From Chitinophagales bacterium (GTDB lineage: Bacteria; Bacteroidota; Bacteroidia; Chitinophagales; JADJOU01): a stretch of DNA of 64,000 nucleotides. A program made the position numbers and the translations under genes. The notes below the pieces were generated by a model. The model saw only the letters and a program-made list of their open reading frames with translations, was not told where the DNA came from and made no database searches. Shown here piece by piece: positions 1 through 64,000 of this stretch; within the stretch, counting starts at the first letter, position 1, and each line of letters begins with the position of its first letter. The stretch lies in assembly GCA_016787225.1 (NCBI GenBank), contig JAEUUY010000008.1, positions 62,001 through 126,000 on the forward strand. Direction: 5' to 3'.

Positions 1-2596
1 TTTCCATTTTGGAAAGCAATTCTGTCTTTTCTGCCTCCTCTTTATACTGACTTTCAATTTTATTTTGAAATTGAATGACGTTATTATTTAAAGTATCTAA
101 CTGTTTAGTAAAGAATAAAATCTGCTGATTCTGCTGCATAATAGTGATGTGAAGCGTATTGTATTCCACATCGATTTTATTTGCCTTTTCTTTTATTTCA
201 TTGTATTTGGCCAGATAGGCTTCTAATGCTAATTGGTTTTGATCGTTCTTATCTTTCAGCACATCAAGACTATTTACTAGCTCTTTATGTTCTAGTTCTA
301 TCTTCTGAAGAGCTGCTTCATTTGATATTTTACTATCAGCTAATTCTACTCTTTTCTCCTCTATATGCATGAGTCTTGTTTTGGTTTGCTCTACCATTAC
401 CGATTTTTTAGCAAACTCATCTTTGACACTAGAAAACTTTGCTTGCAATTCTTCTATTTCTTTAACCTTGGTTTTGGTTTTGAGATCTTCTATTTCTTTG
501 AGCAAGGTATTGTGTTGCTTTTCGACTATTGCTACTTCTTTGTCCAGTTCTATGATTTCGGCATTTAATGCTTCTAGATTTCTACTTCTTCCTACTTGGG
601 CACCATCAAATAAACTGGCAGAACCTCCGTACAAAGCATGTTTATCCAAAATGGCTGTTCCTTGTAGATCAATGATCTTGATATTTTCATTTTCAAATTC
701 GGCTAGGTTCAGTTCTTCGATATTTTCTGCGAAATAAATATTATGAAATAAATAGGAAGCTAAAGCCTCATATTGTTTATCTAGTTTTACAACCTCTGCA
801 GCCGGAATCAAGTTCTTAAATGATTTTGGAGAAGGTGTAGATATTTTTTTGACCAATTCCATGACAAATAAGCCTACTTTACCTGCATTCTGTTCTTTTA
901 ATTTGCGAATTGAAAGTTGGGCGTCGAATAGTGTATCTACAATAAAATAATTGCCATATCCGGTTATCAATCCCTCTATGGCTATCTTATATTTCTCTTC
1001 GCATACTATGAGGTCAGAGAAAACATTTTTATGTTCAAAGAGAGATACATTTTTCTTAAGAAATTTAATACTTTCTGGAAATCCTTCTAGATTGTCAATC
1101 ATTGATTTCAGAAGGTTATATTCGTTTTTCTTGCTATCATTTTTTCTATGAACCTGATTGAGCTCTATCTTTTTCTGATTGACCTGTTCATTTTTTTCTT
1201 CAATCGTTGTTTTATTGACTTCTTCTTCTTGAGTCAATTTTTGAAGTTCTGACTCTAAATTATCCTTTGATTGCGTGATGAGATTGAAAGCATTGTCGAG
1301 CGTTTCTCTTTCTAAATACAGCCCTTCATATTCATTTTCAATTTTTAATCTATTTTCCTCTGCTAGTAAAATTTGAGACTGTAGTACAGATTTATTCTTA
1401 TCTAACTCATACACCTGTTTCTGTGTTTCTGTGAAAAGATTCTTGTCTTGATCTACCACAGATTTATTTTCCAAAAATGTTTTTTCATTGGCATCTAATT
1501 CTTCTTGTATAGCCTTTCTTTCTATCTCTACAGAATTAAACTTTTCTTGAGACTTTGCCACGACATCATTGAGCTCTCTAAGAGATATATTGACGCGTTC
1601 AATTTCCGATTGTGCTTCTTGAATCTGAATTTTTATCTGCTCATTATTTTTTGAAAGATTCGATATCTGCTCACGAAGAAGGTTGCGTTCATTTTCATTT
1701 CTACCTATTCCTCCTATAAGATCATTGACTTTTTTCTGCACTTCAGTCAGTCTTGTCTCTTTGGTGACAAGTTCTAGTTTCAGTTTCTGGGTCTCCGCAT
1801 CTCGAGACTGTATCATTGTTTCTATCTCATTCTTTTTGTCTTGTTCTTTTTGCTTATCGGCAAATAGAGTATTATAGCTCGTTTTATAATTACTAACTTG
1901 ATACTTGATAGATTCTAAAGAATACGTCTTGTATTCCTCTTTGATTTGATAGTATCGCTCTGCTCGTTTGGCTTGAGTCTCTAATGTTTTCATATTGGAT
2001 TCGATCTCAGCTAGAATATCCTTTAATCTTTCGAGATTTTCTTCTGTCGCTTTCAACTTCTGCAAAGATTCTTTCTTTCGGATTTTATACTTACTGATGC
2101 TCGATGCTTGTTCAAAGAGTCGCTTTCTGGATTGCTCTTTATTTTGTAAAATTTCATCAACCATACCTAGTTCGATAATAGCATAGCTATCACTACCAAT
2201 ACCAGAGTCGATAAATAGATTATGAATATCTTTTAATCTACATGTGACATCGTTGATTCTGTATTCGCTCTCACCAGTGCGATAGAGACGTCTAGTAATG
2301 GTCACTTCCTGGAACTCTGTGGTAAGAATATTCTTCGTATTATCAAATGACAGCGAAACTTCGGCTAGCCCACTTGACTTTCTTGATTTCGTTCCATTAA
2401 ACAGAACATTATCCATTTTTTCTAATCTGAGCTGAGATGTTTTCTGCTCGCCTAATACCCATCTGATAGCATCTACTATATTGGATTTACCACAGCCATT
2501 CGGACCTACTATTCCAGTAATATTATCATTGAAGTGTACGGTAGTTTTATCCGCAAAACTTTTAAATCCCTTAACCTCTAAACGCTTTAATTTCAC
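1..2596 (-). CDS. smc: Chromosome segregation ATPase SMC (5' part, runs off window)
   Basis: SMC is the ATP-driven coiled-coil motor of bacterial condensin that organises and segregates the chromosome. Reading from a GTG start at 2596, 865 residues are visible. The N-lobe carries a Walker A motif GPNGCGKS (residues 31-38) and the family pattern LKRLEVKGFKSF at the start. Long Glu/Lys/Gln-rich coiled coil follows from about residue 170, then a globular hinge near 500-650 (GGSASLFDGAQVGR near its end), then the return coiled coil, which is cut by the window edge. The C-terminal Walker B/signature lobe lies outside, so completeness cannot be judged; family members are usually near 1170 residues. 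GTG is chosen because the family N-terminus begins there and no upstream in-frame ATG gives a better fit. Confidence 0.95.
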   Translation of the reverse strand, partial: MKLKRLEVKGFKSFADKTTVHFNDNITGIVGPNGCGKSNIVDAIRWVLGEQKTSQLRLEKMDNVLFNGTKSRKSSGLAEVSLSFDNTKNILTTEFQEVTITRRLYRTGESEYRINDVTCRLKDIHNLFIDSGIGSDSYAIIELGMVDEILQNKEQSRKRLFEQASSISKYKIRKKESLQKLKATEENLERLKDILAEIESNMKTLETQAKRAERYYQIKEEYKTYSLESIKYQVSNYKTSYNTLFADKQKEQDKKNEIETMIQSRDAETQKLKLELVTKETRLTEVQKKVNDLIGGIGRNENERNLLREQISNLSKNNEQIKIQIQEAQSEIERVNISLRELNDVVAKSQEKFNSVEIERKAIQEELDANEKTFLENKSVVDQDKNLFTETQKQVYELDKNKSVLQSQILLAEENRLKIENEYEGLYLERETLDNAFNLITQSKDNLESELQKLTQEEEVNKTTIEEKNEQVNQKKIELNQVHRKNDSKKNEYNLLKSMIDNLEGFPESIKFLKKNVSLFEHKNVFSDLIVCEEKYKIAIEGLITGYGNYFIVDTLFDAQLSIRKLKEQNAGKVGLFVMELVKKISTPSPKSFKNLIPAAEVVKLDKQYEALASYLFHNIYFAENIEELNLAEFENENIKIIDLQGTAILDKHALYGGSASLFDGAQVGRSRNLEALNAEIIELDKEVAIVEKQHNTLLKEIEDLKTKTKVKEIEELQAKFSSVKDEFAKKSVMVEQTKTRLMHIEEKRVELADSKISNEAALQKIELEHKELVNSLDVLKDKNDQNQLALEAYLAKYNEIKEKANKIDVEYNTLHITIMQQNQQILFFTKQLDTLNNNVIQFQNKIESQYKEEAEKTELLSKME

Positions 2597-2781
2597 CTTA
2601 TATCTAAATTAATTTTATGTATGCCATGCTTCAAAAGAGCAGCATTAGTAAGATAGTTCTTATTCTATCTATTATTTTAGGCAATAGTAGGAATATTTCG
2701 ATAAAAATTTAACTAAGAAGCAATAAAATCTAGCTTATCAACATTATTTTTAGCAGTATTGTAGAAAATATGTGGAAAAAG

Positions 2782-3552
2782 CTATTCGATTGTTTTCAAA
2801 ACATAAATTAATTCTCTTTTAACTCCTTCTTGATACGGACTGAAATCCCACCAATTATATAATTTCTCTATGTCTAAGTTATTTTCAAGAAAAAGCTCAT
2901 CCATTTGCTGTTTGGTCATGAATCCTAGTTCAATATGTTCGTGAAATTGGCTTAATTCACCTTCTAGATTAGTTACCTCGAATTCATATTTTGTTCTTAG
3001 AATTTGTCTTTCAAAATCAACCCATTCTATCTCGGAATATCTTTGTACAGTAGATAATAGGTTGGGGTCGAAGTATTCATAATCCAAGCTTCTTTTGTTC
3101 TTATTATCATTTAATATTTCAAAATTGGGATCAAATGCATTGATAATGATTCTACCATTTTCTGCTAAGTGGTTTTTAATAGTTTGTAGACATCTAATTT
3201 TATCTCCTATACTTGTTAAGGCTTGAAATACTCGAAAGGGAAAAATGACTAAATTGAATTTTTGGTTTAAATCAAACTGTACCATGTTGGCTAATTGAAA
3301 TTCAATTTTAGCTGTAAACTCCTTACCTTCTACTTTCTCACGAAATATGTGCAGCATAGCTTGAGAATAGTCTATCCCTATAATTTCAATAGGCAAATGG
3401 GCTAGCGCCAAAGCGACTCTTCCCGTTCCACACCCTACATCGAGTATACGGCTACCTTTTTGAATATAATGTTCATAGAATGAAATATCTTCTTTGAGAT
3501 TTCTATTGTTTCCACCATCATAGAATTGAGCCGTATTTTGATATAATACCAT
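2782..3552 (-). CDS. Class I SAM-dependent methyltransferase
   Basis: A 256-residue cytosolic methyltransferase of the class I Rossmann fold. Motif I, the SAM-binding glycine loop DVGCGTG, is at residues 38-44, with the acidic end of strand 2 at GIDYS around residue 60. The start resembles the methyltransferase 25/11 group (N-terminal AQFYD). The substrate cannot be told from sequence; small-molecule methylation is more likely than RNA because no RNA-binding domain is present. It stands alone on the minus strand between smc and feoB, with a hairpin repeat on its upstream side. Confidence 0.85.
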   Translation of the reverse strand: MVLYQNTAQFYDGGNNRNLKEDISFYEHYIQKGSRILDVGCGTGRVALALAHLPIEIIGIDYSQAMLHIFREKVEGKEFTAKIEFQLANMVQFDLNQKFNLVIFPFRVFQALTSIGDKIRCLQTIKNHLAENGRIIINAFDPNFEILNDNKNKRSLDYEYFDPNLLSTVQRYSEIEWVDFERQILRTKYEFEVTNLEGELSQFHEHIELGFMTKQQMDELFLENNLDIEKLYNWWDFSPYQEGVKRELIYVLKTIE

Positions 3553-3588
3553 TTATAATTTAAATATGGTCCAAATGATTTTGGTATA

Positions 3589-3650
3589 ATACCGACATAC
3601 ATTGAAATCTAACAACTATTATTGGACTATTTTCAATGTATCGTCGGTAT
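3589..3650. repeat. Hairpin element between methyltransferase and feoB
   Basis: Two long arms (ATACCGACATACATTGAAA on the left, TTTCAATGTATCGTCGGTAT on the right) are complementary except for one bulged base and enclose about 24 nt. No T-tract follows on either strand, so it does not look like a simple terminator. Its right part shares the words ATTGGACTATT and CGGTATAAGT with the dispersed repeat at 34601-34742, which suggests a diverged relative. Confidence 0.6.
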
Positions 3651-3709
3651 AAGTTGATAGTCATTCTTTAATATTCAGCTATCATTTAAATACTTTAACT
3701 AAGCTTCGT

Positions 3710-5638
3710 TTAGCTTAAAATTTTGTATGCCAATAGAGCGCTTAAATAGGCTAAGGTTAACATAATTGAAAAAGAGATGAAAGGATATTTCCAGCTCCCT
3801 GTCTCCTTCTTCATAGCTGCTAGTGTGCTCATACACTGAAGAGCAAATGCATAGAATAAAAGCAAAGATATACCCACTGCTAAAGTATATACTGGTTCAT
3901 TAGTTGTAGCATTTTTTTGACCTTTTATACTTTCAAAAATTGTTCCATCCTCTTCTGAATCTATATGATATAATGTAGCTAAGGTAGAAACAAAAACCTC
4001 ACGTGCTGCAAATGAAGATAGTAATGCAATTCCTATTTTCCAATCATAACCAAGTGGCTTAATTGCAGGCTCTATCGTTTTTCCGATATCGGACAAAACG
4101 GAGTGCTCAATAGTTACCTTTTCTATTTTTTCATCATTGAAATGAAAGGAACCTAAAAACCAAAGCAAGATTGAAATAGAAAGTATAAATTTCCCTGCAG
4201 TTTTGACAAATGGAACTACAGCATTTTTTATATTGGTCAATAAATTTCTAAACGAAGGTAATCGATATGGAGGTAGCTCCATAATTAAAAAACTTTTCTC
4301 TTTGGTATCAATTAATTTATCGAGAGCCCAAGCAAAAACTAAGGCGAACACAATACCCAATATATATAGACCCAATAACGAAATACCCTGATATTTTAAT
4401 GGAATAGTAATAGATATAAGTAGAGCATATACTGGCAAGCGTGCCGAACAAGTCATAAATGGTATGCTTAATATGGTTATCAACCTTTCTTTTTGAGTAG
4501 GAATAGCTTTTGTAGAAGCAATAGCTGGAATAGCGCAAGCGTTACCAGAAAGGAGGGGCAGAATACTTTTGCCACTCAATCCGAATCGTCTCATAAACTT
4601 ATCCATAAGAAAAACAATTCTTGCCATATACCCACTTTCTTCAAGGAAGGTGTTAAGAAAGAAAAGTAGAGCTATTTGCGGTATAAAAATGAGAACACCA
4701 CCAATTCCAGGGACAACAGCTTCCGCTAAGAATTCAATAAACCACTTCGGATTTTCAAATTGATTTAGGCTAGCAGAGATAAATCCAAATAGCATATCTA
4801 GCCATTCCATGGGATAGGCTGCAATGGTGAATAAGGTTTGAAATACAATAAATAAAATGATGAAAAGAATCAAATATCCGAGTATTGGGTGTATCACCCA
4901 TTTATCAATTTTATCTGTCCATTTAATTCTTTGGAAAGCTTTCGATGTCTTTTTGGTAGTTAATTGCAGAATACTCTCAATTTTATTGTATCGAAATATT
5001 ATTTCTTTACGTTTAGTGTTTTCTATGATGGCATTATTTGGTGTTTCATAGACATACTGTTGCCATTCTCTGTAGTTCAAGGCATTATCATTGGTTTTGT
5101 TTTCAAATAATTCGGCATTTCCAAAGAAACTACTCGACGCCTTGAAGTTTTGTTTGCTAATAAAATCTTTGATTTTATCGATTCCTACTCCTTGTTTTGA
5201 ATTGGTTAAAAAAACTGGTACTCCTAGTTCTTTACTTAAGAAATCGGCATCTATTATTTCACCTTTTCGTTGGAGTTCATCGACCATATTAATCACTACA
5301 ATATTCGGCAAATAACAGTCTGCAACTTGGGTGTATAATAAGAGGCTTCGCTGTAAATTACTAGCATCTGCTACAAAGATGATGAGCTCGCTGTGATGAT
5401 TTATCAATTCATCAATGACTACTTTTTCATCTATGGAATTTGGATAAAGAGAATAGCAACCAGGTAAATCAATCAACTCATACTCCTGTTCATTGATTTT
5501 TAGCTTGCCTGATTTCTTTTCAGTGGTTACTCCAGGATAGTTCGCCACTTTTTGAAATATTCCCGTCAACTGATTGAACAAGGAGGATTTCCCTGAATTA
5601 GGATTGCCAATAAGAAGTATTTTTTTTATTTCCGTCAC
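3710..5638 (-). CDS. feoB: Ferrous iron transporter FeoB
   Basis: FeoB imports Fe(II) across the inner membrane. The N-terminal G domain shows G1 GNPNSGKS (residues 11-18), G3 DLPG near residue 57 and G4 NMVD near 117. The membrane part starts near residue 255 and contains the two gate regions, including the Cys-containing CSARLPVYALL motif. At 642 residues it is shorter than the E. coli protein (about 770) and typical of compact FeoB proteins. It lies 83 bp downstream of feoA on the same strand, so the two probably form an operon. Confidence 0.96.
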   Translation of the reverse strand: MTEIKKILLIGNPNSGKSSLFNQLTGIFQKVANYPGVTTEKKSGKLKINEQEYELIDLPGCYSLYPNSIDEKVVIDELINHHSELIIFVADASNLQRSLLLYTQVADCYLPNIVVINMVDELQRKGEIIDADFLSKELGVPVFLTNSKQGVGIDKIKDFISKQNFKASSSFFGNAELFENKTNDNALNYREWQQYVYETPNNAIIENTKRKEIIFRYNKIESILQLTTKKTSKAFQRIKWTDKIDKWVIHPILGYLILFIILFIVFQTLFTIAAYPMEWLDMLFGFISASLNQFENPKWFIEFLAEAVVPGIGGVLIFIPQIALLFFLNTFLEESGYMARIVFLMDKFMRRFGLSGKSILPLLSGNACAIPAIASTKAIPTQKERLITILSIPFMTCSARLPVYALLISITIPLKYQGISLLGLYILGIVFALVFAWALDKLIDTKEKSFLIMELPPYRLPSFRNLLTNIKNAVVPFVKTAGKFILSISILLWFLGSFHFNDEKIEKVTIEHSVLSDIGKTIEPAIKPLGYDWKIGIALLSSFAAREVFVSTLATLYHIDSEEDGTIFESIKGQKNATTNEPVYTLAVGISLLLFYAFALQCMSTLAAMKKETGSWKYPFISFSIMLTLAYLSALLAYKILS

Positions 5639-5721
5639 AGTTTAATAGTGGTCAGTTATAAGTAGTCAGTCACAGTAGGATAAAAAAACATTTTCAAATT
5701 GACTAATTTTCAAATGAATCA

Positions 5722-5958
5722 TCATATCTCCACATTTTCACAGCGTCTCACCACCACTCCTTTGGCCTCTTTTTCTCTCAGCATTATTTTACTATTGCCT
5801 AGGCTTACACAGATAGGATCATTTCCAATAGACTTAGCCTCTACGGTCAGCATTTTATTTTCATAAAAACCAATCTCAACCAGCTTTAACATAAACTCGT
5901 TGTTCAATAAAGACTTGATAATAGCAGATTCGCCGACTGGGATTTCGTTTAAAGTCAT
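5722..5958 (-). CDS. feoA: FeoA family protein
   Basis: A 78-residue SH3-like protein of the FeoA family that supports FeoB-mediated Fe(II) uptake. The start MTLNEIPVGESAIIK and the core LVEIGF...VSLGNSKIMLR fit the family. The ATG at 5958 is preferred over an in-frame TTG three codons upstream. It is the first gene of the feoAB pair and shares its upstream region with the divergent acyl-CoA dehydrogenase gene. Confidence 0.92.
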   Translation of the reverse strand: MTLNEIPVGESAIIKSLLNNEFMLKLVEIGFYENKMLTVEAKSIGNDPICVSLGNSKIMLREKEAKGVVVRRCENVEI

Positions 5959-6072
5959 TAGGGGCAAATATAAGGCTATTTAGAGAGATTCTAAATAAAA
6001 TTTTCGTTTATTTTAATTTTTATCTTATTTAACTTCGTTGATTGATTAGAATTTAGAATAAGTTTTTTTACA

Positions 6073-6080
6073 TATATTTG
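6073..6080 (+). promoter_or_regulatory. -7 box TATATTTG upstream of acyl-CoA dehydrogenase
   Basis: Exact match to the Bacteroidota -7 consensus TAnnTTTG, 28 bp before the ATG at 6109. No convincing -33 element is seen. Confidence 0.6.
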
Positions 6081-6108
6081 TCAGGTACAAATTAATTATT
6101 TTTTTGAT

Positions 6109-7248
6109 ATGAATTTCGAATTGAGCGAAGAGCATTTAATGATAGAGAAAATGGCGAGAGACTTCGCTGTGAACGAACTTTTACCTGGCGTTATAGAGCG
6201 AGACGAACACCAAATCATGGCCACCGAGTATCTAAAAAAAATGGGAGAACTAGGTCTTATGGGTATGATGGTAGATCCAAAATATGGAGGTTCAGGTATG
6301 GATTCTCTATCGTATGTTATTGCCATGACAGAAATTTCGAAAATAGATAATTCATGCTCAGTGGCTATGAGTGTCAATAATTCACTCGTGTGCTATGGAC
6401 TGGAAAAATATGGCAATGAAGAACAAAAAGAGAAATATCTCAAACCATTAGCTAGTGGCGAAAAGCTCGGAGCTTTTTGTTTGTCTGAGCCGGAGGCTGG
6501 TAGTGATGCTACGAGCCAGAAAACGACAGCCGTGGATATGGGAGACTACTATCTTCTCAATGGTACAAAAAATTGGATCACTAATGGAACACAAGCCTCT
6601 ACTTATCTGGTGATAGCTCAGACGAATCCTGAATTGAAACATAAAGGAATCAATGTGTTGATAGTTGAAAAAGGAATGGAAGGTTTTGTAGTAGGTCCTA
6701 AAGAAAATAAACTTGGAATAAGATCAAGTGATACGAATACACTGCTATTTAACGATGTAAAAGTTCCGAAAGCCAATAGAATAGGAGAAGATGGATTTGG
6801 ATTCAAATTTGCTATGTCTACCTTAAATGGAGGACGCATTGGTATCGCAGCTCAAGCACTAGGTATAGCTATGGGGGCATTCGAGCGTTCAGTAGCCTAT
6901 GCGAAAGAAAGAAGTGCATTCGGTGATAAAATTTCTAAACTTCAAGCTATACAATTCAAATTAGCAGATATGGCTACCGAAATTGAGGCTGCTAAACTAT
7001 TAGTCTATAAAGCCGCTAAGTTAAAAGATGAAGGTAAGGATTATTCACAAGCGTCTGCTATGGCGAAGCTGTATGCCAGTAAAGTAGCTATGGAACAAAC
7101 CGTAGAAGCCGTGCAGATACATGGTGGTTATGGTTATGTCAAAGAATACCATGTAGAGCGATTGATGCGTGATGCCAAGATTACTCAAATTTATGAAGGT
7201 ACTTCTGAAATTCAGAAAATAGTCATATCTAGAGGTGTCTTAGCTTAA
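6109..7248 (+). CDS. Short-chain acyl-CoA dehydrogenase
   Basis: A 379-residue FAD flavoenzyme that introduces a trans-2,3 double bond into short acyl-CoA, passing electrons to ETF; used in fatty acid or branched-chain amino acid oxidation. Family signatures are FCLSEPEAGSD near residue 125 and the C-terminal IYEGTSEIQ, whose Glu (residue 363) is the catalytic base of the butyryl-CoA/medium-chain dehydrogenase group. The length is standard. It is a single gene here, with no beta-oxidation partner next to it, so chain-length preference is inferred only from overall resemblance to butyryl-CoA dehydrogenases. Confidence 0.93.
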   Translation: MNFELSEEHLMIEKMARDFAVNELLPGVIERDEHQIMATEYLKKMGELGLMGMMVDPKYGGSGMDSLSYVIAMTEISKIDNSCSVAMSVNNSLVCYGLEKYGNEEQKEKYLKPLASGEKLGAFCLSEPEAGSDATSQKTTAVDMGDYYLLNGTKNWITNGTQASTYLVIAQTNPELKHKGINVLIVEKGMEGFVVGPKENKLGIRSSDTNTLLFNDVKVPKANRIGEDGFGFKFAMSTLNGGRIGIAAQALGIAMGAFERSVAYAKERSAFGDKISKLQAIQFKLADMATEIEAAKLLVYKAAKLKDEGKDYSQASAMAKLYASKVAMEQTVEAVQIHGGYGYVKEYHVERLMRDAKITQIYEGTSEIQKIVISRGVLA

Positions 7249-7298
7249 ACTATTTTTTGATTTTATACGTTAAGAGTGCGTTAGACTAATTCAAAACG

Positions 7299-9647
7299 AT
7301 GCAGCTGCGCTCAAGTTTTTTACTATATATATATATATTGTTATGTCCGTCACTTTTTGGTCAGTTCCGGGAAGTGGGTACATGGCGGTATTATGCCAAT
7401 AGAAGTGAATTTCTGGAACTAGAAAAGGTAGATAAAAACCTTATAGTGAATGCTAAGCGTCTTTTATTTGATCTAAAGGTAAATCCACTGGAGGTAGCCA
7501 ACCTTGATCGAACCAATGGACTGGCCGATTATGCTATTTCTACAATTGCCTACGGAGAAAAGGCAAAGAAATTATTTATCGTCTATGAAAATTCCATGAT
7601 GGATATTATTAGTTTCCAAAATGGACGAAGAATCATTACATCCAACTTCGATGTCTATAACAAATTAGTCGTAGCTGATAAGACTATTACCCAGATTAAG
7701 TTTTATAGAGATAGAGCCTATTTTTGTTCCAAACTAGGACTTATAGTTTATAATTATGATCGTAATGAAATCGAAGATAGTTATATCATAGGACCTGGTG
7801 GACAAAATCTAGCTGTGCACACCATGGAAATAAAGGATAATAAAATTTATGCATCCACTGATCTTGGAATTAAGGTAGGTGAAATAAAGCCTGCTATCAA
7901 TTTGAAGGACTTTGCAAACTGGTCAAATCCTTTAAGCATTATCCCTAACGATACATTTATGCGGTCTGGGCTACTATCAAATAAGCTATTTTGGATGTCA
8001 AAGTATACCTTGGTAGAATTTGATGGAACCAGCTCAAATACCATAATAACTAAGGATACTTTGAGGGTAATGAAACAGTTACGTACTATTGGTAATCATA
8101 TTTTTCTAATCTATGATTCACTGCGTGCGGATTATTCGCTTCATTCTTCCAAGGTATTAAAATTGGATGGGGTCAATATAGAATTGATAAAAACTACCAA
8201 AGGGGAACATTTAAACGATATACAAGAAGTTGATGGTAAGTATTATTTTACAGGGTTTGGTTTTTTCGAAAATGGGAATGGAACCGATTTAAAAAAGAAT
8301 AGATTAAACGACTATCCATGGGATAATCCATTTCGAATGAGTTATCAAAACAATAAACTATACGTCAATCTAGGAATAATGGCTAGAAATCTCGATGCTT
8401 CTCAAAACAAGGATGGTCACTTTACTTATGGTCCTGCCGACTGGTCTAATGGTCAGTATATATGGATAAATAATGGAATTTGGTTTGATTCTCTTTCAGA
8501 CTGCACGAATGAGATAGCAACCATAGAGCGAGATGGGGGTAAGTATCGAGCCTTTGTCAGAGGAGGGGTAGCATTTGAGAAATCGGGGCAACCTATAATT
8601 AAATATAATAAAAGAAATTCCACTTTGGAAACCAAAGATAGTATCTATAGAATTAGCGACATGGTCTTGAATCCCTTAGACCAATCTATATGGATAGCTA
8701 ATAATGAAAGCCCAAATCCATTAAAATGCTTGACCAAAGAAGGTAAGTGGTTGAGGTTTAAAATTTCTTCTGTCACGAATACAGATGCTATCTATCGAAT
8801 TATTATTGATCAAACTGGAAATAAATGGCTTCTGACTAGAAATGAAGGGGTTATATTATTTAATGAAATGGATATCAATGATACTACGGATGATATTGTT
8901 AGACAATACACAGAGATAGCAGATAAGAATTGTAAGCTCGATATAAAGGTACCTTATTGTGGAGCAGTAGATAAGGACAATAATTTATGGATAGGATCTG
9001 AGAAAGGTGTTGGGATGATGACGACCTGCACTTATAATCCAGAAAGAGAATGCAGAATGTCTATACCTATACAACAAATCTCCAATCCGAATGATACTAC
9101 GGTGTATACAGAGTGTGTATTCCTCAATACTGCAGTGACTGCTATGGCTATAGATCCGGGAAATAGAATGTGGATAGGAACCTCTGATGGAATTTTTTAC
9201 AACAACGAGTATTTGAGTGATGAATTTATACGATTAAACAAACTGAATAGCCCTTTTTCAGTAAAATCTGTGCATGATATTCTGGTACTGCCTCAGAATG
9301 GAGAAGTTTTTTTTACTACCGAGGTAGGCTTGCTTTCTTATATGGGACAGAGCAGTTCAGCAGAAATCAATGAAGGAATTTCCCCATATCGAGTTATCCC
9401 CAATCCTGTGCCAAGAGATTTCGAAGGCTTAATCACTATTGATGGGTTGGCAGATGGGGCTTATTTTAAAATCGTAGATGTCATAGGTAATGTCATGTAT
9501 CAGGGACATGCCAATGGCAGCCGGGTTACCTGGGATACTCGCTCATTAAATGGTTTTAAAGTACCCACTGGAGTTTATTACATCCTATCTAGTCGCCCTC
9601 AGTTAAAGGGAAATCAGGGAGTAGCAAGTTTTACAATTATTCGCTAG
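7299..9647 (+). CDS. porZ: PorZ-like T9SS beta-propeller protein
   Basis: A 782-residue exported protein resembling PorZ, the cell-surface T9SS component that supplies A-LPS to the sortase in Porphyromonas. A signal peptide covers about residues 1-22 (ends near LFGQ). The N-terminal propeller shows the typical pattern WRYYANRSEFLEL..., NGLADYAISTI and later repeats such as NKWLLTRNEGV and RMWIGTSDGIFYNN. The last 85 residues form a sorting-domain-like beta-sandwich (VIPNPVPRDF to GVYYIL). The call rests on domain order and N-terminal pattern, so assignment is good at family level and fair at gene level. asnS follows 62 bp later with its own -7 box. Confidence 0.82.
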   Translation: MQLRSSFLLYIYILLCPSLFGQFREVGTWRYYANRSEFLELEKVDKNLIVNAKRLLFDLKVNPLEVANLDRTNGLADYAISTIAYGEKAKKLFIVYENSMMDIISFQNGRRIITSNFDVYNKLVVADKTITQIKFYRDRAYFCSKLGLIVYNYDRNEIEDSYIIGPGGQNLAVHTMEIKDNKIYASTDLGIKVGEIKPAINLKDFANWSNPLSIIPNDTFMRSGLLSNKLFWMSKYTLVEFDGTSSNTIITKDTLRVMKQLRTIGNHIFLIYDSLRADYSLHSSKVLKLDGVNIELIKTTKGEHLNDIQEVDGKYYFTGFGFFENGNGTDLKKNRLNDYPWDNPFRMSYQNNKLYVNLGIMARNLDASQNKDGHFTYGPADWSNGQYIWINNGIWFDSLSDCTNEIATIERDGGKYRAFVRGGVAFEKSGQPIIKYNKRNSTLETKDSIYRISDMVLNPLDQSIWIANNESPNPLKCLTKEGKWLRFKISSVTNTDAIYRIIIDQTGNKWLLTRNEGVILFNEMDINDTTDDIVRQYTEIADKNCKLDIKVPYCGAVDKDNNLWIGSEKGVGMMTTCTYNPERECRMSIPIQQISNPNDTTVYTECVFLNTAVTAMAIDPGNRMWIGTSDGIFYNNEYLSDEFIRLNKLNSPFSVKSVHDILVLPQNGEVFFTTEVGLLSYMGQSSSAEINEGISPYRVIPNPVPRDFEGLITIDGLADGAYFKIVDVIGNVMYQGHANGSRVTWDTRSLNGFKVPTGVYYILSSRPQLKGNQGVASFTIIR

Positions 9648-9684
9648 ATTCATATCCTAGTCGGTAAAGTTTCCATCTTTTTCT

Positions 9685-9692
9685 TACATTTG
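9685..9692 (+). promoter_or_regulatory. -7 box TACATTTG upstream of asnS
   Basis: Matches the Bacteroidota -7 consensus TAnnTTTG, 17 bp before the asnS ATG. Confidence 0.6.
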
Positions 9693-9709
9693 CATATATT
9701 TTAAATTAT

Positions 9710-11140
9710 ATGTTATTAGAGATTAAGTCCATTTTAGCCACAGGAGTTGTAGGTAGTGAGATAGAAGTTAAAGGTTGGGTGCGAACATTTCGAAATAATC
9801 AGTTTATTTCCCTTAATGATGGCTCTACGATTCATAACTTACAAGTAGTGGTAGACTTTAATCAAACAGATGAATCCTTATTAAAGCGCATCACCACAGG
9901 TGCCGCTTTACATGTAAAGGGTCAACTAAAAGCCTCACAGGGAAGTGGTCAGGCACTTGAGTTAATCGCCAAAGATGTAAATGTTCTCGGAGATTCAGAT
10001 CCCGAGAAATATCCTATGCAACCTAAGAAGCATAGTTTAGAATTTTTGAGAGAGAATGCTCATCTACGATTTAGAACACAATTGTTTAGCGCAGTGTTTA
10101 GAGTTCGTCATCATCTGGCCATTGCTATCCATAAGTATTTTGATGAAAAGGGATTCTTCTATTTGCATGCGCCTATTATCACCGCATCTGATGCTGAAGG
10201 CGCAGGTGAAATGTTTCAGGTGACCAATTTGAATATTGAAAATTTACCTAGGAATGAATCTGGTAAAGTAGATTACTCCCAAGATTTTTTCGCAAAGAAG
10301 GCTAGCCTTAGTGTTTCTGGTCAGCTACAAGCAGAATTAGCGGCTATGGGTCTAGGCAAGGTGTATACTTTTGGACCTACGTTTCGTGCGGAGAATAGCA
10401 ATACTGCAAGACATTTAGCAGAGTTCTGGATGATAGAACCCGAAGTAGCATTTATGGATATTCACGGAGATATGGATTTGGCGGAAGGGCTTTTAAAATA
10501 TTGTATTCAATACGCTCTCGACCAATGTACAGATGATTTACAATTTTTACATGAACGACTGGAAACTGAAGAAAAGCAAAAACCTCAGCAGGAGAGAAGT
10601 CCTATGCCTTTGATAGAAAAATTGAAATTCTGTGTAGATAATGAATATGAAAGATTGACCTATACCGAAGCAATAGAAATTCTCAAAAACTCTTCCCCTA
10701 ACAAAAAAGGTAAGTTTCAGTTTCCGATCACAGATTTTGGAGCAGATCTGCAGAGCGAACATGAGCGCTATTTAGTAGAAAAGCATTTTCAAAAACCTGT
10801 CATTCTTATAAATTATCCAAAGGAAATCAAAGCCTTCTATATGCGTGTCAATGATGATGGAAAAACTGTGGCTGCTATGGATATCTTATTCCCTGGTATA
10901 GGCGAAATGGTAGGTGGTTCGCAGCGTGAAGAACGCCTTGATGTATTAATTAAAAAAATGGAAGAGTTTCACATACCTCAGCACGAGATGGAGTGGTATC
11001 TTGATACACGCAGATTTGGGACTAATCCACATGCAGGTTTCGGTTTAGGTTTTGAACGTTTGGTTATGTTTGTCACAGGTATGAGTAATATCCGAGATGT
11101 AATACCTTTCGCACGTACGCCGAGGAATTGTGAATTTTAA
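9710..11140 (+). CDS. asnS: Asparaginyl-tRNA synthetase
   Basis: A class II synthetase that charges tRNA-Asn with asparagine. An N-terminal OB fold (residues 1-115, [18 protein letters not shown]) binds the anticodon. Class II motif 2 is at [19 protein letters not shown] and motif 3 at the C-terminus ([15 protein letters not shown]). The 476-residue length is normal. The Asn type is preferred over AspRS because of the close fit to the AsnRS signature and the C-terminal [15 protein letters not shown]. The tRNA-His repeat array starts about 100 bp downstream on the same strand. Confidence 0.96.
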
Positions 11141-11155
11141 CTCAATTAATAATTA

Positions 11156-11177
11156 GTAATTAATAATTATTAATTAC
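11156..11177. promoter_or_regulatory. Perfect 22-bp palindrome overlapping the tRNA-array promoter
   Basis: The left arm GTAATTAATAA is followed directly by its exact reverse complement, giving a perfect 22-bp palindrome with no spacer. Its last three bases are the first three of the -7 box at 11175-11182. This is the position of an operator, but it could also be an AT-rich terminator-like structure for asnS. No T-tract follows, which speaks against a terminator. Confidence 0.45.
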
Positions 11178-11182
11178 ATTTG
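11175..11182 (+). promoter_or_regulatory. -7 box TACATTTG before the tRNA-His array
   Basis: Matches TAnnTTTG and is followed by GCG, as in the tRNA-Leu promoter at 24165 (TATATTTGC, then CTCC in both). The expected transcript would start near 11188 and run through all six repeat units into the tRNA-His gene. Confidence 0.6.
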
Positions 11183-11247
11183 CGCTCCAAAATTTAGTGA
11201 AGGGTTATTTACTTACCACTTAAAACTTTTCACTTAAATTAATTTAT

Positions 11248-11730
11248 GGAGGTTATAGCTCAGTTGGTTAGAGTCCCGCAGGTGCGGGATGGTTCCGAAG
11301 GGGTAAATAGCCGAATTAAAATAAAAACGGAGGTTATAGCTCAGTTGGTTAGAGTCCCGCAGGTGCGGGATGGTTCCGAGGGGTAAATAGCCAAATTAAA
11401 ATAAAAACGGAAGTTATAGCTCAGTTGGTTAGAGTCCCGCAGGTGCGGGATGGTTCCGAAGGGGTAAATAACCGAATTAAAATAAAAACGGAGGTTATAG
11501 CTCAGTTGGTTAGAGTCCCGCAGGTGCGGGATGGTTCCGAAGGGGTAAATAGCCGAATTAAAATAAAAACAGAGGTTATAGCTCAGTTGGTTAGAGTCCC
11601 GCAGGTGCGGGATGGTTCCGAGGGGTAAATAACCGAATTAAAATAAAAACGGAGGTTATAGCTCAGTTGGTTAGAGTCCCGCAGGTGCGGGATGGTTCCG
11701 AAGGGTAAATAGCCGGATTAAAATAAAAAC
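11248..11730 (+). repeat. Six tandem tRNA-His-derived units with hairpin-replaced anticodon arm
   Basis: Units start at 11248, 11329, 11409, 11490, 11571 and 11651 and are 81, 80, 81, 81, 80 and 80 bp long, nearly identical. Each begins with bases -1 to about 24 of the downstream tRNA-His (acceptor 5' strand and D-arm, GGAGGTTATAGCTCAG...GAG). It then has a perfect 7-bp hairpin TCCCGCA-GG-TGCGGGA in place of the 5' anticodon stem and loop start. It rejoins the tRNA sequence at TGGTTCCGA(A)GGG and ends with a linker around TAAATAGCCGAATTAAAAT. The T-arm and 3' acceptor strand are missing. The linker word TAGCC or TAACC can pair with GGTTA of the unit's own start, which would give a short acceptor-like stem. 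No protein function is suggested: the open frame across it is a by-product of the repeat. Confidence 0.9.
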
Positions 11731-11805
11731 GGAGGTTATAGCTCAGTTGGTTAGAGCATCGGATTGTGGTTCCGAGGGTCGTGGGTTCGAGCCCCATTAA
11801 TCTCC
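11731..11805 (+). tRNA. tRNA-His (GTG)
   Basis: A full cloverleaf is readable. The acceptor GAGGTTA pairs with TAATCTC, the D-arm is GCTC/GAGC, the anticodon stem is TCGGA/TCCGA with loop TTGTGGT (anticodon GTG), and the T-arm contains GGTTCGAGCCC. The His-specific extra base G-1 is encoded at 11731 and can face C73 at 11805. CCA is not encoded. It is the last element of the tandem array and the only complete tRNA in it. Confidence 0.96.
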
Positions 11806-11849
11806 CTTCTTTTCTCTTTTTTACAAGGCTCATAGGATTTGAAATTTTT

Positions 11850-11891
11850 CATTATACTTTCTGAAAGTCATAACTTTCAAAAAGTATAATG
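11850..11891. repeat. Inverted repeat downstream of tRNA-His
   Basis: CATTATACTTT and its exact complement AAAGTATAATG enclose a 20-nt loop that itself contains AAAGT/ACTTT. An A-tract, not a T-tract, follows on the plus strand, so termination is uncertain. It lies between the tRNA and the promoter of the next gene. Confidence 0.5.
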
Positions 11892-12051
11892 AAAAAAACG
11901 TCTAACAAAACCTCATTTTTCTTTTATTTTTTCATTGATTTTTGCCTCATCTTTGTTTTAGAAAAAATAATTATTAAAATATCGATTGGAATTTATCCAC
12001 AGTATATTGCAAAATAATGAAATAAAAATAGCAAAAAATGGAGATTATTCG

Positions 12052-12059
12052 TATCTTTG
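12052..12059 (+). promoter_or_regulatory. -7 box TATCTTTG that fixes the start of the 1381-aa protein
   Basis: Matches TAnnTTTG. It lies downstream of an upstream in-frame ATG at 12038 and 24 bp before the ATG at 12083, so the later ATG, which starts a clean signal peptide, is the real start. Confidence 0.65.
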
Positions 12060-12082
12060 TCAATGGTAAAAAATATCTATTT

Positions 12083-15000
12083 ATGAAACATTTATACTTT
12101 TTAGTATTGGGTATACTATTTGGCAGTGAGGCTTTGTGCCAGACTACAGTTGCCACCACGCTCACACCCAGTGGTTCTCTAGGTGGTGGTGGGTCTCATG
12201 GTATACAGTTTTGGGTTAAAAATAATAATTCATACACTATCCGATTATTTAGGATTAACGCAATGAATAGTGTAACTAGAAATCCACAAAACCATACCTA
12301 CACAGTCTCATTTAAGAATACAGCTAATAATTCGGCTCCGGGTAATATTAATGCAGGGAATGGTTGGACTTCTGCTGGAACTTTTGTGCATAATCAATGT
12401 TTCAATACATTATATCCTGTCTTATCTAATTTGGCGATAGATATTCCTGCTGGGGCGACTTATAGAATATGGATCACGAATACTGATGCAACAAACAATG
12501 TGAGAAGTTCCATATTTTTTCCATCGGTAGGTGTTACTACCAGTTCGAATGGGGGAGTAGATTTGATGACAGGCGATAGTGTCGGATGGTGGGGTTCACC
12601 CACTGCTAGTGGTGCTAGTAACCCATTTATTGACTTTATAGGGAGTATTGAATTTTATCAATTGGTATCATGTACAGGTACTCCTGAAGTTGGGAACATT
12701 ATAGGTAGTTCTGGGTCTTGCAATGGGGATACAAAATTCTACTATTTAGATGGTTACATCCCAGCGAATAATATCACCTATCAATGGCAAATATCAACTA
12801 CGTCGCCTACTACTGGTTACACTAATGTAGCGGGAAATAATACTACCATGCTAGCTAGAACACATGGAGCTACTAATGAATTTATACGCTGTATTGCTAC
12901 CTGTGGCTCTCTGCGAGATACGACGCCCGTATTTCGCGATACCTTAAATCCTTTTTACCTGTGCTATTGTAATCCTAATGCTTCAACAAATACTACAAAT
13001 TGGGGTAGCATTGAAACGGTAGAAGTTTCTACTACAAATACTTCAAATACAACAGGTACTTGTGAAACCTATACGGACTATCGTACTTTACCCATCCCAA
13101 AAGTTAGAGCTGGCGAGCTATTGAAGGTAAGGATTAAAAATAAAAGTTGCAGTCCTAATTCAAATTCAGCTGCTACTTGTTGGATCGATTTAAATAGAAG
13201 TGGGGCATTTGACGCGGCTGAGGCTATAACAGGTGGTTTTGTTTTCGGAGGTTCTGGTTCAGTAGCAACAGTTGAAAAAACTTTACAAATACCTTTAACT
13301 AATCCCCTCGGTATTACAGGTATGCGCATGAGTTTAGATGCTCTAGGAGGCACCCCACCAACCACTCCATGTTCAGCAAGTTTTTGGGGAGAGGTGGAAG
13401 AATATCTCGTTGATATCATCCGCGACTCCAATGATATCAAAATGGATTCCATAACAGGTCTGGCAGATGGCTGTGATCTAGGAAATACGAATATTAACTT
13501 TAAAGCAACCAATATAGGTCACAAAACTATGAATCCTGTCACGGTGAGTTATTCCGTCAATGGTGGTACACCGGTTACCGAGAATTTTGCTAGCTTAGCA
13601 CCGGGAGCTACGGCTGCTTATACTTTTTCTGCTCAGGCAAATCTAGCAGGTAATGGTACTAAAGTTATTCGAGTATGGCATCAGAATACCCTGGATACGA
13701 ATAAACGAAATGATACGCAAGTAATGACTATCATCAGTCATCCTACACCGCCGAATTTGACACCGATAGACGATACTGTCTGTGTGGGGTCTGACTTTAC
13801 TACTTTTACGGCTGCATCCAATCCTCCATTTATGACTCGCTGGTACACCGATGCCGGTGCATTAAATGAAATTGCTACTGGAAATAGTATCGTGGTAAAT
13901 AATCCGACAGCCTCTTCCATACGATATGCAAAATCAGTCTATACCTTTAATGGTAAGGTGGGACCAACGGCATTGACTCCGTCTATTACAGATTTTAGTT
14001 CGGTGGGTCAGGGCTTATTGTTTAATGTATTGAGAAATAGAGTTCGCATCAATTCGGTCAAGGCAAGATTTACACAGGCTGGTGTAGCAGCTATCGAAAT
14101 CAGAAGCCCATCAAATGCTGTATTACAAACGACTAGCTTCCTCATATTGACAGCCAATACAGATGTAGTTGTACCATTAAATATTGATCTACCAATAGGT
14201 ACAGGCTATAGAATGCTTATGAATTCTACCTCTGGTCAGCCTTTTTCTATCAATGGATTTTCTAGTTTTCCGCAGATGATACCTGGTGTTATTAGTATTA
14301 CTGGAAATACGAATACCTTTACACCTCCACGATACAATTATTTCTTTGACTGGGATGTCACCTACGATGCCTGTTCCAGTCCAGTGGTGCCAGTGAACTC
14401 TGTTTATCTCGGCAGTGTCAATGCTCCTCTGAAAACTTTATATAAGGATACTTTTTTCTGTCAATTTCCTACTGTCTTTTTAGATGCTAATAATGCTGGG
14501 TCTAGCTATAAATGGCATGATGGTAGTACAGGAAGAACGATACAGGTGACCAATTCTGGGGTCTATAAAGTAACAATAACTAGTCCCGAAGGTTGTAAAT
14601 CAACAGATTCTTCAAAAGTTCAAGTGCGTACATCTCCTATTTTTAATATAGGTAATGATACGACAATATGTTCTGGGAAAAAAGTCAAACTTAAATCTGG
14701 TTTTTCTAATGAAGGATTCAATCATACATGGAGCACAGGTTCTTTAGATCCATCGATTGAGGTACAGGCTCCTGGACAATACACTGTAGATGTATTTAAT
14801 ACGAATACATCCTGTGGATACAAAGACACCATCATAGTAAGCACCGTTCAAAGTCCGAATGCATTTTTAGGAAGAGATACTTTTGCATGCAATAGTGCGC
14901 CTATCACTATAAAAGCACCAAACCCGGGCAGTTATGCCTATTTATGGGATAATGGTACGAGCCTTCCTACACGTACAGTTTCGCAGAATGGGGTCAATAA

Positions 15001-16228
15001 GATTTTTGTAGAGGTGACCGATATTTCGAATCCTTATGGTTGTAAGAGTTCAGATACCTTGATAGCTGCGCTATCCAGTTTGACTAAACCAAATTTAGGA
15101 AGCGATGTGACTACCTGTACAAACCCTTATACCCTTGGTATAGCTGCAGACCCGCTCCTAGAGTATAGATGGAGTAATGGTGGAACGACCAATAATATTA
15201 AGGTGACGGAATCAAATGACTATGTACTAACTGTAACACAGGTGAATACCACATGTTCATATATGGATACTGTCAAGGTGACTATTAACTCTAATCCTCC
15301 ATTGGACTTAGGGGATGATATAGTGACCTGTAAAAATGACCCTATAACTATTACTGCTAATACAGGTTGGACGACCTATGCATGGAGCAATGGATTTAAT
15401 GTCAATAAAATCACCGTTATACCTACACCAGGTACGAATACCTATACGCTGACTGTCACAGGACCATGCGGCAATAAGACGGTTTCAAAAAATATCATTT
15501 ATACTGCAGATGTTCCGGATGTGGATTTGCCAAGTGATATGGTAGTTTGCGAGCCTACTACTCTGAGTATTACAAATCCAGGAAGTGGCATTGATGTTCT
15601 ATGGTCTACTACTGAGACAGGTCTTAGTATCACGGCTGATAAGACAGGAACGTATTGGGTAAAAGTCTCTAATGCCTGTGGCTCTAAGTCTGATGCCGTA
15701 AGAGTGACCTTTGACACTATCCCTACTCCTGAATTTATTGCGAATTGGTCTGGTAATTTTGCTTCATTCTCTAATAAAAGCACGAATGCTGTAAGTTATT
15801 ACTGGGAATTTGGTGATGATAGCACCTCTACTGACAAACATCCTACTCATATTTATAAAGATAGAAAACAATATACCGTTAAACTCACAGTTAAGAACTC
15901 TTGTGACTCTTCCGTTACCATAACAAAATCTATTGATCTTAGCAAAAAGCCTGTGGGTATACAAGTAGCTCAACTAGATGGCATTACCGTATTCCCGAAT
16001 CCTACAACCGATGTATTTACTGTGAAGTATACACAGGCAAATCAGCAAAACTATACTTTGGAACTGCTAAGTATGGACGGTAGAATCGTGAAAAATGTCA
16101 GCGATAAATTTGATTTGAATAGCGAGATAAAGCTCGATGTGTCGGATCTAGCTACAGGTAGTTATATTCTTAGACTATCTGATGTGAAAGGCAACCAGGA
16201 ACTTAAAAAACTTTCTATTATAAAATAA
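12083..16228 (+). CDS. Giant T9SS-secreted surface protein with GEVED, Ig-like and PKD domains
   Basis: A 1381-residue predicted surface or secreted protein. A signal peptide (MKHLYFLVLGILFGSEALCQ) opens it. A GEVED-type domain lies near residues 310-450 (ends WGEVEEYLVDI), followed by a CARDB-like domain. Several repeats of about 85 residues follow, with the pattern LGxDxxxC...YxWSxG...GxYxVxVT (residues about 800-1220). A PKD domain (YYWEFGDDSTSTDKHPTHIY) and a type A T9SS sorting domain from VFPNPTTDVF to LKKLSIIK complete it. Role in adhesion or gliding is inferred from architecture; the ligand is unknown. The next gene encodes a related giant only 34 bp downstream, so the pair is probably one transcript. 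Confidence 0.88.
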   Translation: MKHLYFLVLGILFGSEALCQTTVATTLTPSGSLGGGGSHGIQFWVKNNNSYTIRLFRINAMNSVTRNPQNHTYTVSFKNTANNSAPGNINAGNGWTSAGTFVHNQCFNTLYPVLSNLAIDIPAGATYRIWITNTDATNNVRSSIFFPSVGVTTSSNGGVDLMTGDSVGWWGSPTASGASNPFIDFIGSIEFYQLVSCTGTPEVGNIIGSSGSCNGDTKFYYLDGYIPANNITYQWQISTTSPTTGYTNVAGNNTTMLARTHGATNEFIRCIATCGSLRDTTPVFRDTLNPFYLCYCNPNASTNTTNWGSIETVEVSTTNTSNTTGTCETYTDYRTLPIPKVRAGELLKVRIKNKSCSPNSNSAATCWIDLNRSGAFDAAEAITGGFVFGGSGSVATVEKTLQIPLTNPLGITGMRMSLDALGGTPPTTPCSASFWGEVEEYLVDIIRDSNDIKMDSITGLADGCDLGNTNINFKATNIGHKTMNPVTVSYSVNGGTPVTENFASLAPGATAAYTFSAQANLAGNGTKVIRVWHQNTLDTNKRNDTQVMTIISHPTPPNLTPIDDTVCVGSDFTTFTAASNPPFMTRWYTDAGALNEIATGNSIVVNNPTASSIRYAKSVYTFNGKVGPTALTPSITDFSSVGQGLLFNVLRNRVRINSVKARFTQAGVAAIEIRSPSNAVLQTTSFLILTANTDVVVPLNIDLPIGTGYRMLMNSTSGQPFSINGFSSFPQMIPGVISITGNTNTFTPPRYNYFFDWDVTYDACSSPVVPVNSVYLGSVNAPLKTLYKDTFFCQFPTVFLDANNAGSSYKWHDGSTGRTIQVTNSGVYKVTITSPEGCKSTDSSKVQVRTSPIFNIGNDTTICSGKKVKLKSGFSNEGFNHTWSTGSLDPSIEVQAPGQYTVDVFNTNTSCGYKDTIIVSTVQSPNAFLGRDTFACNSAPITIKAPNPGSYAYLWDNGTSLPTRTVSQNGVNKIFVEVTDISNPYGCKSSDTLIAALSSLTKPNLGSDVTTCTNPYTLGIAADPLLEYRWSNGGTTNNIKVTESNDYVLTVTQVNTTCSYMDTVKVTINSNPPLDLGDDIVTCKNDPITITANTGWTTYAWSNGFNVNKITVIPTPGTNTYTLTVTGPCGNKTVSKNIIYTADVPDVDLPSDMVVCEPTTLSITNPGSGIDVLWSTTETGLSITADKTGTYWVKVSNACGSKSDAVRVTFDTIPTPEFIANWSGNFASFSNKSTNAVSYYWEFGDDSTSTDKHPTHIYKDRKQYTVKLTVKNSCDSSVTITKSIDLSKKPVGIQVAQLDGITVFPNPTTDVFTVKYTQANQQNYTLELLSMDGRIVKNVSDKFDLNSEIKLDVSDLATGSYILRLSDVKGNQELKKLSIIK

Positions 16229-16262
16229 ACTAATCAACCTTAATTTTTAAACACTATTGAGT

Positions 16263-19200
16263 ATGAAAAAAATTCTAAACTTGACAAAACGAATAGCTTT
16301 AGTGCTTACACTTGTTATGCTCTATCAATCGACAGATGCCTGTCCTAATAGAGGAAATATAAGAGTAGATACGAGCCGATGTGATATAGGTAGAGCTAAA
16401 CTATGGTTAGTGAATCATACAACCACTGCAGGTACTCAGTATTTCTGGCAGTCTTCCAATGATGGAGGATTGAGTTGGGGAACCATGTCTACCAATTCGG
16501 GAAGAGATACTCAATTGGTCAATACTATATTAGGTAGAATGTATCGTTGTCTATCAGTATGTCCTAGTGGAAATACCTATTCGGATACAATTATGCTTTT
16601 TTTACAGAATAGAACAATCACCGTAGACCAAATTTTTTGTAGTGCTACGGCTGGGGGTAATGATAGTTTATTGTTAAAGGCAGCTCCGCCTAATGCTATA
16701 ACTGATACCGCATTTTCGAAATATTTTAAATGGCAAGTATCTGCTACGAATGGTTTATTATGGAATGATATTGGGGGGAATTCATCAACCCTGAAAGTGG
16801 CTTTTACACCGAATGTTTTACAGTATAGAGCCTATGTTAGTTTTTGTAAACTGACAGGGCCACCATCAGGTTACCCTACAGCTGCTCCTTCATTTGTGCA
16901 GCCAGTAAGTATAGGGTTGAATAATATTGGTCTGACAATTTCAAATAAAGATTGTGTGAATGATACGGCTAGATTAAGTCTTACTAATTTAGATAATAGT
17001 TTAAGAAACTTTCTAAAATATAGATGGTCTGATTCCAATCAAGTTTCTGGGGTATTTTCATTTATGGGAAAGACGGATTCTTTTATCAATGTCAAAGTAG
17101 ATAATGTTAATAGATTCTATAGATCGAGTGTAAAACTGTGTACAAGCCCTCATCAATCCAAGGACTCCGTTTATACCAATACCTATGCGATGTGGGTAAA
17201 GTTAGGAGCTATTTCACCTGTGTTAAACTGTGCAGCGGAAGTAGTAGAATTGGATTATACTAATAGAAATCTTACTAGAAAAAGTGTTCATGTTTCATGG
17301 ACTCGCTCCCAGAATGACTCTATAACGCACTCTAGTTTTACAGATCCAGCAGATTCTATCAAGTATTCTTTTTCATTAACTAATGGAACAAATAATTTTT
17401 ATAAACTTTATTCTAAATTTTGCAATACTTCTACCAATGTCTTAGACTCTACATTTAACATTAATGTAAAACTTAAGATAGATACTGGTCAGCTAAAGGG
17501 AAGTTTCCAAACCTGTACGAATGATTCTGTTTATATGAGGTTGTTGAATTATAAGGATTCAAGTAATTTTCCTTTAGTTAAAAAGTGGATGGTTTTGAAG
17601 AATGGCAGCAGTTTTTGGGAAGATTACAATCAGGCTCCATTGACGGATACCACGATAGTATTTCGTATGAATAATGGATTGAATTCTTACAGAAAATCTG
17701 TCGCCCTCTGTGCTGATAAGTACGCTAGAAAATGGTCATCAACTGTAGCTAGTACTTTTCTCCCATATCAGGCGGTATTCAATGCTACTTGTACAGGTAG
17801 CATGACAATAAATGTCTTAAATGACACTGTAAAAATAGTCGATTATACTGGCACTATACCGCGGAGTAATTCTACCTTTGCATATCAATGGCTTCGATCT
17901 ACAAATAAAGTATCTAGTACTATTGTAGCGGGTGCAAATTCAGCCAATTTAACTATAACTCAGGCTGATAGAAGAGCCTTCTTTAGGAGATTGACAAGAA
18001 TTTGCTCTGCCAATACCTTCTCTGATACTACGAATTGGTCTAATACCACGGTCGGTAATCCTACAGCACAAAATGGTAGAGCTATCGTAGTAGACCAAAT
18101 TTGCCTCAATGAAACTGTTCGTTTGTGTTTAGATAACTATTTGCCCTTAACTACAGATACACCAACTTTCGTCTGGCAATATTCCCCTGATGATATCACT
18201 TGGACGAATATGAATACTAATAATTCAAATGACACTTGTATTACAGCGGTGGTTGGGGCTGATTTTCAATATTTCAGAAGATTGACTTATTGGTGTCCAT
18301 CTGGTCGAGTAGATTCTTCTGTATCTACACCATTAGTCTATATCAAAAATTTACCTTGGTTTGAGAGCTTTACTGCACAGCAACAGTTCGGTAGAGATAT
18401 CTTGTTTAACTGCTGGAGAGCGAGTTCTCCTGTTTGTAATACCTATAATCCAGTATATGCTGGTGGGCAAATATGGTCAAGAGCATCTGGTGGTAAATCA
18501 GATAAATTTATGTCTAATTGGGGACCTGCTCCTGTTGACCCTAAAATGCCTCCTGGTCGCAGAAATGACATGAAACTCATCACTCCTGCTTTTGATCTTA
18601 AAAGAGGTAAGGTGTATAGATTTTCTTTCTGGCATAGAGAGACTACTGCGAATATCTGCTGGGATTCACTCTATGTTACTTGGGGTACAAAGCCTACACC
18701 ATGTGATATGACAAATAAATTTGGTGAGCAATTGACAAAATTCAGCTTTGACCAATACAATAAATTCTGGTCTGATTTTACTCCACCTGATGATGGTATT
18801 TATTATTTTGCTATTAACTTAAGAGAAAGTTCACCTACAACCGGTGAGGTAGGCTTTGATGAAATAGGTTTGAAAGAGGTGGAGTCTTGTGCTGGTAAAG
18901 ATCCCGTAAAGGGCTCTACTTTTGCACCCTCTCGAATTATAGATAGATCAGAAGAGCCGAGTGCAGCGAATACCTATGACAAATCAAATGTAACCCACCA
19001 GTATTGTTTACATGATACAATTATGCTTTCTTATCAAGAAGCAAACTATAATTCTAACTTTGACTATCATGGTATGACTTATCAGTTCTGGAAAAAACGC
19101 TCCGATATCGATTGGAAGGTTGAAGATACCTTTTTCAGACCAGTACCGAGCGATACATTATGCCATATCACCAATAGATCTAACTATCATGTAATGAATG

Positions 19201-22200
19201 TATTGGTTACCGATACGCATACGTGGTATAAAATAGTAGCTACCTGTCAGTATGATGGCAAAACTTACCACTCAGATTCTTTATTAGTAAATGGTACGCA
19301 TTCTGTACCTTATTGTGAAGATTGGGAAGGTGTAGGTAATATCCAGAATCAGCAAAGCCCTATGCCAGCTCAAAATTCAGGTGAGATATCTGGTAGAGTG
19401 CCTTCCTTTGCTTATTGTCCTACTTGCTGGGCTGCCTTCCCGCAGTTTACACCGACCAACCCTCAACCGAATCCTCAAAATCTTCATAGTTTGACCCTTC
19501 CTATTCGAAATCCGCCTCCAGGACCTCCTGCACCTCCACAATTGAGCCCTGATGCTGGATATAATGGTAATAATGTCGTCATGACATCTGCCTTGGCACC
19601 TACTACGAATAGGAAAGTATTGGTCATGCCTGCTGTTAGATTATATAAAGGTAGAGGCTATCGAATCTCGATGCGATGGACGGATAATAGAACTTCGACA
19701 CAAAACCCGTGGGGAAGTGTAAATCAAGACTTGGACAGTTTGTACTTAACCGCCGTCAAAGGTAATGAATCGGGTAAGGTGATTGATAGTTTCCCTCGTT
19801 CTAAAATGGTACCAAACAGTTTGCACCTCAATCTTCAGTCGAATATTCTAGAAAATGGACCAGCAAAATACCGAACATACTGGGTAGATTATACACCGAA
19901 TGATACGGGTACTTATTTCTTTGGTATTGTTATTGTACCTGGTCCGTTGAATAATGGAGCTTATCGCTTTGTTATGGATTACTTCTGTATAGACACTATT
20001 CCTATGGATGACTGTAGTGAAATACCTAAGTTTAGAGATCCACTTCGAGTCCGTGTAAACCCTGATGGCAAAACATGGCTACCAGGAGATACTGAAATAT
20101 CTCCTGCTGGTGTGCAGTGGTGTGTGGGTAACCGTGTCAACCTAGAATTGGATTTCGGACTGGGTGCAGATAATGCATGGAAGTATGGATGGAAACATAT
20201 TTGGTTAAGAACATTAATGGATTACAATCTTCCACCAGCGAATGGAAACCCATGGCATCCTAGCATAGTTTGGACAAAGGTAGATTCTACCAATGGTATT
20301 AATTATTTATTGACCAATAAATTTCAAGATTATGCACTTATTTTATCGAATAGCTGTAGCACAAAGTTTGACACCATAGGTCCTTTTAAAGTGCGAGCAT
20401 TTCGTGGTACCGAGTCTTGTGTAGTAGGTTTAAGAGAGACTTTTTTAAATGAACAGTTTAATTTTGCTGCTGTACTTCCACAGTGCTGGGATGTATATCC
20501 TCAGTGTCGAGTCAAAATATTAGATGATGCTGGTGTGGGTAATGAATTCCGTCAAAAATCTAAATTGGATAAGAACTATCTAGATATGGATTTCATCTCT
20601 CCTGCCACGGGTACCTGTCCTATGCCTACAGTACAAACCTTCGTTCCACCGGGTTATGGTGTCACGGGTGGTGTTACTTATAGATTTTCATTCTGGTATA
20701 AAGACAATGGTATCAGTGTGCCTATTGATTCTATCGTAGCAGGTTATTCCTTCTTGAGACCTACTGATGTTTATCAGGTTCGCTTATTGAATAGAGTGAA
20801 TAATGACGTCGTGAAAAATTCTAGAACGAATAAATGGAGATACTATACCACAGAGGTAACTCCTGCGGTAGATACCGCTATTCACTTCAAGGTTAAGACG
20901 TTTAATTTAGGTAATAAGCGTATTTATAGAACCATGTTCGATGATTTATTATTTAAACCTAAGCAGAATATAGATGCCTTGGTCATAGCAATAGATTCAC
21001 CAGAATATGCATGTGATTTAACTGCCAATACCACCGTAAAGGTAACGGTAATGAATATTGGTAATAGTAGTATAACAAATCTGCCAATAAAAGTACAAGC
21101 AGGAACAGCTACGCCTACTAGTTTTACTGTTTCAGGTACTTTAGCATCGAATGAGACCAGAACAGTATTGGTGCCTAATGTAGATTTGTCAACTGTAGGG
21201 ACGAATATAGTCAAAGCATGGACAGAGGCACCGGGAGAGCAGTTTACTTGTGATGATACCTTCTTTACAGAAATTATACATCTGGAAATGCCTAAAAAAC
21301 CAACAGATACTATAGATTCAGTCTGTGTCTGTACTTCTCACACAATGTATGCTCCATATGCCAATGCGCGGTGGTATAAGAATGCAACTGACTTTACACC
21401 TATATTTAGTGGACCAGAATTTAAAATGGATTCTGTATGTAAGGATACCAATATCTATTATTCGATGTGGAATGGTGCAGAGTGTAATACCTATCCACCG
21501 AACTTCTCCTATGGTGCCCCGACGTATAGTGCTGCAGCTGGAGGTATAGCTTTTGATAATATTTCTAAAGATACCATACTCATAGATAGTGTCATGGTGT
21601 ACGCCAATACCTTGAGTCCTGGTCCTACTTTAAACTTGACTTTAACTCAATTTGTTGGTGGACAACAAGTTACGATTATTTCGGTAAATGCGCCAGGAAT
21701 TACTAAGTTAGGTAGACAGTGGATTCCTGTGAAAATTAAAGTACCCCCAGGAACCGATTATAAACTACGATATGGTGGTGGTGCATCTCTAGCACAACTA
21801 CCTGGATTTATATTCTTAGGTGCGGGTTGCGTGACTATGGATATTAATTTCTACGGAGATGAGAATTATCCTACTGCTGCTACTGCTTATAAGTACTTCT
21901 TTAATTGGAAATTAATAAGATTAGGTTGCGAATCGGAGCGCGTCAAAAAAGACATCAAGATTGTTCCTTCACCTAAATTTCAGTTAAAGGATACCGCACG
22001 AGTTTGTTCGCGTCCTATTTTCCAATTCTGTGGTCCAGCAGCGCCTGTAGGTGATGTATACCGCTATAAGTGGGCATCTGCAGATCCTAATGATACGAAT
22101 CAATGCAAACCAGCTACGGCTACTGGTTGGTTTAAGTTGACCGTAACAAATTCCTTTGGTTGTGAAGAAAAGGACAGTACTCAAACAATAGTAGACCCAT

Positions 22201-23849
22201 CCCCTGAGTTTACTTTGGGAGCAGATACTAGTTTCTGTCGCTTCACCCCTCACACACTTTCTACTGGTCTCAGCCCAGCGAATAATGTGGTGACATGGAG
22301 TGATAATCAGGCTGGAGTTAGTATTAGTATCTTGAATCCTGGTACTTATATTGCTACTGCTTATAATACTCAAAACTTCTGTACGGCTAAGGATACTATT
22401 AATGTGATACGGCATGAATTGCCTGTATTTTCTCTAGGAAATGATCGTGTATTCTGTGGCGGCACTGCTGATTTACAAGCATTAGCGACGAATATGCCAT
22501 CAAACCTTACTTACACATGGGGTGGTCCAGCACCAGTTCCAGTCATTAATAAGTCTGGGAAGTATTGGGCGACTGGGTTTGATCCTGTTACAAAGTGCAG
22601 AAGTACAGATACGGTTCAAGCTAACCTACAACCAAAACCTACGTTTGATTTAGGTCCTAATGTATTGGCTTGTGGCAGTAGCTATACGATAAATGGACCC
22701 ACTGGAAACCTCTTCTACAAATGGAGTACTACCGCTACGACTAGATCTATAGCCGTATCAGCACCTGGCATGTACTATTTGACGGTGACGGATAAGACAT
22801 TCGGCTGTGATTTTGTAGATTCGGTTCAGATAGGATTTAAAGTAGTTCCTGTATTTGATTTAGGAGCTGATGTTGTCAAATGTGATATTACTCACTTACT
22901 CACAGGACCTACACCACCTGCTGGTGATACCTATACTTATTCTTGGAAAAAACCTGATGGTAGTTTGGCTACTGGTTCTACCTTTATTGCTGACAAGTCA
23001 GGAGTTTACTATCTCACCGTAGATAATGCATGCTATAACTTCCGAGATAGTATTCGTATTACGCTGAAAGTACGTCCAACCGAGGCTATAGATTTATTAA
23101 AAGATACGTTTGGTTGTAAAAAAGTAAATTTACAGGCTACATCCACGACTACGTATACCAATCTTACATGGACTGGACCTGCTGGGTCTGCAGTGACAGG
23201 TTCTAAAGCAAATATGGTCTTAGCCGATAAGACGGGTACATATTCCGTGTCATTAACCAATGAATGTGGTTCGGCTACGAAAGCAGCTTATGTTCGCATT
23301 GATGACCTGCCTGTGGCTGACTTTAGGGTCGAGTATATTGACTCTCTTGGTGGCGATACGTGTATGTCCATAGTGTTGAAAAATGATTCTAGAAATGCAA
23401 TTACCTATCTGTGGTCATTTGGAGACGGTAAAACTTCTTCTATTGAGAACCCATTACATGTCTACGAACAGGAGGGTAGTTTCTTAGTCACGCTTAAAGC
23501 TTATAATTCTTGTGGATTCTCGTCTAAAACGGTTGCGATCAAGAAACGAAGCTACAGATGCTCTACCTTAGGTATTGCCGGTCAAGATTTCAAAGCTTCA
23601 GATATTTACATTTATCCTAACCCTGCACGAGATCAAACACAAATTTTAGGTGTAGGTCTGCCTAATGGAAGTTATCGATTGTCTATTAGAAACATATTGG
23701 GTCAGTTAGTATTTAATGATGATATCAAAGTGATAGGTAATGAAGTGAATGTCAAATTAGAAACGGCTAAGTTTTCTAATGGTGAATATCTCATTGAGTT
23801 GTCGAACGATTATGAATCGATAGTGAGAAAACTACAGGTTGTAAAGTAA
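16263..23849 (+). CDS. Giant T9SS-secreted surface protein (2528 aa)
   Basis: A 2528-residue exported protein. The ATG at 16263 is preferred to the in-frame TTG six bases before it because it begins the signal peptide (MKKILNLTKRIALVLTLVM). The N-terminal third has repeats with paired Cys and YxW patterns. Two or three MAM/jelly-roll-like modules follow (GRVYRFSFWHRE-type strands: GKVYRFSFWHRE, GRGYRISMRWTD, GVTYRFSFWYKD). The last 600 residues hold LGxDxxxC Ig-like repeats as in the upstream protein, a PKD domain (YLWSFGDGKTSSIENPLHVY) and a T9SS type A sorting domain (IYIYPNPARD to VRKLQVVK). The ligand is unknown. A strong terminator follows. Confidence 0.88.
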   Translation: MKKILNLTKRIALVLTLVMLYQSTDACPNRGNIRVDTSRCDIGRAKLWLVNHTTTAGTQYFWQSSNDGGLSWGTMSTNSGRDTQLVNTILGRMYRCLSVCPSGNTYSDTIMLFLQNRTITVDQIFCSATAGGNDSLLLKAAPPNAITDTAFSKYFKWQVSATNGLLWNDIGGNSSTLKVAFTPNVLQYRAYVSFCKLTGPPSGYPTAAPSFVQPVSIGLNNIGLTISNKDCVNDTARLSLTNLDNSLRNFLKYRWSDSNQVSGVFSFMGKTDSFINVKVDNVNRFYRSSVKLCTSPHQSKDSVYTNTYAMWVKLGAISPVLNCAAEVVELDYTNRNLTRKSVHVSWTRSQNDSITHSSFTDPADSIKYSFSLTNGTNNFYKLYSKFCNTSTNVLDSTFNINVKLKIDTGQLKGSFQTCTNDSVYMRLLNYKDSSNFPLVKKWMVLKNGSSFWEDYNQAPLTDTTIVFRMNNGLNSYRKSVALCADKYARKWSSTVASTFLPYQAVFNATCTGSMTINVLNDTVKIVDYTGTIPRSNSTFAYQWLRSTNKVSSTIVAGANSANLTITQADRRAFFRRLTRICSANTFSDTTNWSNTTVGNPTAQNGRAIVVDQICLNETVRLCLDNYLPLTTDTPTFVWQYSPDDITWTNMNTNNSNDTCITAVVGADFQYFRRLTYWCPSGRVDSSVSTPLVYIKNLPWFESFTAQQQFGRDILFNCWRASSPVCNTYNPVYAGGQIWSRASGGKSDKFMSNWGPAPVDPKMPPGRRNDMKLITPAFDLKRGKVYRFSFWHRETTANICWDSLYVTWGTKPTPCDMTNKFGEQLTKFSFDQYNKFWSDFTPPDDGIYYFAINLRESSPTTGEVGFDEIGLKEVESCAGKDPVKGSTFAPSRIIDRSEEPSAANTYDKSNVTHQYCLHDTIMLSYQEANYNSNFDYHGMTYQFWKKRSDIDWKVEDTFFRPVPSDTLCHITNRSNYHVMNVLVTDTHTWYKIVATCQYDGKTYHSDSLLVNGTHSVPYCEDWEGVGNIQNQQSPMPAQNSGEISGRVPSFAYCPTCWAAFPQFTPTNPQPNPQNLHSLTLPIRNPPPGPPAPPQLSPDAGYNGNNVVMTSALAPTTNRKVLVMPAVRLYKGRGYRISMRWTDNRTSTQNPWGSVNQDLDSLYLTAVKGNESGKVIDSFPRSKMVPNSLHLNLQSNILENGPAKYRTYWVDYTPNDTGTYFFGIVIVPGPLNNGAYRFVMDYFCIDTIPMDDCSEIPKFRDPLRVRVNPDGKTWLPGDTEISPAGVQWCVGNRVNLELDFGLGADNAWKYGWKHIWLRTLMDYNLPPANGNPWHPSIVWTKVDSTNGINYLLTNKFQDYALILSNSCSTKFDTIGPFKVRAFRGTESCVVGLRETFLNEQFNFAAVLPQCWDVYPQCRVKILDDAGVGNEFRQKSKLDKNYLDMDFISPATGTCPMPTVQTFVPPGYGVTGGVTYRFSFWYKDNGISVPIDSIVAGYSFLRPTDVYQVRLLNRVNNDVVKNSRTNKWRYYTTEVTPAVDTAIHFKVKTFNLGNKRIYRTMFDDLLFKPKQNIDALVIAIDSPEYACDLTANTTVKVTVMNIGNSSITNLPIKVQAGTATPTSFTVSGTLASNETRTVLVPNVDLSTVGTNIVKAWTEAPGEQFTCDDTFFTEIIHLEMPKKPTDTIDSVCVCTSHTMYAPYANARWYKNATDFTPIFSGPEFKMDSVCKDTNIYYSMWNGAECNTYPPNFSYGAPTYSAAAGGIAFDNISKDTILIDSVMVYANTLSPGPTLNLTLTQFVGGQQVTIISVNAPGITKLGRQWIPVKIKVPPGTDYKLRYGGGASLAQLPGFIFLGAGCVTMDINFYGDENYPTAATAYKYFFNWKLIRLGCESERVKKDIKIVPSPKFQLKDTARVCSRPIFQFCGPAAPVGDVYRYKWASADPNDTNQCKPATATGWFKLTVTNSFGCEEKDSTQTIVDPSPEFTLGADTSFCRFTPHTLSTGLSPANNVVTWSDNQAGVSISILNPGTYIATAYNTQNFCTAKDTINVIRHELPVFSLGNDRVFCGGTADLQALATNMPSNLTYTWGGPAPVPVINKSGKYWATGFDPVTKCRSTDTVQANLQPKPTFDLGPNVLACGSSYTINGPTGNLFYKWSTTATTRSIAVSAPGMYYLTVTDKTFGCDFVDSVQIGFKVVPVFDLGADVVKCDITHLLTGPTPPAGDTYTYSWKKPDGSLATGSTFIADKSGVYYLTVDNACYNFRDSIRITLKVRPTEAIDLLKDTFGCKKVNLQATSTTTYTNLTWTGPAGSAVTGSKANMVLADKTGTYSVSLTNECGSATKAAYVRIDDLPVADFRVEYIDSLGGDTCMSIVLKNDSRNAITYLWSFGDGKTSSIENPLHVYEQEGSFLVTLKAYNSCGFSSKTVAIKKRSYRCSTLGIAGQDFKASDIYIYPNPARDQTQILGVGLPNGSYRLSIRNILGQLVFNDDIKVIGNEVNVKLETAKFSNGEYLIELSNDYESIVRKLQVVK

Positions 23850-23872
23850 TCATCAATCAATTTTAAAAAGAG

Positions 23873-23903
23873 AACGGCTACTTATATTTGGTAGCCGTTT
23901 TTT
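23873..23903 (+). terminator. Rho-independent terminator after the giant secreted-protein pair
   Basis: The stem AACGGCTAC/GTAGCCGTT (one base offset) with loop TTATATTTG is followed directly by TTTTTT. Confidence 0.85.
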
Positions 23904-23920
23904 ATTAAAAGAAAATGGAA

Positions 23921-24065
23921 TCTGATACCAATAGCGGTTTTAAAATGGTTCAACCCATTTTAAAACCTTGCTATGGTAAGTGCCGTAGCTGTATTTGTTT
24001 AGTGCAATGAGCCATGCGATATTAGACTATTACTAATACGCTTACGGTATTAGTAATAGTCTAAT
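23921..24065. repeat. Palindromic dispersed repeat, copy A
   Basis: About 130 bp are nearly identical to 34601-34730. It holds two hairpins. The first folds ACCAATAGCGGTTTTAAAA against TTTTAAAACCTTGCTATGGT around GGTTCAACC. The second has perfect 19-bp arms ATTAGACTATTACTAATAC (24021-24039) and its complement (24047-24065) with a 7-nt loop. No open frame is present. It looks like a non-coding MITE- or REP-like element. Confidence 0.8.
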
Positions 24066-24164
24066 GAAAATTGGAAAGAGGCAAGACAAAGAGAAATATT
24101 TTTTAAATCAACTCAAGGTAAAAATTGGCTAAAAGAAAATGGAATCTTAAACTAAATAATTTTC

Positions 24165-24172
24165 TATATTTG
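24165..24172 (+). promoter_or_regulatory. -7 box TATATTTG upstream of tRNA-Leu
   Basis: Matches TAnnTTTG and lies 41 bp before the tRNA. The following GCACTCC resembles the tRNA-His array promoter (GCGCTCC). Confidence 0.65.
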
Positions 24173-24213
24173 CACTCCAATATTTAAGTACCTGCCGTAG
24201 GCAAGGCAAGCCT

Positions 24214-24297
24214 GCCCGTGTGGCGGAATTGGTAGACGCGCTAGACTCAAAATCTGGTTTTCGCAAGGAAGTGCTGGTTCGATTCCAGTCGCGGGTA
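24214..24297 (+). tRNA. tRNA-Leu (CAA)
   Basis: A class II tRNA of 84 nt: acceptor GCCCGTG/CGCGGGT, D-arm with GGTAGACGCG, anticodon loop CTCAAAA (anticodon CAA), a long variable arm (TTTTCGCAAGGAAGT region) and T-loop GGTTCGATTCC. CCA is not encoded. A GC-rich imperfect hairpin (24191-24213) lies in the 5' leader right before it. Confidence 0.96.
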
Positions 24298-24303
24298 CAA
24301 CTA

Positions 24304-24332
24304 AAGCCTTCTCAAATCGAGAAGGCTTTTTT
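24304..24332 (+). terminator. Terminator after tRNA-Leu
   Basis: AAGCCTTCTC pairs with GAGAAGGCTT around a 5-nt loop and is followed by a T-run. Confidence 0.85.
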
Positions 24333-24412
24333 GTGTTCGTTTTTGTATTCACTTAAAGGTGAAATGTTATGATTAAATAAGGCTAAAAATTGGGATAAAC
24401 ATAACTTTGTAT

Positions 24413-25579
24413 ATGCTTTCGCAATATTTGGAAATGCCTGACTTGGCTTATATCAGTGATGAGAAAAACTATCATCAGTATGAGATTGGCTATCATGTAA
24501 AGTTTTTAGAAGACGATATCTATGACTTTACTGACTATGACATAGCTATACTAGGTGTAAAAGAAGCTAGAGCTGCTGGATTTAAGAATCTTAGTTGCGA
24601 CATGGCTCCAGATGAGATCCGTAAAGATTTTTATAGATTAAATATTACGAATCCTATGCCTAAATTGCTAGATTTAGGAAATATATTGGACGCAGAAGAA
24701 GTCAATGATACTTATGACAAGTTGGAGGCCGTTTTAAGTTATATTTATAAGAACAATATACCAGTTATTATCATCGGAGGTAGTCAAGATTTGACGATAT
24801 CTCAATTTACGAGTTTGAGCAGCATCATTGAAGAAGCCTCTGTGGCTATAGTAGATGAACGAATAGACTTGCTAAAATCGCAAGAAACGATAACTTCTGA
24901 TGGTTTTATACAGCATTTGTTGGCTAGTAGTCATCCTCAGTTGTTTCATTTGACTATGTTTGGCTATCAGTCATATTTTACGAATTATAATGTACTAGAT
25001 GTCATCGATTCTATGTCGTATGAGTCTATACGACTAGGCCAACTGAGATACGCCATACCACAATGGGGTCATATATTTCAAATGGCAGATATGGTAAGTA
25101 TAGATATCTCAGCAGTAAAACAAAGTGATGCACCTGGTAGGAGCATGCAGTCACCGAATGGTTTTCAATCAGATGAGCTATGTCAAATCACAAGGTTATG
25201 TGGTATGAGTACCAAAGTGAAATCTATCGCTATTTATGAAGTCAATCCTCAATTTGATATTAGACATTTGACAACCCAAATGGTTGCTCATAGTCTTTGG
25301 TATTTTCTAGAAGGATTTACTTATCGTACGGATGAATCACCTGAAATAGCTGACCAGTTTGACAATTTTAACGTATTTATGATTGAGCATTCCGAATTTG
25401 AGTCTAAACCGTTTCACTTCTGGCAGAGTAAATTGTCCGGAAACTGGTGGGTAGAATTGCCCCTCGGAGAAAGTGCCCAGGATCGTTTTTTCCCATGCAG
25501 CAAAGCAGACTACGAGTCTAGTGCTCATGGAGAAATGTCCAAATGGGTATTCAACCTAGTAGCAAAGAAAATGTCATAA
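24413..25579 (+). CDS. Arginase/formimidoylglutamase-fold protein
   Basis: A 388-residue protein of the ureohydrolase (arginase) fold. The usual metal-binding motifs are recognisable but altered. GGSQDLT stands where GGDHS is usual, VDERIDL stands for the DAHxD motif (its His is replaced), and SIDISAVKQSDAPG stands for SxDxDxxDP. Several Bacteroidota homologues annotated as formimidoylglutamase share this style, so a role in histidine breakdown is possible but unproven, and no hut genes are nearby. The ATG at 24413 is 3 nt after a -7 box (TAACTTTG at 24402-24409), so either the mRNA is leaderless or the start is the ATG at 24434. Confidence 0.75.
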   Translation: MLSQYLEMPDLAYISDEKNYHQYEIGYHVKFLEDDIYDFTDYDIAILGVKEARAAGFKNLSCDMAPDEIRKDFYRLNITNPMPKLLDLGNILDAEEVNDTYDKLEAVLSYIYKNNIPVIIIGGSQDLTISQFTSLSSIIEEASVAIVDERIDLLKSQETITSDGFIQHLLASSHPQLFHLTMFGYQSYFTNYNVLDVIDSMSYESIRLGQLRYAIPQWGHIFQMADMVSIDISAVKQSDAPGRSMQSPNGFQSDELCQITRLCGMSTKVKSIAIYEVNPQFDIRHLTTQMVAHSLWYFLEGFTYRTDESPEIADQFDNFNVFMIEHSEFESKPFHFWQSKLSGNWWVELPLGESAQDRFFPCSKADYESSAHGEMSKWVFNLVAKKMS

Positions 25580-25694
25580 TCATTTTATTCTTTTTAGAGT
25601 ATATACTTCTGTGAAAGATGTTAGATTTGCAGAGGATTAGACAGAGGTATACTTAAGTCCATCTGTTACCATTTTTTATTGAAAAAAATATTTT

Positions 25695-28148
25695 GTGAGA
25701 GAATTTTCAAATAATTTTTATTTAAACGAGAACTTGTTTTTCGGACATCTAGGAGAGTTGCTGATTATACTAGCATTTGTATCCGCATTGTTTACTTTTT
25801 TGCTAGGTATGAAGTATTATTTAAGCAAGGAAAGGTTTGAGACAGACTTGAGACAAGTTCGCATATTTTTTTGGATTCACTTAATTTCTGTCTTAGGGAT
25901 TTTCTTCCTTTTAATCTTTTTATTCAAAGGACAATATTTTGAATATCATTATGTATGGAGACATTCTTCGAAAGATTTGCCGTGGTATTATATCCTCTCC
26001 GCTATGTGGGAAGGGCAGGAGGGTAGTTTCATCCTATGGCTGCTGTGGCAGGCAATATTGGGCTATTTTTTAATGAGAAAAACAACTGAAATTAAGGTCG
26101 GTGCGCTTGCGATACTTATGTTTATTCAGGTTTTACTTCTTACTATGATATTAGGAGTTGATGTTTTTGGAAAGTTAATAGGTATGAATCCTTTCATTTT
26201 ATTGCGCGATGAAATGAATATTCCCATACTGAGTAACCCTAATTATCTATCTTTAATAAAAGATGGAAATGGTTTAAATATTTTATTGCAGAATTATTGG
26301 ATGGTTATTCATCCTCCAGTTTTATTTCTGGGATTTGCGAGCGCATCGATTCCCTTTTCTTTTGCCTTGGCATCGCTTTTGAAAAAAGACTATATTGGCT
26401 GGACAAAAGAAGTCAATAGTTGGACCTTATTTTCAGTAGCAGCTTTGGGAGCGGGCATACTTATGGGAGGTCGCTGGGCTTATGAAGCATTGAGCTTTGG
26501 GGGCTTCTGGGCATGGGATCCGGTAGAGAATGCTAGTTTAGTGCCTTGGTTATTTTTAGTCGCAGGCTTGCATACCTTATTAATTTATAAAGCTACAGGC
26601 CATAGCCTTAAGGCAAGTTATATTTTATTGGTCTTGGGATTTGGCTTTGTATTATACTCTACCTTTCTCACACGAAGTGGCATTTTAGGGGATAGTTCAG
26701 TTCATTCGTTTACTGATTTAGGGATGACAGGTCAGCTACTCGTTTTCCTAGCCTTATTGCTTATTCCTGTATTTTTACTCCTTGCCTTTAATTGGTCTCG
26801 AATCCCCGATATCAAAGAAGAAGAACATACCAAGAGTAGAGAATTTTGGATGTTTTTAGGGGTACTTTTTATCGTAGTTTCTGCTATACAAGTAAGTTTT
26901 ACGACATCTATTCCTGTGTGGAATAAGTTGTTTGATTTTAAGGAAAAACTAGCACCACCTGTCAATGCCAATGAGCATTATAATAGTATTCAAATCTGGT
27001 TTACGACAATAGTTTGTGCTCTGATGGCTTTCTCCTTATGGCTACAATATAAAGTCACTAAAGGATTGAAAAAGATAAAGGTTTTAGGAATTGTTTTTCT
27101 CGGTTGTTTCGTAATCACAGGTGTCCATTTGTATCTATGCGATATATTGCCTTTTCAAGAGTATGTGCTTGAAGTTAAATCTTATAAATTGACTGTTAAA
27201 TTTATCTCAACGTATTTGCTCTTGTTTCTATCGAGTCTAACAATGATAGCTTGGTCTATTTATTATATTGTTTCACAATTGAGAAATTCAAACAAGCTAT
27301 ACTGGGGTGGGAGCATTGCACATATTGGCTTCGGATTGCTAGTTATAGGAGCTCTCATTTCACAATATCAGAAACAAGCTATTTCTCTTAATAAAGCCGG
27401 ATTTGATTTGGGAAAAGAATTCAGTATGGAAGAACAGTCTAGCAATACGCTATTAATGAAGAATAAGCGAGAGGCTATGGGGAAATATTGGGTAACCTAT
27501 ATAGAAAAGTCAAATGTATTCAAAGGAGAGAAGTATAAAGTATTATTTCAGTCACAAAAAGATTTATCTGACTCCTTTGTAATCTATCCAGAAGCTAAAA
27601 TTATCAAAGAAGGGGAGAACAATAGATTAAATCCAGAACCTGGGATTAAAAATTTCTGGAATAAAGATATATTTTCTCATGTAAGCTCAGTGCCTGATGA
27701 CACCGAGACCAAAGACAAGGCAAGCATAAAAAAGGTGAAGATAAAAGATACATTTTATACCGGGAATCGATTTGTAGTTTTAGACAAAGTGACCTCTAGT
27801 GAATCTAATTCAAAAGAGCATATCGAAGCGAAGGCATCGCTGAGAATATGCGAACTCAATGGTGCCGAAGAGCCTATGGAGGTTTTTTACAAACTGAGTT
27901 TGAAGAGCCGCAGCATGGAGAATCCTATAGCGATTTCTAAAGATGGTCAATTGAAAATTAACATTGCTACTATCGTGCCAGAATTGCAAGAGTTTCATTT
28001 TGCAGTTCAAGATAGTGCTGCTACGAATGATTGGATCATATTGAAAGTATTAGAATTTCCATATATACAAATACTATGGCTAGGTTGTATCTTGATGGTG
28101 ATAGGTACCCTCATGAGTATGATGTATCGAAGAAAATTTAAGAAGTAA
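25695..28148 (+). CDS. ccsA: Cytochrome c assembly protein, CcmF/CcsA family
   Basis: An 817-residue multi-pass inner-membrane protein for haem attachment to c-type cytochromes. It has about a dozen hydrophobic segments and the haem-handling tryptophan-rich motif GGFWAWDPVENASLVPW near residue 275, plus conserved membrane His residues (for example in WMVIHPPVLFLGF). A soluble periplasmic domain lies near residues 575-785, and a final membrane helix ends the protein. The start is a GTG at 25695 preceded by A-rich sequence. The layout is that of CcmF; the gene symbol used in Bacteroidota varies between ccmF and ccsA. No other ccm genes lie in the window. Confidence 0.88.
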   Translation: MREFSNNFYLNENLFFGHLGELLIILAFVSALFTFLLGMKYYLSKERFETDLRQVRIFFWIHLISVLGIFFLLIFLFKGQYFEYHYVWRHSSKDLPWYYILSAMWEGQEGSFILWLLWQAILGYFLMRKTTEIKVGALAILMFIQVLLLTMILGVDVFGKLIGMNPFILLRDEMNIPILSNPNYLSLIKDGNGLNILLQNYWMVIHPPVLFLGFASASIPFSFALASLLKKDYIGWTKEVNSWTLFSVAALGAGILMGGRWAYEALSFGGFWAWDPVENASLVPWLFLVAGLHTLLIYKATGHSLKASYILLVLGFGFVLYSTFLTRSGILGDSSVHSFTDLGMTGQLLVFLALLLIPVFLLLAFNWSRIPDIKEEEHTKSREFWMFLGVLFIVVSAIQVSFTTSIPVWNKLFDFKEKLAPPVNANEHYNSIQIWFTTIVCALMAFSLWLQYKVTKGLKKIKVLGIVFLGCFVITGVHLYLCDILPFQEYVLEVKSYKLTVKFISTYLLLFLSSLTMIAWSIYYIVSQLRNSNKLYWGGSIAHIGFGLLVIGALISQYQKQAISLNKAGFDLGKEFSMEEQSSNTLLMKNKREAMGKYWVTYIEKSNVFKGEKYKVLFQSQKDLSDSFVIYPEAKIIKEGENNRLNPEPGIKNFWNKDIFSHVSSVPDDTETKDKASIKKVKIKDTFYTGNRFVVLDKVTSSESNSKEHIEAKASLRICELNGAEEPMEVFYKLSLKSRSMENPIAISKDGQLKINIATIVPELQEFHFAVQDSAATNDWIILKVLEFPYIQILWLGCILMVIGTLMSMMYRRKFKK

Positions 28149-28159
28149 AGCTATTAGAA

Positions 28160-28756
28160 ATGAAGTATCCTGTCATGGAGCATTTTTATACCTTACAAGG
28201 CGAAGGTTATTGGTCGGGGCATGCGGCTTATTTTATTCGTCTGGCTGGATGTGATGTAGGCTGTACCTGGTGCGATGTCAAAGAAAGCTGGGATGAGACA
28301 AATCATTCCTCTTTTTCTATAGAAGAAATAAAGACTTGGTTAGAAAATTGTCCAGCATCTATTGTGGTTATCACTGGTGGTGAACCCACCTTATATCATC
28401 TGGAAGCGTTAACTTCTATGATAAAAAGTATGGGCAAACGCACCCATATAGAAACCTCAGGAACGAATGAATTAACGGGGATATGGGATTGGATCACCTT
28501 TTCACCAAAGCGGTTTAAGAAACCTATAGAAGAATATTTACAGTGTTCTAATGAACTAAAAGTAATCGTAGCTCATAAAAATGATTTGAGATGGGCTCTC
28601 GAATTTGAACCAAAATTATCTGCGAATACTCGATTGTTTATTCAACCTGAATGGGAGGTTCGAACAGAAATGGAACCACTATGTATTCAATTTGTGAAAG
28701 AAAATCCCAGATGGAATCTCTCATTGCAGACACATAAATATCTAGGTATAGACTAG
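28160..28756 (+). CDS. queE: 7-carboxy-7-deazaguanine synthase QueE
   Basis: A radical SAM enzyme that makes 7-carboxy-7-deazaguanine from carboxytetrahydropterin in queuosine (preQ0) synthesis. The Fe-S cluster motif CxxxCxxC is at residues 31, 35 and 38 (CDVGCTWC), preceded by FYTLQGEG, typical of QueE. ITGGEPTLY follows near residue 75. The 198-residue length is normal for the compact type. It starts 11 bp after the cytochrome assembly gene, and its stop overlaps the stop of folD on the other strand. Confidence 0.92.
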   Translation: MKYPVMEHFYTLQGEGYWSGHAAYFIRLAGCDVGCTWCDVKESWDETNHSSFSIEEIKTWLENCPASIVVITGGEPTLYHLEALTSMIKSMGKRTHIETSGTNELTGIWDWITFSPKRFKKPIEEYLQCSNELKVIVAHKNDLRWALEFEPKLSANTRLFIQPEWEVRTEMEPLCIQFVKENPRWNLSLQTHKYLGID

Positions 28757-29637
28757 GAGGTCTGTGTTAAAGTTTTCTTCCTAGCTTGCAGCGTATTGAA
28801 TAATAACATGGTCACTGTCATAGGACCTACTCCACCAGGCACAGGAGTGATATATGAGCATTTCGGGGCTACGCTATCGTAATCAACATCTCCTTCGAGG
28901 TGAAAACCCTTTTCAGAATCATCAGCTACACGTGTTATTCCCACATCAATAACAACAGCTCCCTCTTTCACCATATCAGCGGTTACCATTTTGGGTTTAC
29001 CTATAGCCACGATGAGGATATCTGCTTCGCGGGTATAATTTTCAATGTTTTTAGTATGAGAATTTAAGATAGTAACGGTACAATTACCTACTTGGCTATT
29101 CTGTCCTAGCATAATTCCAATGGGCTTTCCTACAATATTGCTTCGCCCAATAACTATACAATGCTTGCCCTTGGTGTCGATATGATATCTTTCCAGCATT
29201 TTTATAATGCCAAACGGAGTAGCAGGCTTAAAGCCATCAAGTCCTAAGGTCATAAGCCCAATACTGTGAGGTGTAAATCCATCTACATCCTTCTCAGGTT
29301 TTATCTTTAATAAAATTTTGTTTTCATCGATATGCTTTGGCAGGGGGAGTTGAATAATAAAACCATCTACTGATTCATCTTTATTGAGGTCTTCAATAAT
29401 TGCTATTAGCTCATTCTCGGACAAAGAGGCATCTTTCCTAATTTCAGAAGACTTAAAACCACATTCCTTGCAGCTTCTGATTTTATTATTGACATAAGTC
29501 TGACTAGCTCCATCATCACCTACAAGTATTGCCACGAGATGTGGAGGTCTATGTCCTTGGCTGATTAGCTCGTCTACTTCTGCCTTGATTTCGTTCTTTA
29601 TCTTTTTAGATAATTCTTGTCCATTTAGAATTTGCAT
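28753..29637 (-). CDS. folD: Bifunctional methylenetetrahydrofolate dehydrogenase/cyclohydrolase FolD
   Basis: Cytosolic one-carbon enzyme that interconverts 5,10-methylene-THF and 10-formyl-THF using NADP. The active-site Tyr48 and Lys52 lie in TYVNNKIRSC, the family loop DGFIIQLPLP is near residue 93, and the nucleotide-binding motif GRSNIVGKP lies near 165. The C-terminal PVPGGVGPMT is complete. Length is 294 residues. It lies 13 bp downstream of purA on the same strand and likely shares its transcript, which links folate-dependent and purine steps. Confidence 0.96.
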   Translation of the reverse strand: MQILNGQELSKKIKNEIKAEVDELISQGHRPPHLVAILVGDDGASQTYVNNKIRSCKECGFKSSEIRKDASLSENELIAIIEDLNKDESVDGFIIQLPLPKHIDENKILLKIKPEKDVDGFTPHSIGLMTLGLDGFKPATPFGIIKMLERYHIDTKGKHCIVIGRSNIVGKPIGIMLGQNSQVGNCTVTILNSHTKNIENYTREADILIVAIGKPKMVTADMVKEGAVVIDVGITRVADDSEKGFHLEGDVDYDSVAPKCSYITPVPGGVGPMTVTMLLFNTLQARKKTLTQTS

Positions 29638-29650
29638 ATCTTCAAAATTT

Positions 29651-30913
29651 TTAAGCTAATTCAAACAACTCTTCTCTTCCAGGTCCTACAGAAACTAGAT
29701 TGGCTTTTACCCCAATTTTTCTCTCTAGCAAAGTAACATAGTCTTTGACATTGTCATTTAATGTTGAGAATTGGTTACCTATTTCAATATTAGTATTCCA
29801 ACCATTTACAAATTCTAGTTTTGGTTTAATATCCTCAGTGAGATATGAGGGCATCTCCTTGGTAGGTCCTGAGGAAGTTTCATATTGGTCACAATATCCA
29901 ATGCTTTCAAAATTATTAAGTACATCGATCTTGGTGATACATAATTTGGTCACACCATTGAGCATACAGGCGTAGCGAAGCGCAACGAAATCTATCCATC
30001 CACAGCGTCTTGGACGACCTGTAGTAGCTCCGAATTCCCCTCCTTCTTTACGTAGCTTTTCACCTATTTCGTCATGTAATTCTGTAGGAAATGGACCAGA
30101 ACCTACTCTGGTACAATAAGCTTTGGTTATACCATATACTTCCTTAATTTTTTGTGGAGCTACACCGAGACCAGCGCATACACCGCCAGTAATAGTATTC
30201 GATGAGGTGACGAATGGGTAAGTGCCATAATCTATGTCTAGCATAGCACCTTGTGCACCTTCTGCCAATATTTTTTTTCCTTCATTTAACCTAGCATTGA
30301 CATATTGTTCGCAGTCGATAAAGGAATACTTCTTTAAATCTTCGAGGCTTTGTAACCATTCGTTTTCCTTAGATAAATCAGCTTGGCAACCCATAGAGGC
30401 TATCATTTCTAGGTGTTTATCCCTAAGAGTTATATATTTTTCTTTAAAATTTGAAGAGAAGATTTCTCCAATTTTCAGTGCATTACGACCAGTTCTATCC
30501 ATATAAGCTGGTGAGATACCACGAAGGGTACTACCTATTTTAGCATCACCTCTTTTTTGTTCTGAAGCCTTATCTAGCTCTATATGAGTGGGAAGAATTA
30601 AGCTAGCCTTTTTAGCAATAAATAGTTTTGAAATGATATCGACACCCGCTGCCTCTAAGGTCTTTATTTCTCCTAATAATGTAATTGGGTTGATAACTAC
30701 TCCATTGCCTATAATGTTTCCGATTTTATCATGAAAAATGCCCGAAGGAATCGTGTGCAATACAAATTTATCTCCATTGAGATAAATTGTATGGCCTGCA
30801 TTTGGTCCACCTTGATATCGTGCTATAAAATCATATTTAGGCGCCAGGAAATCAACGATTTTACCCTTGCCCTCATCGCCCCATTGGAGGCCGAGAAGTA
30901 CATCTACACTCAT
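29651..30913 (-). CDS. purA: Adenylosuccinate synthase
   Basis: Catalyses GTP-dependent formation of adenylosuccinate from IMP and aspartate, the first committed step to AMP. The N-terminal GDEGKGK loop (residues 12-18, with catalytic Asp13) and GPNAGHTI (His41 region) are intact. The signatures GRPRRCGWIDFVALRYA and the C-terminal SVGPGREELFEL are typical. At 420 residues it is full length. folD follows closely downstream. Confidence 0.97.
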   Translation of the reverse strand: MSVDVLLGLQWGDEGKGKIVDFLAPKYDFIARYQGGPNAGHTIYLNGDKFVLHTIPSGIFHDKIGNIIGNGVVINPITLLGEIKTLEAAGVDIISKLFIAKKASLILPTHIELDKASEQKRGDAKIGSTLRGISPAYMDRTGRNALKIGEIFSSNFKEKYITLRDKHLEMIASMGCQADLSKENEWLQSLEDLKKYSFIDCEQYVNARLNEGKKILAEGAQGAMLDIDYGTYPFVTSSNTITGGVCAGLGVAPQKIKEVYGITKAYCTRVGSGPFPTELHDEIGEKLRKEGGEFGATTGRPRRCGWIDFVALRYACMLNGVTKLCITKIDVLNNFESIGYCDQYETSSGPTKEMPSYLTEDIKPKLEFVNGWNTNIEIGNQFSTLNDNVKDYVTLLERKIGVKANLVSVGPGREELFELA

Positions 30914-30950
30914 AATTGGTATTAAGGTGTAAATCTAAGCTAATAAAAAT

Positions 30951-32987
30951 TTATTCTACTTCTAGACTTTTCACACCCTGTTGATTCTTCACAGGTTGCT
31001 GATTATTAATGGATTCTTTTGCAGGCGGAGCAGTCTCTACAGCTGGCTGGGTTATCTCTTCTTGTTTGGGCTCTGGTTCCTTTGCCTTAAAATCTGCTGG
31101 AGGGTCATTAGGATTTACACGTCCTTTACCCATTATTTCCAAAATTTTAAACTCTGTACGTCTATTTTTTTCATGTTGTTCTTCAGTGCAATTTACACCA
31201 TCCACACATTCATTGATCAATTTGGTCTCGCCATAACCCTTAGCTACCATTTGATTAGCATAAACTCCATTGTTGGTTAAAAATTTAACAATATGCTCAG
31301 AGCGCTTTTGTGAGAGTTCTTGATTAGCTGCACTTTCACCTCTACAGTCTGTGTGTGAGCTTAACTCGATTTTAATATCTCTATTCTTCTTTAGTAATGT
31401 TGCTAGTTTGGTCAGTTGGGGTACAGCAGAAGTGGGGATTTCATACTTGGCAACTTCATAATTTATCTTATCAATACCTATAATGTTGTCCAATTCTTTT
31501 TTGTATAGCTCTATTACAACTGTTTTTTTGAATCCGTCGTAGTAGAATAAGTTATTAAGATAGAAATCATGAGTCGCTTCTACATCAAAGTCATTACAGC
31601 CTTCTACCAATAAATGAATTTCCCCATTCTCATCCGAGATATCTTGATAGACCCTACCATCTAGCTTGACAGTCATTTTAAGATCGGTATTTGGGATTCT
31701 CTCCCTCGTTTTTTTATCTACGACTATTATCTTAAAGTTCTTAACAGGATCCTTACATACTTTATTATTTTCATAACTAAATGAATATACATCGTCCCCT
31801 CCTTTGCCATCACTAGTTCTATTCGAAGAGAAAAATCCTTCCGTGCCATAATCATCACTGAATGTGAGGGCATAGTCGTCATCATGACTATTAAATGGAG
31901 GCCCAAGGTTAATGGGTTTTTTGAATGCGTGAGACCTTGTCTTTTCTGATTTGTTTAGATCCAAGCCACCCATAATGGAGTGACCAGTTGAAGCAAAATA
32001 TAAAGTAGTACCTTGAGGATTGATATATGGGTAAAGTTCGTCTCCAGCGGTATTAACTTTATTCCCTAAATTAATGGGATATCCCCAGGTACCATCTTCT
32101 AATTTCATACATCTATAAATATCAGCACCACCTTGACCTCCTGGTTTATCAGATACAAAATAGAGCATTTCTCCATCTTGGGTTACACAGGCTTGACCTA
32201 CAGAAAACAAAGGATTGTTATATGGGAACTCTGTCACATTTATCAATTGAAAATTATCATTTAGGCTACCAATAATTATTCTTGATATTTTGTTACCATT
32301 TGGGTCTACAATTGTTCTCGTAATATAAACTTTGTCTTCTACCTGATCATAGTGTGAAATTACATCATATTCATTTGGCAATTTAGGTCCAATGCTTATA
32401 TACCTTGGTCTTCCTCTTCCTGTATCCATGTAATCAATTACATAAGGAGCGAACGACTTTTTTGTAGCTTTTCGGTCATAGGTGAAATCACTATTGACAA
32501 ATTTAAAATTGTCAAAATAGGTTATACCACCATACTCATTATTTACAGAGTTAAAGTGCACACTTTTTTCAAAATATACTGGATCTGCCATTTTCATCTT
32601 TTCTGCGGTATCCATTTTAGCTATCAAGTCAGACTTTTTAAATCTGGTTAAATATTCATTGGCTATGGTTCTAGCTAAATCTATATCCCCGTTTTCATAG
32701 AGACAGGAAAAATAATTCAATATATGTTTTTCACTTAAAGGACCTTCTAATAAGGCTGTTTCATAATACATCAGGGCTTTCTCATATTTTTGAATATAGC
32801 AAAAGGCATCGGCTAAATCTAAAGCTACAGGGCGTGAGGGATTTCTCTGATAAACCGGTTCTAGATTTAGGATAGTATTATTATGCTTTATTTTTTCTAA
32901 TCCAAACTCACCTTTTCTATTCTCCAATTGTGAATGACAGACTGCTTGTACTAAAAGTATTGATAAGCTAAATAAAAAAATTCTCAT
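30951..32987 (-). CDS. porE: PorE-like OmpA-family protein (TPR, PD40 propeller, CRD, OmpA)
   Basis: A 678-residue exported protein with the domain order known for PorE, a T9SS protein that anchors to peptidoglycan. A signal peptide covers residues 1-18. TPR-like helices span about 45-120 (DAFCYIQKYEKALMYYETAL). A PD40/WD40 propeller with blades such as LYFVSDKPGGQGGADIYRC follows. A carboxypeptidase-regulatory-like domain lies near 410-500. An OmpA_C domain ends the fold (near 530-620; ELSSHTDCRGESAANQELS with peptidoglycan-binding Asp and Arg). The tail is Pro/Glu/Gln-rich. Other OmpA proteins of gliding bacteria share this layout, so the gene-level call is moderate. A shorter paralogue lies immediately upstream in the same operon. 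Confidence 0.78.
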   Translation of the reverse strand: MRIFLFSLSILLVQAVCHSQLENRKGEFGLEKIKHNNTILNLEPVYQRNPSRPVALDLADAFCYIQKYEKALMYYETALLEGPLSEKHILNYFSCLYENGDIDLARTIANEYLTRFKKSDLIAKMDTAEKMKMADPVYFEKSVHFNSVNNEYGGITYFDNFKFVNSDFTYDRKATKKSFAPYVIDYMDTGRGRPRYISIGPKLPNEYDVISHYDQVEDKVYITRTIVDPNGNKISRIIIGSLNDNFQLINVTEFPYNNPLFSVGQACVTQDGEMLYFVSDKPGGQGGADIYRCMKLEDGTWGYPINLGNKVNTAGDELYPYINPQGTTLYFASTGHSIMGGLDLNKSEKTRSHAFKKPINLGPPFNSHDDDYALTFSDDYGTEGFFSSNRTSDGKGGDDVYSFSYENNKVCKDPVKNFKIIVVDKKTRERIPNTDLKMTVKLDGRVYQDISDENGEIHLLVEGCNDFDVEATHDFYLNNLFYYDGFKKTVVIELYKKELDNIIGIDKINYEVAKYEIPTSAVPQLTKLATLLKKNRDIKIELSSHTDCRGESAANQELSQKRSEHIVKFLTNNGVYANQMVAKGYGETKLINECVDGVNCTEEQHEKNRRTEFKILEIMGKGRVNPNDPPADFKAKEPEPKQEEITQPAVETAPPAKESINNQQPVKNQQGVKSLEVE

Positions 32988-33011
32988 TATGTAGGTATTT
33001 TATAAACTAAT

Positions 33012-34481
33012 TTATTTTTTTCTAAAATCGATATTGTCCTCTTCGCTACTTGTAGGTGCCAAATTCTTATTGTCTTCTACTTTTTTCTTTTGAGAGAAAT
33101 CTACAGAGTCATCCTGATTGTTTTCTTCTTCCTCTTGGGTCCCTGTATTAGCTTTTATAGTTGTTACTTTCCGGTTAGGATTATCTGTATTAGAATTCGT
33201 TTTTGTCGATTTTGGTTTACCCTCTGTTTTGAATTTATAAATATCAACACCACCCAAACCATCTAATCTACTTGAACTAAAAAATCCTTCTTCACCATTT
33301 TCGTCAGTAAATATGATAGCAAAATCATCTTTATTACTATTGAAAGGTGCTCCTAAATTAGTAGGCTTACTAAAAACATTAGCTCTAGATCTGCTTGATT
33401 TTACCAAATCTAGACCCCCAAAAATTGAATTTCCAGATGTAGAAAAATAAAGTGTATTTCCACGTGGATTTATGTATGGAAACATTTCGTCTCCATTGGA
33501 GTTAACCTCTTTGCCAAGGTTAATTGGTGCTCCCCATGTGCCATCTTCTAACTTCATACAACGATAAATATCAGTTCCACCAAATCCCCCCGGCATGTCC
33601 GATACAAAATATAATGTTTGACCATCATTAGATACACAAGCGTGTCCCACAGAATGCGTAGGACTATTATACTTAAATTCTTCTAAAGGTCCAAGTTTAA
33701 ATAAGGCATCAATTTTAGCCGTATATATTTTCATTGTGGTACCACTATTTAATATGTTGTTTAGATTGAATCGAATTGCTGTATTCTGGGTAATGTATAC
33801 TCTTCTATCTACAGGGTCAAAATGTGTAATTGTGTACAAGAATTTGTCATTATTTATAAGTGTGTAGAACTTGGAGTTTTCATCTTGTTCTACCCTCAGA
33901 CTTACTGCGTATGGGTTCATATATTTACTCGCTACAGTTATATCTCGCTGATCTGGTCGGTAGTCACTATTTAGAATTCTATAGTCTGCGAAAAGTGGAT
34001 ATAACCCATATTCATTATTCTTTGAATTCATGGCTAAATAATTTTCTACAATTACGGGTTTTGCTTTGCTAAGTTTTTCTAAACTATCCATTTTGGCCTT
34101 CAAATGCATTTTACCGAATTTGGTGTAGAATTCTTTTGAAACGCTAAGAGCTGCGTTTAAGTCACCAAATTCAAACAAGGCAGCAAAGTAGTTTGCCATT
34201 TCTTTTTCGTTTAGTGGTCCTATCTCCAAGGCATATTCATAATATGAAATTGCTTTTTTGAATCGCTTGATATATAGAAAGGCATCTGCTAGTTGAATCG
34301 CCATTTCTTTGGTCGGGTCACGCTGAAATAGTGGCTCTAATTTGCTTATGTTTTCAATTACCTCTTGTCTTTCTTGATTGGAGAATCCAGTTTGATAGAT
34401 TTGAGGTTGTGAATATCCAAATAAGTTTAGACAAGTAAAAACTATGATATATAAATATTTTCCACTATAAATTTTGCTCAT
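33012..34481 (-). CDS. TPR-PD40 propeller protein, paralogue of the PorE-like protein without OmpA domain
   Basis: A 489-residue exported protein (signal peptide about 1-24). It shares the TPR helices (LADAFLYIKRFKKAISYYEY) and PD40 blades (LYFVSDMPGGFGGTDIYRC, GEEGFFSSSRLDGLGGVDIY) with its downstream neighbour. It stops after the propeller and ends in a charged, low-complexity tail rich in Asn, Glu, Asp and Lys. It therefore lacks the CRD and peptidoglycan-binding domain. The gap to the neighbour is only 24 bp, so co-expression and a shared complex are likely. Origin by tandem duplication with domain loss, or a split of roles, is inference. Confidence 0.8.
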   Translation of the reverse strand: MSKIYSGKYLYIIVFTCLNLFGYSQPQIYQTGFSNQERQEVIENISKLEPLFQRDPTKEMAIQLADAFLYIKRFKKAISYYEYALEIGPLNEKEMANYFAALFEFGDLNAALSVSKEFYTKFGKMHLKAKMDSLEKLSKAKPVIVENYLAMNSKNNEYGLYPLFADYRILNSDYRPDQRDITVASKYMNPYAVSLRVEQDENSKFYTLINNDKFLYTITHFDPVDRRVYITQNTAIRFNLNNILNSGTTMKIYTAKIDALFKLGPLEEFKYNSPTHSVGHACVSNDGQTLYFVSDMPGGFGGTDIYRCMKLEDGTWGAPINLGKEVNSNGDEMFPYINPRGNTLYFSTSGNSIFGGLDLVKSSRSRANVFSKPTNLGAPFNSNKDDFAIIFTDENGEEGFFSSSRLDGLGGVDIYKFKTEGKPKSTKTNSNTDNPNRKVTTIKANTGTQEEEENNQDDSVDFSQKKKVEDNKNLAPTSSEEDNIDFRKK

Positions 34482-34600
34482 ACTGCTAGGTTAATATAAA
34501 GATATAATTGATTTTTTTGAATAATTAATTATACAAAATGCATTACAAAAATAAACAAATTTTATTTTATGTATGCATAATAATTTTATTTATTTACTAC

Positions 34601-34742
34601 TCTAATACCAATAGCGGTTTTAAAATGGTCCAACCCATTTTAAAACCTTGCTATGGTAAATGCCGTAGCTGTATTTGTTTAGTGCAATGAGCCATGCGAC
34701 ATTGGACTATTACTAATACGCTTACGGTATAAGTGCTATACC
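34601..34742. repeat. Palindromic dispersed repeat, copy B
   Basis: Nearly identical to copy A at 23921 over the first 130 bp. The first hairpin is kept, with the loop changed from GGTTCAACC to GGTCCAACC. The right end differs: instead of the long second arm it has GGTATAAGTGCTATACC, a shorter palindrome. It lies between two minus-strand genes, in a gap without open frames. Confidence 0.8.
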
Positions 34743-34773
34743 TAATTATATGTATTTGATTTTGAGTTGACAT

Positions 34774-34810
34774 TAAAAAGCCTCCCCCTGTTGTTCACAG
34801 GAAGAGGCTT
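34774..34810 (-). terminator. Terminator of the TonB receptor gene
   Basis: On the minus strand AAGCCTC pairs with GAGGCTT, with an inner CCTGTG/CACAGG pairing, followed by TTTTT. Confidence 0.85.
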
Positions 34811-34848
34811 CTATTATTAACTAAATCTAAATTATTCGCACTAAAAGC

Positions 34849-37056
34849 TTAGAAGCTAGCTCTTAGTGTTAGTCTGAGATTTCTGCCGGGTGAAGATATT
34901 CCAGAAGCAAAAACTCTATAATGAGTGTCGAATATATTCTCTAAAGCGGCCTGCAAGGTTATATTTTTATGAATATCATACGACGTTCTTAAATTTAAAA
35001 TTTGCCAAGCAGGAGTATATCCATTGACAGGGTCAGCCGATTTGTCGATATTATCCTCACCTGTCGTAGCATAATCTTCTGAATTTTTAGCTCCATTCAT
35101 AAGCATGGATAACTCAACTTGTCCTTTCTCTAAAATATATTTTAAAGCAAATCTTCCTGACATTGGAGGAATATGGTCTAAGGGTTGCTCTTTAGCAGCA
35201 TTATTCGCTCGAAATCTTCCATAAGTAAAGTTGACATTACCGTTTAGCTCCCAGTTTTTATGTGGTGCAAATTTAAAAGCTCCATAAGCCCCTAATAAAT
35301 TAGCTGTAGCCGCATTGCCCAATCGCTGGTAGGTATATTTCACCCCATTGATTGTTTCGGTGCTCTGACCATTGACTGTTGTCGCTTCATTGACAATGTA
35401 GTCTTGCACACGTGTATAATATCCTCCAAATTCTATGGAACAATTCTCTGTTAATTTATTCATTGAATTAATTTCATAATTCATACTCAATTCAGGTTTG
35501 ACATTAGGATCATTGACCTGAATCCACGATACATTATCAAAAACTTTAGTGACATCATCAAGATTTGGCGTGCGATATCCTGTACTAAAGTTTAAAGCAA
35601 TTTTATTCTTTTTGGTCGGCATAAGGCTTAAACCTGCATTGAAAGAGTATCCATGATTTGAGATATCAAATGACCCATACTTTCGATTCGTATCGGTGAC
35701 GGTTGATGCTATCGTATTGTACGAATATCTCGCCCCAAGATTGATATATGCTACATCCTTAGATACCTGCCAGATGTCTTGAATGTATGCGGCATAGCTT
35801 CCAGTGCGTGACCCACCATCGGGATAGCGGGAAGATGCATAACTACTGGCTCCGGTAACGATATTAAATCTTTTGACCGAGCTAGCTACCCAGTTATTAT
35901 TTAACTCTATACCATAGGTCAGTTGATGTTGATTTATCATTTTATATAAATCAAAATTGATAGAAGCTACATCTACGTTTTCCATTTGCGATCGAAGGTT
36001 ATTGTTACCGAAATTTCGTGTATTTCTGCTTTCCTTATAGTTTTGGTAGGCCGCTGTCAATCGAAAATTGTCAGAAAAAATAAAATTTCCATTGTGAGAG
36101 AGTGTATAGGCTGCCATCAATCGGGCTTCAGGGCCATAATACCATTCTGCACTGGTAAATCTATTGCTAACAGGATTGGCATCTATAATGCGATTATTCG
36201 TTTTTTCTGTAAGTCTGTCATACCTATTGACGTCGCTAGAGTTTGAATATTGAAAATTTATCAAGTGATTGGTATTAGCATTGGGTTGAAATAAAAACTT
36301 TTGCAAAATATTGTATTGTGAATACGCAGAGCCTACTTGTTCATTAGGATTCGGATTAAGCGTCATGACATCTACTCCATTGATTCGCTCGGCATAATAG
36401 ATCCTCTTTCCCCAGTTTCCGTAGCGAGGGTCACGAATATTGCCAGCAATGACATTACCGAAATCGGTATATGTAAAGCTCGTAAGTGAAGCCCATTTCT
36501 CACGACCATAGTTAAGGGTAAATCCACCTGTTTTTTCATTCTGAGCACTTGCGTATCGTACAAAGGCGTCTCCACTAAAACCTTTTCCTATCTTTGGTTT
36601 CAGAGTCATAAAATTTAAAACTCCACCTAAAGCATCACTACCGTATAAGGTAGAACCTGCGCCATAGAATACTTCTAAACGTTCTAGCTGTCCATTGTCC
36701 ACACGTAAAACGTTCTGAAGATGACCACCTCTAAAAATAGCGGTATTCATACGGACACCATCTACCACTATTCCGATTCTATTAGCTTCAAAGCCTCGAA
36801 TAATAGGACTTCCGCCGCCATTCTGGCTTTGCTGTACGGTTATCATACCCGTATTCTGAAGAGCATCACCTGTGTTTCCGGCAGAATTAAATCTCAATTC
36901 CTTTTTTGTTACAATGTCTATGGTTTGTGAAATTTCCTGTTTTTCAGTTTCTTTTTTTGCACCCGATATGACGATTTCTTTGATTTGTTTTGATTCCTGT
37001 GCAATGGACTGCAAGGATATAAATAGGGTTGATATATAAATAATTGTTTTTTTCAT
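34849..37056 (-). CDS. TonB-dependent outer-membrane receptor
   Basis: A 735-residue outer-membrane receptor for energy-dependent uptake of a bound nutrient. A signal peptide (about 1-19) is followed directly by the plug domain (SPIIRGFEANRIGIVVDGVRM, then GAGSTLYGSDALGGVLNF) and a 22-strand barrel ending in the usual aromatic ...LTLRASF. There is no N-terminal carboxypeptidase-like domain, so it is not SusC-type. The plug resembles receptors for haem, haemoglobin and siderophores; the substrate is not determined. It is the last gene of a probable three-gene minus-strand operon (37971 to 34849) and is followed by a clear terminator. Confidence 0.88.
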   Translation of the reverse strand: MKKTIIYISTLFISLQSIAQESKQIKEIVISGAKKETEKQEISQTIDIVTKKELRFNSAGNTGDALQNTGMITVQQSQNGGGSPIIRGFEANRIGIVVDGVRMNTAIFRGGHLQNVLRVDNGQLERLEVFYGAGSTLYGSDALGGVLNFMTLKPKIGKGFSGDAFVRYASAQNEKTGGFTLNYGREKWASLTSFTYTDFGNVIAGNIRDPRYGNWGKRIYYAERINGVDVMTLNPNPNEQVGSAYSQYNILQKFLFQPNANTNHLINFQYSNSSDVNRYDRLTEKTNNRIIDANPVSNRFTSAEWYYGPEARLMAAYTLSHNGNFIFSDNFRLTAAYQNYKESRNTRNFGNNNLRSQMENVDVASINFDLYKMINQHQLTYGIELNNNWVASSVKRFNIVTGASSYASSRYPDGGSRTGSYAAYIQDIWQVSKDVAYINLGARYSYNTIASTVTDTNRKYGSFDISNHGYSFNAGLSLMPTKKNKIALNFSTGYRTPNLDDVTKVFDNVSWIQVNDPNVKPELSMNYEINSMNKLTENCSIEFGGYYTRVQDYIVNEATTVNGQSTETINGVKYTYQRLGNAATANLLGAYGAFKFAPHKNWELNGNVNFTYGRFRANNAAKEQPLDHIPPMSGRFALKYILEKGQVELSMLMNGAKNSEDYATTGEDNIDKSADPVNGYTPAWQILNLRTSYDIHKNITLQAALENIFDTHYRVFASGISSPGRNLRLTLRASF

Positions 37057-37146
37057 TTTAAATATAAATTAAATGCACACTGCTCTTAAGTAATTTGACT
37101 CAAGGCAGAATTAAATATTAATAATAAGTGATAAAGGAAAAACTAT

Positions 37147-37683
37147 TTAAAACTCTGGTGGAGGAGACTCCAAGAGCAAATGCCCATTATGAATGGATGC
37201 TATAATATTTATTTGAGTTATAGTTTTGACTAATAAAAATTTAAAAAAATGAAAGGACTCTAATTCTTCGAATATTAGGTTTTTTAGAAATAAAAACAAG
37301 GATTTGGAAAATTCTGATTGAATAGGATTTTGCGAGAAAAAGTTGGCTAAACTCGCATACATTTTTCGCTTCAATTCGGACTCTTTATGGTCGCGATAGC
37401 ATATGTATATGAGAGAATCCGAATAAGAAATATCTGAAATAATATCATACATCTCGCCGCCAATTTCGATCTCACTGTCTTTGACATGAAAAATAATATC
37501 CTTTCTGTTTGATAGATCAGTCTTATGAAATCTCAAGGTGAGGGTATGACTTGGATCTATCCTAGCTAACAGTTCTTTTTTGATGGACTTTTTGAGCTGC
37601 TTTATCTCTAGACGCAAACCTACAAACTCTGCAAATGGAAGAGCTAGAATAGCAAACAGAAAGAAAACTAGTATTTTTTTCAA
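37147..37683 (-). CDS. Uncharacterised exported or membrane-anchored protein
   Basis: A 178-residue protein that I do not recognise. It starts with TTG, three bases after the stop of the upstream gene, so translation is probably coupled. The N-terminal hydrophobic stretch (MKKILVFFLFAILALPFAEF) is a signal peptide or anchor, followed by a Lys/Glu-rich segment. The C-terminal part has another hydrophobic patch and ends in SPPPEF. Its place between a DUF1232-like gene and a TonB receptor suggests an envelope role, but no function can be given. Confidence 0.6.
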   Translation of the reverse strand: MKKILVFFLFAILALPFAEFVGLRLEIKQLKKSIKKELLARIDPSHTLTLRFHKTDLSNRKDIIFHVKDSEIEIGGEMYDIISDISYSDSLIYICYRDHKESELKRKMYASLANFFSQNPIQSEFSKSLFLFLKNLIFEELESFHFFKFLLVKTITQINIIASIHNGHLLLESPPPEF

Positions 37684-37686
37684 ACT

Positions 37687-37971
37687 TTAATTACCTGCTT
37701 TCCAGTTTTGATATTTAACAATTTCTTTTTTTATCTGTGTTAAAACGAAACCCAATACTACAGCGTCATCGATATATCCTATGATAGGAACATCGGGAAT
37801 AAAATCTACAGGAGAAATAGCATATATTATAGCTAAAACCATTAAAACAATAGTCCACTGAGACAAGCCTGTGTACGCTTTATTAAAGTGATCACGCATC
37901 ATATCAAAGAATGCTCTAAATTGACTTTGTTTTTTAGTGCCAGAATTGTTGGATGGTATTATTTCACTCAT
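37687..37971 (-). CDS. YkvA/DUF1232 family membrane protein
   Basis: A 94-residue protein with one or two hydrophobic segments and the DUF1232 core AIIYAISPVDFIPDVPIIGYIDDAVVLG, seen here as YAISPVDFIPDVPIIGYIDD. The biochemical role of the family is unknown. It is the first gene of the operon leading to the TonB receptor and is divergent to pnuC. Confidence 0.85.
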   Translation of the reverse strand: MSEIIPSNNSGTKKQSQFRAFFDMMRDHFNKAYTGLSQWTIVLMVLAIIYAISPVDFIPDVPIIGYIDDAVVLGFVLTQIKKEIVKYQNWKAGN

Positions 37972-38028
37972 GCTATTGATTTTTACAAAAATAGTTGATT
38001 CTAATTTATTAAGATTGAATTGTTCATC

Positions 38029-38036
38029 TATATTTG
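38029..38036 (+). promoter_or_regulatory. -7 box TATATTTG touching the pnuC start
   Basis: Matches TAnnTTTG exactly and ends 4 bp before the GTG chosen as pnuC start. Transcription would begin at or just after the start codon. Confidence 0.5.
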
Positions 38037-38040
38037 TGTT

Positions 38041-38661
38041 GTGGAATTGAACGATATTTTTGACTATTTAATCGAGCCATATAAGAATTACGAGCATTTG
38101 CATATCGTTCTAGAGTTACTAGCGGCTTTTTTTGGCATATTTTCTGTTTTTTTATCTATAAGAAAAAATATATGGGTTTACCCAATTGGTATCATTAGTA
38201 CATCCATATATGTCTATCTCAATTTTCAATGGACACTTATAGGTGAAATGCTAATCAATATATACTATACAGTTATGAGTCTCTATGGCTGGTGGTTATG
38301 GTATTGGGATGCGGAAGTATTTACCTCGAGTATAAAGCTGACAAGTTCAAATCTCACTGTGCGAACTATAAGCTTATTTTTCATAGGTTATATCGCGGTT
38401 ATTACTATCTATTATTTCAATTTTGGTTCTTTTCTTGCTATTCCTGCTATCAATTATATTGATACCTTAGCAAGTGCTATTTTTTTAGTAGCTATGTATC
38501 TGATGGCGCACAAAAGAGTAGAGCATTGGCTATTCTGGATATTGGGAAATGGACTAGCAATTTATCAATTTGTAGTCAAAGGCTATGCTATCACAGCTTT
38601 TCAGTTCGTAGTTTTTTTGATACTTGCGGTGATGGGTTGGAAAACATGGAGAAAAAAATAA
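38041..38661 (+). CDS. pnuC: PnuC family (nicotinamide riboside) transporter
   Basis: A small integral membrane permease with about seven helices. The PnuC signatures are near the N-terminus (LAAFFGIFSVFLSIRKN, WVYPIGIISTSIYVYLNF) and MLINIYYTVMSLYGWWLWY. PnuC proteins carry nicotinamide riboside for NAD salvage; relatives carry thiamine or riboflavin. No thiamine riboswitch is visible upstream, which favours nicotinamide riboside. The GTG at 38041 (206 residues) is preferred to a TTG seven codons earlier because the -7 box lies between them. Confidence 0.85.
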   Translation: MELNDIFDYLIEPYKNYEHLHIVLELLAAFFGIFSVFLSIRKNIWVYPIGIISTSIYVYLNFQWTLIGEMLINIYYTVMSLYGWWLWYWDAEVFTSSIKLTSSNLTVRTISLFFIGYIAVITIYYFNFGSFLAIPAINYIDTLASAIFLVAMYLMAHKRVEHWLFWILGNGLAIYQFVVKGYAITAFQFVVFLILAVMGWKTWRKK

Positions 38662-38682
38662 ATTTCACATTTGTTAAAATAC

Positions 38683-38690
38683 TATATTTG
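38683..38690 (+). promoter_or_regulatory. -7 box TATATTTG upstream of the InsA-like gene
   Basis: Matches TAnnTTTG, 21 bp before the ATG at 38712. Confidence 0.6.
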
Positions 38691-38711
38691 CGTTAAATAT
38701 ATATAGCTATA

Positions 38712-39134
38712 ATGTCTCAAGAATTAAAGTGTCCAAAATGCAACAGTTTTCGTCATGTGAAAAGTGGTATCATAGCTGGTCGTCAGCGCTATCGTTGCAA
38801 AGATTGTCTATACTATTATACTGTAAATAAAATTGGAAAAAAAATAGATGACTATTATATTACGAAGGCATTGCAGCTCTACCTAGAAGGTATCAGTGCG
38901 CGCGAGATCGAACGCCTAATAGGGGTAAGCCATGTCTCCGTGCATAATTGGGTCAAGAAATTGGGTATTCAAAGAATATCAAATGATTCTCATCATCCAA
39001 CTTATAAAGTATTTAATCATAATGAGCTAGCTGAATATATGGCAGACCGTTCTAATTTGGAAGGTTTTGGTGCAATAATTACAGAAGTAGGCGATAAGTT
39101 TATGATGATACGATGGGAGCGATTCCGCAAATAG
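38712..39134 (+). CDS. InsA-like zinc-finger/HTH DNA-binding protein without transposase domain
   Basis: A 140-residue protein. A four-Cys zinc ribbon (Cys7, Cys10, Cys29, Cys32; CPKCNSF...RYRCKDC) is followed by a Trp-less linker and a helix-turn-helix (residues about 50-80; GISAREIERLIGVSHVSVHNWVKKLGI), as in IS1 InsA. The C-terminal 50 residues are not the IS1 DDE domain and no inverted repeats flank the gene. It has its own -7 box and stands upstream of the porin and MFS genes. A domesticated regulator is the likely reading; a trimmed IS remnant is the alternative. Confidence 0.7.
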   Translation: MSQELKCPKCNSFRHVKSGIIAGRQRYRCKDCLYYYTVNKIGKKIDDYYITKALQLYLEGISAREIERLIGVSHVSVHNWVKKLGIQRISNDSHHPTYKVFNHNELAEYMADRSNLEGFGAIITEVGDKFMMIRWERFRK

Positions 39135-39249
39135 CCTTAATTTAAATAACTTATATATACATATTTTACAGATATATACTATCTGTTTTCATTTCTCATT
39201 TTTTTAGTTCACCTTTGGCTCGAATTAAAATTAATTAAATTTAAAATTT

Positions 39250-40629
39250 ATGAGAAAATTGTATTTATCAGCCTTAGCATTCATAGCGAGTATTAGTATG
39301 CAGGCACAGGGCTCTGACCTATATGGTTCAGGGCTCAAAATTAAGTTTAATGACGATGGATCGAAGTATCTGCGTGTTATATCTTGGGCTCAGGTCTGGT
39401 CTCGATATAATTATAACAATGAAGGAACAACTAGACAAGGCGCGGAGCAGGAAGCCACTTTTGATGTAGGTCTTCGCAGAGCTCGTATGCTTTTCCTGAG
39501 TCAAATTAGTCCTCGATTTTTGATTCTAGCACATTTCGGAATCAACAATCAAAATGCATTGAGTAATAGCTTGGCTAATAATGCAGGAAACACTTGGAAG
39601 CCAGGCATTTTCTTCCATGATATGTGGACAGAGTATCTAGTCACAAAAGGCAAGATGAAAAATGGTACTCCTTACGAATTATCTTTTGGAGCAGGATTGC
39701 ATTATTGGAATGGAATATCGCGGTCTACTAATGCATCTACATTAAATTTTATGACTCTCGATGCGCCAATAGTAAACTGGGCGACGATAGATGCAGCAGA
39801 TGAGTTTGCTCGTATGATGGGTATCTACGCTAAAGGTAAACTAGATAAGTTTGATTATCGATTTGCTTTGAACATGCCTTTCTCAAGGCAAGCAGCTATT
39901 GCCCAAGGAAGCACTGCTGGAAGATCTGGATTCAATAGAAAAAATAATAGTGTTAATCTTCAAGGTTATGTCAGTTATCAGTTTTGGGATCAAGAGTCTA
40001 ATTTGTTGCCTTTTGCTGTTGGGTCATATTTGGGTACAAAAAAAGTTTTAAATATTGGTGTAGGATTCGAGCACGGTTTTGATGCCATTATGTCTTATAA
40101 TTCTCTAACAGATTCTGCTGTTCAAGATATGCGATTATTTGCTGCGGATATTTTCCTAGATTATCCGCTAAGTTCTAAAAAAGATGCAATTACTGCTTAC
40201 GCCGCTTATTATAATTATAATTTCGGAGAAAACTATGTGAGAAATGTCGGAATTATGAATATGGCAGATGGTTTTAGTAGTGGATCTACTGGGGCTGTTA
40301 ATCGAAGTGGGTTTGGTAATTCTTATCCAACGATTGGTACTGGAGAAGCAATACATGCTCAAGTAGGCTATTTATTGCCAAAAACATCTGACAAGTTAAG
40401 AATTCAGCCTTATGGAAATATTACACTTCAAAATTGGTATGGTATTCGCAATACTGATGGTAGTATGAAAGGTTGGATAGCTAATGGTAACATAGGATGC
40501 AACTGGCTTTTAGAAGGACACCATGCCAAGATTACTACAGATATTGGTTTGCGACCAGACCTGAATAATATAAACAATGAAGTTAAGATTCGCCCTTGCT
40601 TTACGGTACAAACCATGATTTTCCTTTAA
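39250..40629 (+). CDS. Porin-like outer-membrane beta-barrel protein
   Basis: A 459-residue exported protein (signal peptide about 1-19, ending MQAQ) with alternating aromatic beta strands and a C-terminal strand ending in Leu (FTVQTMIFL), as in outer-membrane barrels. An early segment LRRARMLFLSQISPRFLILAHFG resembles phosphate-selective porin O/P-like proteins. The substrate is unknown. The MFS transporter starts 30 bp downstream, so barrel and inner-membrane transporter may form an uptake route for the same organic acid. Confidence 0.7.
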   Translation: MRKLYLSALAFIASISMQAQGSDLYGSGLKIKFNDDGSKYLRVISWAQVWSRYNYNNEGTTRQGAEQEATFDVGLRRARMLFLSQISPRFLILAHFGINNQNALSNSLANNAGNTWKPGIFFHDMWTEYLVTKGKMKNGTPYELSFGAGLHYWNGISRSTNASTLNFMTLDAPIVNWATIDAADEFARMMGIYAKGKLDKFDYRFALNMPFSRQAAIAQGSTAGRSGFNRKNNSVNLQGYVSYQFWDQESNLLPFAVGSYLGTKKVLNIGVGFEHGFDAIMSYNSLTDSAVQDMRLFAADIFLDYPLSSKKDAITAYAAYYNYNFGENYVRNVGIMNMADGFSSGSTGAVNRSGFGNSYPTIGTGEAIHAQVGYLLPKTSDKLRIQPYGNITLQNWYGIRNTDGSMKGWIANGNIGCNWLLEGHHAKITTDIGLRPDLNNINNEVKIRPCFTVQTMIFL

Positions 40630-40659
40630 TTCAATTTCTTCACTTAAAAATTTTAATAT

Positions 40660-42225
40660 ATGTCACATCAACCAGAACAAAAAAGCTCTTTGTTTACTAT
40701 CATTGGAGCTTCATCGGTCGGCACCATGATCGAGTGGTACGATTTTTATATCTTTGGTAGTTTGGCTACCATCATTGCTACTAAGTTTTTCCCCACAGGC
40801 AATGCTACGGCTGCATTTTTATCCACCTTAGCTACTTTCGCTGCAGGTTTCGTGGTTCGACCTTTTGGCGCACTTTTCTTTGGTCGTCTTGGCGATCTTA
40901 TCGGTAGAAAATATACATTTATGGTTACCCTTCTATTGATGGGAGGTGCTACTTTCTTGATAGGTTGTATCCCTGCTTATGAAACCATAGGATTTATGGC
41001 ACCGGTTCTTGTACTCTTACTCCGGCTATTGCAGGGCTTGGCTCTCGGTGGCGAATATGGAGGAGCCGCTACATATGTCGCAGAACATTCCCCAAGCCAT
41101 AAAAGAGGTCTTATGACATCTTGGATTCAAACCACAGCAACGGTAGGTTTATTTGTATCACTTATTGTCATTATGATTACCAAAAAATCTATGGATAAAG
41201 CAGCCTTTGAAGACTGGGGCTGGCGAGTTCCTTTTTGGATTTCATTATTGATGGTAGCGATTTCTTATGTTATCCGTAAAAATATGCATGAGTCGCCTTT
41301 GTTTGCAAAAGCAAAAGCTGAAGGTAAGACTTCGACCAATCCGTTAAAAGAATCTTTTGGTAATAAATATAACTTTAAATATGTTTTATTAGCACTTTTC
41401 GGTGCGGTGATGGGTCAAGGTGTGGTTTGGTACACAGGTCAGTTTTATGCCATGAGCTTTATCGAAAAAGTTCTAGGAATATCAGACCAAGTGGGTGAAA
41501 TTATGATGTACGCTATCGTCTTTGCTACACCATTTTTTGTATTTTTTGGATGGTTATCGGACAGAGTAGGTAGAAAGTGGATTATGATGGCTGGTATGTT
41601 GATAGCCATTCTATCTTATCGTACCATCTATGAGAAAATGTATCAAGTGGTTAATCCTGAAAATAAAACGGAAATAGTAGAAAAGGGAACATCGACAGCA
41701 GAAATGGTTGAGAATAAAAAAACTTCTGGATTTGATTCGGTTTATACTACTACCAAAGTCTTTACTGATGGCACGACCACTAAGTCTGTCAAGACAATTG
41801 CTTTAGAAAATGGCTCAGTAAAAATGAAAGATGGAAAGCCTATGATAGAAACAAAAAATACCAAGGTTATTAATAGTTCAGACCAATGGTCGCTGGTATT
41901 CTGGGTGTTTCTTCAAATTTTATTTGTAACGATGGTTTATGGTCCTATTGCAGCTTTCTTAGTCGAAATGTTCCCAACTAAAATCCGATATACATCTATG
42001 TCACTTCCTTATCATATCGGTAATGGTATATTTGGTGGATTGCTTCCGGCTATCGCTACCTCTTTGGTCACATCGGCTCAGAAAGCCAATGAAGCAGCAG
42101 GACTAGCTAAAACAGCCAATCAATCATACTTAGAAGGATTATGGTATCCGATTATAATAGGCGGTATATGTTTTATCATAGGTGTCTTATATTTAGATGG
42201 TAAGGACAACAAAGTCGAGGATTAA
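40660..42225 (+). CDS. MFS transporter, metabolite:H+ symporter (MHS) type
   Basis: A 521-residue 12-helix transporter. MHS features are GTMIEWYDFYIFGSLA at the first helix, GRLGDLIGRKYTF between helices 2 and 3, and LLRLLQGLALGGEYGGAATYVAEH, as in ProP/KgtP/ShiA relatives. Substrates in this group are organic acids and betaines. Residues about 323-409 form a long hydrophilic insertion (rich in Thr, Lys, Glu) between helices, which is unusual for the family. A small membrane protein gene follows 25 bp downstream. The nearby acetate and propionate activation genes make a carboxylate substrate plausible. Confidence 0.85.
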   Translation: MSHQPEQKSSLFTIIGASSVGTMIEWYDFYIFGSLATIIATKFFPTGNATAAFLSTLATFAAGFVVRPFGALFFGRLGDLIGRKYTFMVTLLLMGGATFLIGCIPAYETIGFMAPVLVLLLRLLQGLALGGEYGGAATYVAEHSPSHKRGLMTSWIQTTATVGLFVSLIVIMITKKSMDKAAFEDWGWRVPFWISLLMVAISYVIRKNMHESPLFAKAKAEGKTSTNPLKESFGNKYNFKYVLLALFGAVMGQGVVWYTGQFYAMSFIEKVLGISDQVGEIMMYAIVFATPFFVFFGWLSDRVGRKWIMMAGMLIAILSYRTIYEKMYQVVNPENKTEIVEKGTSTAEMVENKKTSGFDSVYTTTKVFTDGTTTKSVKTIALENGSVKMKDGKPMIETKNTKVINSSDQWSLVFWVFLQILFVTMVYGPIAAFLVEMFPTKIRYTSMSLPYHIGNGIFGGLLPAIATSLVTSAQKANEAAGLAKTANQSYLEGLWYPIIIGGICFIIGVLYLDGKDNKVED

Positions 42226-42250
42226 TTTTTAAAATTTAAAATAGTAAACA

Positions 42251-42478
42251 ATGAGTGCATTAAAAAAAGTATTAGGTTTAGTATGGATAGGCTTGGCCCT
42301 ATTCGCTGGTTATTATCTATATTTCGATCAGGCGCAGCCTAAATTTGAATCGGGCAAGCCTGAAGATATGATTCCAGCTATTATTTACACATTCATTTTA
42401 CTCCCTCTTATCGTAGGTGGATTGGGCTGCTTTGGCTACTTCTCTCTTACTGGCGAATATAAGGAGTACAATGATTAG
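42251..42478 (+). CDS. Small two-helix membrane protein
   Basis: 75 residues with two hydrophobic helices (about 5-25 and 42-65) joined by a polar loop. I cannot name a function. It follows the MHS transporter by 25 bp and precedes a strong terminator, so it is probably co-transcribed and may assist the transporter. Confidence 0.75.
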   Translation: MSALKKVLGLVWIGLALFAGYYLYFDQAQPKFESGKPEDMIPAIIYTFILLPLIVGGLGCFGYFSLTGEYKEYND

Positions 42479-42539
42479 AATTTTTTGGTTTAGGAGTCTT
42501 AGGTTTTCTTTTTTCATGTTTTAGAATTCCTAAGATGAC

Positions 42540-42575
42540 AAGGGAGATAGCACAAGCTGTCTCCCTTTGTTTTTT
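42540..42575 (+). terminator. Terminator after the porin-MFS-small protein operon
   Basis: AAGGGAGATAG pairs with CTGTCTCCCTT (one G-T pair) around CACAAG; TGTTTTTT follows. Confidence 0.88.
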
Positions 42576-42579
42576 GGTA

Positions 42580-43018
42580 AATTATAAGTTATTTTATGAA
42601 GCTCTTTAACATTTGATTGCCAAGAAAAAAGTCAAGAAACTTTCAAGGTAGTAAGGTTTAAATAGTTCATTTATTAAAGATATTTGAAATATACATTAAA
42701 GCTTTTATCTGAAACTTATGGTAATAGGTAAGGTTAGTTTAACTGGTTATTGTATCAGGTTTATAGCACTCAATGATATATAGATGTTTTAGAAGATACT
42801 TTAAAATTGGGTATGGGGCAGGCAAAATAGATGATATTTGAGTGGGTGTATTCTAAAACTGCCGGAATGAATAATTGTAATCTTAGGAGAGTTTCTATGG
42901 TAATGCAGTATAATTACATATTAATAAATTCATTTAAAAAATGTAATTTTGATTCAAATTAATAATTGAATCTTTGATTATTAAGCATTAGAAATTATTA
43001 AAAATTTAAAACAATCCC
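42580..43018. other. AT-rich intergenic stretch without recognisable gene
   Basis: About 440 bp between the terminator and the AhpD-like gene. No coding frame, tRNA or known RNA motif is seen. The last 100 bp are very AT-rich and probably hold the promoter, but no clear -7 box can be fixed. Confidence 0.6.
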
Positions 43019-43558
43019 ATGGCATATATAAGTACAGGAGTGAATCAGCCAGGTATAGTGGAACTTCTACGTTACAAACCATCTACAGGAAATGCACTTT
43101 TAAATTTAGCGAACACCTTGTTGATAGAAACTTCTCCATTGAGTTCGGGTGAGAGGGAGTTAATTGCTTCTTATGTTTCATATTTAAATGAATGCGAGTT
43201 TTGTCATTTATCTCATACAGCCGCAGCTAATGCACATTTTAATGACCATGGAGAAACAGTGAATTGTGTCATTCAGAACATAGATACAGCAAATATTTCA
43301 GATAAGTTGAAAGCCTTGCTTAGAATAGCAGCTAAAGTTCAACAAAGTGGTAAACAAGTCCTAAAAACAGATATAGAAACCGCCTTTGAAATGGGAGCTA
43401 GTGATGAAGAAATTCACGATACAGTTTTAATAGCTGCCGCATTTTGTATGTTTAATCGATATGTAGACGGTTTAGGGACGACCCCCGCTAAAGCAGAAGA
43501 GTATGCAGAAATGGGAAAACGAATGACAAGAGGTTATAAAATGCAGCCAATCACCTAG
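43019..43558 (+). CDS. Carboxymuconolactone decarboxylase/AhpD-like protein
   Basis: A 179-residue all-helical protein of the AhpD-like superfamily, whose members often act as peroxidase partners or disulphide reductases. The redox CxxC with its His is at CEFCHLSH near residue 61, the usual AhpD arrangement. The second half (DEEIHDTVLIAAAFCMFNRYVDGLG) fits peroxidase-related enzymes of this family. A TonB receptor gene follows 20 bp downstream, so the pair may link metal uptake with redox defence, which is inference. Confidence 0.85.
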   Translation: MAYISTGVNQPGIVELLRYKPSTGNALLNLANTLLIETSPLSSGERELIASYVSYLNECEFCHLSHTAAANAHFNDHGETVNCVIQNIDTANISDKLKALLRIAAKVQQSGKQVLKTDIETAFEMGASDEEIHDTVLIAAAFCMFNRYVDGLGTTPAKAEEYAEMGKRMTRGYKMQPIT

Positions 43559-43577
43559 TGCACTGCACATACCTATT

Positions 43578-45761
43578 ATGAGTAAATTTTTATTGTTTGT
43601 TTGTTTTGTTATACATTCCACAGCTTCTTACAGTCAAAGACAAAAAGATACTGCTAGGGCATTAAAACTCTCGGAAGTCAATATAATAGGTCATGAGCAG
43701 CGAAATCAAGTGACTAGACATCCAGCTATTTCTGGGACTTATATCTTTGATGGGAAGAAATCAGAAGTCATTTCGTTAAAGACGTTAGATGCTAATATAA
43801 CGGACAAAACTGGAAGACAGATATTTGCTAAAGTACCTGGCGTTTTCGTTTACGACATGGATGGTGCGGGCAATCAGATGAATATCTCCACTCGTGGGCT
43901 AGATCCTCACCGCGGCTGGGAGTTTAATATTCGTAAAGACGGTATCATCACTAATTCTGATATGTACACATATCCTGCGAGTCATTATAGTATTCCTATG
44001 GAAAGTGTGGAGCGGATTGAATTGGTTAGAGGTACTGGCTCCTTGCAGTTCGGAGCGCAATTTGGCGGTATGCTCAATTATGTATCTAAACAAGCAGATA
44101 CATCAAAAAAATTAGGTTTTGAAAGTTACAATACAATTGGCTCCTTTAATTTATTGAGTAGCTATAATGCCATTCATGGAAAGTTAGGAAAATGGAAATA
44201 CTATGCTTATTTTGCTAAAAAGTCGAGAGACGGCTATCGAAAAAATGAACACACGGATTACGAGGCTCAAGGGGTTCAATTGTGCTATGAGCTAAATGCT
44301 AATCTCACATTGAGAGCAGACTGGGCGAGATCTTATTATTTATATAGAATTCCAGGACCTTTGACGGACGCTCTATTTCAAACCGACCCTACCCAATCCA
44401 CTCGCTCGAGAAATTATTTCAGTCCTTCAATTAACATTCCTTCATTGAGTATCAAGTGGAAATTGGCAGATAAAACAGATTTAGAATTTACAAGTTCTGC
44501 CGTTCTCGGTGCCAGAAATTCAGTTCTATTTGATAAACCAGCTACGGTTATGGATAGTATTAATTTTTCTACCAATCAATATAACTCAAGACAAGTGGAT
44601 ATAGATGAATTTAATAGCTATACCAATGAATTGCGCATTTTACAATCGTATAAATTAGGCAAACATGCAAGTCATCTTTCGTTCGGAATTCATCTGATGA
44701 ATAATAATATGCGCCGCAGGCAGCAAGGCAGAGGAACTACAGGTAGTGATTATGATTTGAGTCTGACCAATACTACTTGGGGAAGAGATGTATATCTAAA
44801 AACGAGGAATACAGCGCTATTTGCAGAGAATTCATTTAAACTTTCAGAGAAATTATCTATCAATGCAGGTGGGAGATACGAATCGGGTTCTAGCAATATG
44901 AGTGGGTTCATTGTTTATTACCCTACAGATAAAATTCCTTTAGAATTGAATAGAAATTTTATTTTATTGGGCACTTCGATTAGTTATAAAGAAAATAGCC
45001 ATGTTGAGTTTTATGGCGGATGGTCGCAGACATATAGACCAATGATTTTTAAAGATATTATACCTACAGATGCGTTTGAAAAAGTAGATCCTAATATAAA
45101 AGATGCAGATGGATACAATGCTGAAATAGGAACGAGAGGGAGTTATAAATTTTTAAAATGGGATATCACAGCCTTTGCTCTGCAATATAATCATCGATTT
45201 GGTAGCATACTTCAATCTGACTCCTTCGGAAATTTTTATACATATCGGACAAACGTGGGAAACTCATTGACGAAAGGAATCGAATTCTATATTCAGGCAA
45301 ATTGGACTTTAACAAAGGATTTGAACATGACTATTTACACCTCCACTACCTATATGGAAGGGAAATACACGAGTGGTATCATAAAATCGGGGACTACTAA
45401 TTTTAATATCGAGGGTAATGAGATAGAGAGTGTGCCTAGGGTGATCTCTAGAAACGGTTGGACGATTCAATACAAAAAACTAAGCATCTCCACTTTGCTT
45501 AGTTATACTTCTCGTTCGTTCGCAGATCCGCTCAATACTGAGGTTCCTTCTGCTAATGGTGCCGTAGGTATTGTCCCAGCTTATACCCTACTTGACATGA
45601 ATGCCAGTTATAAAGTATCCAATCACCTAACCATCAAATCAAGTTTAAATAACATAACCAACACTCAGTATTTTACAAAGCGACCTCTTTTTTATCCTGG
45701 TCCAGGTATATGGCCTTCCGATGGATTTAATGGTTCTTTTTCGTTTATAGTTAAACTATAG
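43578..45761 (+). CDS. TonB-dependent receptor (FecA-like)
   Basis: A 727-residue outer-membrane receptor. A signal peptide ends near residue 19 (ASYSQ). The plug domain shows KVPGVFVYDMDGAGNQMNISTRGLDPHRGWEFNIR and VERIELVRGTGSLQFGAQFGGMLNYVSK patterns in order, close to Fe(III)-dicitrate/siderophore receptors. The barrel ends with the aromatic-Leu pattern FIVKL. No carboxypeptidase-like N-terminal domain. It is probably in an operon with the AhpD-like gene. Confidence 0.85.
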   Translation: MSKFLLFVCFVIHSTASYSQRQKDTARALKLSEVNIIGHEQRNQVTRHPAISGTYIFDGKKSEVISLKTLDANITDKTGRQIFAKVPGVFVYDMDGAGNQMNISTRGLDPHRGWEFNIRKDGIITNSDMYTYPASHYSIPMESVERIELVRGTGSLQFGAQFGGMLNYVSKQADTSKKLGFESYNTIGSFNLLSSYNAIHGKLGKWKYYAYFAKKSRDGYRKNEHTDYEAQGVQLCYELNANLTLRADWARSYYLYRIPGPLTDALFQTDPTQSTRSRNYFSPSINIPSLSIKWKLADKTDLEFTSSAVLGARNSVLFDKPATVMDSINFSTNQYNSRQVDIDEFNSYTNELRILQSYKLGKHASHLSFGIHLMNNNMRRRQQGRGTTGSDYDLSLTNTTWGRDVYLKTRNTALFAENSFKLSEKLSINAGGRYESGSSNMSGFIVYYPTDKIPLELNRNFILLGTSISYKENSHVEFYGGWSQTYRPMIFKDIIPTDAFEKVDPNIKDADGYNAEIGTRGSYKFLKWDITAFALQYNHRFGSILQSDSFGNFYTYRTNVGNSLTKGIEFYIQANWTLTKDLNMTIYTSTTYMEGKYTSGIIKSGTTNFNIEGNEIESVPRVISRNGWTIQYKKLSISTLLSYTSRSFADPLNTEVPSANGAVGIVPAYTLLDMNASYKVSNHLTIKSSLNNITNTQYFTKRPLFYPGPGIWPSDGFNGSFSFIVKL

Positions 45762-45808
45762 ATTAATATAAATGTTATATTTAAATTACCTTTAAATTTA
45801 AAAATCCA

Positions 45809-46003
45809 ATGACCCCTCTCAAAAGAATTATAGCCGCCATTGCCTTAGCTATTTTATTTTTTGTTTTGATAAACTTCCCATTGATTTCAATAGTCAATCG
45901 AGATGAGTTTTTCATCGGTTTTCCTATTTTATATTGTTATGTCTTTGCTCTTTGGTTTTTATTTATATTGGGTATTTTCTTAATTTACAGGAGATATGAA
46001 TAG
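45809..46003 (+). CDS. Small membrane protein coupled to the SSS-histidine kinase
   Basis: 64 residues, two hydrophobic helices (about 7-27 and 36-58) and a basic C-terminus (YRRYE). Its stop overlaps the start of the kinase gene by 8 bases (ATGAATAG), so translation is coupled. Small two-helix proteins of this kind accompany many sodium:solute symporters (DUF997/DUF3311/DUF485 style). A direct family match cannot be claimed from sequence reading. Confidence 0.75.
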   Translation: MTPLKRIIAAIALAILFFVLINFPLISIVNRDEFFIGFPILYCYVFALWFLFILGIFLIYRRYE

Positions 46004-48719
46004 CTTCCAATTCCTAGCTGTATTTGTATCTATAGGCTATCTTGTAGTTCTATTCATTATAGCCTATCTTGTCGAGAAAAAAACCTCTTGGAAAGATTAT
46101 GTCAAGTCTAGTTCCACTATCTATGCCTTGTCTTTAGCTATCTATTGTACAGCTTGGACCTTTTATGGCAGTATTGGATCGGCTTCTAAATCAGGTATCT
46201 CATTTCTACCTATTTATCTTGGCCCTACTATTATGATGCCTTTCTGGTTTTTGATTATTAAAAAAATTAATCGTATAGCCAAGGCAGCCAATATTACCAC
46301 ATTTGCAGACTTTCTGTCGATACGTTATTCGAATAGCAGCAATCTCGGTATGTTCATTACTTTACTGATGATTATTGGTATTATACCATATATTTCATTA
46401 CAGATTAAGGCTATTTCTGAGAGCTTTTACTTACTCTTGCAGATCAATCATCAAGATTTAGGATTATTTTCGAGTTTAAATTTACCGGTGACGGTGACTG
46501 CTGTCATGGGGATATTCATTATCGTATTCGCTACCCAAAAGATGGAATCTACCGAGCACCATACTGGCATTGTAGCGTCGATAGCGTTTGAATCCTTATT
46601 TAAATTACTTGCATTTCTGATAGCTGGTTTTGTAATCTCTTACTGTATATTTAGCAGTCCGACCGACATATATCTGAAAACAACGCTTATTCAAGGAGGG
46701 AATAAATTTCTGACTATGCCTGCTCAACAAAGCTATCTTGAATGGGCGGGATTTACTATTCTGTCGGGAATTGCCGTTATTATTCTACCGCGGCAATTTC
46801 AGGTTGCTGTCATAGAAAATACCAATGAAATCCATTTAAAATCCGCCATGTGGAAGTTTCCACTTTATTTGTTTTTAATTAATCTATTTGTACTGCCTGT
46901 CGCACTGGGAGGCAATATTTTTCTAGCCAATTTTCAAGGACTAAACCCAGATTATTATCTATTAGAAATACCATTGGTCAATCAGATGAAGTACATTGGT
47001 CTCTTAGTATTCTTAGGCGGATTCTCTGCTGCTAGCGCTATGATAGCTATAGAGACGGTAGCTTTGAGCAATATGTTGAGCAATAATTTTATAATTCCGT
47101 TGAGTTTAAAATTTGGAGAGAGCACCATGCGCGATACCATAGCTAAAAGGACACTTTTATTGCGAAGAGTGAGTGTAGTCATCATTTTATTGTTGACTCT
47201 TATTTACTTTAAATCTATTTCTCCCTTGTATTCTTTGGTGAGCATTGGCTTGATTTCCTTTGTCTTCGTGGCACAATTTTTTCCAGCTATACTAGGTTCA
47301 CTTTACCTAAAGCAAAGCAATTCAAAAGCTGTTTTCGGCGGAGTTTTCATCGGATTTTGCATTTGGCTCTATACCTTGGTTTTGCCTTCCATCATCGAAG
47401 GAACTACTTGGGGGCAAGATATATTGACACAGGGCTTGTTTGGACTTAGTATATTCAAGCCGAATGCTTTATTTGGTCTTTCAGCCTTTTCACCAGTTAT
47501 ACACAGTTTTTTTTGGTCTATGTTTTTCAATGTGTTGGTCTATCTATTATTATGTTTTTGGAACAAGCCTACGAACTATGAAAAGCAGCAAGCACATATA
47601 TACGTCGATGTTTTTAAGTATTCTAGTGTGGATGAATCTCGTGTAGTTTGGAAAGAATTTGCCGCACTAGCAGATTTGAAAAGTTTGATGATGAAATTCA
47701 TGGGCGAGGAAAGAACCAATACGGCACTCAATTCCTTTATGAAGCGGTTTGATATCAAAGATGAGACAGAAATGACTTCTGATCCTAGACTAATTCCCTT
47801 TGTCGAAAGGCTGTTAAGTAAGTTTGTGGGGACAGTCTCTGCCAGGATATTAATCGAGTCAGTCATAAAAGAGAAAGATATTTTTATAAATGAAATGCTG
47901 GATATCATTCAAGAATCAAAAGAAGTAATCTCTCTCAACAGAGAATTGACTAAGAAGTCCAATGAACTAGAAAAAGCAAAATCAGAGTTGGAACATATAA
48001 ATCAACAACTTCGATTGCATGACCAGACCAAAAATGAATTTCTCTCTACAGTAAGCCATGAGTTAAAGTCTCCTTTGACTTCTATACGCTCTCTATCCGA
48101 AATATTGACAGAGTCAGAAGGTCTTTCCGAACAAGAAATATCAAATTTTTCTGGTATTATCAATAAAGAGAGTGCACGAATTACTCGTCTAATTAATCAA
48201 TTATTAGACCTAGAAAAATATGATACAGGCAAGGAATCTTTAGTTTTAGGTGTGGTGAATTTAACTGAATTTTTCGAAGACATTCAGGATGCCTTGAGAG
48301 CAGAGCTGTCTGATAAAGAAATGATACTGCGTATTGATGTAGATAAAAAATTGAATGAGCTCATCATGGATCGAGATAAACTCATGCAGGTATTTATCAA
48401 CCTCGTGAGTAATTCTATAAAATTTTCACCCCAAAATACCTCCGTAGAAATTCTAGTTTCTAAAATAGGCGATTATATTCTTGCTGAAATTAGTGATAAG
48501 GGGCATGGTATAGATCCGCTCTACCACGAATTAATTTTTGACCGATTTTTTCAAGCCAAAGATCAAACCATACTTAAACCTAAGGGAAGTGGATTAGGAC
48601 TTGCTATATCCAAGAAAATAGTAGAACTGCACAAAGGAAGAATTTATGTAAAAGAGAGTAGCGAAAAAGGCACTACTTTTGCTATAGAATTGCCACAACT
48701 TAAAAACGATGAGCGCTAA
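45996..48719 (+). CDS. Hybrid sodium:solute symporter-like sensor histidine kinase (CbrA/CrbS type)
   Basis: A 907-residue membrane sensor. Residues 1 to about 525 are a sodium:solute symporter (SSS) domain with some 13 hydrophobic helices (CTAWTFYGSIGSASKSGISF in the first part). A linker and coiled coil (about 630-680) lead to the kinase. The H-box is SHELKSPLTSIRS with His688; the N-box NLVSNSIKFSP, G1 DKGHGIDP and G2 GSGLGLAISKKIV are intact. No receiver is fused. CbrA and CrbS of proteobacteria share this transporter-kinase architecture, and CrbS controls acetyl-CoA synthetase. The gene overlaps its response regulator by 11 bases, and acsA follows, so acetate sensing is the favoured role. 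Confidence 0.9.
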   Translation: MNSFQFLAVFVSIGYLVVLFIIAYLVEKKTSWKDYVKSSSTIYALSLAIYCTAWTFYGSIGSASKSGISFLPIYLGPTIMMPFWFLIIKKINRIAKAANITTFADFLSIRYSNSSNLGMFITLLMIIGIIPYISLQIKAISESFYLLLQINHQDLGLFSSLNLPVTVTAVMGIFIIVFATQKMESTEHHTGIVASIAFESLFKLLAFLIAGFVISYCIFSSPTDIYLKTTLIQGGNKFLTMPAQQSYLEWAGFTILSGIAVIILPRQFQVAVIENTNEIHLKSAMWKFPLYLFLINLFVLPVALGGNIFLANFQGLNPDYYLLEIPLVNQMKYIGLLVFLGGFSAASAMIAIETVALSNMLSNNFIIPLSLKFGESTMRDTIAKRTLLLRRVSVVIILLLTLIYFKSISPLYSLVSIGLISFVFVAQFFPAILGSLYLKQSNSKAVFGGVFIGFCIWLYTLVLPSIIEGTTWGQDILTQGLFGLSIFKPNALFGLSAFSPVIHSFFWSMFFNVLVYLLLCFWNKPTNYEKQQAHIYVDVFKYSSVDESRVVWKEFAALADLKSLMMKFMGEERTNTALNSFMKRFDIKDETEMTSDPRLIPFVERLLSKFVGTVSARILIESVIKEKDIFINEMLDIIQESKEVISLNRELTKKSNELEKAKSELEHINQQLRLHDQTKNEFLSTVSHELKSPLTSIRSLSEILTESEGLSEQEISNFSGIINKESARITRLINQLLDLEKYDTGKESLVLGVVNLTEFFEDIQDALRAELSDKEMILRIDVDKKLNELIMDRDKLMQVFINLVSNSIKFSPQNTSVEILVSKIGDYILAEISDKGHGIDPLYHELIFDRFFQAKDQTILKPKGSGLGLAISKKIVELHKGRIYVKESSEKGTTFAIELPQLKNDER

Positions 48720-49074
48720 ACTTTTACTTGTTGACGACGAACCCAATATCCTTCTCTCATTAGATTTTCTAATGCGCAAAAATGGTTTTCAAGTATTAAT
48801 AGCGCGCAATGGCACAGAGGCCTTAGAGCTGCTCAATGAGCATACACCCGATCTTGTTATCCTAGATATCATGATGCCGGATGTGGATGGCTATCAGATT
48901 TGTCAGCATATCAAATCCGACGCAAAATTAAAGTCCACCAAAGTAATTTTCTTATCTGCAAAGTCAAAAGAGAGTGATATAGCCAAAGGATTAGAACTCG
49001 GAGCCGATGCTTATATGACCAAGCCATTTGCCAATAAGGCTCTATTGGAAAAGGTAAAGGAATTGATTTCTTAA
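48709..49074 (+). CDS. Single-domain response regulator
   Basis: A 121-residue receiver with all phosphorylation residues: Asp9 and Asp10, phospho-acceptor Asp53 (VILDIMMPD), Thr/Ser in FLSAKS and Lys in YMTKPF. No output domain follows, so it acts through protein contacts or passes the phosphate on. It overlaps the kinase gene by 11 bases and is surely its partner. CrbR of proteobacteria has a DNA-binding domain, so this locus differs from that model. Confidence 0.93.
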   Translation: MSAKLLLVDDEPNILLSLDFLMRKNGFQVLIARNGTEALELLNEHTPDLVILDIMMPDVDGYQICQHIKSDAKLKSTKVIFLSAKSKESDIAKGLELGADAYMTKPFANKALLEKVKELIS

Positions 49075-49125
49075 TTGCCTATATCATTTTAACGCTCTAT
49101 ACACATTCTAGTCATTTTTTATACC

Positions 49126-49133
49126 TACCTTTG
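49126..49133 (+). promoter_or_regulatory. -7 box TACCTTTG upstream of acsA
   Basis: Matches TAnnTTTG, 22 bp before the acsA ATG. acsA thus probably has its own promoter in addition to read-through from the sensor genes. Confidence 0.6.
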
Positions 49134-49155
49134 GTTTCGTATAAAACGATTCAAT

Positions 49156-51045
49156 ATGCGTATAAGAACTCTCGCTGAATACCAAACTGCTTATCAAAAA
49201 AGTGTTGAAACTCCAGAGCTATTCTGGGATGAGATTGCTTCGAATTTTCAATGGAAAAAGAAGTGGGACAAAACTTTGGACTGGAATTTTTCTGAACCCA
49301 ATGTAAAATGGTTTGTCAATGGCAAATTAAATATCACAGAAAATTGTATTGACAGACATTTAGCAACCCAGCCTGATAAAACGGCTATTATCTGGGAACC
49401 TAATGAAATCGGTGAGCAGTTTAAAACATTTACCTACCGTCAACTCTATCATGAAGTCTGTACTATGGCGAATGTTTTGAAAAATATGGGGGTCAAAAAA
49501 GGCGATAGAGTTTGTATATATCTACCTATGATACCGGAATTGGCATTTGCGGTATTGGCTTGCGCTAGAATAGGTGCAGTGCATAGTGTGGTATTTGCAG
49601 GTTTTTCATCGAGTGCTATTGCCGATAGATTGATTGATGCCAAGGCTGATTTTATCATTACCTCCGACGGAATGAGCCGAGGGCCTAAGGCTATGAATAT
49701 TAAAGAGATCGTCGATGGGGCATTGGAAAAAATAGATTTTATCAAAAAAATTCTTGTGGTCAATCGTATGAACTCTGCTGTGAATATGCAAGATGGCAGG
49801 GATATATGGTATCATGAAGTCAATCAAGGAGTTTCTAACGAATGCGAGGCGGAGGAAATGGATAGTGAAGATATGTTATTCATTCTTTATACTTCCGGTT
49901 CTACTGGCAAGCCTAAGGGCGTAGTTCATACTTGTGGCGGTTATATGGTTTATGCTGCTTATACATTTGCGAATGTATTTCAGTATGAATCGGATGAAAT
50001 TCATTGGTGCACTGCAGACATTGGATGGGTGACAGGACATAGCTATATAATCTATGGACCATTAGCGAATGGTGCTACTACCTTGATGTTTGAAGGAATT
50101 CCTACCTATCCTGAAGTAGATCGTTTCTGGTCTGTATGTGATAAGCATAAAGTTAATATTTTCTATACTGCTCCAACAGCTATTCGTTCATTAATGGCTT
50201 ATGGATCTGAGCCCGTCGATAAGCACAATTTATCTTCATTGCGAAAATTAGGCAGTGTAGGGGAGCCTATTAATGAAGAGGCATACCATTGGTTTGAGCG
50301 CCACGTAGGTAAGGGAAGATGCCCTGTGGTAGATACATGGTGGCAAACTGAAACAGGTGGCATTATGATAACGACTATGGCAGGTGTGACAGAATCGCCA
50401 GCGAGCTTTGCGGGTTACCCGATGCCAGGGATACAACCGAGCTTGGTGACACCAGAAGGTAAATTGATAGAAGGAAATGATGTAGAAGGATATTTATGCA
50501 TCGACTATCCTTGGCCATCTGTGCTTCGCACGACATACGGCGATCACGAACGCTGCCGAATCAATTATTTCGCTACCTATCAAAATAAATATTTTACAGG
50601 AGATGGCGTATATCGGGACAAAGATGGAAGATATAGAATCATAGGTAGAGTAGATGATGTGATTAATGTTTCCGGTCATAGATTCGGAACTGCAGAAATA
50701 GAAAACGCTATCGATGAAAATCCTGCTGTGATAGAAACTGCTGTGGTGGGCTATCCGCATGATATCAAGGGGCAGGGAATTTATGCATTTGTCATTTTAG
50801 AAAGTCATGCAGAGCCCAGTGAGGATACTAAGAAATCTATCATCGATACTTTGGTCAAGGAAATAGGACCTATTGCTAAACCTGATAAAATACAATTTGT
50901 CCCAGGTCTTCCAAAAACGAGAAGTGGTAAAATCATGCGCAGAATATTGAGAAAAATTGCCGAAGGAGATACATCTAATTTAGGCGATGTGACGACATTG
51001 ATAGACCCTTCTATCGTCGAAAAAATTAAGTCAGGAGCGATATAG
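49156..51045 (+). CDS. acsA: Acetyl-CoA synthetase
   Basis: AMP-forming enzyme that activates acetate to acetyl-CoA through acetyl-AMP. The phosphate-binding loop YTSGSTGKPKG is near residue 246. The TWWQTETGG motif that shapes the small acyl pocket lies near 396, and the A10 catalytic-lysine region KTRSGKIMRR near 590; that lysine is the site controlled by acetylation in many bacteria. Length is 629 residues, as expected. Directly downstream of the SSS-kinase/receiver pair and 40 bp before a second acyl-CoA synthetase. Confidence 0.94.
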   Translation: MRIRTLAEYQTAYQKSVETPELFWDEIASNFQWKKKWDKTLDWNFSEPNVKWFVNGKLNITENCIDRHLATQPDKTAIIWEPNEIGEQFKTFTYRQLYHEVCTMANVLKNMGVKKGDRVCIYLPMIPELAFAVLACARIGAVHSVVFAGFSSSAIADRLIDAKADFIITSDGMSRGPKAMNIKEIVDGALEKIDFIKKILVVNRMNSAVNMQDGRDIWYHEVNQGVSNECEAEEMDSEDMLFILYTSGSTGKPKGVVHTCGGYMVYAAYTFANVFQYESDEIHWCTADIGWVTGHSYIIYGPLANGATTLMFEGIPTYPEVDRFWSVCDKHKVNIFYTAPTAIRSLMAYGSEPVDKHNLSSLRKLGSVGEPINEEAYHWFERHVGKGRCPVVDTWWQTETGGIMITTMAGVTESPASFAGYPMPGIQPSLVTPEGKLIEGNDVEGYLCIDYPWPSVLRTTYGDHERCRINYFATYQNKYFTGDGVYRDKDGRYRIIGRVDDVINVSGHRFGTAEIENAIDENPAVIETAVVGYPHDIKGQGIYAFVILESHAEPSEDTKKSIIDTLVKEIGPIAKPDKIQFVPGLPKTRSGKIMRRILRKIAEGDTSNLGDVTTLIDPSIVEKIKSGAI

Positions 51046-51085
51046 ATTATATCTGAATTAGATACTTTCAACTATTAACTATTTT

Positions 51086-52984
51086 ATGTCCTACAAAGAA
51101 ATTTATCATAGAAGCATTCAAGATAGGGAAGGTTTTTGGCGTGAACAAGCACAAGAGTTATCGTGGTATCAATTTCCCAATACTATTTTATCGAAAAATG
51201 AAAATGGACTGTATCGATGGTTTGAGGATGGTATGCTAAATATGTCTTATCTCTGTCTAGATTTTCATATAGAACAAGGTAGAGGTGAACAAGTAGCTAT
51301 CATATATGACAGTCCTGCTACTGGTAATGTCCAAAAGTTTACCTACAACCAAGTGAAAACTCAAGTAGCTAAACTAGCTGGTGTATTATCTTCACTCCAA
51401 GTGGTCAAAGGAGATACCGTAGTTATTTACATGCCTATGATTCCAGAGGCTGTAATTGCTATGCTAGCCTGCGCACGTATTGGAGCTACGCATAGTGTTG
51501 TTTTTGGAGGATTTGCACCTCATGAATTAGCCATAAGAATTGATGATGCTAAGCCAAAGATTATTATCAGTGCTAACTATGGAATAGAATTCGATAAGAG
51601 AATAGAATACAAACCACTCCTAGATAGAGCGATAGACGAGTCTAGTCACAAGCCTCAGAATACGATTATAGTGGAGCGTGAGGGTATGACTATTGATTAT
51701 AAAGATAACTACGATTTGCCATATAATCAATTAATGTCTAATGCCAAAGAGGCAGAGCCTGTAGAAGTCAATTCTACCCACCCTTTGTACATACTTTATA
51801 CAAGTGGTACGACAGGCAAGCCCAAAGGTATCGTTCGTGATACAGGTGGGTATGCAACAGCCTTGAAATTCTCTATGTCACATATTTATAATGCAAATCC
51901 TGGTGATACCTTTTGGTCAGCAAGTGATGTAGGATGGGTGGTAGGTCATAGTTATATAGTGTATGGGCCATTGATACATGGATGTACGACGGTATTATTT
52001 GAAGGTAAACCCATACGAACTCCCGACGCAGGTACATTCTGGCGAGTCATTGCAGAATATAAGGTAAATACATTTTTCACTGCTCCTACAGCCATCCGAG
52101 CTATCAAAAAAGAAGACCCAGATGGAGAATTGATGAAGAAATATAATTTGTCTTCATTGAATTTAATCTTTTTGGCTGGCGAGCGCTGCGATCCAGCCAC
52201 ATTTGAATGGCTAGGCGAAAAAACTAAGAAACCTGTGATAGATCATTGGTGGCAGACAGAGAGCGGATGGCCTATGCTAGGTATTCAATATGGTGATGAG
52301 AAATTATCTGCCAAATCGGGTTCTTCCAATTTCCCTATATGCGGATATGAAATCGATATTCTCGACGATGATGGCAATAAATTAGATAGAAAAGAAGAAG
52401 GATTCGTTTCCGTAAAATTACCTATGCCACCAGGAACTCTTATGGACTTATGGCAGGATACTGAAAATTTTAAATCATCATATTTAAGTAAATTTGATGG
52501 ATATTACTTATCGGGAGACGGTGGCTATATTGATGAGGACGGTTATTATTTTATCATGGGGCGAATAGATGATGTCATCAATGTAGCAGGGCATCGCTTG
52601 AGCACAGGAGAAATGGAAGAGATTTTAGCCGCACATCCAGCTATCGCCGAATGTGCAGTCATAGGTGTCGAGGACGAACTGAGAGGTCAGCGACCCATCG
52701 GATTCATAGTTTTGAAAGATGGTCAAGATAAAACCGAAAATCAATTAGAAGAAGAAACAATTGCTATGGTTCGTGAGAAAATCGGAGCAGTAGCCTTTTA
52801 TCGCAATACTATTCTTGTAAAACGATTACCAAAGACTCGGAGCGGTAAGATTCTTCGAAAAACAATGCGTCTAATCGCCGATGGGAAGCCATTTGCTGTG
52901 CCATCTACCATAGATGACCCCTCAATTCTAGAAGAAATTAGAGAACGAATGAAGGATAGAAAATTAAGTCTAGCTTTTGAATAA
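51086..52984 (+). CDS. prpE: Propionyl-CoA synthetase-like acyl-CoA synthetase
   Basis: A 632-residue AMP-forming synthetase related to acsA but clearly distinct. The phosphate-binding loop is YTSGTTGKPKG near residue 239, followed by IVRDTGGY, which is typical of PrpE. The acyl-pocket motif is HWWQTESGWPM and the C-terminal lysine motif is LPKTRSGKILRK. Propionate is the likely substrate. Together with acsA it gives the cell activation of both acetate and propionate from one transcript. Confidence 0.87.
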   Translation: MSYKEIYHRSIQDREGFWREQAQELSWYQFPNTILSKNENGLYRWFEDGMLNMSYLCLDFHIEQGRGEQVAIIYDSPATGNVQKFTYNQVKTQVAKLAGVLSSLQVVKGDTVVIYMPMIPEAVIAMLACARIGATHSVVFGGFAPHELAIRIDDAKPKIIISANYGIEFDKRIEYKPLLDRAIDESSHKPQNTIIVEREGMTIDYKDNYDLPYNQLMSNAKEAEPVEVNSTHPLYILYTSGTTGKPKGIVRDTGGYATALKFSMSHIYNANPGDTFWSASDVGWVVGHSYIVYGPLIHGCTTVLFEGKPIRTPDAGTFWRVIAEYKVNTFFTAPTAIRAIKKEDPDGELMKKYNLSSLNLIFLAGERCDPATFEWLGEKTKKPVIDHWWQTESGWPMLGIQYGDEKLSAKSGSSNFPICGYEIDILDDDGNKLDRKEEGFVSVKLPMPPGTLMDLWQDTENFKSSYLSKFDGYYLSGDGGYIDEDGYYFIMGRIDDVINVAGHRLSTGEMEEILAAHPAIAECAVIGVEDELRGQRPIGFIVLKDGQDKTENQLEEETIAMVREKIGAVAFYRNTILVKRLPKTRSGKILRKTMRLIADGKPFAVPSTIDDPSILEEIRERMKDRKLSLAFE

Positions 52985-52990
52985 AATAGA

Positions 52991-53356
52991 CTAATTCTCT
53001 TTGATCAGTAACATGGTCTCTGCAACTCCTGCTCTACTCATATTAAATATGAGGGTGTCGGCAGTTAATTTTTCAATATCTACTGCGATTTCTAGTTCAT
53101 TATCAGGCGTAGAATATAATCGTCCGCCTTGAATTTTATAGGAACCTTGTTCATTCAGGCTTTGATTGTAGTATTGATAACGTCCACCCTCTTTAAATTG
53201 GAAACCTATCTTGGTATCTCCGCTAAGTTGATTAGTTCCTTTGACCGTCCATTCGACACACTTCCAGTCGCCAATGATTAATTTTTTGTATTCCCCATCG
53301 TTACAGGAATACAAGACAAATGCAAAAACTAGACTTAGAAAAATTGTTTTACTCAT
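52991..53356 (-). CDS. Small lipoprotein, lipocalin-like
   Basis: A 121-residue lipoprotein. The ATG at 53356 is chosen because it starts the signal peptide MSKTIFLSLVFAFVLYSC, whose lipobox Cys is residue 18; the longer frame (from 53398) would put 14 residues before it. The body (IIGDWKCVEW...FKEGGRYQYY) resembles lipocalin-like domains of Bacteroidota lipoproteins. Function unknown. Its 3' end faces the 3' end of prpE with only 6 bp between. Confidence 0.78.
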   Translation of the reverse strand: MSKTIFLSLVFAFVLYSCNDGEYKKLIIGDWKCVEWTVKGTNQLSGDTKIGFQFKEGGRYQYYNQSLNEQGSYKIQGGRLYSTPDNELEIAVDIEKLTADTLIFNMSRAGVAETMLLIKEN

Positions 53357-53382
53357 TACGTTGGTTGATTTTAAAAATATTA

Positions 53383-53420
53383 AAACCCATGAACTCAATT
53401 TTTATTGTGTTCATGGGTTT
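53383..53420 (-). terminator. Terminator downstream of the DUF5723-like gene
   Basis: AAACCCATGAAC and its exact complement GTTCATGGGTTT enclose 14 nt; on the minus strand TAATATTTTT follows. It separates the DUF5723-like gene from the lipoprotein gene. Confidence 0.75.
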
Positions 53421-53446
53421 ATCTTGAGTTATTTAAGTATCAGAAA

Positions 53447-54805
53447 CTATTTGAATCGCTTGCCAAATCCAGCTCTAATTCCAAAATGTACATCAATTGC
53501 CTTATTCGTATTGGATGCAAGGGCTGAAACTATACTACTAGACCCTGCATATAGCGGACCTAATTTAAATCCAGCTCCTATAGTAGTTCCTTGAACATCC
53601 GCAAAGGTAAATGGAACATATACTTCTACGAATCGAGAGGCAATCCTTGGTGTGACTGTGAGATAATTCAAAGCTTGTAAACTTCTTGGATCATCTGAAC
53701 TGGTCGCTCGTCTATTTAGATTTAAGGTTAGGAATAGAGGTTTCCAAACATGAATATCAGCTTGAAAATTAAAAGCCATCGGTAGTTTTACTAAGACATT
53801 GCTATCAGTTGGTATTTCGGTAGCCACATTATTAGTTTTTACACTGGCTATAAATGCATCCATACTACTTAATTGTATTTTAGCTGGATCATGTGGACCT
53901 GGATTGAAAACAAATTGTCTGGAATTTGTTCTATTTAAACTGAAATTCATAGAACCGACATCTAGTATGGAAGCACCTAGCTTTAGTCTATATTCACCTG
54001 GCTTTTCTCCTAACAACTGATAAGAAATACCCGCATCAAAAGCTATACCTGTAGGACCACCAACTAAATTACTAGAAATATTGTTAGTAGGATCTCCTGA
54101 ACCATTGTATTCGACGCCTAATTGACCAGAAGCATTGTTTATTAATATTTTATTACTAGAATTTTTATTTAAACTAAATCTAAAATTGTTCAAGTATGCA
54201 TTCGCATAGAGTCCAGAGAAGAGTGCCTTCACGGTTCCACCTATTTTTAATGAGCTTTGCTTGTCTCTATATATTTCTCTTGACCCAGTAACACCTATTT
54301 CAGCCCAACCTACCATATTCATAGACATATTGTTTATATTGGGTGATGTGTAAGGCAAGGTAAAACCATTCGCTACAGAACCATCTATGAGTGACTGCGC
54401 CAATGCTACATCGACATTATTCAAATTAACAAACAAACGACCTCTCGTAATCAATCCTATTGTCGTCTTTTTATTTAATGCTATAGCCAATGAAGGTCCT
54501 ATGATATCAGCATCAACTCTCATATTGAAACCAGCTATTGAAGTTTGATTAAGAAACCGCTGTTTAATATCATCTGAATTGCTTAATTCACTAGATGTGA
54601 AGTTGATCATGTTATTAGAAATGTTCATATCAAATCCTATCAAATTGATATCAAATTTTTGAGGCATTCCTGCCAGTTCTGCTGGATTGACTAGTGTTGT
54701 TAAAATACCTCCTCGATTAGAAGTCTTAATTGCATTGAATGAGTTTTGACTAAGTAACATTGTCGTACATCCAAAAATTGAAATGATGAGCGCTAATTTT
54801 TTCAT
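53447..54805 (-). CDS. DUF5723-like outer-membrane protein
   Basis: A 452-residue exported protein (signal peptide 1-19, ending MLLSQ). The early motif RGGILTTLVNPAELAGMP and the barrel-like alternation resemble the DUF5723 family of Bacteroidota, which are PorV/FadL-like barrels of unknown substrate. The last residues FGIRAGFGKRFK fit a terminal strand. It is a single gene with its own terminator. Confidence 0.78.
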   Translation of the reverse strand: MKKLALIISIFGCTTMLLSQNSFNAIKTSNRGGILTTLVNPAELAGMPQKFDINLIGFDMNISNNMINFTSSELSNSDDIKQRFLNQTSIAGFNMRVDADIIGPSLAIALNKKTTIGLITRGRLFVNLNNVDVALAQSLIDGSVANGFTLPYTSPNINNMSMNMVGWAEIGVTGSREIYRDKQSSLKIGGTVKALFSGLYANAYLNNFRFSLNKNSSNKILINNASGQLGVEYNGSGDPTNNISSNLVGGPTGIAFDAGISYQLLGEKPGEYRLKLGASILDVGSMNFSLNRTNSRQFVFNPGPHDPAKIQLSSMDAFIASVKTNNVATEIPTDSNVLVKLPMAFNFQADIHVWKPLFLTLNLNRRATSSDDPRSLQALNYLTVTPRIASRFVEVYVPFTFADVQGTTIGAGFKLGPLYAGSSSIVSALASNTNKAIDVHFGIRAGFGKRFK

Positions 54806-54995
54806 GTTAAATATTTAAGTTAAATGATAGATTAAATAGTTTTATTCTTTAAATGTTGAACCTTTATTCATAATGAATTGATTCAAACTAAGTTTAATTA
54901 TATACAAATTTTAAGTTAATAGGCGTAAAAATAGACAAAATTTATATAATGTATCTTTTTTGTTAATTTTCAGTCGGTTTTAATGAGAATAGTTA

Positions 54996-55003
54996 TATTT
55001 TTG
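54996..55003 (+). promoter_or_regulatory. -7 box TATTTTTG upstream of ahcY
   Basis: Matches TAnnTTTG, 27 bp before the ATG of ahcY. Confidence 0.55.
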
Positions 55004-55030
55004 TATTCGTAAATTTTAAATTACAAATAA

Positions 55031-56356
55031 ATGACAACTCAAACACAATCAACAAACAATGCCATGAATTACAAGGTAAAAGACATTTCCTTAGCAGAAT
55101 GGGGAAGAAAAGAAATCAAATTGGCAGAGGCCGAAATGCCGGGTCTTATGGCTCTTAGAAAAGAATATGGAGCCTCTAAGCCTTTAGCAGGTGCTAGAAT
55201 AGCCGGATGTTTACACATGACTATTCAGACCGCTGTATTGATAGAAACATTAAAAGAATTAGGTGCTGATGTCACTTGGTCATCGTGTAATATATTTTCT
55301 ACCCAAGATCATGCTGCTGCGGCTATTGCTGCCGCAGGTATTCCTGTTTTTGCATGGAAGGGTCAGAATGAACAAGAATTTGACTGGTGTATAGAACAAA
55401 CTTTGAATGCTTTTGAAGGTGGTCAATATTTGAATATGATATTAGATGATGGAGGTGATTTGACCAATATGGTTTTAGATAGATACCCTCATTTGGTCAA
55501 AGATATTAAGGGAATTTCGGAAGAGACTACGACAGGTGTCCATAGACTGCACGAAAGAGTCAAAAAAGGAACACTTCCTTTACCTGCCATTAATATCAAC
55601 GATTCTGTTACTAAATCAAAGTTTGACAACAAATATGGCTGTAATGAATCGCTTGTAGATGCAATCAGACGAGCTACAGATATCATGATGGCTGGTAAAA
55701 CGGCTGTGGTATGTGGATACGGAGATGTAGGAAAAGGTTCTGCAGCTTCGTTGAAGAGTGCTGGTGTGAGAGTAACTGTAACGGAGATAGATCCTATCTG
55801 CGCATTGCAGGCAGCTATGGAAGGTTTTGCGGTGAAGAAATTAGAAAATTGTGTAGGAGAGGCTGATATTATCGTTACAGCTACTGGGAATAAGGATATT
55901 GTCACTAAGGATGCTTTCTTAAAAATGAAAGATAAAGCTATCGTTTGCAATATCGGACACTTTGATAATGAAATCGATATGGCATGGTTAAATAAAAACT
56001 ATGGTTCTAGCAAGGTAGAAATCAAACCACAAGTAGATTTATACAATGTAAATGGCAAAGAAGTCATCGTCTTGGCTGAAGGTAGATTAGTAAATTTAGG
56101 CTGTGCCACCGGTCATCCTTCATTTGTTATGTCGAACTCTTTCACGAATCAGACCTTGGCTCAAATTGAATTGTGGACTAATGCCAGTGCCTACAAAAAC
56201 GATGTTTATGTATTGCCTAAACATTTAGATGAAAAAGTAGCTCGATTGCATTTGGAGAAAATTGGTGTAGAGTTGGAAACTTTGAGACAAGATCAGGCCG
56301 AATATATTGGTGTAACGGTTGAAGGACCTTATAAACAAGAGTTTTATCGATACTAG
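55031..56356 (+). CDS. ahcY: Adenosylhomocysteinase
   Basis: NAD-dependent enzyme that splits S-adenosylhomocysteine into adenosine and homocysteine, closing the methylation cycle. The substrate part shows [14 protein letters not shown] and [16 protein letters not shown]; the NAD-binding loop is [11 protein letters not shown] near residue 230. The C-terminal [12 protein letters not shown] and the final YKQEFYRY are typical, with the Lys and Tyr that reach into the neighbouring subunit. Length 441 residues is normal for the bacterial form. Confidence 0.97.
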
Positions 56357-56387
56357 TATTCAGATATTAGTTTCTAGAAAATAATTA

Positions 56388-56420
56388 AAGGGTAGCAAGT
56401 GATTGCTGCCTTTCTTTTTT
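56388..56420 (+). terminator. Terminator after ahcY
   Basis: GGTAGCAA pairs with TTGCTGCC (one G-T pair) around GTGA; TTTCTTTTTT follows. Confidence 0.85.
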
Positions 56421-56450
56421 ATGTAGCGAAATCAATTTAATTGTATACTA

Positions 56451-56954
56451 ATGATAAATAATGAAGAATTTAATTTCATAACTGAAAAAATGATGATTGA
56501 TGGATTAGACTATCATTACAATAACTATATTGAACACAGGGAATCTCTTCATTATTATATAAAAGATATGGCAATTGAAAAGCTTGACTTCAATCGACAA
56601 AAATTTTATTCAATGAGACATGAAGTGGTATCATATATAAATAGAATGGGACAATTTAAGGCTTTTGCAGATTATCATAATAAAAGTGAATTATTACCCA
56701 CTATTTTAAAGTTTATGCCCTTAAGAGATAAAATAACTGCTCACAGAGCGATTGATAAACCTCGCAAAAATGACAATGTACCAAGTGTAATAATGGCAAA
56801 TAATCAAGTCCATGGACCAGTTGTTGCATTGTGGGGTGGTAATAGATTTATATTACAATATAAAACTGATAAAGGAGATTTATTGAATTTCGATCTAATT
56901 GAAGAGCATCAAAAGATTTATAAAGAAGCTTTACTCTTATTTAATGATATATAG
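56451..56954 (+). CDS. Uncharacterised protein with R-x5-H motif
   Basis: A 167-residue cytosolic protein that I do not recognise. It is rich in His, Tyr and Asn and mostly helical in its first 110 residues. A motif RDKITAH near residue 92 has the R-x4-6-H spacing of HEPN ribonucleases, in a helical context (LRDKITAHRAID). The C-terminal part looks like beta strands. It has no partner gene next to it and lies between two housekeeping genes, so HEPN membership is only a suggestion. Confidence 0.6.
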   Translation: MINNEEFNFITEKMMIDGLDYHYNNYIEHRESLHYYIKDMAIEKLDFNRQKFYSMRHEVVSYINRMGQFKAFADYHNKSELLPTILKFMPLRDKITAHRAIDKPRKNDNVPSVIMANNQVHGPVVALWGGNRFILQYKTDKGDLLNFDLIEEHQKIYKEALLLFNDI

Positions 56955-57077
56955 ATTTTTAATTTGTCACGAATTTACATACTCCTAGAAAAACATGTTG
57001 TTTCTGAAAATGTTTAAAAAAAAATATCAAGTGGATAAACTTTAGATTGTTATTAAAATTCTACAATTTTTACACCA

Positions 57078-57791
57078 ATGAAACCCATTATTACCCTTTT
57101 CGAAGATGATTATTACTTAGCAGTAGATAAGCCTAGTGGGGTGCTATCAATTCCTCCCCGTGCAGGGCAAGAAGCCGATGTATTTTCTTTTTTCAAAACG
57201 AAGTATGAAGACTTGCGTTTAGTTCATCGAATAGATAAGGAAACATCAGGTGTCTTGATTTTTGCGAAAGGAGAAGAAGCTCAACGCGCCTTGTCCATGT
57301 TATTCGAAGATCATTCTATCTTCAAAGAATATAAGGCCATCGTGTCGGGAATCCCCAAGGAAGCTGAAGGCACCATAGAAAACTATATAGACGAACACCC
57401 CAATATAAAAGGAACCTATCGAATCGCTTATCAAGGTAAAGGAAAAATAGCCATATCACATTATCAGGTAGTAGAGACATATAAACGACATAGTTTACTC
57501 GCCTTTCAGATAGAGACTGGTCGTACGCATCAAATAAGAGTACACTCACAGTTTTTAGGTTGTCCATTGGCTTATGACCCTATATATAATCCTCAAAACG
57601 GAATTTTTCTCTCTCGATTTATCAAGAATTATAAAGGCAAGGAGGATGAGCGGTCTATCATCCAACGATTATCACTCCATGCGGAAATTCTTAGATTCTA
57701 CCACCCATTTACCAATGAAGTGGTAGATATTCAATCTCCACTACCTAAAGATTTTCAGAAGGCTTTGGAGATACTGAGAAAGTATAGTTGA
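57078..57791 (+). CDS. RluA-family pseudouridine synthase
   Basis: A 237-residue enzyme that isomerises uridine in RNA. The catalytic motif is HRIDKETSG (Asp53 region), with the family pattern VDKPSGVLSIP near the start and GRTHQIRVH near residue 147. There is no N-terminal S4 domain, so it resembles RluA or TruC rather than RluD. The RNA target is not determined. Confidence 0.9.
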   Translation: MKPIITLFEDDYYLAVDKPSGVLSIPPRAGQEADVFSFFKTKYEDLRLVHRIDKETSGVLIFAKGEEAQRALSMLFEDHSIFKEYKAIVSGIPKEAEGTIENYIDEHPNIKGTYRIAYQGKGKIAISHYQVVETYKRHSLLAFQIETGRTHQIRVHSQFLGCPLAYDPIYNPQNGIFLSRFIKNYKGKEDERSIIQRLSLHAEILRFYHPFTNEVVDIQSPLPKDFQKALEILRKYS

Positions 57792-57865
57792 TTTATTTTT
57801 TTGACTTTGAGCATTAAGGAATCGTCAATTTCTAATTTTTAGTCTCTGTTCTATTTAAATTACGC

Positions 57866-57873
57866 TACTTTTG
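57866..57873 (+). promoter_or_regulatory. -7 box TACTTTTG upstream of typA
   Basis: Matches TAnnTTTG. It leaves a leader of about 90 nt before the typA GTG, which carries two small palindromes (57901-57932 and 57936-57948). Confidence 0.55.
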
Positions 57874-57970
57874 CACCCCACTAAAAAAGGTAATTATTAA
57901 TTTTCAATTACTTAGTTGCAAATAATTGAAAAATTACTAGTTGCTAGTTATTCATTATTAATTAGAAAAA

Positions 57971-59782
57971 GTGAGTGTAGAAAAAATTAGAAACATAGCT
58001 ATCATAGCCCACGTTGACCATGGTAAGACTACCTTAGTAGACAAAATGCTGCATGCAGCTATGCTTTTTCGAGATAATCAGCAGATGAATGAATTGATAC
58101 TCGACAATAATGATCAAGAACGTGAGCGAGGGATTACTATTTTGGCAAAAAATGTGGCGGTCAACTGGAAAGGTTATAAAATCAATATCATAGATACACC
58201 TGGCCACTCTGACTTCGGAGGAGAAGTAGAGCGAGTATTAAATATGGCCGATGGAGTATTACTATTAGTAGATGCTTTTGAAGGCCCAATGCCACAAACG
58301 AGATTTGTGACGCAGAAGGCATTGTCACTTGGTAAAAAAGCAGTGGTTATAGTCAATAAAGTAGATAAGCCGAACTGTACTCCAGAAAAAGCGCATGAAG
58401 ACGTTTTTGATTTGTTTTTCAATCTAGAAGCTAGTCAAGAGCAGCTGGATTTCAAAACCATTTATGGCTCAGCTAAGCAGGGTTGGATGAGTGATGATTA
58501 CACTAAGCCAACCGATAACGTCAATATTATTTTTGACACTATCGTAAGTGAAATACCGCATCCAAAAATCGATGAAGGTAATTTACAATTACAAATTACT
58601 TCGCTTGATTTTTCAAGCTATACAGGTCGAATAGCCGTAGGTAGAATACAGCGAGGCTCTATCGAAGAGAATCAACCTATTTCTCTTATGAAAGCAGATG
58701 GCTCTATCAAAAAAATGCGCACGAAAGAGGTATATCTTTTCGAAGGAATGGGTAAAACCAAAGTAGCTAAAGCCGAAGCAGGTGAAATCGTAGCCGTGAC
58801 TGGTATCGAAGACTTTGAGATAGGTGATACCATAGCCGATTTTGAAAATCCAGAGGCGATGGAGCGCATCAAAATCGATGAGCCGACCATGAGTATGTTA
58901 TTTACGATTAATAATTCACCATTCTTTGGCAAGGAAGGGAAATTTGTAACTTCTCGTCATATACGAGAAAGATTATATAAGGAATTGGAGAAAAATTTAG
59001 CACTTCGCGTTCAAGATACGCCTTCCCCTGATTCTTTTCTGGTATATGGTAGAGGTATTTTGCATTTATCGGTATTGTTAGAGACCATGCGCCGTGAGGG
59101 CTATGAATTGCAGGTAGGACAGCCGCAAGTCATTATTAAGGAAATCGATGGCAAAAAATGTGAACCCATAGAGACTTTGACAGTCGATGTACCCGAAGAA
59201 TATGCAGGTAAAATCATAGAATTGGTATCGCAGCGAAAAGGAGAGATGAAAGCCATGTACACCAAAGGCGATATGCAGCGCTTAGAGTTTGAAATACCTA
59301 CGAGAGGTCTTAATGGCTTCAGAAGTACCGCCTTGACTCAGTCTGGTGGCGAGGCTATTATAGCGCATAGATTCAAATCTTACGAACCTATGAAGGGTGA
59401 AATTCCAGCGAGAATCAATGGCGTAATGATATCGAAAGAAGCTGGTATGGCTACGGGCTATTCCATGGATAAGCTCAAAGACAGAGGACGATTTTTTATA
59501 GAACCCGGCGACCAAGTTTATACTGGACAGGTAATCGGCGAACAAATACGCCCTGGTGACCTCGTAGTCAATGTGTGTACGGCCAAGCAATTGACTAATT
59601 TCCGTGCAGCAGGTAAGGATGATAATGTAGGTCTGCCACCCAAGGTCAATTTTTCACTCGAAGAATCTATGGAATATATCGAAAAAGACGAATATTTAGA
59701 GTTAACTCCTGTTTCAATGCGTTTGCGTAAAATTCATTTAGATGAAAACGACCGCAAGAAAGCGGCAATGAAGGCAGGATAG
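57971..59782 (+). CDS. typA: Ribosome-associated GTPase TypA/BipA
   Basis: Translational GTPase needed for ribosome assembly and growth under stress. G1 AHVDHGKT (residues 13-20), G3 DTPGHSDFGGEV and G4 NKVDKPN are intact; EF-G-like domains and the TypA-specific C-terminus follow (RPGDLVVNVCTAKQLTNFRAAGKDD is the family region, seen as NVCTAKQLTNFRAAG). Length 603 residues is standard. The start is a GTG. Confidence 0.96.
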   Translation: MSVEKIRNIAIIAHVDHGKTTLVDKMLHAAMLFRDNQQMNELILDNNDQERERGITILAKNVAVNWKGYKINIIDTPGHSDFGGEVERVLNMADGVLLLVDAFEGPMPQTRFVTQKALSLGKKAVVIVNKVDKPNCTPEKAHEDVFDLFFNLEASQEQLDFKTIYGSAKQGWMSDDYTKPTDNVNIIFDTIVSEIPHPKIDEGNLQLQITSLDFSSYTGRIAVGRIQRGSIEENQPISLMKADGSIKKMRTKEVYLFEGMGKTKVAKAEAGEIVAVTGIEDFEIGDTIADFENPEAMERIKIDEPTMSMLFTINNSPFFGKEGKFVTSRHIRERLYKELEKNLALRVQDTPSPDSFLVYGRGILHLSVLLETMRREGYELQVGQPQVIIKEIDGKKCEPIETLTVDVPEEYAGKIIELVSQRKGEMKAMYTKGDMQRLEFEIPTRGLNGFRSTALTQSGGEAIIAHRFKSYEPMKGEIPARINGVMISKEAGMATGYSMDKLKDRGRFFIEPGDQVYTGQVIGEQIRPGDLVVNVCTAKQLTNFRAAGKDDNVGLPPKVNFSLEESMEYIEKDEYLELTPVSMRLRKIHLDENDRKKAAMKAG

Positions 59783-59840
59783 TTAATTGGAAAATGAATT
59801 AATTTGAAAATGAAAGGTTTCAATTTTAATTCGTGAATTT

Positions 59841-60590
59841 GTGGCCCTGTTATCCGATATTTTTTCCGAATCTGAAAAACGCTTTCTTTTACAGTATATA
59901 GAAAAGGAGAATCCAACGATTCCTTTTGTTGAAATAATAACTCGCTTGAACCTTGGCGAACCGATAGACTATATACTTGGGTATACTTATTTCTATGGAT
60001 TAAAAATAGAGGTCAGTGAGGATACTTTGATTCCACGTCCAGAAACCGAAGAATTGGTCGAACTCATCGTAAATGAAAATAAAACAAAGTCAGGTTTGAA
60101 AATTCTTGATATTGGCACGGGTAGTGGTTGTATTGCTTTAGCTTTAAAATCTAAACTAGTGAATGCAGAAGTTTCTGCCATAGACGTCTCCAGTGCAGCA
60201 TTGGAAATAGCTAAGAGAAACTCAAGTCAACTAGATTTAAATATCAATTACATTCAACTAGATATATTAAATTATAATCGTTGGTCACAATTAGACAACT
60301 TTGATATTATAGTCTCCAATCCTCCCTATATTCCTATTCATGAGAAGGAGGAGATGACGGCTTCTGTCTTAAATTATGAACCTCATTTAGCTTTGTTTGT
60401 AGAGAATGATCCTCTCATTTTTTATCGTAAAATTTTAGCATTCGCTTCTCATTATTTAAATAGGGATGGTCGTGTATATTTTGAAACCAGCCAAACGTTA
60501 CAGTTAGAAGAATTTGAGAATTTTCGAATCGAAAAAAAGAAAGATTTGAGCGGAAATTGGCGGTTTTTGAAGTGTTCGGTAAATAATTAA
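59841..60590 (+). CDS. prmC: Peptide chain release factor glutamine methyltransferase PrmC
   Basis: Methylates the Gln of the GGQ motif in release factors. An N-terminal helical part is followed by the SAM loop DIGTGSGCIALAL (near residue 91) and the diagnostic NPPYIP at about 160. RPETEELVEL precedes the fold as usual. The start is GTG, 58 bp after typA. At 249 residues it is slightly short at the N-terminus compared with E. coli PrmC (277). Confidence 0.92.
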   Translation: MALLSDIFSESEKRFLLQYIEKENPTIPFVEIITRLNLGEPIDYILGYTYFYGLKIEVSEDTLIPRPETEELVELIVNENKTKSGLKILDIGTGSGCIALALKSKLVNAEVSAIDVSSAALEIAKRNSSQLDLNINYIQLDILNYNRWSQLDNFDIIVSNPPYIPIHEKEEMTASVLNYEPHLALFVENDPLIFYRKILAFASHYLNRDGRVYFETSQTLQLEEFENFRIEKKKDLSGNWRFLKCSVNN

Positions 60591-60642
60591 ATTATGAAAG
60601 AAATAAAAGCTATATTCTTCCCTCTCTAGTGCGAGTTTGTAA

Positions 60643-60773
60643 CCCCGCTATCGGTAGTCTGCGATTAAATGCTAGTGCACGAGTTCGGCAGCGTTTGGCG
60701 AAGTTTTTAACTTCGTCAGTGCGTTAGTAAATTTGTAATTTACAAAAGAAAAGCTATTTTTGTAACTATAAAA
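60643..60773 (+). repeat. RAYT-associated palindromic leader, copy 1
   Basis: The block begins with CCCCGCTATCGG (decayed form of the palindrome CCGCTAGCGG). It contains GAAGTTTTTAACTTC (60700-60714) and the 17-bp palindrome GTAAATTTGTAATTTAC (60727-60743), then a -7 box TATTTTTG (60755-60762). The same blocks occur before copies 2 and 3 of the transposase. Confidence 0.8.
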
Positions 60774-61097
60774 ATGAGCACAGGATACAAGATTTTAGAC
60801 CAGAATGCATTATTCTATTTGACGTTCCAGATAGTAGATTGGGTAGATATATTTACACGAAAAATTTATAAAGATATTGTTATAGAAAGTTTCAGTTATT
60901 GTATGGAGCATAAGGGATTGAACTTATATGCTTATGTCATCATGTCTAATCATATTCATTTGATAGCTAGTGCTAGAGAAGGATTTGCATTGAGTGATAT
61001 CATCAGAGATTTCAAGAAGCATACTGCTAAACGATTTTTAGAAGAAATAAGCAAGCCAACAGAAAGTAGAAATGACCCCGCTAGCGGTAGTCTGTGA
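60774..61097 (+). pseudogene. REP-associated tyrosine transposase (RAYT), copy 1, 3' truncated
   Basis: The first 100 codons encode the N-terminal half of a Y1/IS200-like transposase of the RAYT type, with the HUH metal motif in SNHIHLIASA. Similarity to copy 2 stops sharply at 61075/61076, where a new palindromic leader begins; the last seven residues (PASGSL and neighbours) are read from that leader. The catalytic Tyr half is missing, so this copy is inactive. Confidence 0.88.
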
Positions 61098-61208
61098 TTA
61101 ATTGCTAGTGCACGAGTTCTGCAGCGTTAGGCGAAGTTTGCAACTTCGTCTAAGTGTTAGTAAATTTGTAATTTACAAAATAAAAAAGCTAATTTTGTAA
61201 CGATAAAG
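61076..61208 (+). repeat. RAYT-associated palindromic leader, copy 2
   Basis: Starts with CC and the perfect palindrome CCGCTAGCGG (61078-61087), then GAAGTTTGCAACTTC (61133-61147) and GTAAATTTGTAATTTAC (61160-61176). It joins directly to the truncated end of transposase copy 1. Confidence 0.82.
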
Positions 61209-61757
61209 ATGAGCACAGGATACAAGATTTTAGACCAGAATGCATTGTTTTAATTGACGTTTCAGATAGTAGATTGGGTGGATATTTTTACACGAAAAAT
61301 TTATAAAGATATTGTTATTGATAGCTTCTTGTATTGTATGTAGCATAAAGGATTGGATTTATACGCTTATGTAATTATGTCGAATCATATTCATTTGATA
61401 GCTAGTGCTAGAGAAGGATTTGCATTGAGTGATATCATCAGAGATTTCAAGAAGCATACTGCTAAGCAATTTTTAGAAGAAATAAACAAGCCAACTGAAA
61501 GTAGAAATGATTGGATGTTAAAACGATTTGAATTCGCTGCTAAAAGGCACAAAAGAAACAGTGAGTTTCAAATATGGACGCACGAGAATCATGCTGTGGA
61601 GCATGTTTCGAATAAGTTTATTGATCAGAAACTGAATTATATTCATGAAAATCCAGTAAGAGCAGGTATCGTATATAAAGCAGAAGACTATATGTATAGC
61701 AGTGCGTCGAACTATATTTTAGGAGAAGGAATTATAAATGTCAAGATATTGGAATGA
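61209..61757 (+). pseudogene. RAYT transposase, copy 2, with two in-frame stops
   Basis: Reading from the ATG at 61209, codon 15 is TAA (61251-61253; a Tyr codon in copies 1 and 3) and codon 45 is TAG (61341-61343; Glu in copy 1). The rest is intact: the HUH motif SNHIHL and the C-terminal half with LNYIHENPVRAGIV, which holds the likely nucleophile Tyr. The stop overlaps the start of the following RHS frame (ATGA). A downstream TTG at 61353 could in principle start a shortened protein. Confidence 0.88.
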
Positions 61758-63121
61758 AATCAAAGATTTCAATACACAGCGACGCAGTCAGAGACTGCGC
61801 CGAACAGGGGAGCCTGACCGCTTTTCAGAGTGTAGTATTCGAAGAGACCGTAGTGACACCAAGGTATGCCCCAGAGAATCTCATGTGGCGTGAGCAGCAC
61901 CTCTATGGCAGCAGTAGGTTAGGTATGCTGAGACCCGATCTAGATATAGTCGATATCACGGCGCTGCCACCAGCAGACTGGTTAGCCATGAAGCAGTACG
62001 AACTCACCAATCACCTCGGTAATGTCCTCTCTACCGTCAAAGACGAAAAACTACAGCTAGACCTCAACTGCGATGGACTGGTAGATGCCTACGAACCTAT
62101 TGTGCTTAATGCTACGGATTACTACCCCTTCGGTATGCCGATGCCGAATCGGACATACTCCTTATCTTCAAGCAATTATAGGTTTGGGTTCAATGGGAAA
62201 GAGAAAGATAATGAGATATATGGAGATGGGAATGCAGTCGATTTTGGTGCGAGAGTGCACGACCCAAGATTAGGAAGATGGTTATCAGTTGACAAAAAAT
62301 TCCAAAATTCACCTTATTTTACTCCTTATAATTTTGCAGCTAATAATCCAATCGTATATATAGATCCCGATGGGAATACTGAATTTTATTTTAATGGAGA
62401 ACACATTGGGTCTGATAAAATAGAAAATGGTCTTATTGGAATAGTTACAGATTTAGCTATTAAAATTGAAATTGGTGAAAAAAAAGTATATCCTTCATCA
62501 ATTGAAAATGGAAAAGCATTTAATGGGGGATTTGCACTTCATTTAGATGTTTTGAAACAAGGTCTTGAAGATTTTAAAAGAGCTGAAAAGTCATGGAAAA
62601 AGGGGAAAATTCGAGAACAAACTTCTGTAATGATAAAAAATTCGTCAGGAGGTTACGATGTAACCTTTACAGGCGAAGGTCCAGATGCAAAAAAATCTGA
62701 TTCAAGGGCTTCAGCATCAATTCCTCCTGGCGACGTCTCAAGTCATTCTCATCCATTGGACGTAGAGGTAAGTAAGGATGGTAAATCATCTTATTATGAC
62801 GCTCTCATACCATCTCCACCTAGAGCGGATGGAAAAGGAGGAGATAAACTGGCATTCAAAGAATATTCAATTAATTTAATTGTAGGGAAAAATGGAGTGC
62901 CCAAAATTCATAGTGAATATGAGCAACAAACAGATATTAATGGAGCACCGAAAAAAAATAGCGATGGAGAGCAACTATATACAAAAAAAATTAATTATAC
63001 AATTATCGATGGGAGGGAATCAGCAATTAATGTATTTGACTCTCAATCACAATTAGTTGGTACCGTAAATGTAGATCATGCAAAATCCATTGTTAAGAAT
63101 GAGAACAAAAGAAAGAAATAG
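61754..63121 (+). CDS. Orphan RHS core with C-terminal toxin-like domain (5' truncated)
   Basis: A 455-residue reading frame that is the tail of a much larger RHS protein. The RHS core (WREQHLYGSSRLGM, ATDYYPFGMPMPNRTY, FGFNGKEKDNEIYG, DFGARVHDPRLGRWLSVD) spans residues about 45-200 and ends with NNPIVYIDPDG. The tip (about 205-455) is AT-rich and unrelated to the core. Within it, SSHSHPLD followed by PSPPRADGKGGD resembles the JAMM metal motif HxHP...SxxD of JAB-type toxin domains. The first 20-25 codons are really transposon end sequence with a palindrome, so the ATG is probably fortuitous and the gene is a displaced fragment. It may serve as a reservoir tip for recombination with a full RHS gene elsewhere. 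Confidence 0.75.
   Translation: MKSKISIHSDAVRDCAEQGSLTAFQSVVFEETVVTPRYAPENLMWREQHLYGSSRLGMLRPDLDIVDITALPPADWLAMKQYELTNHLGNVLSTVKDEKLQLDLNCDGLVDAYEPIVLNATDYYPFGMPMPNRTYSLSSSNYRFGFNGKEKDNEIYGDGNAVDFGARVHDPRLGRWLSVDKKFQNSPYFTPYNFAANNPIVYIDPDGNTEFYFNGEHIGSDKIENGLIGIVTDLAIKIEIGEKKVYPSSIENGKAFNGGFALHLDVLKQGLEDFKRAEKSWKKGKIREQTSVMIKNSSGGYDVTFTGEGPDAKKSDSRASASIPPGDVSSHSHPLDVEVSKDGKSSYYDALIPSPPRADGKGGDKLAFKEYSINLIVGKNGVPKIHSEYEQQTDINGAPKKNSDGEQLYTKKINYTIIDGRESAINVFDSQSQLVGTVNVDHAKSIVKNENKRKK
61783..61799. repeat. Palindrome at the right end of RAYT copy 2
   Basis: CGCAGTC-AGA-GACTGCG forms a perfect 7-bp stem 25 bp after the transposase stop, where REP hairpins are expected to mark the element's right end. 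RHS similarity starts only after it. Confidence 0.55.
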
Positions 63122-63584
63122 ATTTTTCATAAGGCTTATTCTTTTTTGGTTTCTAGTATTAAAATTTAGTCTAGTTTTTGGAATTGAAATTAAAGTAGTT
63201 TCAGGAGATGGAATTGAAGTTGTTGATTCAATTTTAATTTTTTCGAATCAAGATAAAATTACTTACAAATTCGAAGCTATTACTAGGGAAAAACTCAATA
63301 AATTAGATTGTGTAACAATTTTAGCGATAAAAAATAAAAAAATTTGTATTCGAATTGATTATGATAAAATATTTTGTGATACAATTAAAATCAAATTAAA
63401 TCAATTCCCTGATTGCACGCCAACAAGTAATCTTATTGGAACCTATCAATCTTGTCAGGGTATGGGTCATACTTATGGTTTTTTCTCATTTGATTACCCC
63501 TGTTGCCCTAATGTTGAACTTGCTCCATATTACTACATAGGAAAGAAAAAGTATTATTTTTCAAAAAAGAAGAAAAAACGATAA
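63099..63584 (+). CDS. Candidate immunity protein for the RHS tip
   Basis: 161 residues from the ATG at 63099, which overlaps the end of the RHS frame by 23 bases. A signal peptide or anchor (FFIRLILFWFLVLKFSLVFG) is followed by a small domain with seven Cys (including an adjacent CC pair) and a very basic tail of Lys and Ser. I recognise no family. Position directly behind a toxin tip, low GC and export signal fit an immunity protein acting in the periplasm; this is inference. Confidence 0.55.
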   Translation: MRTKERNRFFIRLILFWFLVLKFSLVFGIEIKVVSGDGIEVVDSILIFSNQDKITYKFEAITREKLNKLDCVTILAIKNKKICIRIDYDKIFCDTIKIKLNQFPDCTPTSNLIGTYQSCQGMGHTYGFFSFDYPCCPNVELAPYYYIGKKKYYFSKKKKKR

Positions 63585-63590
63585 GCCTTC

Positions 63591-63940
63591 CTAGCTCGGC
63601 GTAGTGTGGCGTGATTTTTTGGCGAAGTTTGCAACCTAGCTCGGCGTAGTGTGGCGTGGTTGTTTGGCGAAGTTTGCAACTTCGTCAGTGCGTTAGTAAA
63701 TTTGTAATTTACAGAAAGAAGTTAGAAGTGTCAGGCATTGCGCTTGATATTTTTTATTGCGGATATTTATCGGGGTCCTTAGCTCGGCGCACTGTGGCGT
63801 GGTTGTTTGGCGATCCCGATAACCTAGTTCGCCGTATAGTGCAGTCGAAGTCGTGCTGTGTTCGGCATAGTTTTTAACTATTTCGGAGCGTTCGTAAATT
63901 TGTAATTTACAAAAGAAAAGCTATTTTTGTAACTATAAAA
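63591..63940 (+). repeat. Composite repeat region before RAYT copy 3
   Basis: Two 45-bp direct repeats (63591-63635 and 63636-63680) begin CTAGCTCGGCGTAGTGTGG and end GCGAAGTTTGCAAC; a diverged third copy starts near 63779. GAAGTTTGCAACTTC is at 63669-63683. The palindrome GTAAATTTGTAATTTAC occurs twice (63696-63712, 63894-63910). The last 45 bp are identical to the leader of copy 1. An open frame across this region is not a gene. Confidence 0.75.
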
Positions 63941-64000
63941 ATGAGCACAGGATACAAGATTTTAGACCAGAATGCATTATTTTATTTGACGTTCCAGATA
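63941..64000 (+). CDS. RAYT transposase, copy 3 (5' end, runs off window)
   Basis: The first 20 codons (MSTGYKILDQNALFYLTFQI) match copy 1 except for one silent change (ATTC/ATTT). No stop is seen, so it may be the intact, active copy, but the rest lies outside the window. Confidence 0.8.
   Translation, partial: MSTGYKILDQNALFYLTFQI

Follow-up and report, generated by a model that had tools for sequence, protein, structure and literature searches.

What produced the row of broken tRNA copies that precedes the single tRNA-His gene in a 64-kb stretch of DNA from a Chitinophagales bacterium (hereafter the window; its genome is G000)? The intact gene (anticodon GTG) lies at 11731..11806 on the + strand, with an ARAGORN span of 11732-11806 and an encoded extra 5' G at 11731, and matches Rfam RF00005 at 65.3 bits. 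Directly before it, on the same strand, six tandem units fill 11248-11730: unit 1 at 11248..11328 (81 bp, palindrome 11274-11289), unit 2 at 11329..11408 (80 bp, palindrome 11355-11370), unit 3 at 11409..11489 (81 bp, palindrome 11435-11450), unit 4 at 11490..11570 (81 bp, palindrome 11516-11531), unit 5 at 11571..11650 (80 bp, palindrome 11597-11612) and unit 6 at 11651..11730 (80 bp, palindrome 11677-11692). Every unit consists of tRNA-His positions 1-24, the palindrome TCCCGCAGGTGCGGGA, tRNA-His again from position 35 to about 47, and finally an A-rich linker, which in units 3 and 5 is the TAACC variant. The palindrome thus stands in for positions 25-34, and homology is regained at position 35 with the TG of GTG. 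The expected number of TCCCG-N6-CGGGA occurrences in shuffled sequence is 0.

A preliminary description, made from the letters of this DNA, had read the units as near-identical derivatives of tRNA-His that could not work as tRNAs, with a palindrome replacing the 5' anticodon arm, homology returning inside the anticodon, and the T-arm and 3' acceptor lost to a linker, and on all of these points our analysis agrees. Units lack an anticodon loop, a T-arm and a 3' acceptor, and neither ARAGORN nor Rfam calls any of them as a tRNA, the real tRNA-His being the sole call. Units 1 and 4 are exactly the same but the others carry private differences, which makes a pure assembly duplication unlikely; the exact number of six is not certain if the assembly used short reads. 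The array has asnS (9710-11140) upstream and a gene resembling those for secreted proteins downstream. A candidate Bacteroidota -7 promoter element, TACATTTG, was placed 5' of the array at 11175..11182 (+ strand); the consensus of this element is TAnnTTTG. A similar TANNTTTG/TTTGCANTCC stretch lies 5' of tRNA-His in two congeners (G001 and G004).

One way to view the array is as RNA. Transcribed in the leader of the tRNA, the hairpin units would serve as decoys (for RNase P, HisRS, tRNA-modifying enzymes or a nuclease) or as regulatory RNAs, and their copy number would tune the supply or protection of the tRNA; the position of the array, between a plausible promoter and tRNA-His, is consistent with this. 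The preliminary description had also listed, as possible roles, a source of small RNAs and a leader of variable copy number that regulates tRNA-His. Folding speaks for a role as RNA as well. Unit 1 is predicted to form one long rod-like hairpin (MFE -28.1 kcal/mol, z -4.5; z -4.1 for unit 5), in which the 5' acceptor strand pairs with the linker, the D-stem strand with the GGGG that follows and UUGG with CCGA, leaving the palindrome at the tip. The preliminary description had held possible a compact, tRNA-like fold in which the linker TAGCC or TAACC pairs with GGTTA of the acceptor: folding recovered both the pairing and the compactness, and the predicted shape is a rod instead of that of a tRNA. 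The same rod is predicted for most of the related units found upstream of tRNA-Asn genes (the A units described below). In these the D-loop UUGGUUA pairs with UAAUCAG, which starts at tRNA position 36, and this pairing may explain the point at which tRNA sequence resumes. Linker pairing is locus-specific when whole units are folded, with a mean of -26.0 for units with their own linkers and -25.0 after linkers were swapped between loci (1/200); the test of acceptor pairing on its own with swapped linkers was negative. The innermost variable pair of the palindrome (6-11) covaries in the alignment (C-G 14, U-A 13), and most of its other pairs are invariant and hence uninformative on covariation. 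Against a role as RNA, however, the units have none of the parts on which RNase P, synthetases or anticodon nucleases depend (anticodon loop, T-arm and 3' acceptor). A decoy for an anticodon nuclease, considered in view of the junction at 34/35 and the GUN anticodons, was rejected on the same ground, the units having no loop. Arrays are also lacking at most tRNA-Asn loci of relatives and at over half of the loci with a nuclease-bearing downstream copy (the B loci described below) in the contig set, and we consider a functional RNA an unlikely account of the array.

The array is one case of a wider arrangement. When one unit was used as query against the whole genome, a dead copy of tRNA-Asn turned up with this palindrome at the identical tRNA position; a small gene lies between that copy and the real tRNA-Asn. 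Scanning for GTTAGAG together with the palindrome, with one genome sampled per species, returned at least 120 stretches, nearly all of them from Bacteroidota (Flavobacteriales, Cytophagales, Sphingobacteriales, Chitinophagales and Bacteroidales) and nearly all of them tRNA-Asn loci. The search in other Bacteroidota that the preliminary description had proposed showed the palindrome site to recur, with the His type confined to the genus: no further genome among 299 of the order has a His-type array. The phylum-wide structure at tRNA-Asn, the involvement of other tRNAs of the same genome and the tie to the GIY-YIG family all go beyond that description.

Two forms were distinguished at tRNA-Asn. 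In the A form, as at the tRNA-His of the window, tandem units of 72-110 bp lie 5' of the real tRNA, each in the order leader, tRNA 1-24, palindrome, tRNA 35-47 and linker. In the B form, 3' of the real tRNA, there is a small GIY-YIG gene and then the tRNA 3' half with a terminator; the 5' half of the B copy is the in-frame 3' end of the gene, whose start precedes the palindrome by a near-constant distance of about 283 bases and whose frame is always the same. Dead-copy palindromes across the tRNA loci measure 16-18 bp. Those of A units vary in sequence and keep their pairing (pair 6-11 is C-G in 30 and T-A in 24, n=57), and B copies often have further palindromes in the T-arm, with the 3' half intact in some. 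Third-position changes number 37 of 92 in the tRNA-derived codons of B copies versus 2 of 34 in A copies, and stop codons fall within the palindrome in 1 of 65 B copies versus 8 of 57 A copies. To judge from these codon patterns, B copies are coding and A copies are not. In the contig set an A array is present at 18 of 40 B loci, so that more than half of them have none and the A form is not obligatory. In a congener of the window's genome (G003) the intact Asn GIY-YIG ORF encodes 101 aa, and the tRNA-Asn 5' half together with the palindrome supplies the codons for its C-terminal 12 residues, LAQLVRVPHVRD, the stop codon coming from the tRNA sequence 3' of the palindrome; the corresponding ORF is open in the window's genome too.

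Nor is the nuclease family confined to tRNA-Asn. In the window's genome its genes lie directly 3' of tRNA-Asn, Phe, Val, Met and Lys, one of them broken, and the neighbours of the Asn, Phe, Val and Lys tRNAs score above the PF01541 cut-off. Among relatives, about 40 of 103 distinct family matches directly follow a tRNA of the same strand, in most cases after a gap of about 35-75 bp, and at least 11 tRNA types are followed in this way (Met, Phe, Val, Pro, Asn, Glu, Asp, Ala, Lys, Arg and Leu). The tRNA-linked proteins are of about 85-105 aa, and their genes lie outside introns and inteins, adjoining the presumed target gene. The 3' end of the nuclease's own tRNA is repeated after the gene in 27 of 38 cases, versus 9 of 1276 in controls that used other tRNA types, and palindromes occur 3' of the nuclease in 13 of 38 (0.2 expected). 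Six pairs of nuclease genes gave pN/pS of 0.13-0.34, about 0.2, which indicates purifying selection. At the tRNA-Met of the window's genome (G000:C21, ~56430-57160; L186, L214 and L215), three pseudo-tRNA-Met units of ~100 bp, with two palindromes each (TCCCGAT..ATCGGGA), lie upstream, and a broken GIY-YIG gene and a dead Met copy lie downstream.

A tree of 109 nuclease proteins required 18 changes of tRNA label, compared with 37.5 when labels were shuffled and with none of 200 shuffles as low. A subfamily tends to stay with a single tRNA isoacceptor: the cleanest groups are those of Asn, Phe, Glu and Asp, Met and Val are split, and many forks are unresolved because the alignment is short (88 columns). 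The Asn part of the tree partly tracks the bacterial orders, so much of the inheritance may be vertical. The 21 GIY-YIG proteins that never lie next to a tRNA make up a separate clade. We rejected an origin in phages or plasmids, since tblastn found no phage or plasmid copies of the nuclease and the two IMG/VR pattern matches fell in coding sequence that has no tRNA context. Comparison with PHROG and NCBIfam profiles yielded no specific assignment for the nucleases, with no PHROG match at all. Membership of a known anti-phage defence system was also rejected, no profile match with partners having been found for the Asn, Phe and Val types: among defence-protein profiles the Asn and Phe nucleases had no match and the Val type had weak partial matches to the GIY domain only.

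Copy number and occupancy differ between close relatives. Within the genus the number of His units is 6 in the window's genome, 1 in G001 and 0 in both G003 and G004, in line with the variable copy number suggested by the preliminary description, and no nuclease gene is found at tRNA-His in the window's genome or in the congeners read. Dead copies lie only downstream of tRNA-His in G003, and G004 has none. The downstream dead copies of G001 (L192) and G003 (L191) have palindromes CCTGCCTG..CAGACAGG and TCCCGCACGTGCGGGA, with no nuclease ORF left at either locus. Within one genus, the tRNA-Asn locus is empty in G023 and is occupied in G456 by four A units, a B copy and the nuclease gene. At L348 (G456), tRNA-Asn ends in an intrinsic terminator, TCCCGCATCGTGCGGGATTTTTTT, that looks like the palindrome of the pseudo-tRNAs, and terminator hairpins may be where the palindromes came from. 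The element at tRNA-Phe is present in the window's genome and absent from G002-G004, and G001 has dead copies there without a nuclease gene. A contig of G002 matches a Saprospirales MAG locus (L087), which would put the genus in the Saprospirales/Chitinophagales group.

Such variation within a genus would also be expected of neutral debris, that is, of a slipped duplication of tRNA-His that gained a palindrome of a common mobile type and expanded as a functionless satellite, and other TCCCG..CGGGA palindromes do occur in dispersed repeats of this genome away from tRNAs. On that account, however, one would not expect the same site to be used at both Asn and His, nor the recurrence across the phylum, the coding use in B copies, the link to a nuclease or the paired linkers, and we regard it as improbable.

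Further repeats of the same genome were recorded. A dispersed REP-like repeat of ~100 bp, with the centre (TTGCAA/TTTCAA)TCCCGTACGTACGGGATTG, has at least 7 copies away from tRNAs (L032, L033, L040 and L043-L046). A palindrome, TCCCGCTCGTGCGGGA, lies ~20 bp from the 3' end of tRNA-Ala(GGC) (L042, G000:C11:269078). Within the window, at 60642-61510, a 435-bp unit is present in two tandem copies that are ~90% alike.

Taking these results together, we think it probable that the His array represents the upstream part of a homing-like GIY-YIG element seated at a tRNA gene, and one instance of a Bacteroidota-wide pattern in which an intact gene is left with dead copies to either side; cleavage by the nuclease, mobility of the element and a function for the hairpins are what we infer. 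The nuclease would cut its own tRNA gene in chromosomes without the element, and repair of the break from an occupied copy would spread the nuclease and leave duplicated tRNA segments behind. The palindromes would persist because they kill the extra tRNA copies, the leftover 5' half being locked in its own hairpin, where it would be no rival to the essential tRNA in folding, for RNase P or in modification and could not restore a clean tRNA by recombination. The number of tandem units would then rise and fall through unequal recombination. At the tRNA-His of the window, the upstream array would be what remains, the nuclease gene having been lost or a related nuclease having acted in trans. Most likely the dead 5' halves are neutralised copies, with roles as decoy or antidote possible, and the palindromes could stay perfect through a mechanism of replication and not through selection. 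The preliminary description was right to count among its possibilities a selfish palindrome associated with the tRNA that it targets, with the selfish character putative.

Another way to explain the dead copies is protection at the level of DNA, where uncuttable units would titrate a nuclease that binds tRNA genes, or where poisoned repeats would make deletion of the element kill an essential tRNA. In its favour, the palindrome replaces the 5' anticodon-arm sequence in every extra copy and never in the real gene, the T-arm of many B copies is broken in the same manner, and the tRNA is essential. This account, however, leaves the locus-specific pairing of linker and acceptor, with its G-U pairs, unexplained, and the intact 3' half of some B copies means that clean excision is possible there. 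We hold it to be distinctly unlikely. Immunity through recoding of the real tRNA is not supported. The anticodon arms of tRNA-Asn are identical in the empty (G023) and occupied (G456) loci, and, although a base-pair swap in tRNA-Phe gives AAGGA..TCCTT in the window's genome versus ATGGA..TCCAT in four congeners, the occupied Phe locus L218 has ATGGA. With no sequence-based immunity found at occupied Asn or Phe alleles, classical homing is not demonstrated.

Several known systems share features with the homing-like elements that we favour. REP/BIME sequences are short palindromes repeated in the genome and accompanied by RAYT transposases, whereas the palindromes here sit at fixed sites of tRNA copies, have tRNA sequence and no constant tetranucleotide at their flanks, and are linked to GIY-YIG genes. 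The tyrT repeats of E. coli (rtT) are tandem units that contain a 3' piece of tRNA-Tyr and lie downstream; here, in contrast, the 5' half and the palindrome lie upstream, and the copies that bear nucleases lie downstream at other tRNAs. tRNA genes are the targets of group I introns and integrative elements, which restore the tRNA and in some cases use the anticodon loop, but here there is no intron or integrase, nothing interrupts the real tRNA and the element measures ~400 bp. The nearest solved structures by sequence are small GIY-YIG proteins of the UPF0213 group (PDB 1zg2 and 1ywl), which are of similar length and only weakly similar to the tRNA-linked nucleases (E 0.004 and 0.12); the clade of 21 proteins never found next to a tRNA bears on this comparison.

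By analogy, the nearest precedent is phage SegB, which cuts inside tRNA genes, co-localises with tRNAs without isotype preference, and drives tandem repeats of tRNA and truncated segB through microhomology of the tRNA 5' end with the segB 3' end (PMC13096335). With SegB and other free-standing phage GIY-YIG homing endonucleases (PMC13096335, PMC2988022) the Bacteroidota family shares a nuclease gene that adjoins tRNA genes. Unlike SegB, however, the family is chromosomal and phylum-wide with no phage match by tblastn, its proteins are of about 85-105 aa without a second Pfam domain, its subfamilies follow one tRNA type, its nuclease 3' end is a tRNA 5' half, and it has arrays of pseudo-tRNAs broken by palindromes. 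Free-standing GIY-YIG homing endonucleases beside tRNAs are thus known already, and the unusual parts are the isoacceptor-specific subfamilies, the tRNA-encoded tail of the nuclease and the palindrome-capped pseudo-tRNA arrays. Our search of the open PMC literature, with subscription papers and preprints outside its scope, found no account of such a system in Bacteroidota. Tentatively, and with some doubt, we suggest that these parts may define a new class of mobile element: tRNA-gene-specific GIY-YIG elements with protective, palindrome-capped pseudo-tRNA hairpins (as antidote, decoy or insulator) and a nuclease C-terminus that part of the target tRNA gene encodes.

If the homing-like reading is true, individual Bacteroidota tRNA genes, several of them in all, can harbour a small nuclease element of their own, with arrays of dead copies as its footprint, and this would account for many tRNA-like repeats that lack annotation and for many small GIY-YIG genes. 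Chromosomal homing-like elements would then be targeting essential tRNA genes, with the nuclease and its target coevolving as a pair for each tRNA, and the dependence of the host on that tRNA would be directly testable against the element. The family could also give small nucleases with differing specificities for tRNA genes.

What the first reader, a model, noticed from the sequence alone, without database searches (positions are those of the whole stretch)
60643..64000. Three RAYT copies in three states of decay sharing one palindromic leader
Seen: copy 1 is cut at codon 100 exactly where a second leader starts with CCCCGCTAG; copy 2 has two stop codons; copy 3 starts intact at the window end. 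Leaders share GAAGTTTGCAACTTC and GTAAATTTGTAATTTAC (four copies). The join at 61075/61076 fixes the left end of the moving unit, and the palindrome at 61783 suggests its right end.
Basis: partly seen in the sequence, partly recalled or inferred. Interest (0 to 1): 0.5.

Follow-up and report, generated by a model that had tools for sequence, protein, structure and literature searches.

The report
Jumping RAYT gene with hairpin ends
Three related copies of a small DNA-cutting gene, each with the same kind of folded-hairpin ends, look like copies of one jumping element; elements of this kind often sit right behind genes of the type bacteria use as toxins against each other, which may help those genes shuffle.

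Summary
Copy 1 is cut at 61075, copy 2 has two stops, and copy 3 is intact (182 aa) once read past 64000. All four GTAAATTTGTAATTTAC copies are real. The "leader" is the left end of a mobile unit: two hairpins overlapping a promoter-like sequence. The right end carries two related hairpins in inverted order and closes at 61810, not at the 61783 palindrome.

The genome has four RAYT copies. Of six RAYT-less exact palindromes, four have the same right end (one cut short): short derivatives. In other Bacteroidota, whole RAYT units occur as near-identical pairs (751/752; 701/720) in unrelated flanks, which says the unit moves. Copy 2 is not a clean insertion; copy 1's remainder is absent.

New here: RAYT units gather behind RHS toxin-type genes. 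In 10 of 80 loci an RHS core lies 1.7-3.7 kb upstream on the same strand; in relatives 6 of 122 RAYT-like rows lie within 5 kb, 0.58 expected. Whether RAYT shuffles these cassettes is unproven. The kind is known (RAYT subclass 2.6, TIRtron); no paper listed by my searches links it with RHS.

The parts
60594..60620 (+). short stretch like the start of the HAD-type gene that lies beyond the insertion
   Evidence: by eye, similar to the HAD gene start in same-genus G003 and G002 at the site without the insertion
60621..60642 (+). half left end (5' arm and loop only) of a sister element family, ending in TTTGTAA where copy 1 begins
   Evidence: same sequence type at C13:1449 and C13:3563
60643..61075 (+). 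copy 1: left end with two hairpins plus RAYT codons 1-100, truncated
61076..61208 (+). left end of copy 2: CCCCGCTAGCGGTAG block, hairpin A (GGCGAAGTTTGCAACTTCGTC), hairpin B (61160-61176)
   Evidence: hairpin covariation
61209..61757 (+). RAYT copy 2, pseudogene with two stops
61756..61810 (+). right end of copy 2: hairpin B' GAAATCAAAGATTTC (61756-61770), hairpin A' GACGCAGTCAGAGACTGCGCC (61781-61801), terminus CGAACAGGGG
61754..63121 (+). RHS tip: ORF whose ATG lies in the right end of copy 2, RHS core (62120-62374), then a C-terminal part without relatives in the genomes searched
   Evidence: TIGR03696 49 bits over cut-off 32.5
63078..63584 (+). immunity-like gene (168 aa, signal-peptide-like start by eye), stop codon 5 bases before the next left-end block
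   Evidence: position only; no Pfam or NCBIfam hit
63590..63822 (+). array of partial left ends (45-bp units ending in TTTGCAA, one with hairpins A and B, no RAYT)
63823..63940 (+). left end of copy 3, with hairpin B 63894-63910 and a promoter-like TTG-N19-TATTTTTG (63900-63929)
63941..64000 (+). RAYT copy 3, intact 182-aa ORF that continues to 64489 in the genome; its right end closes at 64542, outside the window
   Evidence: NF047646 97.4 bits over 80

Best explanation
The region holds one truncated, one broken and one intact copy of a mobile unit of about 0.72-0.74 kb: left end (two hairpins) - promoter - RAYT gene - right end (two hairpins, inverted). Shown: the unit exists in several copies, both ends are shared by short RAYT-less derivatives, and in other Bacteroidota whole units occur as near-identical pairs in unrelated flanks. 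Inferred: the HUH/Y1 protein recognises the hairpins as single strands, nicks near them and moves the unit, serving RAYT-less derivatives in trans, by analogy with TnpA of IS200/IS605 and TnpA-REP. Hairpin B overlaps the upstream half of the promoter-like sequence, so binding there could also shut down the gene (inference). Copy 2 arrived in copy 1; later rearrangement removed the rest of copy 1 and left an RHS tip with an immunity-like gene between copies 2 and 3 (inference).
For: Four RAYT copies in the genome. Fifteen left-end matches, seven right-end matches (seven with another query). Own RAYT-less pair C29a/b 184 of 186 identical in unrelated flanks, fixing the ends CTCTGTTCG...GAGCGGGG. 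G007: two RAYT units 751 of 752 identical, flanks unrelated; Cytophagales L057/L060 701 of 720, Mangrovivirga L048/L049 623 of 712. Flanking inverted matches are element-specific: 40 of 76 loci above the 99th percentile of cross-locus pairs, 52 of 76 above the 95th. Hairpins with arms of at least 7: 1.42 upstream and 1.41 downstream per 250 bp in 73 loci, 0.25 in 122 far tiles. Covariation in 13 left ends: 97.5% of cells paired, four pairs changed on both sides, 0 of 500 shuffles reach the covariation score. dN/dS 0.07-0.10 in the five of six copy pairs with amino-acid changes; the sixth, copy 1 and C13, has none. Sites without the insertion in G003 and G002: 262 and 268 bp between matched flanks where this genome has about 4.7 kb, a Uma2-type gene included.
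Against: No before/after pair of one insertion with strain-level flanks. Copy 2 lacks copy 1's remainder on its right. No target duplication seen that would confirm the ends. Both G007 copies carry an internal TAA, so that pair moved in trans or was copied otherwise. Some left ends have no right end (63696, C20:41893, C19:99454). 24 of 76 relatives show no inverted match above the 95th percentile, and same-strand matches within a locus are as high on average (85.6 against 75.8), so that test shows locus-specific repeats more than inversion alone.
Confidence: 0.85

Rival explanations
1. Canonical REP/BIME situation: a domesticated, non-moving RAYT and REP-like palindromes that it scatters; the extra RAYT copies are accidents.
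For: Partial left ends occur alone and in small tandem arrays; [quoted passage not shown] That RAYTs are mostly one per genome is recalled.
Against: Four RAYT copies here, three of them with a left and a right end, near-identical RAYT units in unrelated flanks elsewhere, only fifteen left-end matches rather than hundreds.
Confidence: 0.08
2. Tandem or segmental duplication and homologous recombination between repeats made the three copies; the element no longer moves.
For: The copies lie within 3.9 kb, on one strand, and the locus is clearly rearranged. The 45-bp partial left ends look like slippage or footprints.
Against: Copy 1 is nearest to the C13 copy, not to copy 2 (dS 0.04 versus 0.35); the own RAYT-less pair C29a/b and two foreign RAYT pairs end exactly at the hairpin termini.
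Confidence: 0.07
3. RAYT units gather behind RHS genes only because such loci tolerate any insertion; the cassettes and the element are unrelated passengers.
For: RAYT units tend to follow genes in the same direction anyway (56 of 72 upstream neighbours co-directional); 70 of 80 loci have no RHS core in the stretch held; short or lipoprotein neighbours are not enriched in the 80 loci; an IS1-like transposase ORF, by eye, lies in one RHS array (L143) and another in L077.
Against: The excess is strong in two sets (6 of 122 versus 0.58 expected, P 2.5e-5 under random placement; 10 of 80) and the arrangement repeats in several orders (record titles).
Confidence: 0.55

Closest known systems
RAYT / TnpA-REP subclass 2.6 (Quentin et al. 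2018; Bertels group 5)
   Same: Bacteroidota, about 180 aa, NHxH and YIHxNP motifs, SS near the C-terminus, gene flanked by 'atypical secondary structures' with further copies in the genome (PMC6006769, passages).
   Different: Here the structures are resolved as two-hairpin inverted ends, with short derivatives and with signs that RAYT-bearing units move. [quoted passage not shown] W is followed by T here (WQ in the table) and the Y motif is YIHENP (YIH[QN]NP in the table).
TIRtron / TIRYT (Di Nocera et al. 2013)
   Same: RAYT-like gene between terminal inverted repeats, some self-complementary, with extra TIR copies in the genome (PMC3733652, section 16 read).
   Different: Its GGGGWSAS motif was not tested for; ends here read CCCCTGTTCG-like ... 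CGAACAGGGG. That section does not mention RHS.
IS200/IS605 family (TnpA Y1 transposases)
   Same: HUH/Y1 protein and hairpin ends.
   Different: Below the IS200 model cut-off (28.3 of 55 bits); two hairpins per end, the two ends being imperfect inverted repeats of each other.
rAID arrays of Bacteroidales
   Same: A DNA-joining enzyme gene, co-oriented short immunity-like genes and conserved intergenic motifs (PMC12247911, passages); compare contig C13.
   Different: Enzyme is an HUH/Y1 protein, not a tyrosine recombinase; immunity function unproven.
rhs tip displacement
   Same: Orphan tips and immunity genes behind an RHS gene (PMC2935791: search listing with start of abstract, and one passage; orphan detail recalled).
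   Different: The word 'transposase' occurs 0 times in that paper's held text; a mobile element as agent is not shown here either.

Membership tests
REP-associated tyrosine transposase (RAYT) | protein passes the family model NF047646 | tested here: met
   97.4 bits against cut-off 80 for copy 3
REP-associated tyrosine transposase (RAYT) | HUH motif and single catalytic Tyr in context | tested here: met
   NHIH and YIHENP read in copy 3; among the motif rows printed for 80 relatives, NHxH in 68 and YIHxNP in 64 by regular expression
Canonical REP/REPtron | GTAG (or GT[AG]G) tetranucleotide at the 5' foot of the REP hairpin | tested here: not met
   by eye, GTAG lies inside the hairpin arm (CGTAGTC), not at the foot, in the own-genome blocks read
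RAYT subclass 2.6 | NH[LIV]H, WQ, YIH[QN]NP, SS, about 179 aa, Bacteroidetes | tested here: inconclusive
   NHIH, SS and 182 aa fit; WT and YIHENP deviate in one residue each (against the table); no tree was built
TIRtron | RAYT gene between terminal inverted repeats | tested here: met
   ends read; imperfect in this genome, near-perfect in L057/L060
TIRtron | GGGGWSAS motif in the TIR | not tested
   only the end sequences were read; no search for this motif was made
IS200/IS605 | passes the IS200/IS605 transposase model NF033573 | tested here: not met
   28.3 bits, cut-off 55
IS200/IS605 | single-strand circle intermediate, insertion 3' of a fixed target | not testable with these tools
   needs biochemistry; own left ends mostly follow A by eye, but 26 CCCC-type starts in relatives are preceded by A 11, T 11, G 4, so no fixed target is seen
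rAID | tyrosine recombinase gene with the array | tested here: inconclusive
   the array's enzyme is a RAYT; no tyrosine recombinase was recognised by eye among the ORFs listed around it, but only five small C13 genes were scanned against families

The most novel reading that the evidence does not exclude
A single-strand (HUH/Y1) RAYT element family of Bacteroidota acts as a shuffler of RHS toxin tips and immunity genes: its hairpin ends bracket [toxin tail - immunity gene] cassettes, pairs of elements or mismatched ends carry cassettes as compound units, and arrays of orphan immunity genes build up between ends, an HUH counterpart of rAID arrays and of tip displacement.
Probability: 0.25. Interest if true: 0.78.

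Novelty: new variant of a known kind. Interest (0 to 1): 0.52.

Why it matters
RAYTs are usually described as domesticated, non-moving genes; here defined ends, short derivatives and near-identical RAYT-bearing copies in unrelated flanks say that this subclass still moves or did so recently. That makes its ends and chemistry directly testable. The repeated position behind RHS modules gives a concrete candidate for how such tips and orphan immunity genes are exchanged in Bacteroidota.

Tried and rejected
Rejected: copy 1/copy 2 as a tandem duplication; palindromes as chance; the C14 and C26 one-mismatch palindromes as family members (C14 is absent from the left-end matches; C26 matches weakly there, E 1.8e-5, with no right end seen). 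The idea that the unit targets the NNP motif of RHS cores: one locus (L080), none of the other 79 within 700 bp by regular expression. The idea that its neighbours are generally short lipoproteins: not supported in 80 loci (lipobox upstream 6 of 50, downstream 2 of 46, other genes 26 of 229; 70-260 aa in 27 of 50, 34 of 46, 142 of 229). Immunity identity: seven immunity-like genes have no Pfam match over a cut-off (weak ones below cut-off only), five of them no NCBIfam match over a cut-off, and the C8 toxin-like C-terminal part has no match in 396 genomes but its own. PDB search gave only a weak IS200-type hit, 2ec2, E 0.009. A first RHS test used 78 chosen rows (6 versus 0.42); it was redone with 122 rows: the non-G000 rows without six second rows that I took for parts of a gene already counted. 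That model places RAYTs at random over the genome length and ignores contig ends. For the 80-locus RHS count there is no matched base rate; a view of up to 5 kb also favours finding an RHS core upstream, because the core lies near the 3' end of its gene.
Full report
What is there. The window is bases 62001-126000 of contig C8 of a 2.96 Mb, 34-contig genome; most of the 80 RAYT relatives carry Bacteroidota record titles. At its right end lie three RAYT copies in one orientation. Copy 1 is 60643-61075 (left end plus 100 codons), copy 2 is 61076-61810 (two stop codons), copy 3 begins at 63823 and, in sequence beyond the window, has an intact 182-aa gene (63941-64489) and a right end closing at 64542. 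A fourth copy with two stops is on contig C13. The palindrome GTAAATTTGTAATTTAC occurs four times in the window against 0.07 expected and ten times exactly in the genome, with none for the reversed control pattern.

The unit. The left end is a CCCCGCTA- or CTCTGTTCG-type terminus, hairpin A (GGCGAAG...CTTCGTC) and hairpin B (GTAAATTTGTAATTTAC); the right end has a matching pair in inverted order (GAAATCAGAGATTTC, then GACGTAGTC..GACTACGCC, then CGAACAGGGG). There are 15 left-end matches and 7 right-end matches (another query also gave 7). Six of the ten exact palindromes have no RAYT: C6, C13:773, C29:31313 and C31 (right end cut short) carry the same right end about 100 bases on, i.e. they are RAYT-less derivatives of roughly 150-190 bp; 63696 and C20:41893 do not, nor does the diverged block at C19:99454. 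C29a and C29b agree in 184 of 186 bases and then stop on both sides, which fixes the ends. In 13 left ends (11 own, 2 from G001) the hairpins covary: 97.5% of cells are standard pairs, four pairs changed on both sides, no shuffle of 500 reaches the covariation score, and slid versions pair in 26-46%. Related rows inflate such counts, and the number of further pair types is not above shuffles (8 against 7.6), but the change ATAG/CTAT against GAAG/CTTC is direct.

The gene. Copy 3 passes the NCBIfam model for REP-associated tyrosine transposases (97.4 bits, cut-off 80) and fails the IS200 model (28.3, cut-off 55). Substitutions between copies are mostly silent: dN/dS is 0.07-0.10 in the five of six pairs that have amino-acid changes, with dS 0.16-0.35; copy 1 is nearest to the C13 copy (dS 0.04, no amino-acid change) and far from copy 2 (dS 0.35). 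So the copies were under selection as genes, and copy 2 is a separate arrival, not a tandem duplicate of copy 1. A TTG-N19-TAnnTTTG sequence (recalled as the Bacteroidota promoter type, not from a call) starts in hairpin B and ends 11 bases before the ATG in copies 1 and 3 and similarly in C13; in copy 2 the pattern matched at another place, and by eye the same site reads TTG-N21-TAATTTTG. TAnnTTTG lies within 60 bases of the start in 23 of 79 relatives against 2.5 expected from shuffles and 7 of 253 far tiles; with the TTG at the right spacing only 5.

Does it move? In 76 of the 80 loci with both flanks, upstream and reverse-complemented downstream regions match each other better than cross-locus pairs: mean 75.8 against 36.1, 40 above the 99th and 52 above the 95th percentile. 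Same-strand matches within a locus were also high (mean 85.6), because many flanks hold repeated palindromes, so the test shows locus-specific repeats more than inversion alone. The clearest evidence is pairs: in G007 two RAYT units agree in 751 of 752 bases with unrelated flanks, in a Cytophagales genome 701 of 720, in Mangrovivirga halotolerans 623 of 712. In the first two, identity ends at the hairpin termini; in the Mangrovivirga pair my alignment starts a few bases inside the left terminus. Both G007 copies carry an internal TAA, so that pair was moved in trans or copied otherwise. In two same-genus genomes, G003 and G002, the place after prmC is without the insertion (262 and 268 bp between matched flanks, against about 4.7 kb here, a Uma2-type gene included); G001 has a relic there: by eye a right-end-like stretch, a small lipoprotein-like gene and, right at its stop codon, a left-end relic.

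What does not fit a clean story. Copy 1's missing part does not follow copy 2; an RHS fragment does, and its ORF (61754-63121) begins with an ATG inside copy 2's right end. The left flank of copy 1 holds about 27 bases like the start of the HAD gene that now lies about 5 kb away. Partial left ends of 22-45 bp end repeatedly in the loop TTTGYAA and are followed at once by another left end (60642, 63634, C13:2101); whether these are footprints of excision or slippage I cannot tell.

The RHS link. In this genome an RHS tip and a 168-aa immunity-like gene lie between copies 2 and 3. On C13 and C19, short genes of 131-196 aa follow toxin-tail-like fragments or right ends, and stop codons fall 0-5 bases before the next left end (63584, C13:2055, C13:3562, C19:99410); the gene ending at C13:1468 runs into one. 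Calling them immunity genes is inference from position and, for most, lipoprotein-like starts seen by eye; no family matched over a cut-off. In G001 an RHS core match below the model's cut-off (29.8 of 32.5 bits) is followed by an M23-peptidase ORF (Pfam 42.4 bits), a lipoprotein-like gene and, 10 bases after its stop, a left end. In relatives, 6 of 122 RAYT-like rows lie within 5 kb of an RHS core, 0.58 expected, P 2.5e-5. In five of the six (G014 C28 and C143, G059, G012, G049) the RAYT lies downstream of an RHS core on the same strand; the sixth, a RAYT fragment at a contig start in G054, does not. In a second set, 10 of 80 loci have an RHS core upstream on the same strand, the nearest core of the main RHS ORF 1.7-3.7 kb before RAYT; one of them (L080) has further core fragments 0.25 kb upstream and 2 kb downstream; none was found on the opposite strand. 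All ten RHS ORFs pass TIGR03696. Between RHS and RAYT there is at least one same-strand ORF of 115-253 aa in each. By record title the ten are Cytophagales, Bacteroidales including Paludibacter, Chitinophagales and Flavobacteriaceae-type genomes.

Against a causal role: upstream neighbours of RAYT are co-directional in 56 of 72 loci anyway, 70 of 80 loci have no RHS core in the stretch held, neighbours are not generally short lipoproteins, and RHS arrays may collect any element. I could not run the control with other IS families.

Known or new. The gene belongs with RAYTs; motifs fit subclass 2.6 save one residue in each of two motifs (passages of PMC6006769). [quoted passage not shown] TIR-flanked RAYTs were named TIRtrons in PMC3733652 (section 16 read); a search for TIRYT or TIRtron found two papers, these two. 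Searches that could pair Rhs with RAYT (whole-word matching, so the plural was not counted) listed 20 of 30 and 10 of 181 papers; none of those listed holds RAYT, and the unlisted ones I did not see. So the element is a known kind; the resolved two-hairpin ends, the RAYT-less derivatives, the near-identical RAYT-bearing pairs and the RHS association are what this report adds.

Noticed in passing
L016 (contig C13) 739-4601: Five co-oriented short genes (97-164 aa), four with lipoprotein-like or membrane starts by eye, interleaved with toxin-tail-like fragments, element ends and a RAYT pseudogene, downstream of a tRNA-like sequence at about 409-482 (by eye); resembles an orphan immunity array.
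   Followed up: partly
L026 (contig C19 98437-99702): tRNA-like sequence (by eye), then a solo right end whose ATG opens a 77-aa ORF, a 196-aa lipoprotein-like gene and left-end blocks.
   Followed up: partly
window 60594-60620: About 27 bases resembling the start of the HAD-type gene that lies about 5 kb downstream; trace of how the segment was inserted or replaced.
   Followed up: partly
L151 (G007 C4): Two RAYT units 751/752 identical, each with an internal stop: a broken unit that was copied, perhaps in trans.
   Followed up: yes
L080 4727-5001: Left end of a Flavobacterium RAYT unit starts inside an RHS core fragment, after AACAA.
   Followed up: partly
L157 (G001 C44) about 620-850: RAYT-less element whose right end is interrupted by another small palindrome.
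   Followed up: no
L147, L148 (G037 C1 952000-988000): Long run of RHS cores, some in short ORFs; sequence between cassettes not examined.
   Followed up: no
window 12038-23849: Two very large neighbouring genes (1396 and 2530 aa) with PKD and Por secretion tail domains.
   Followed up: no
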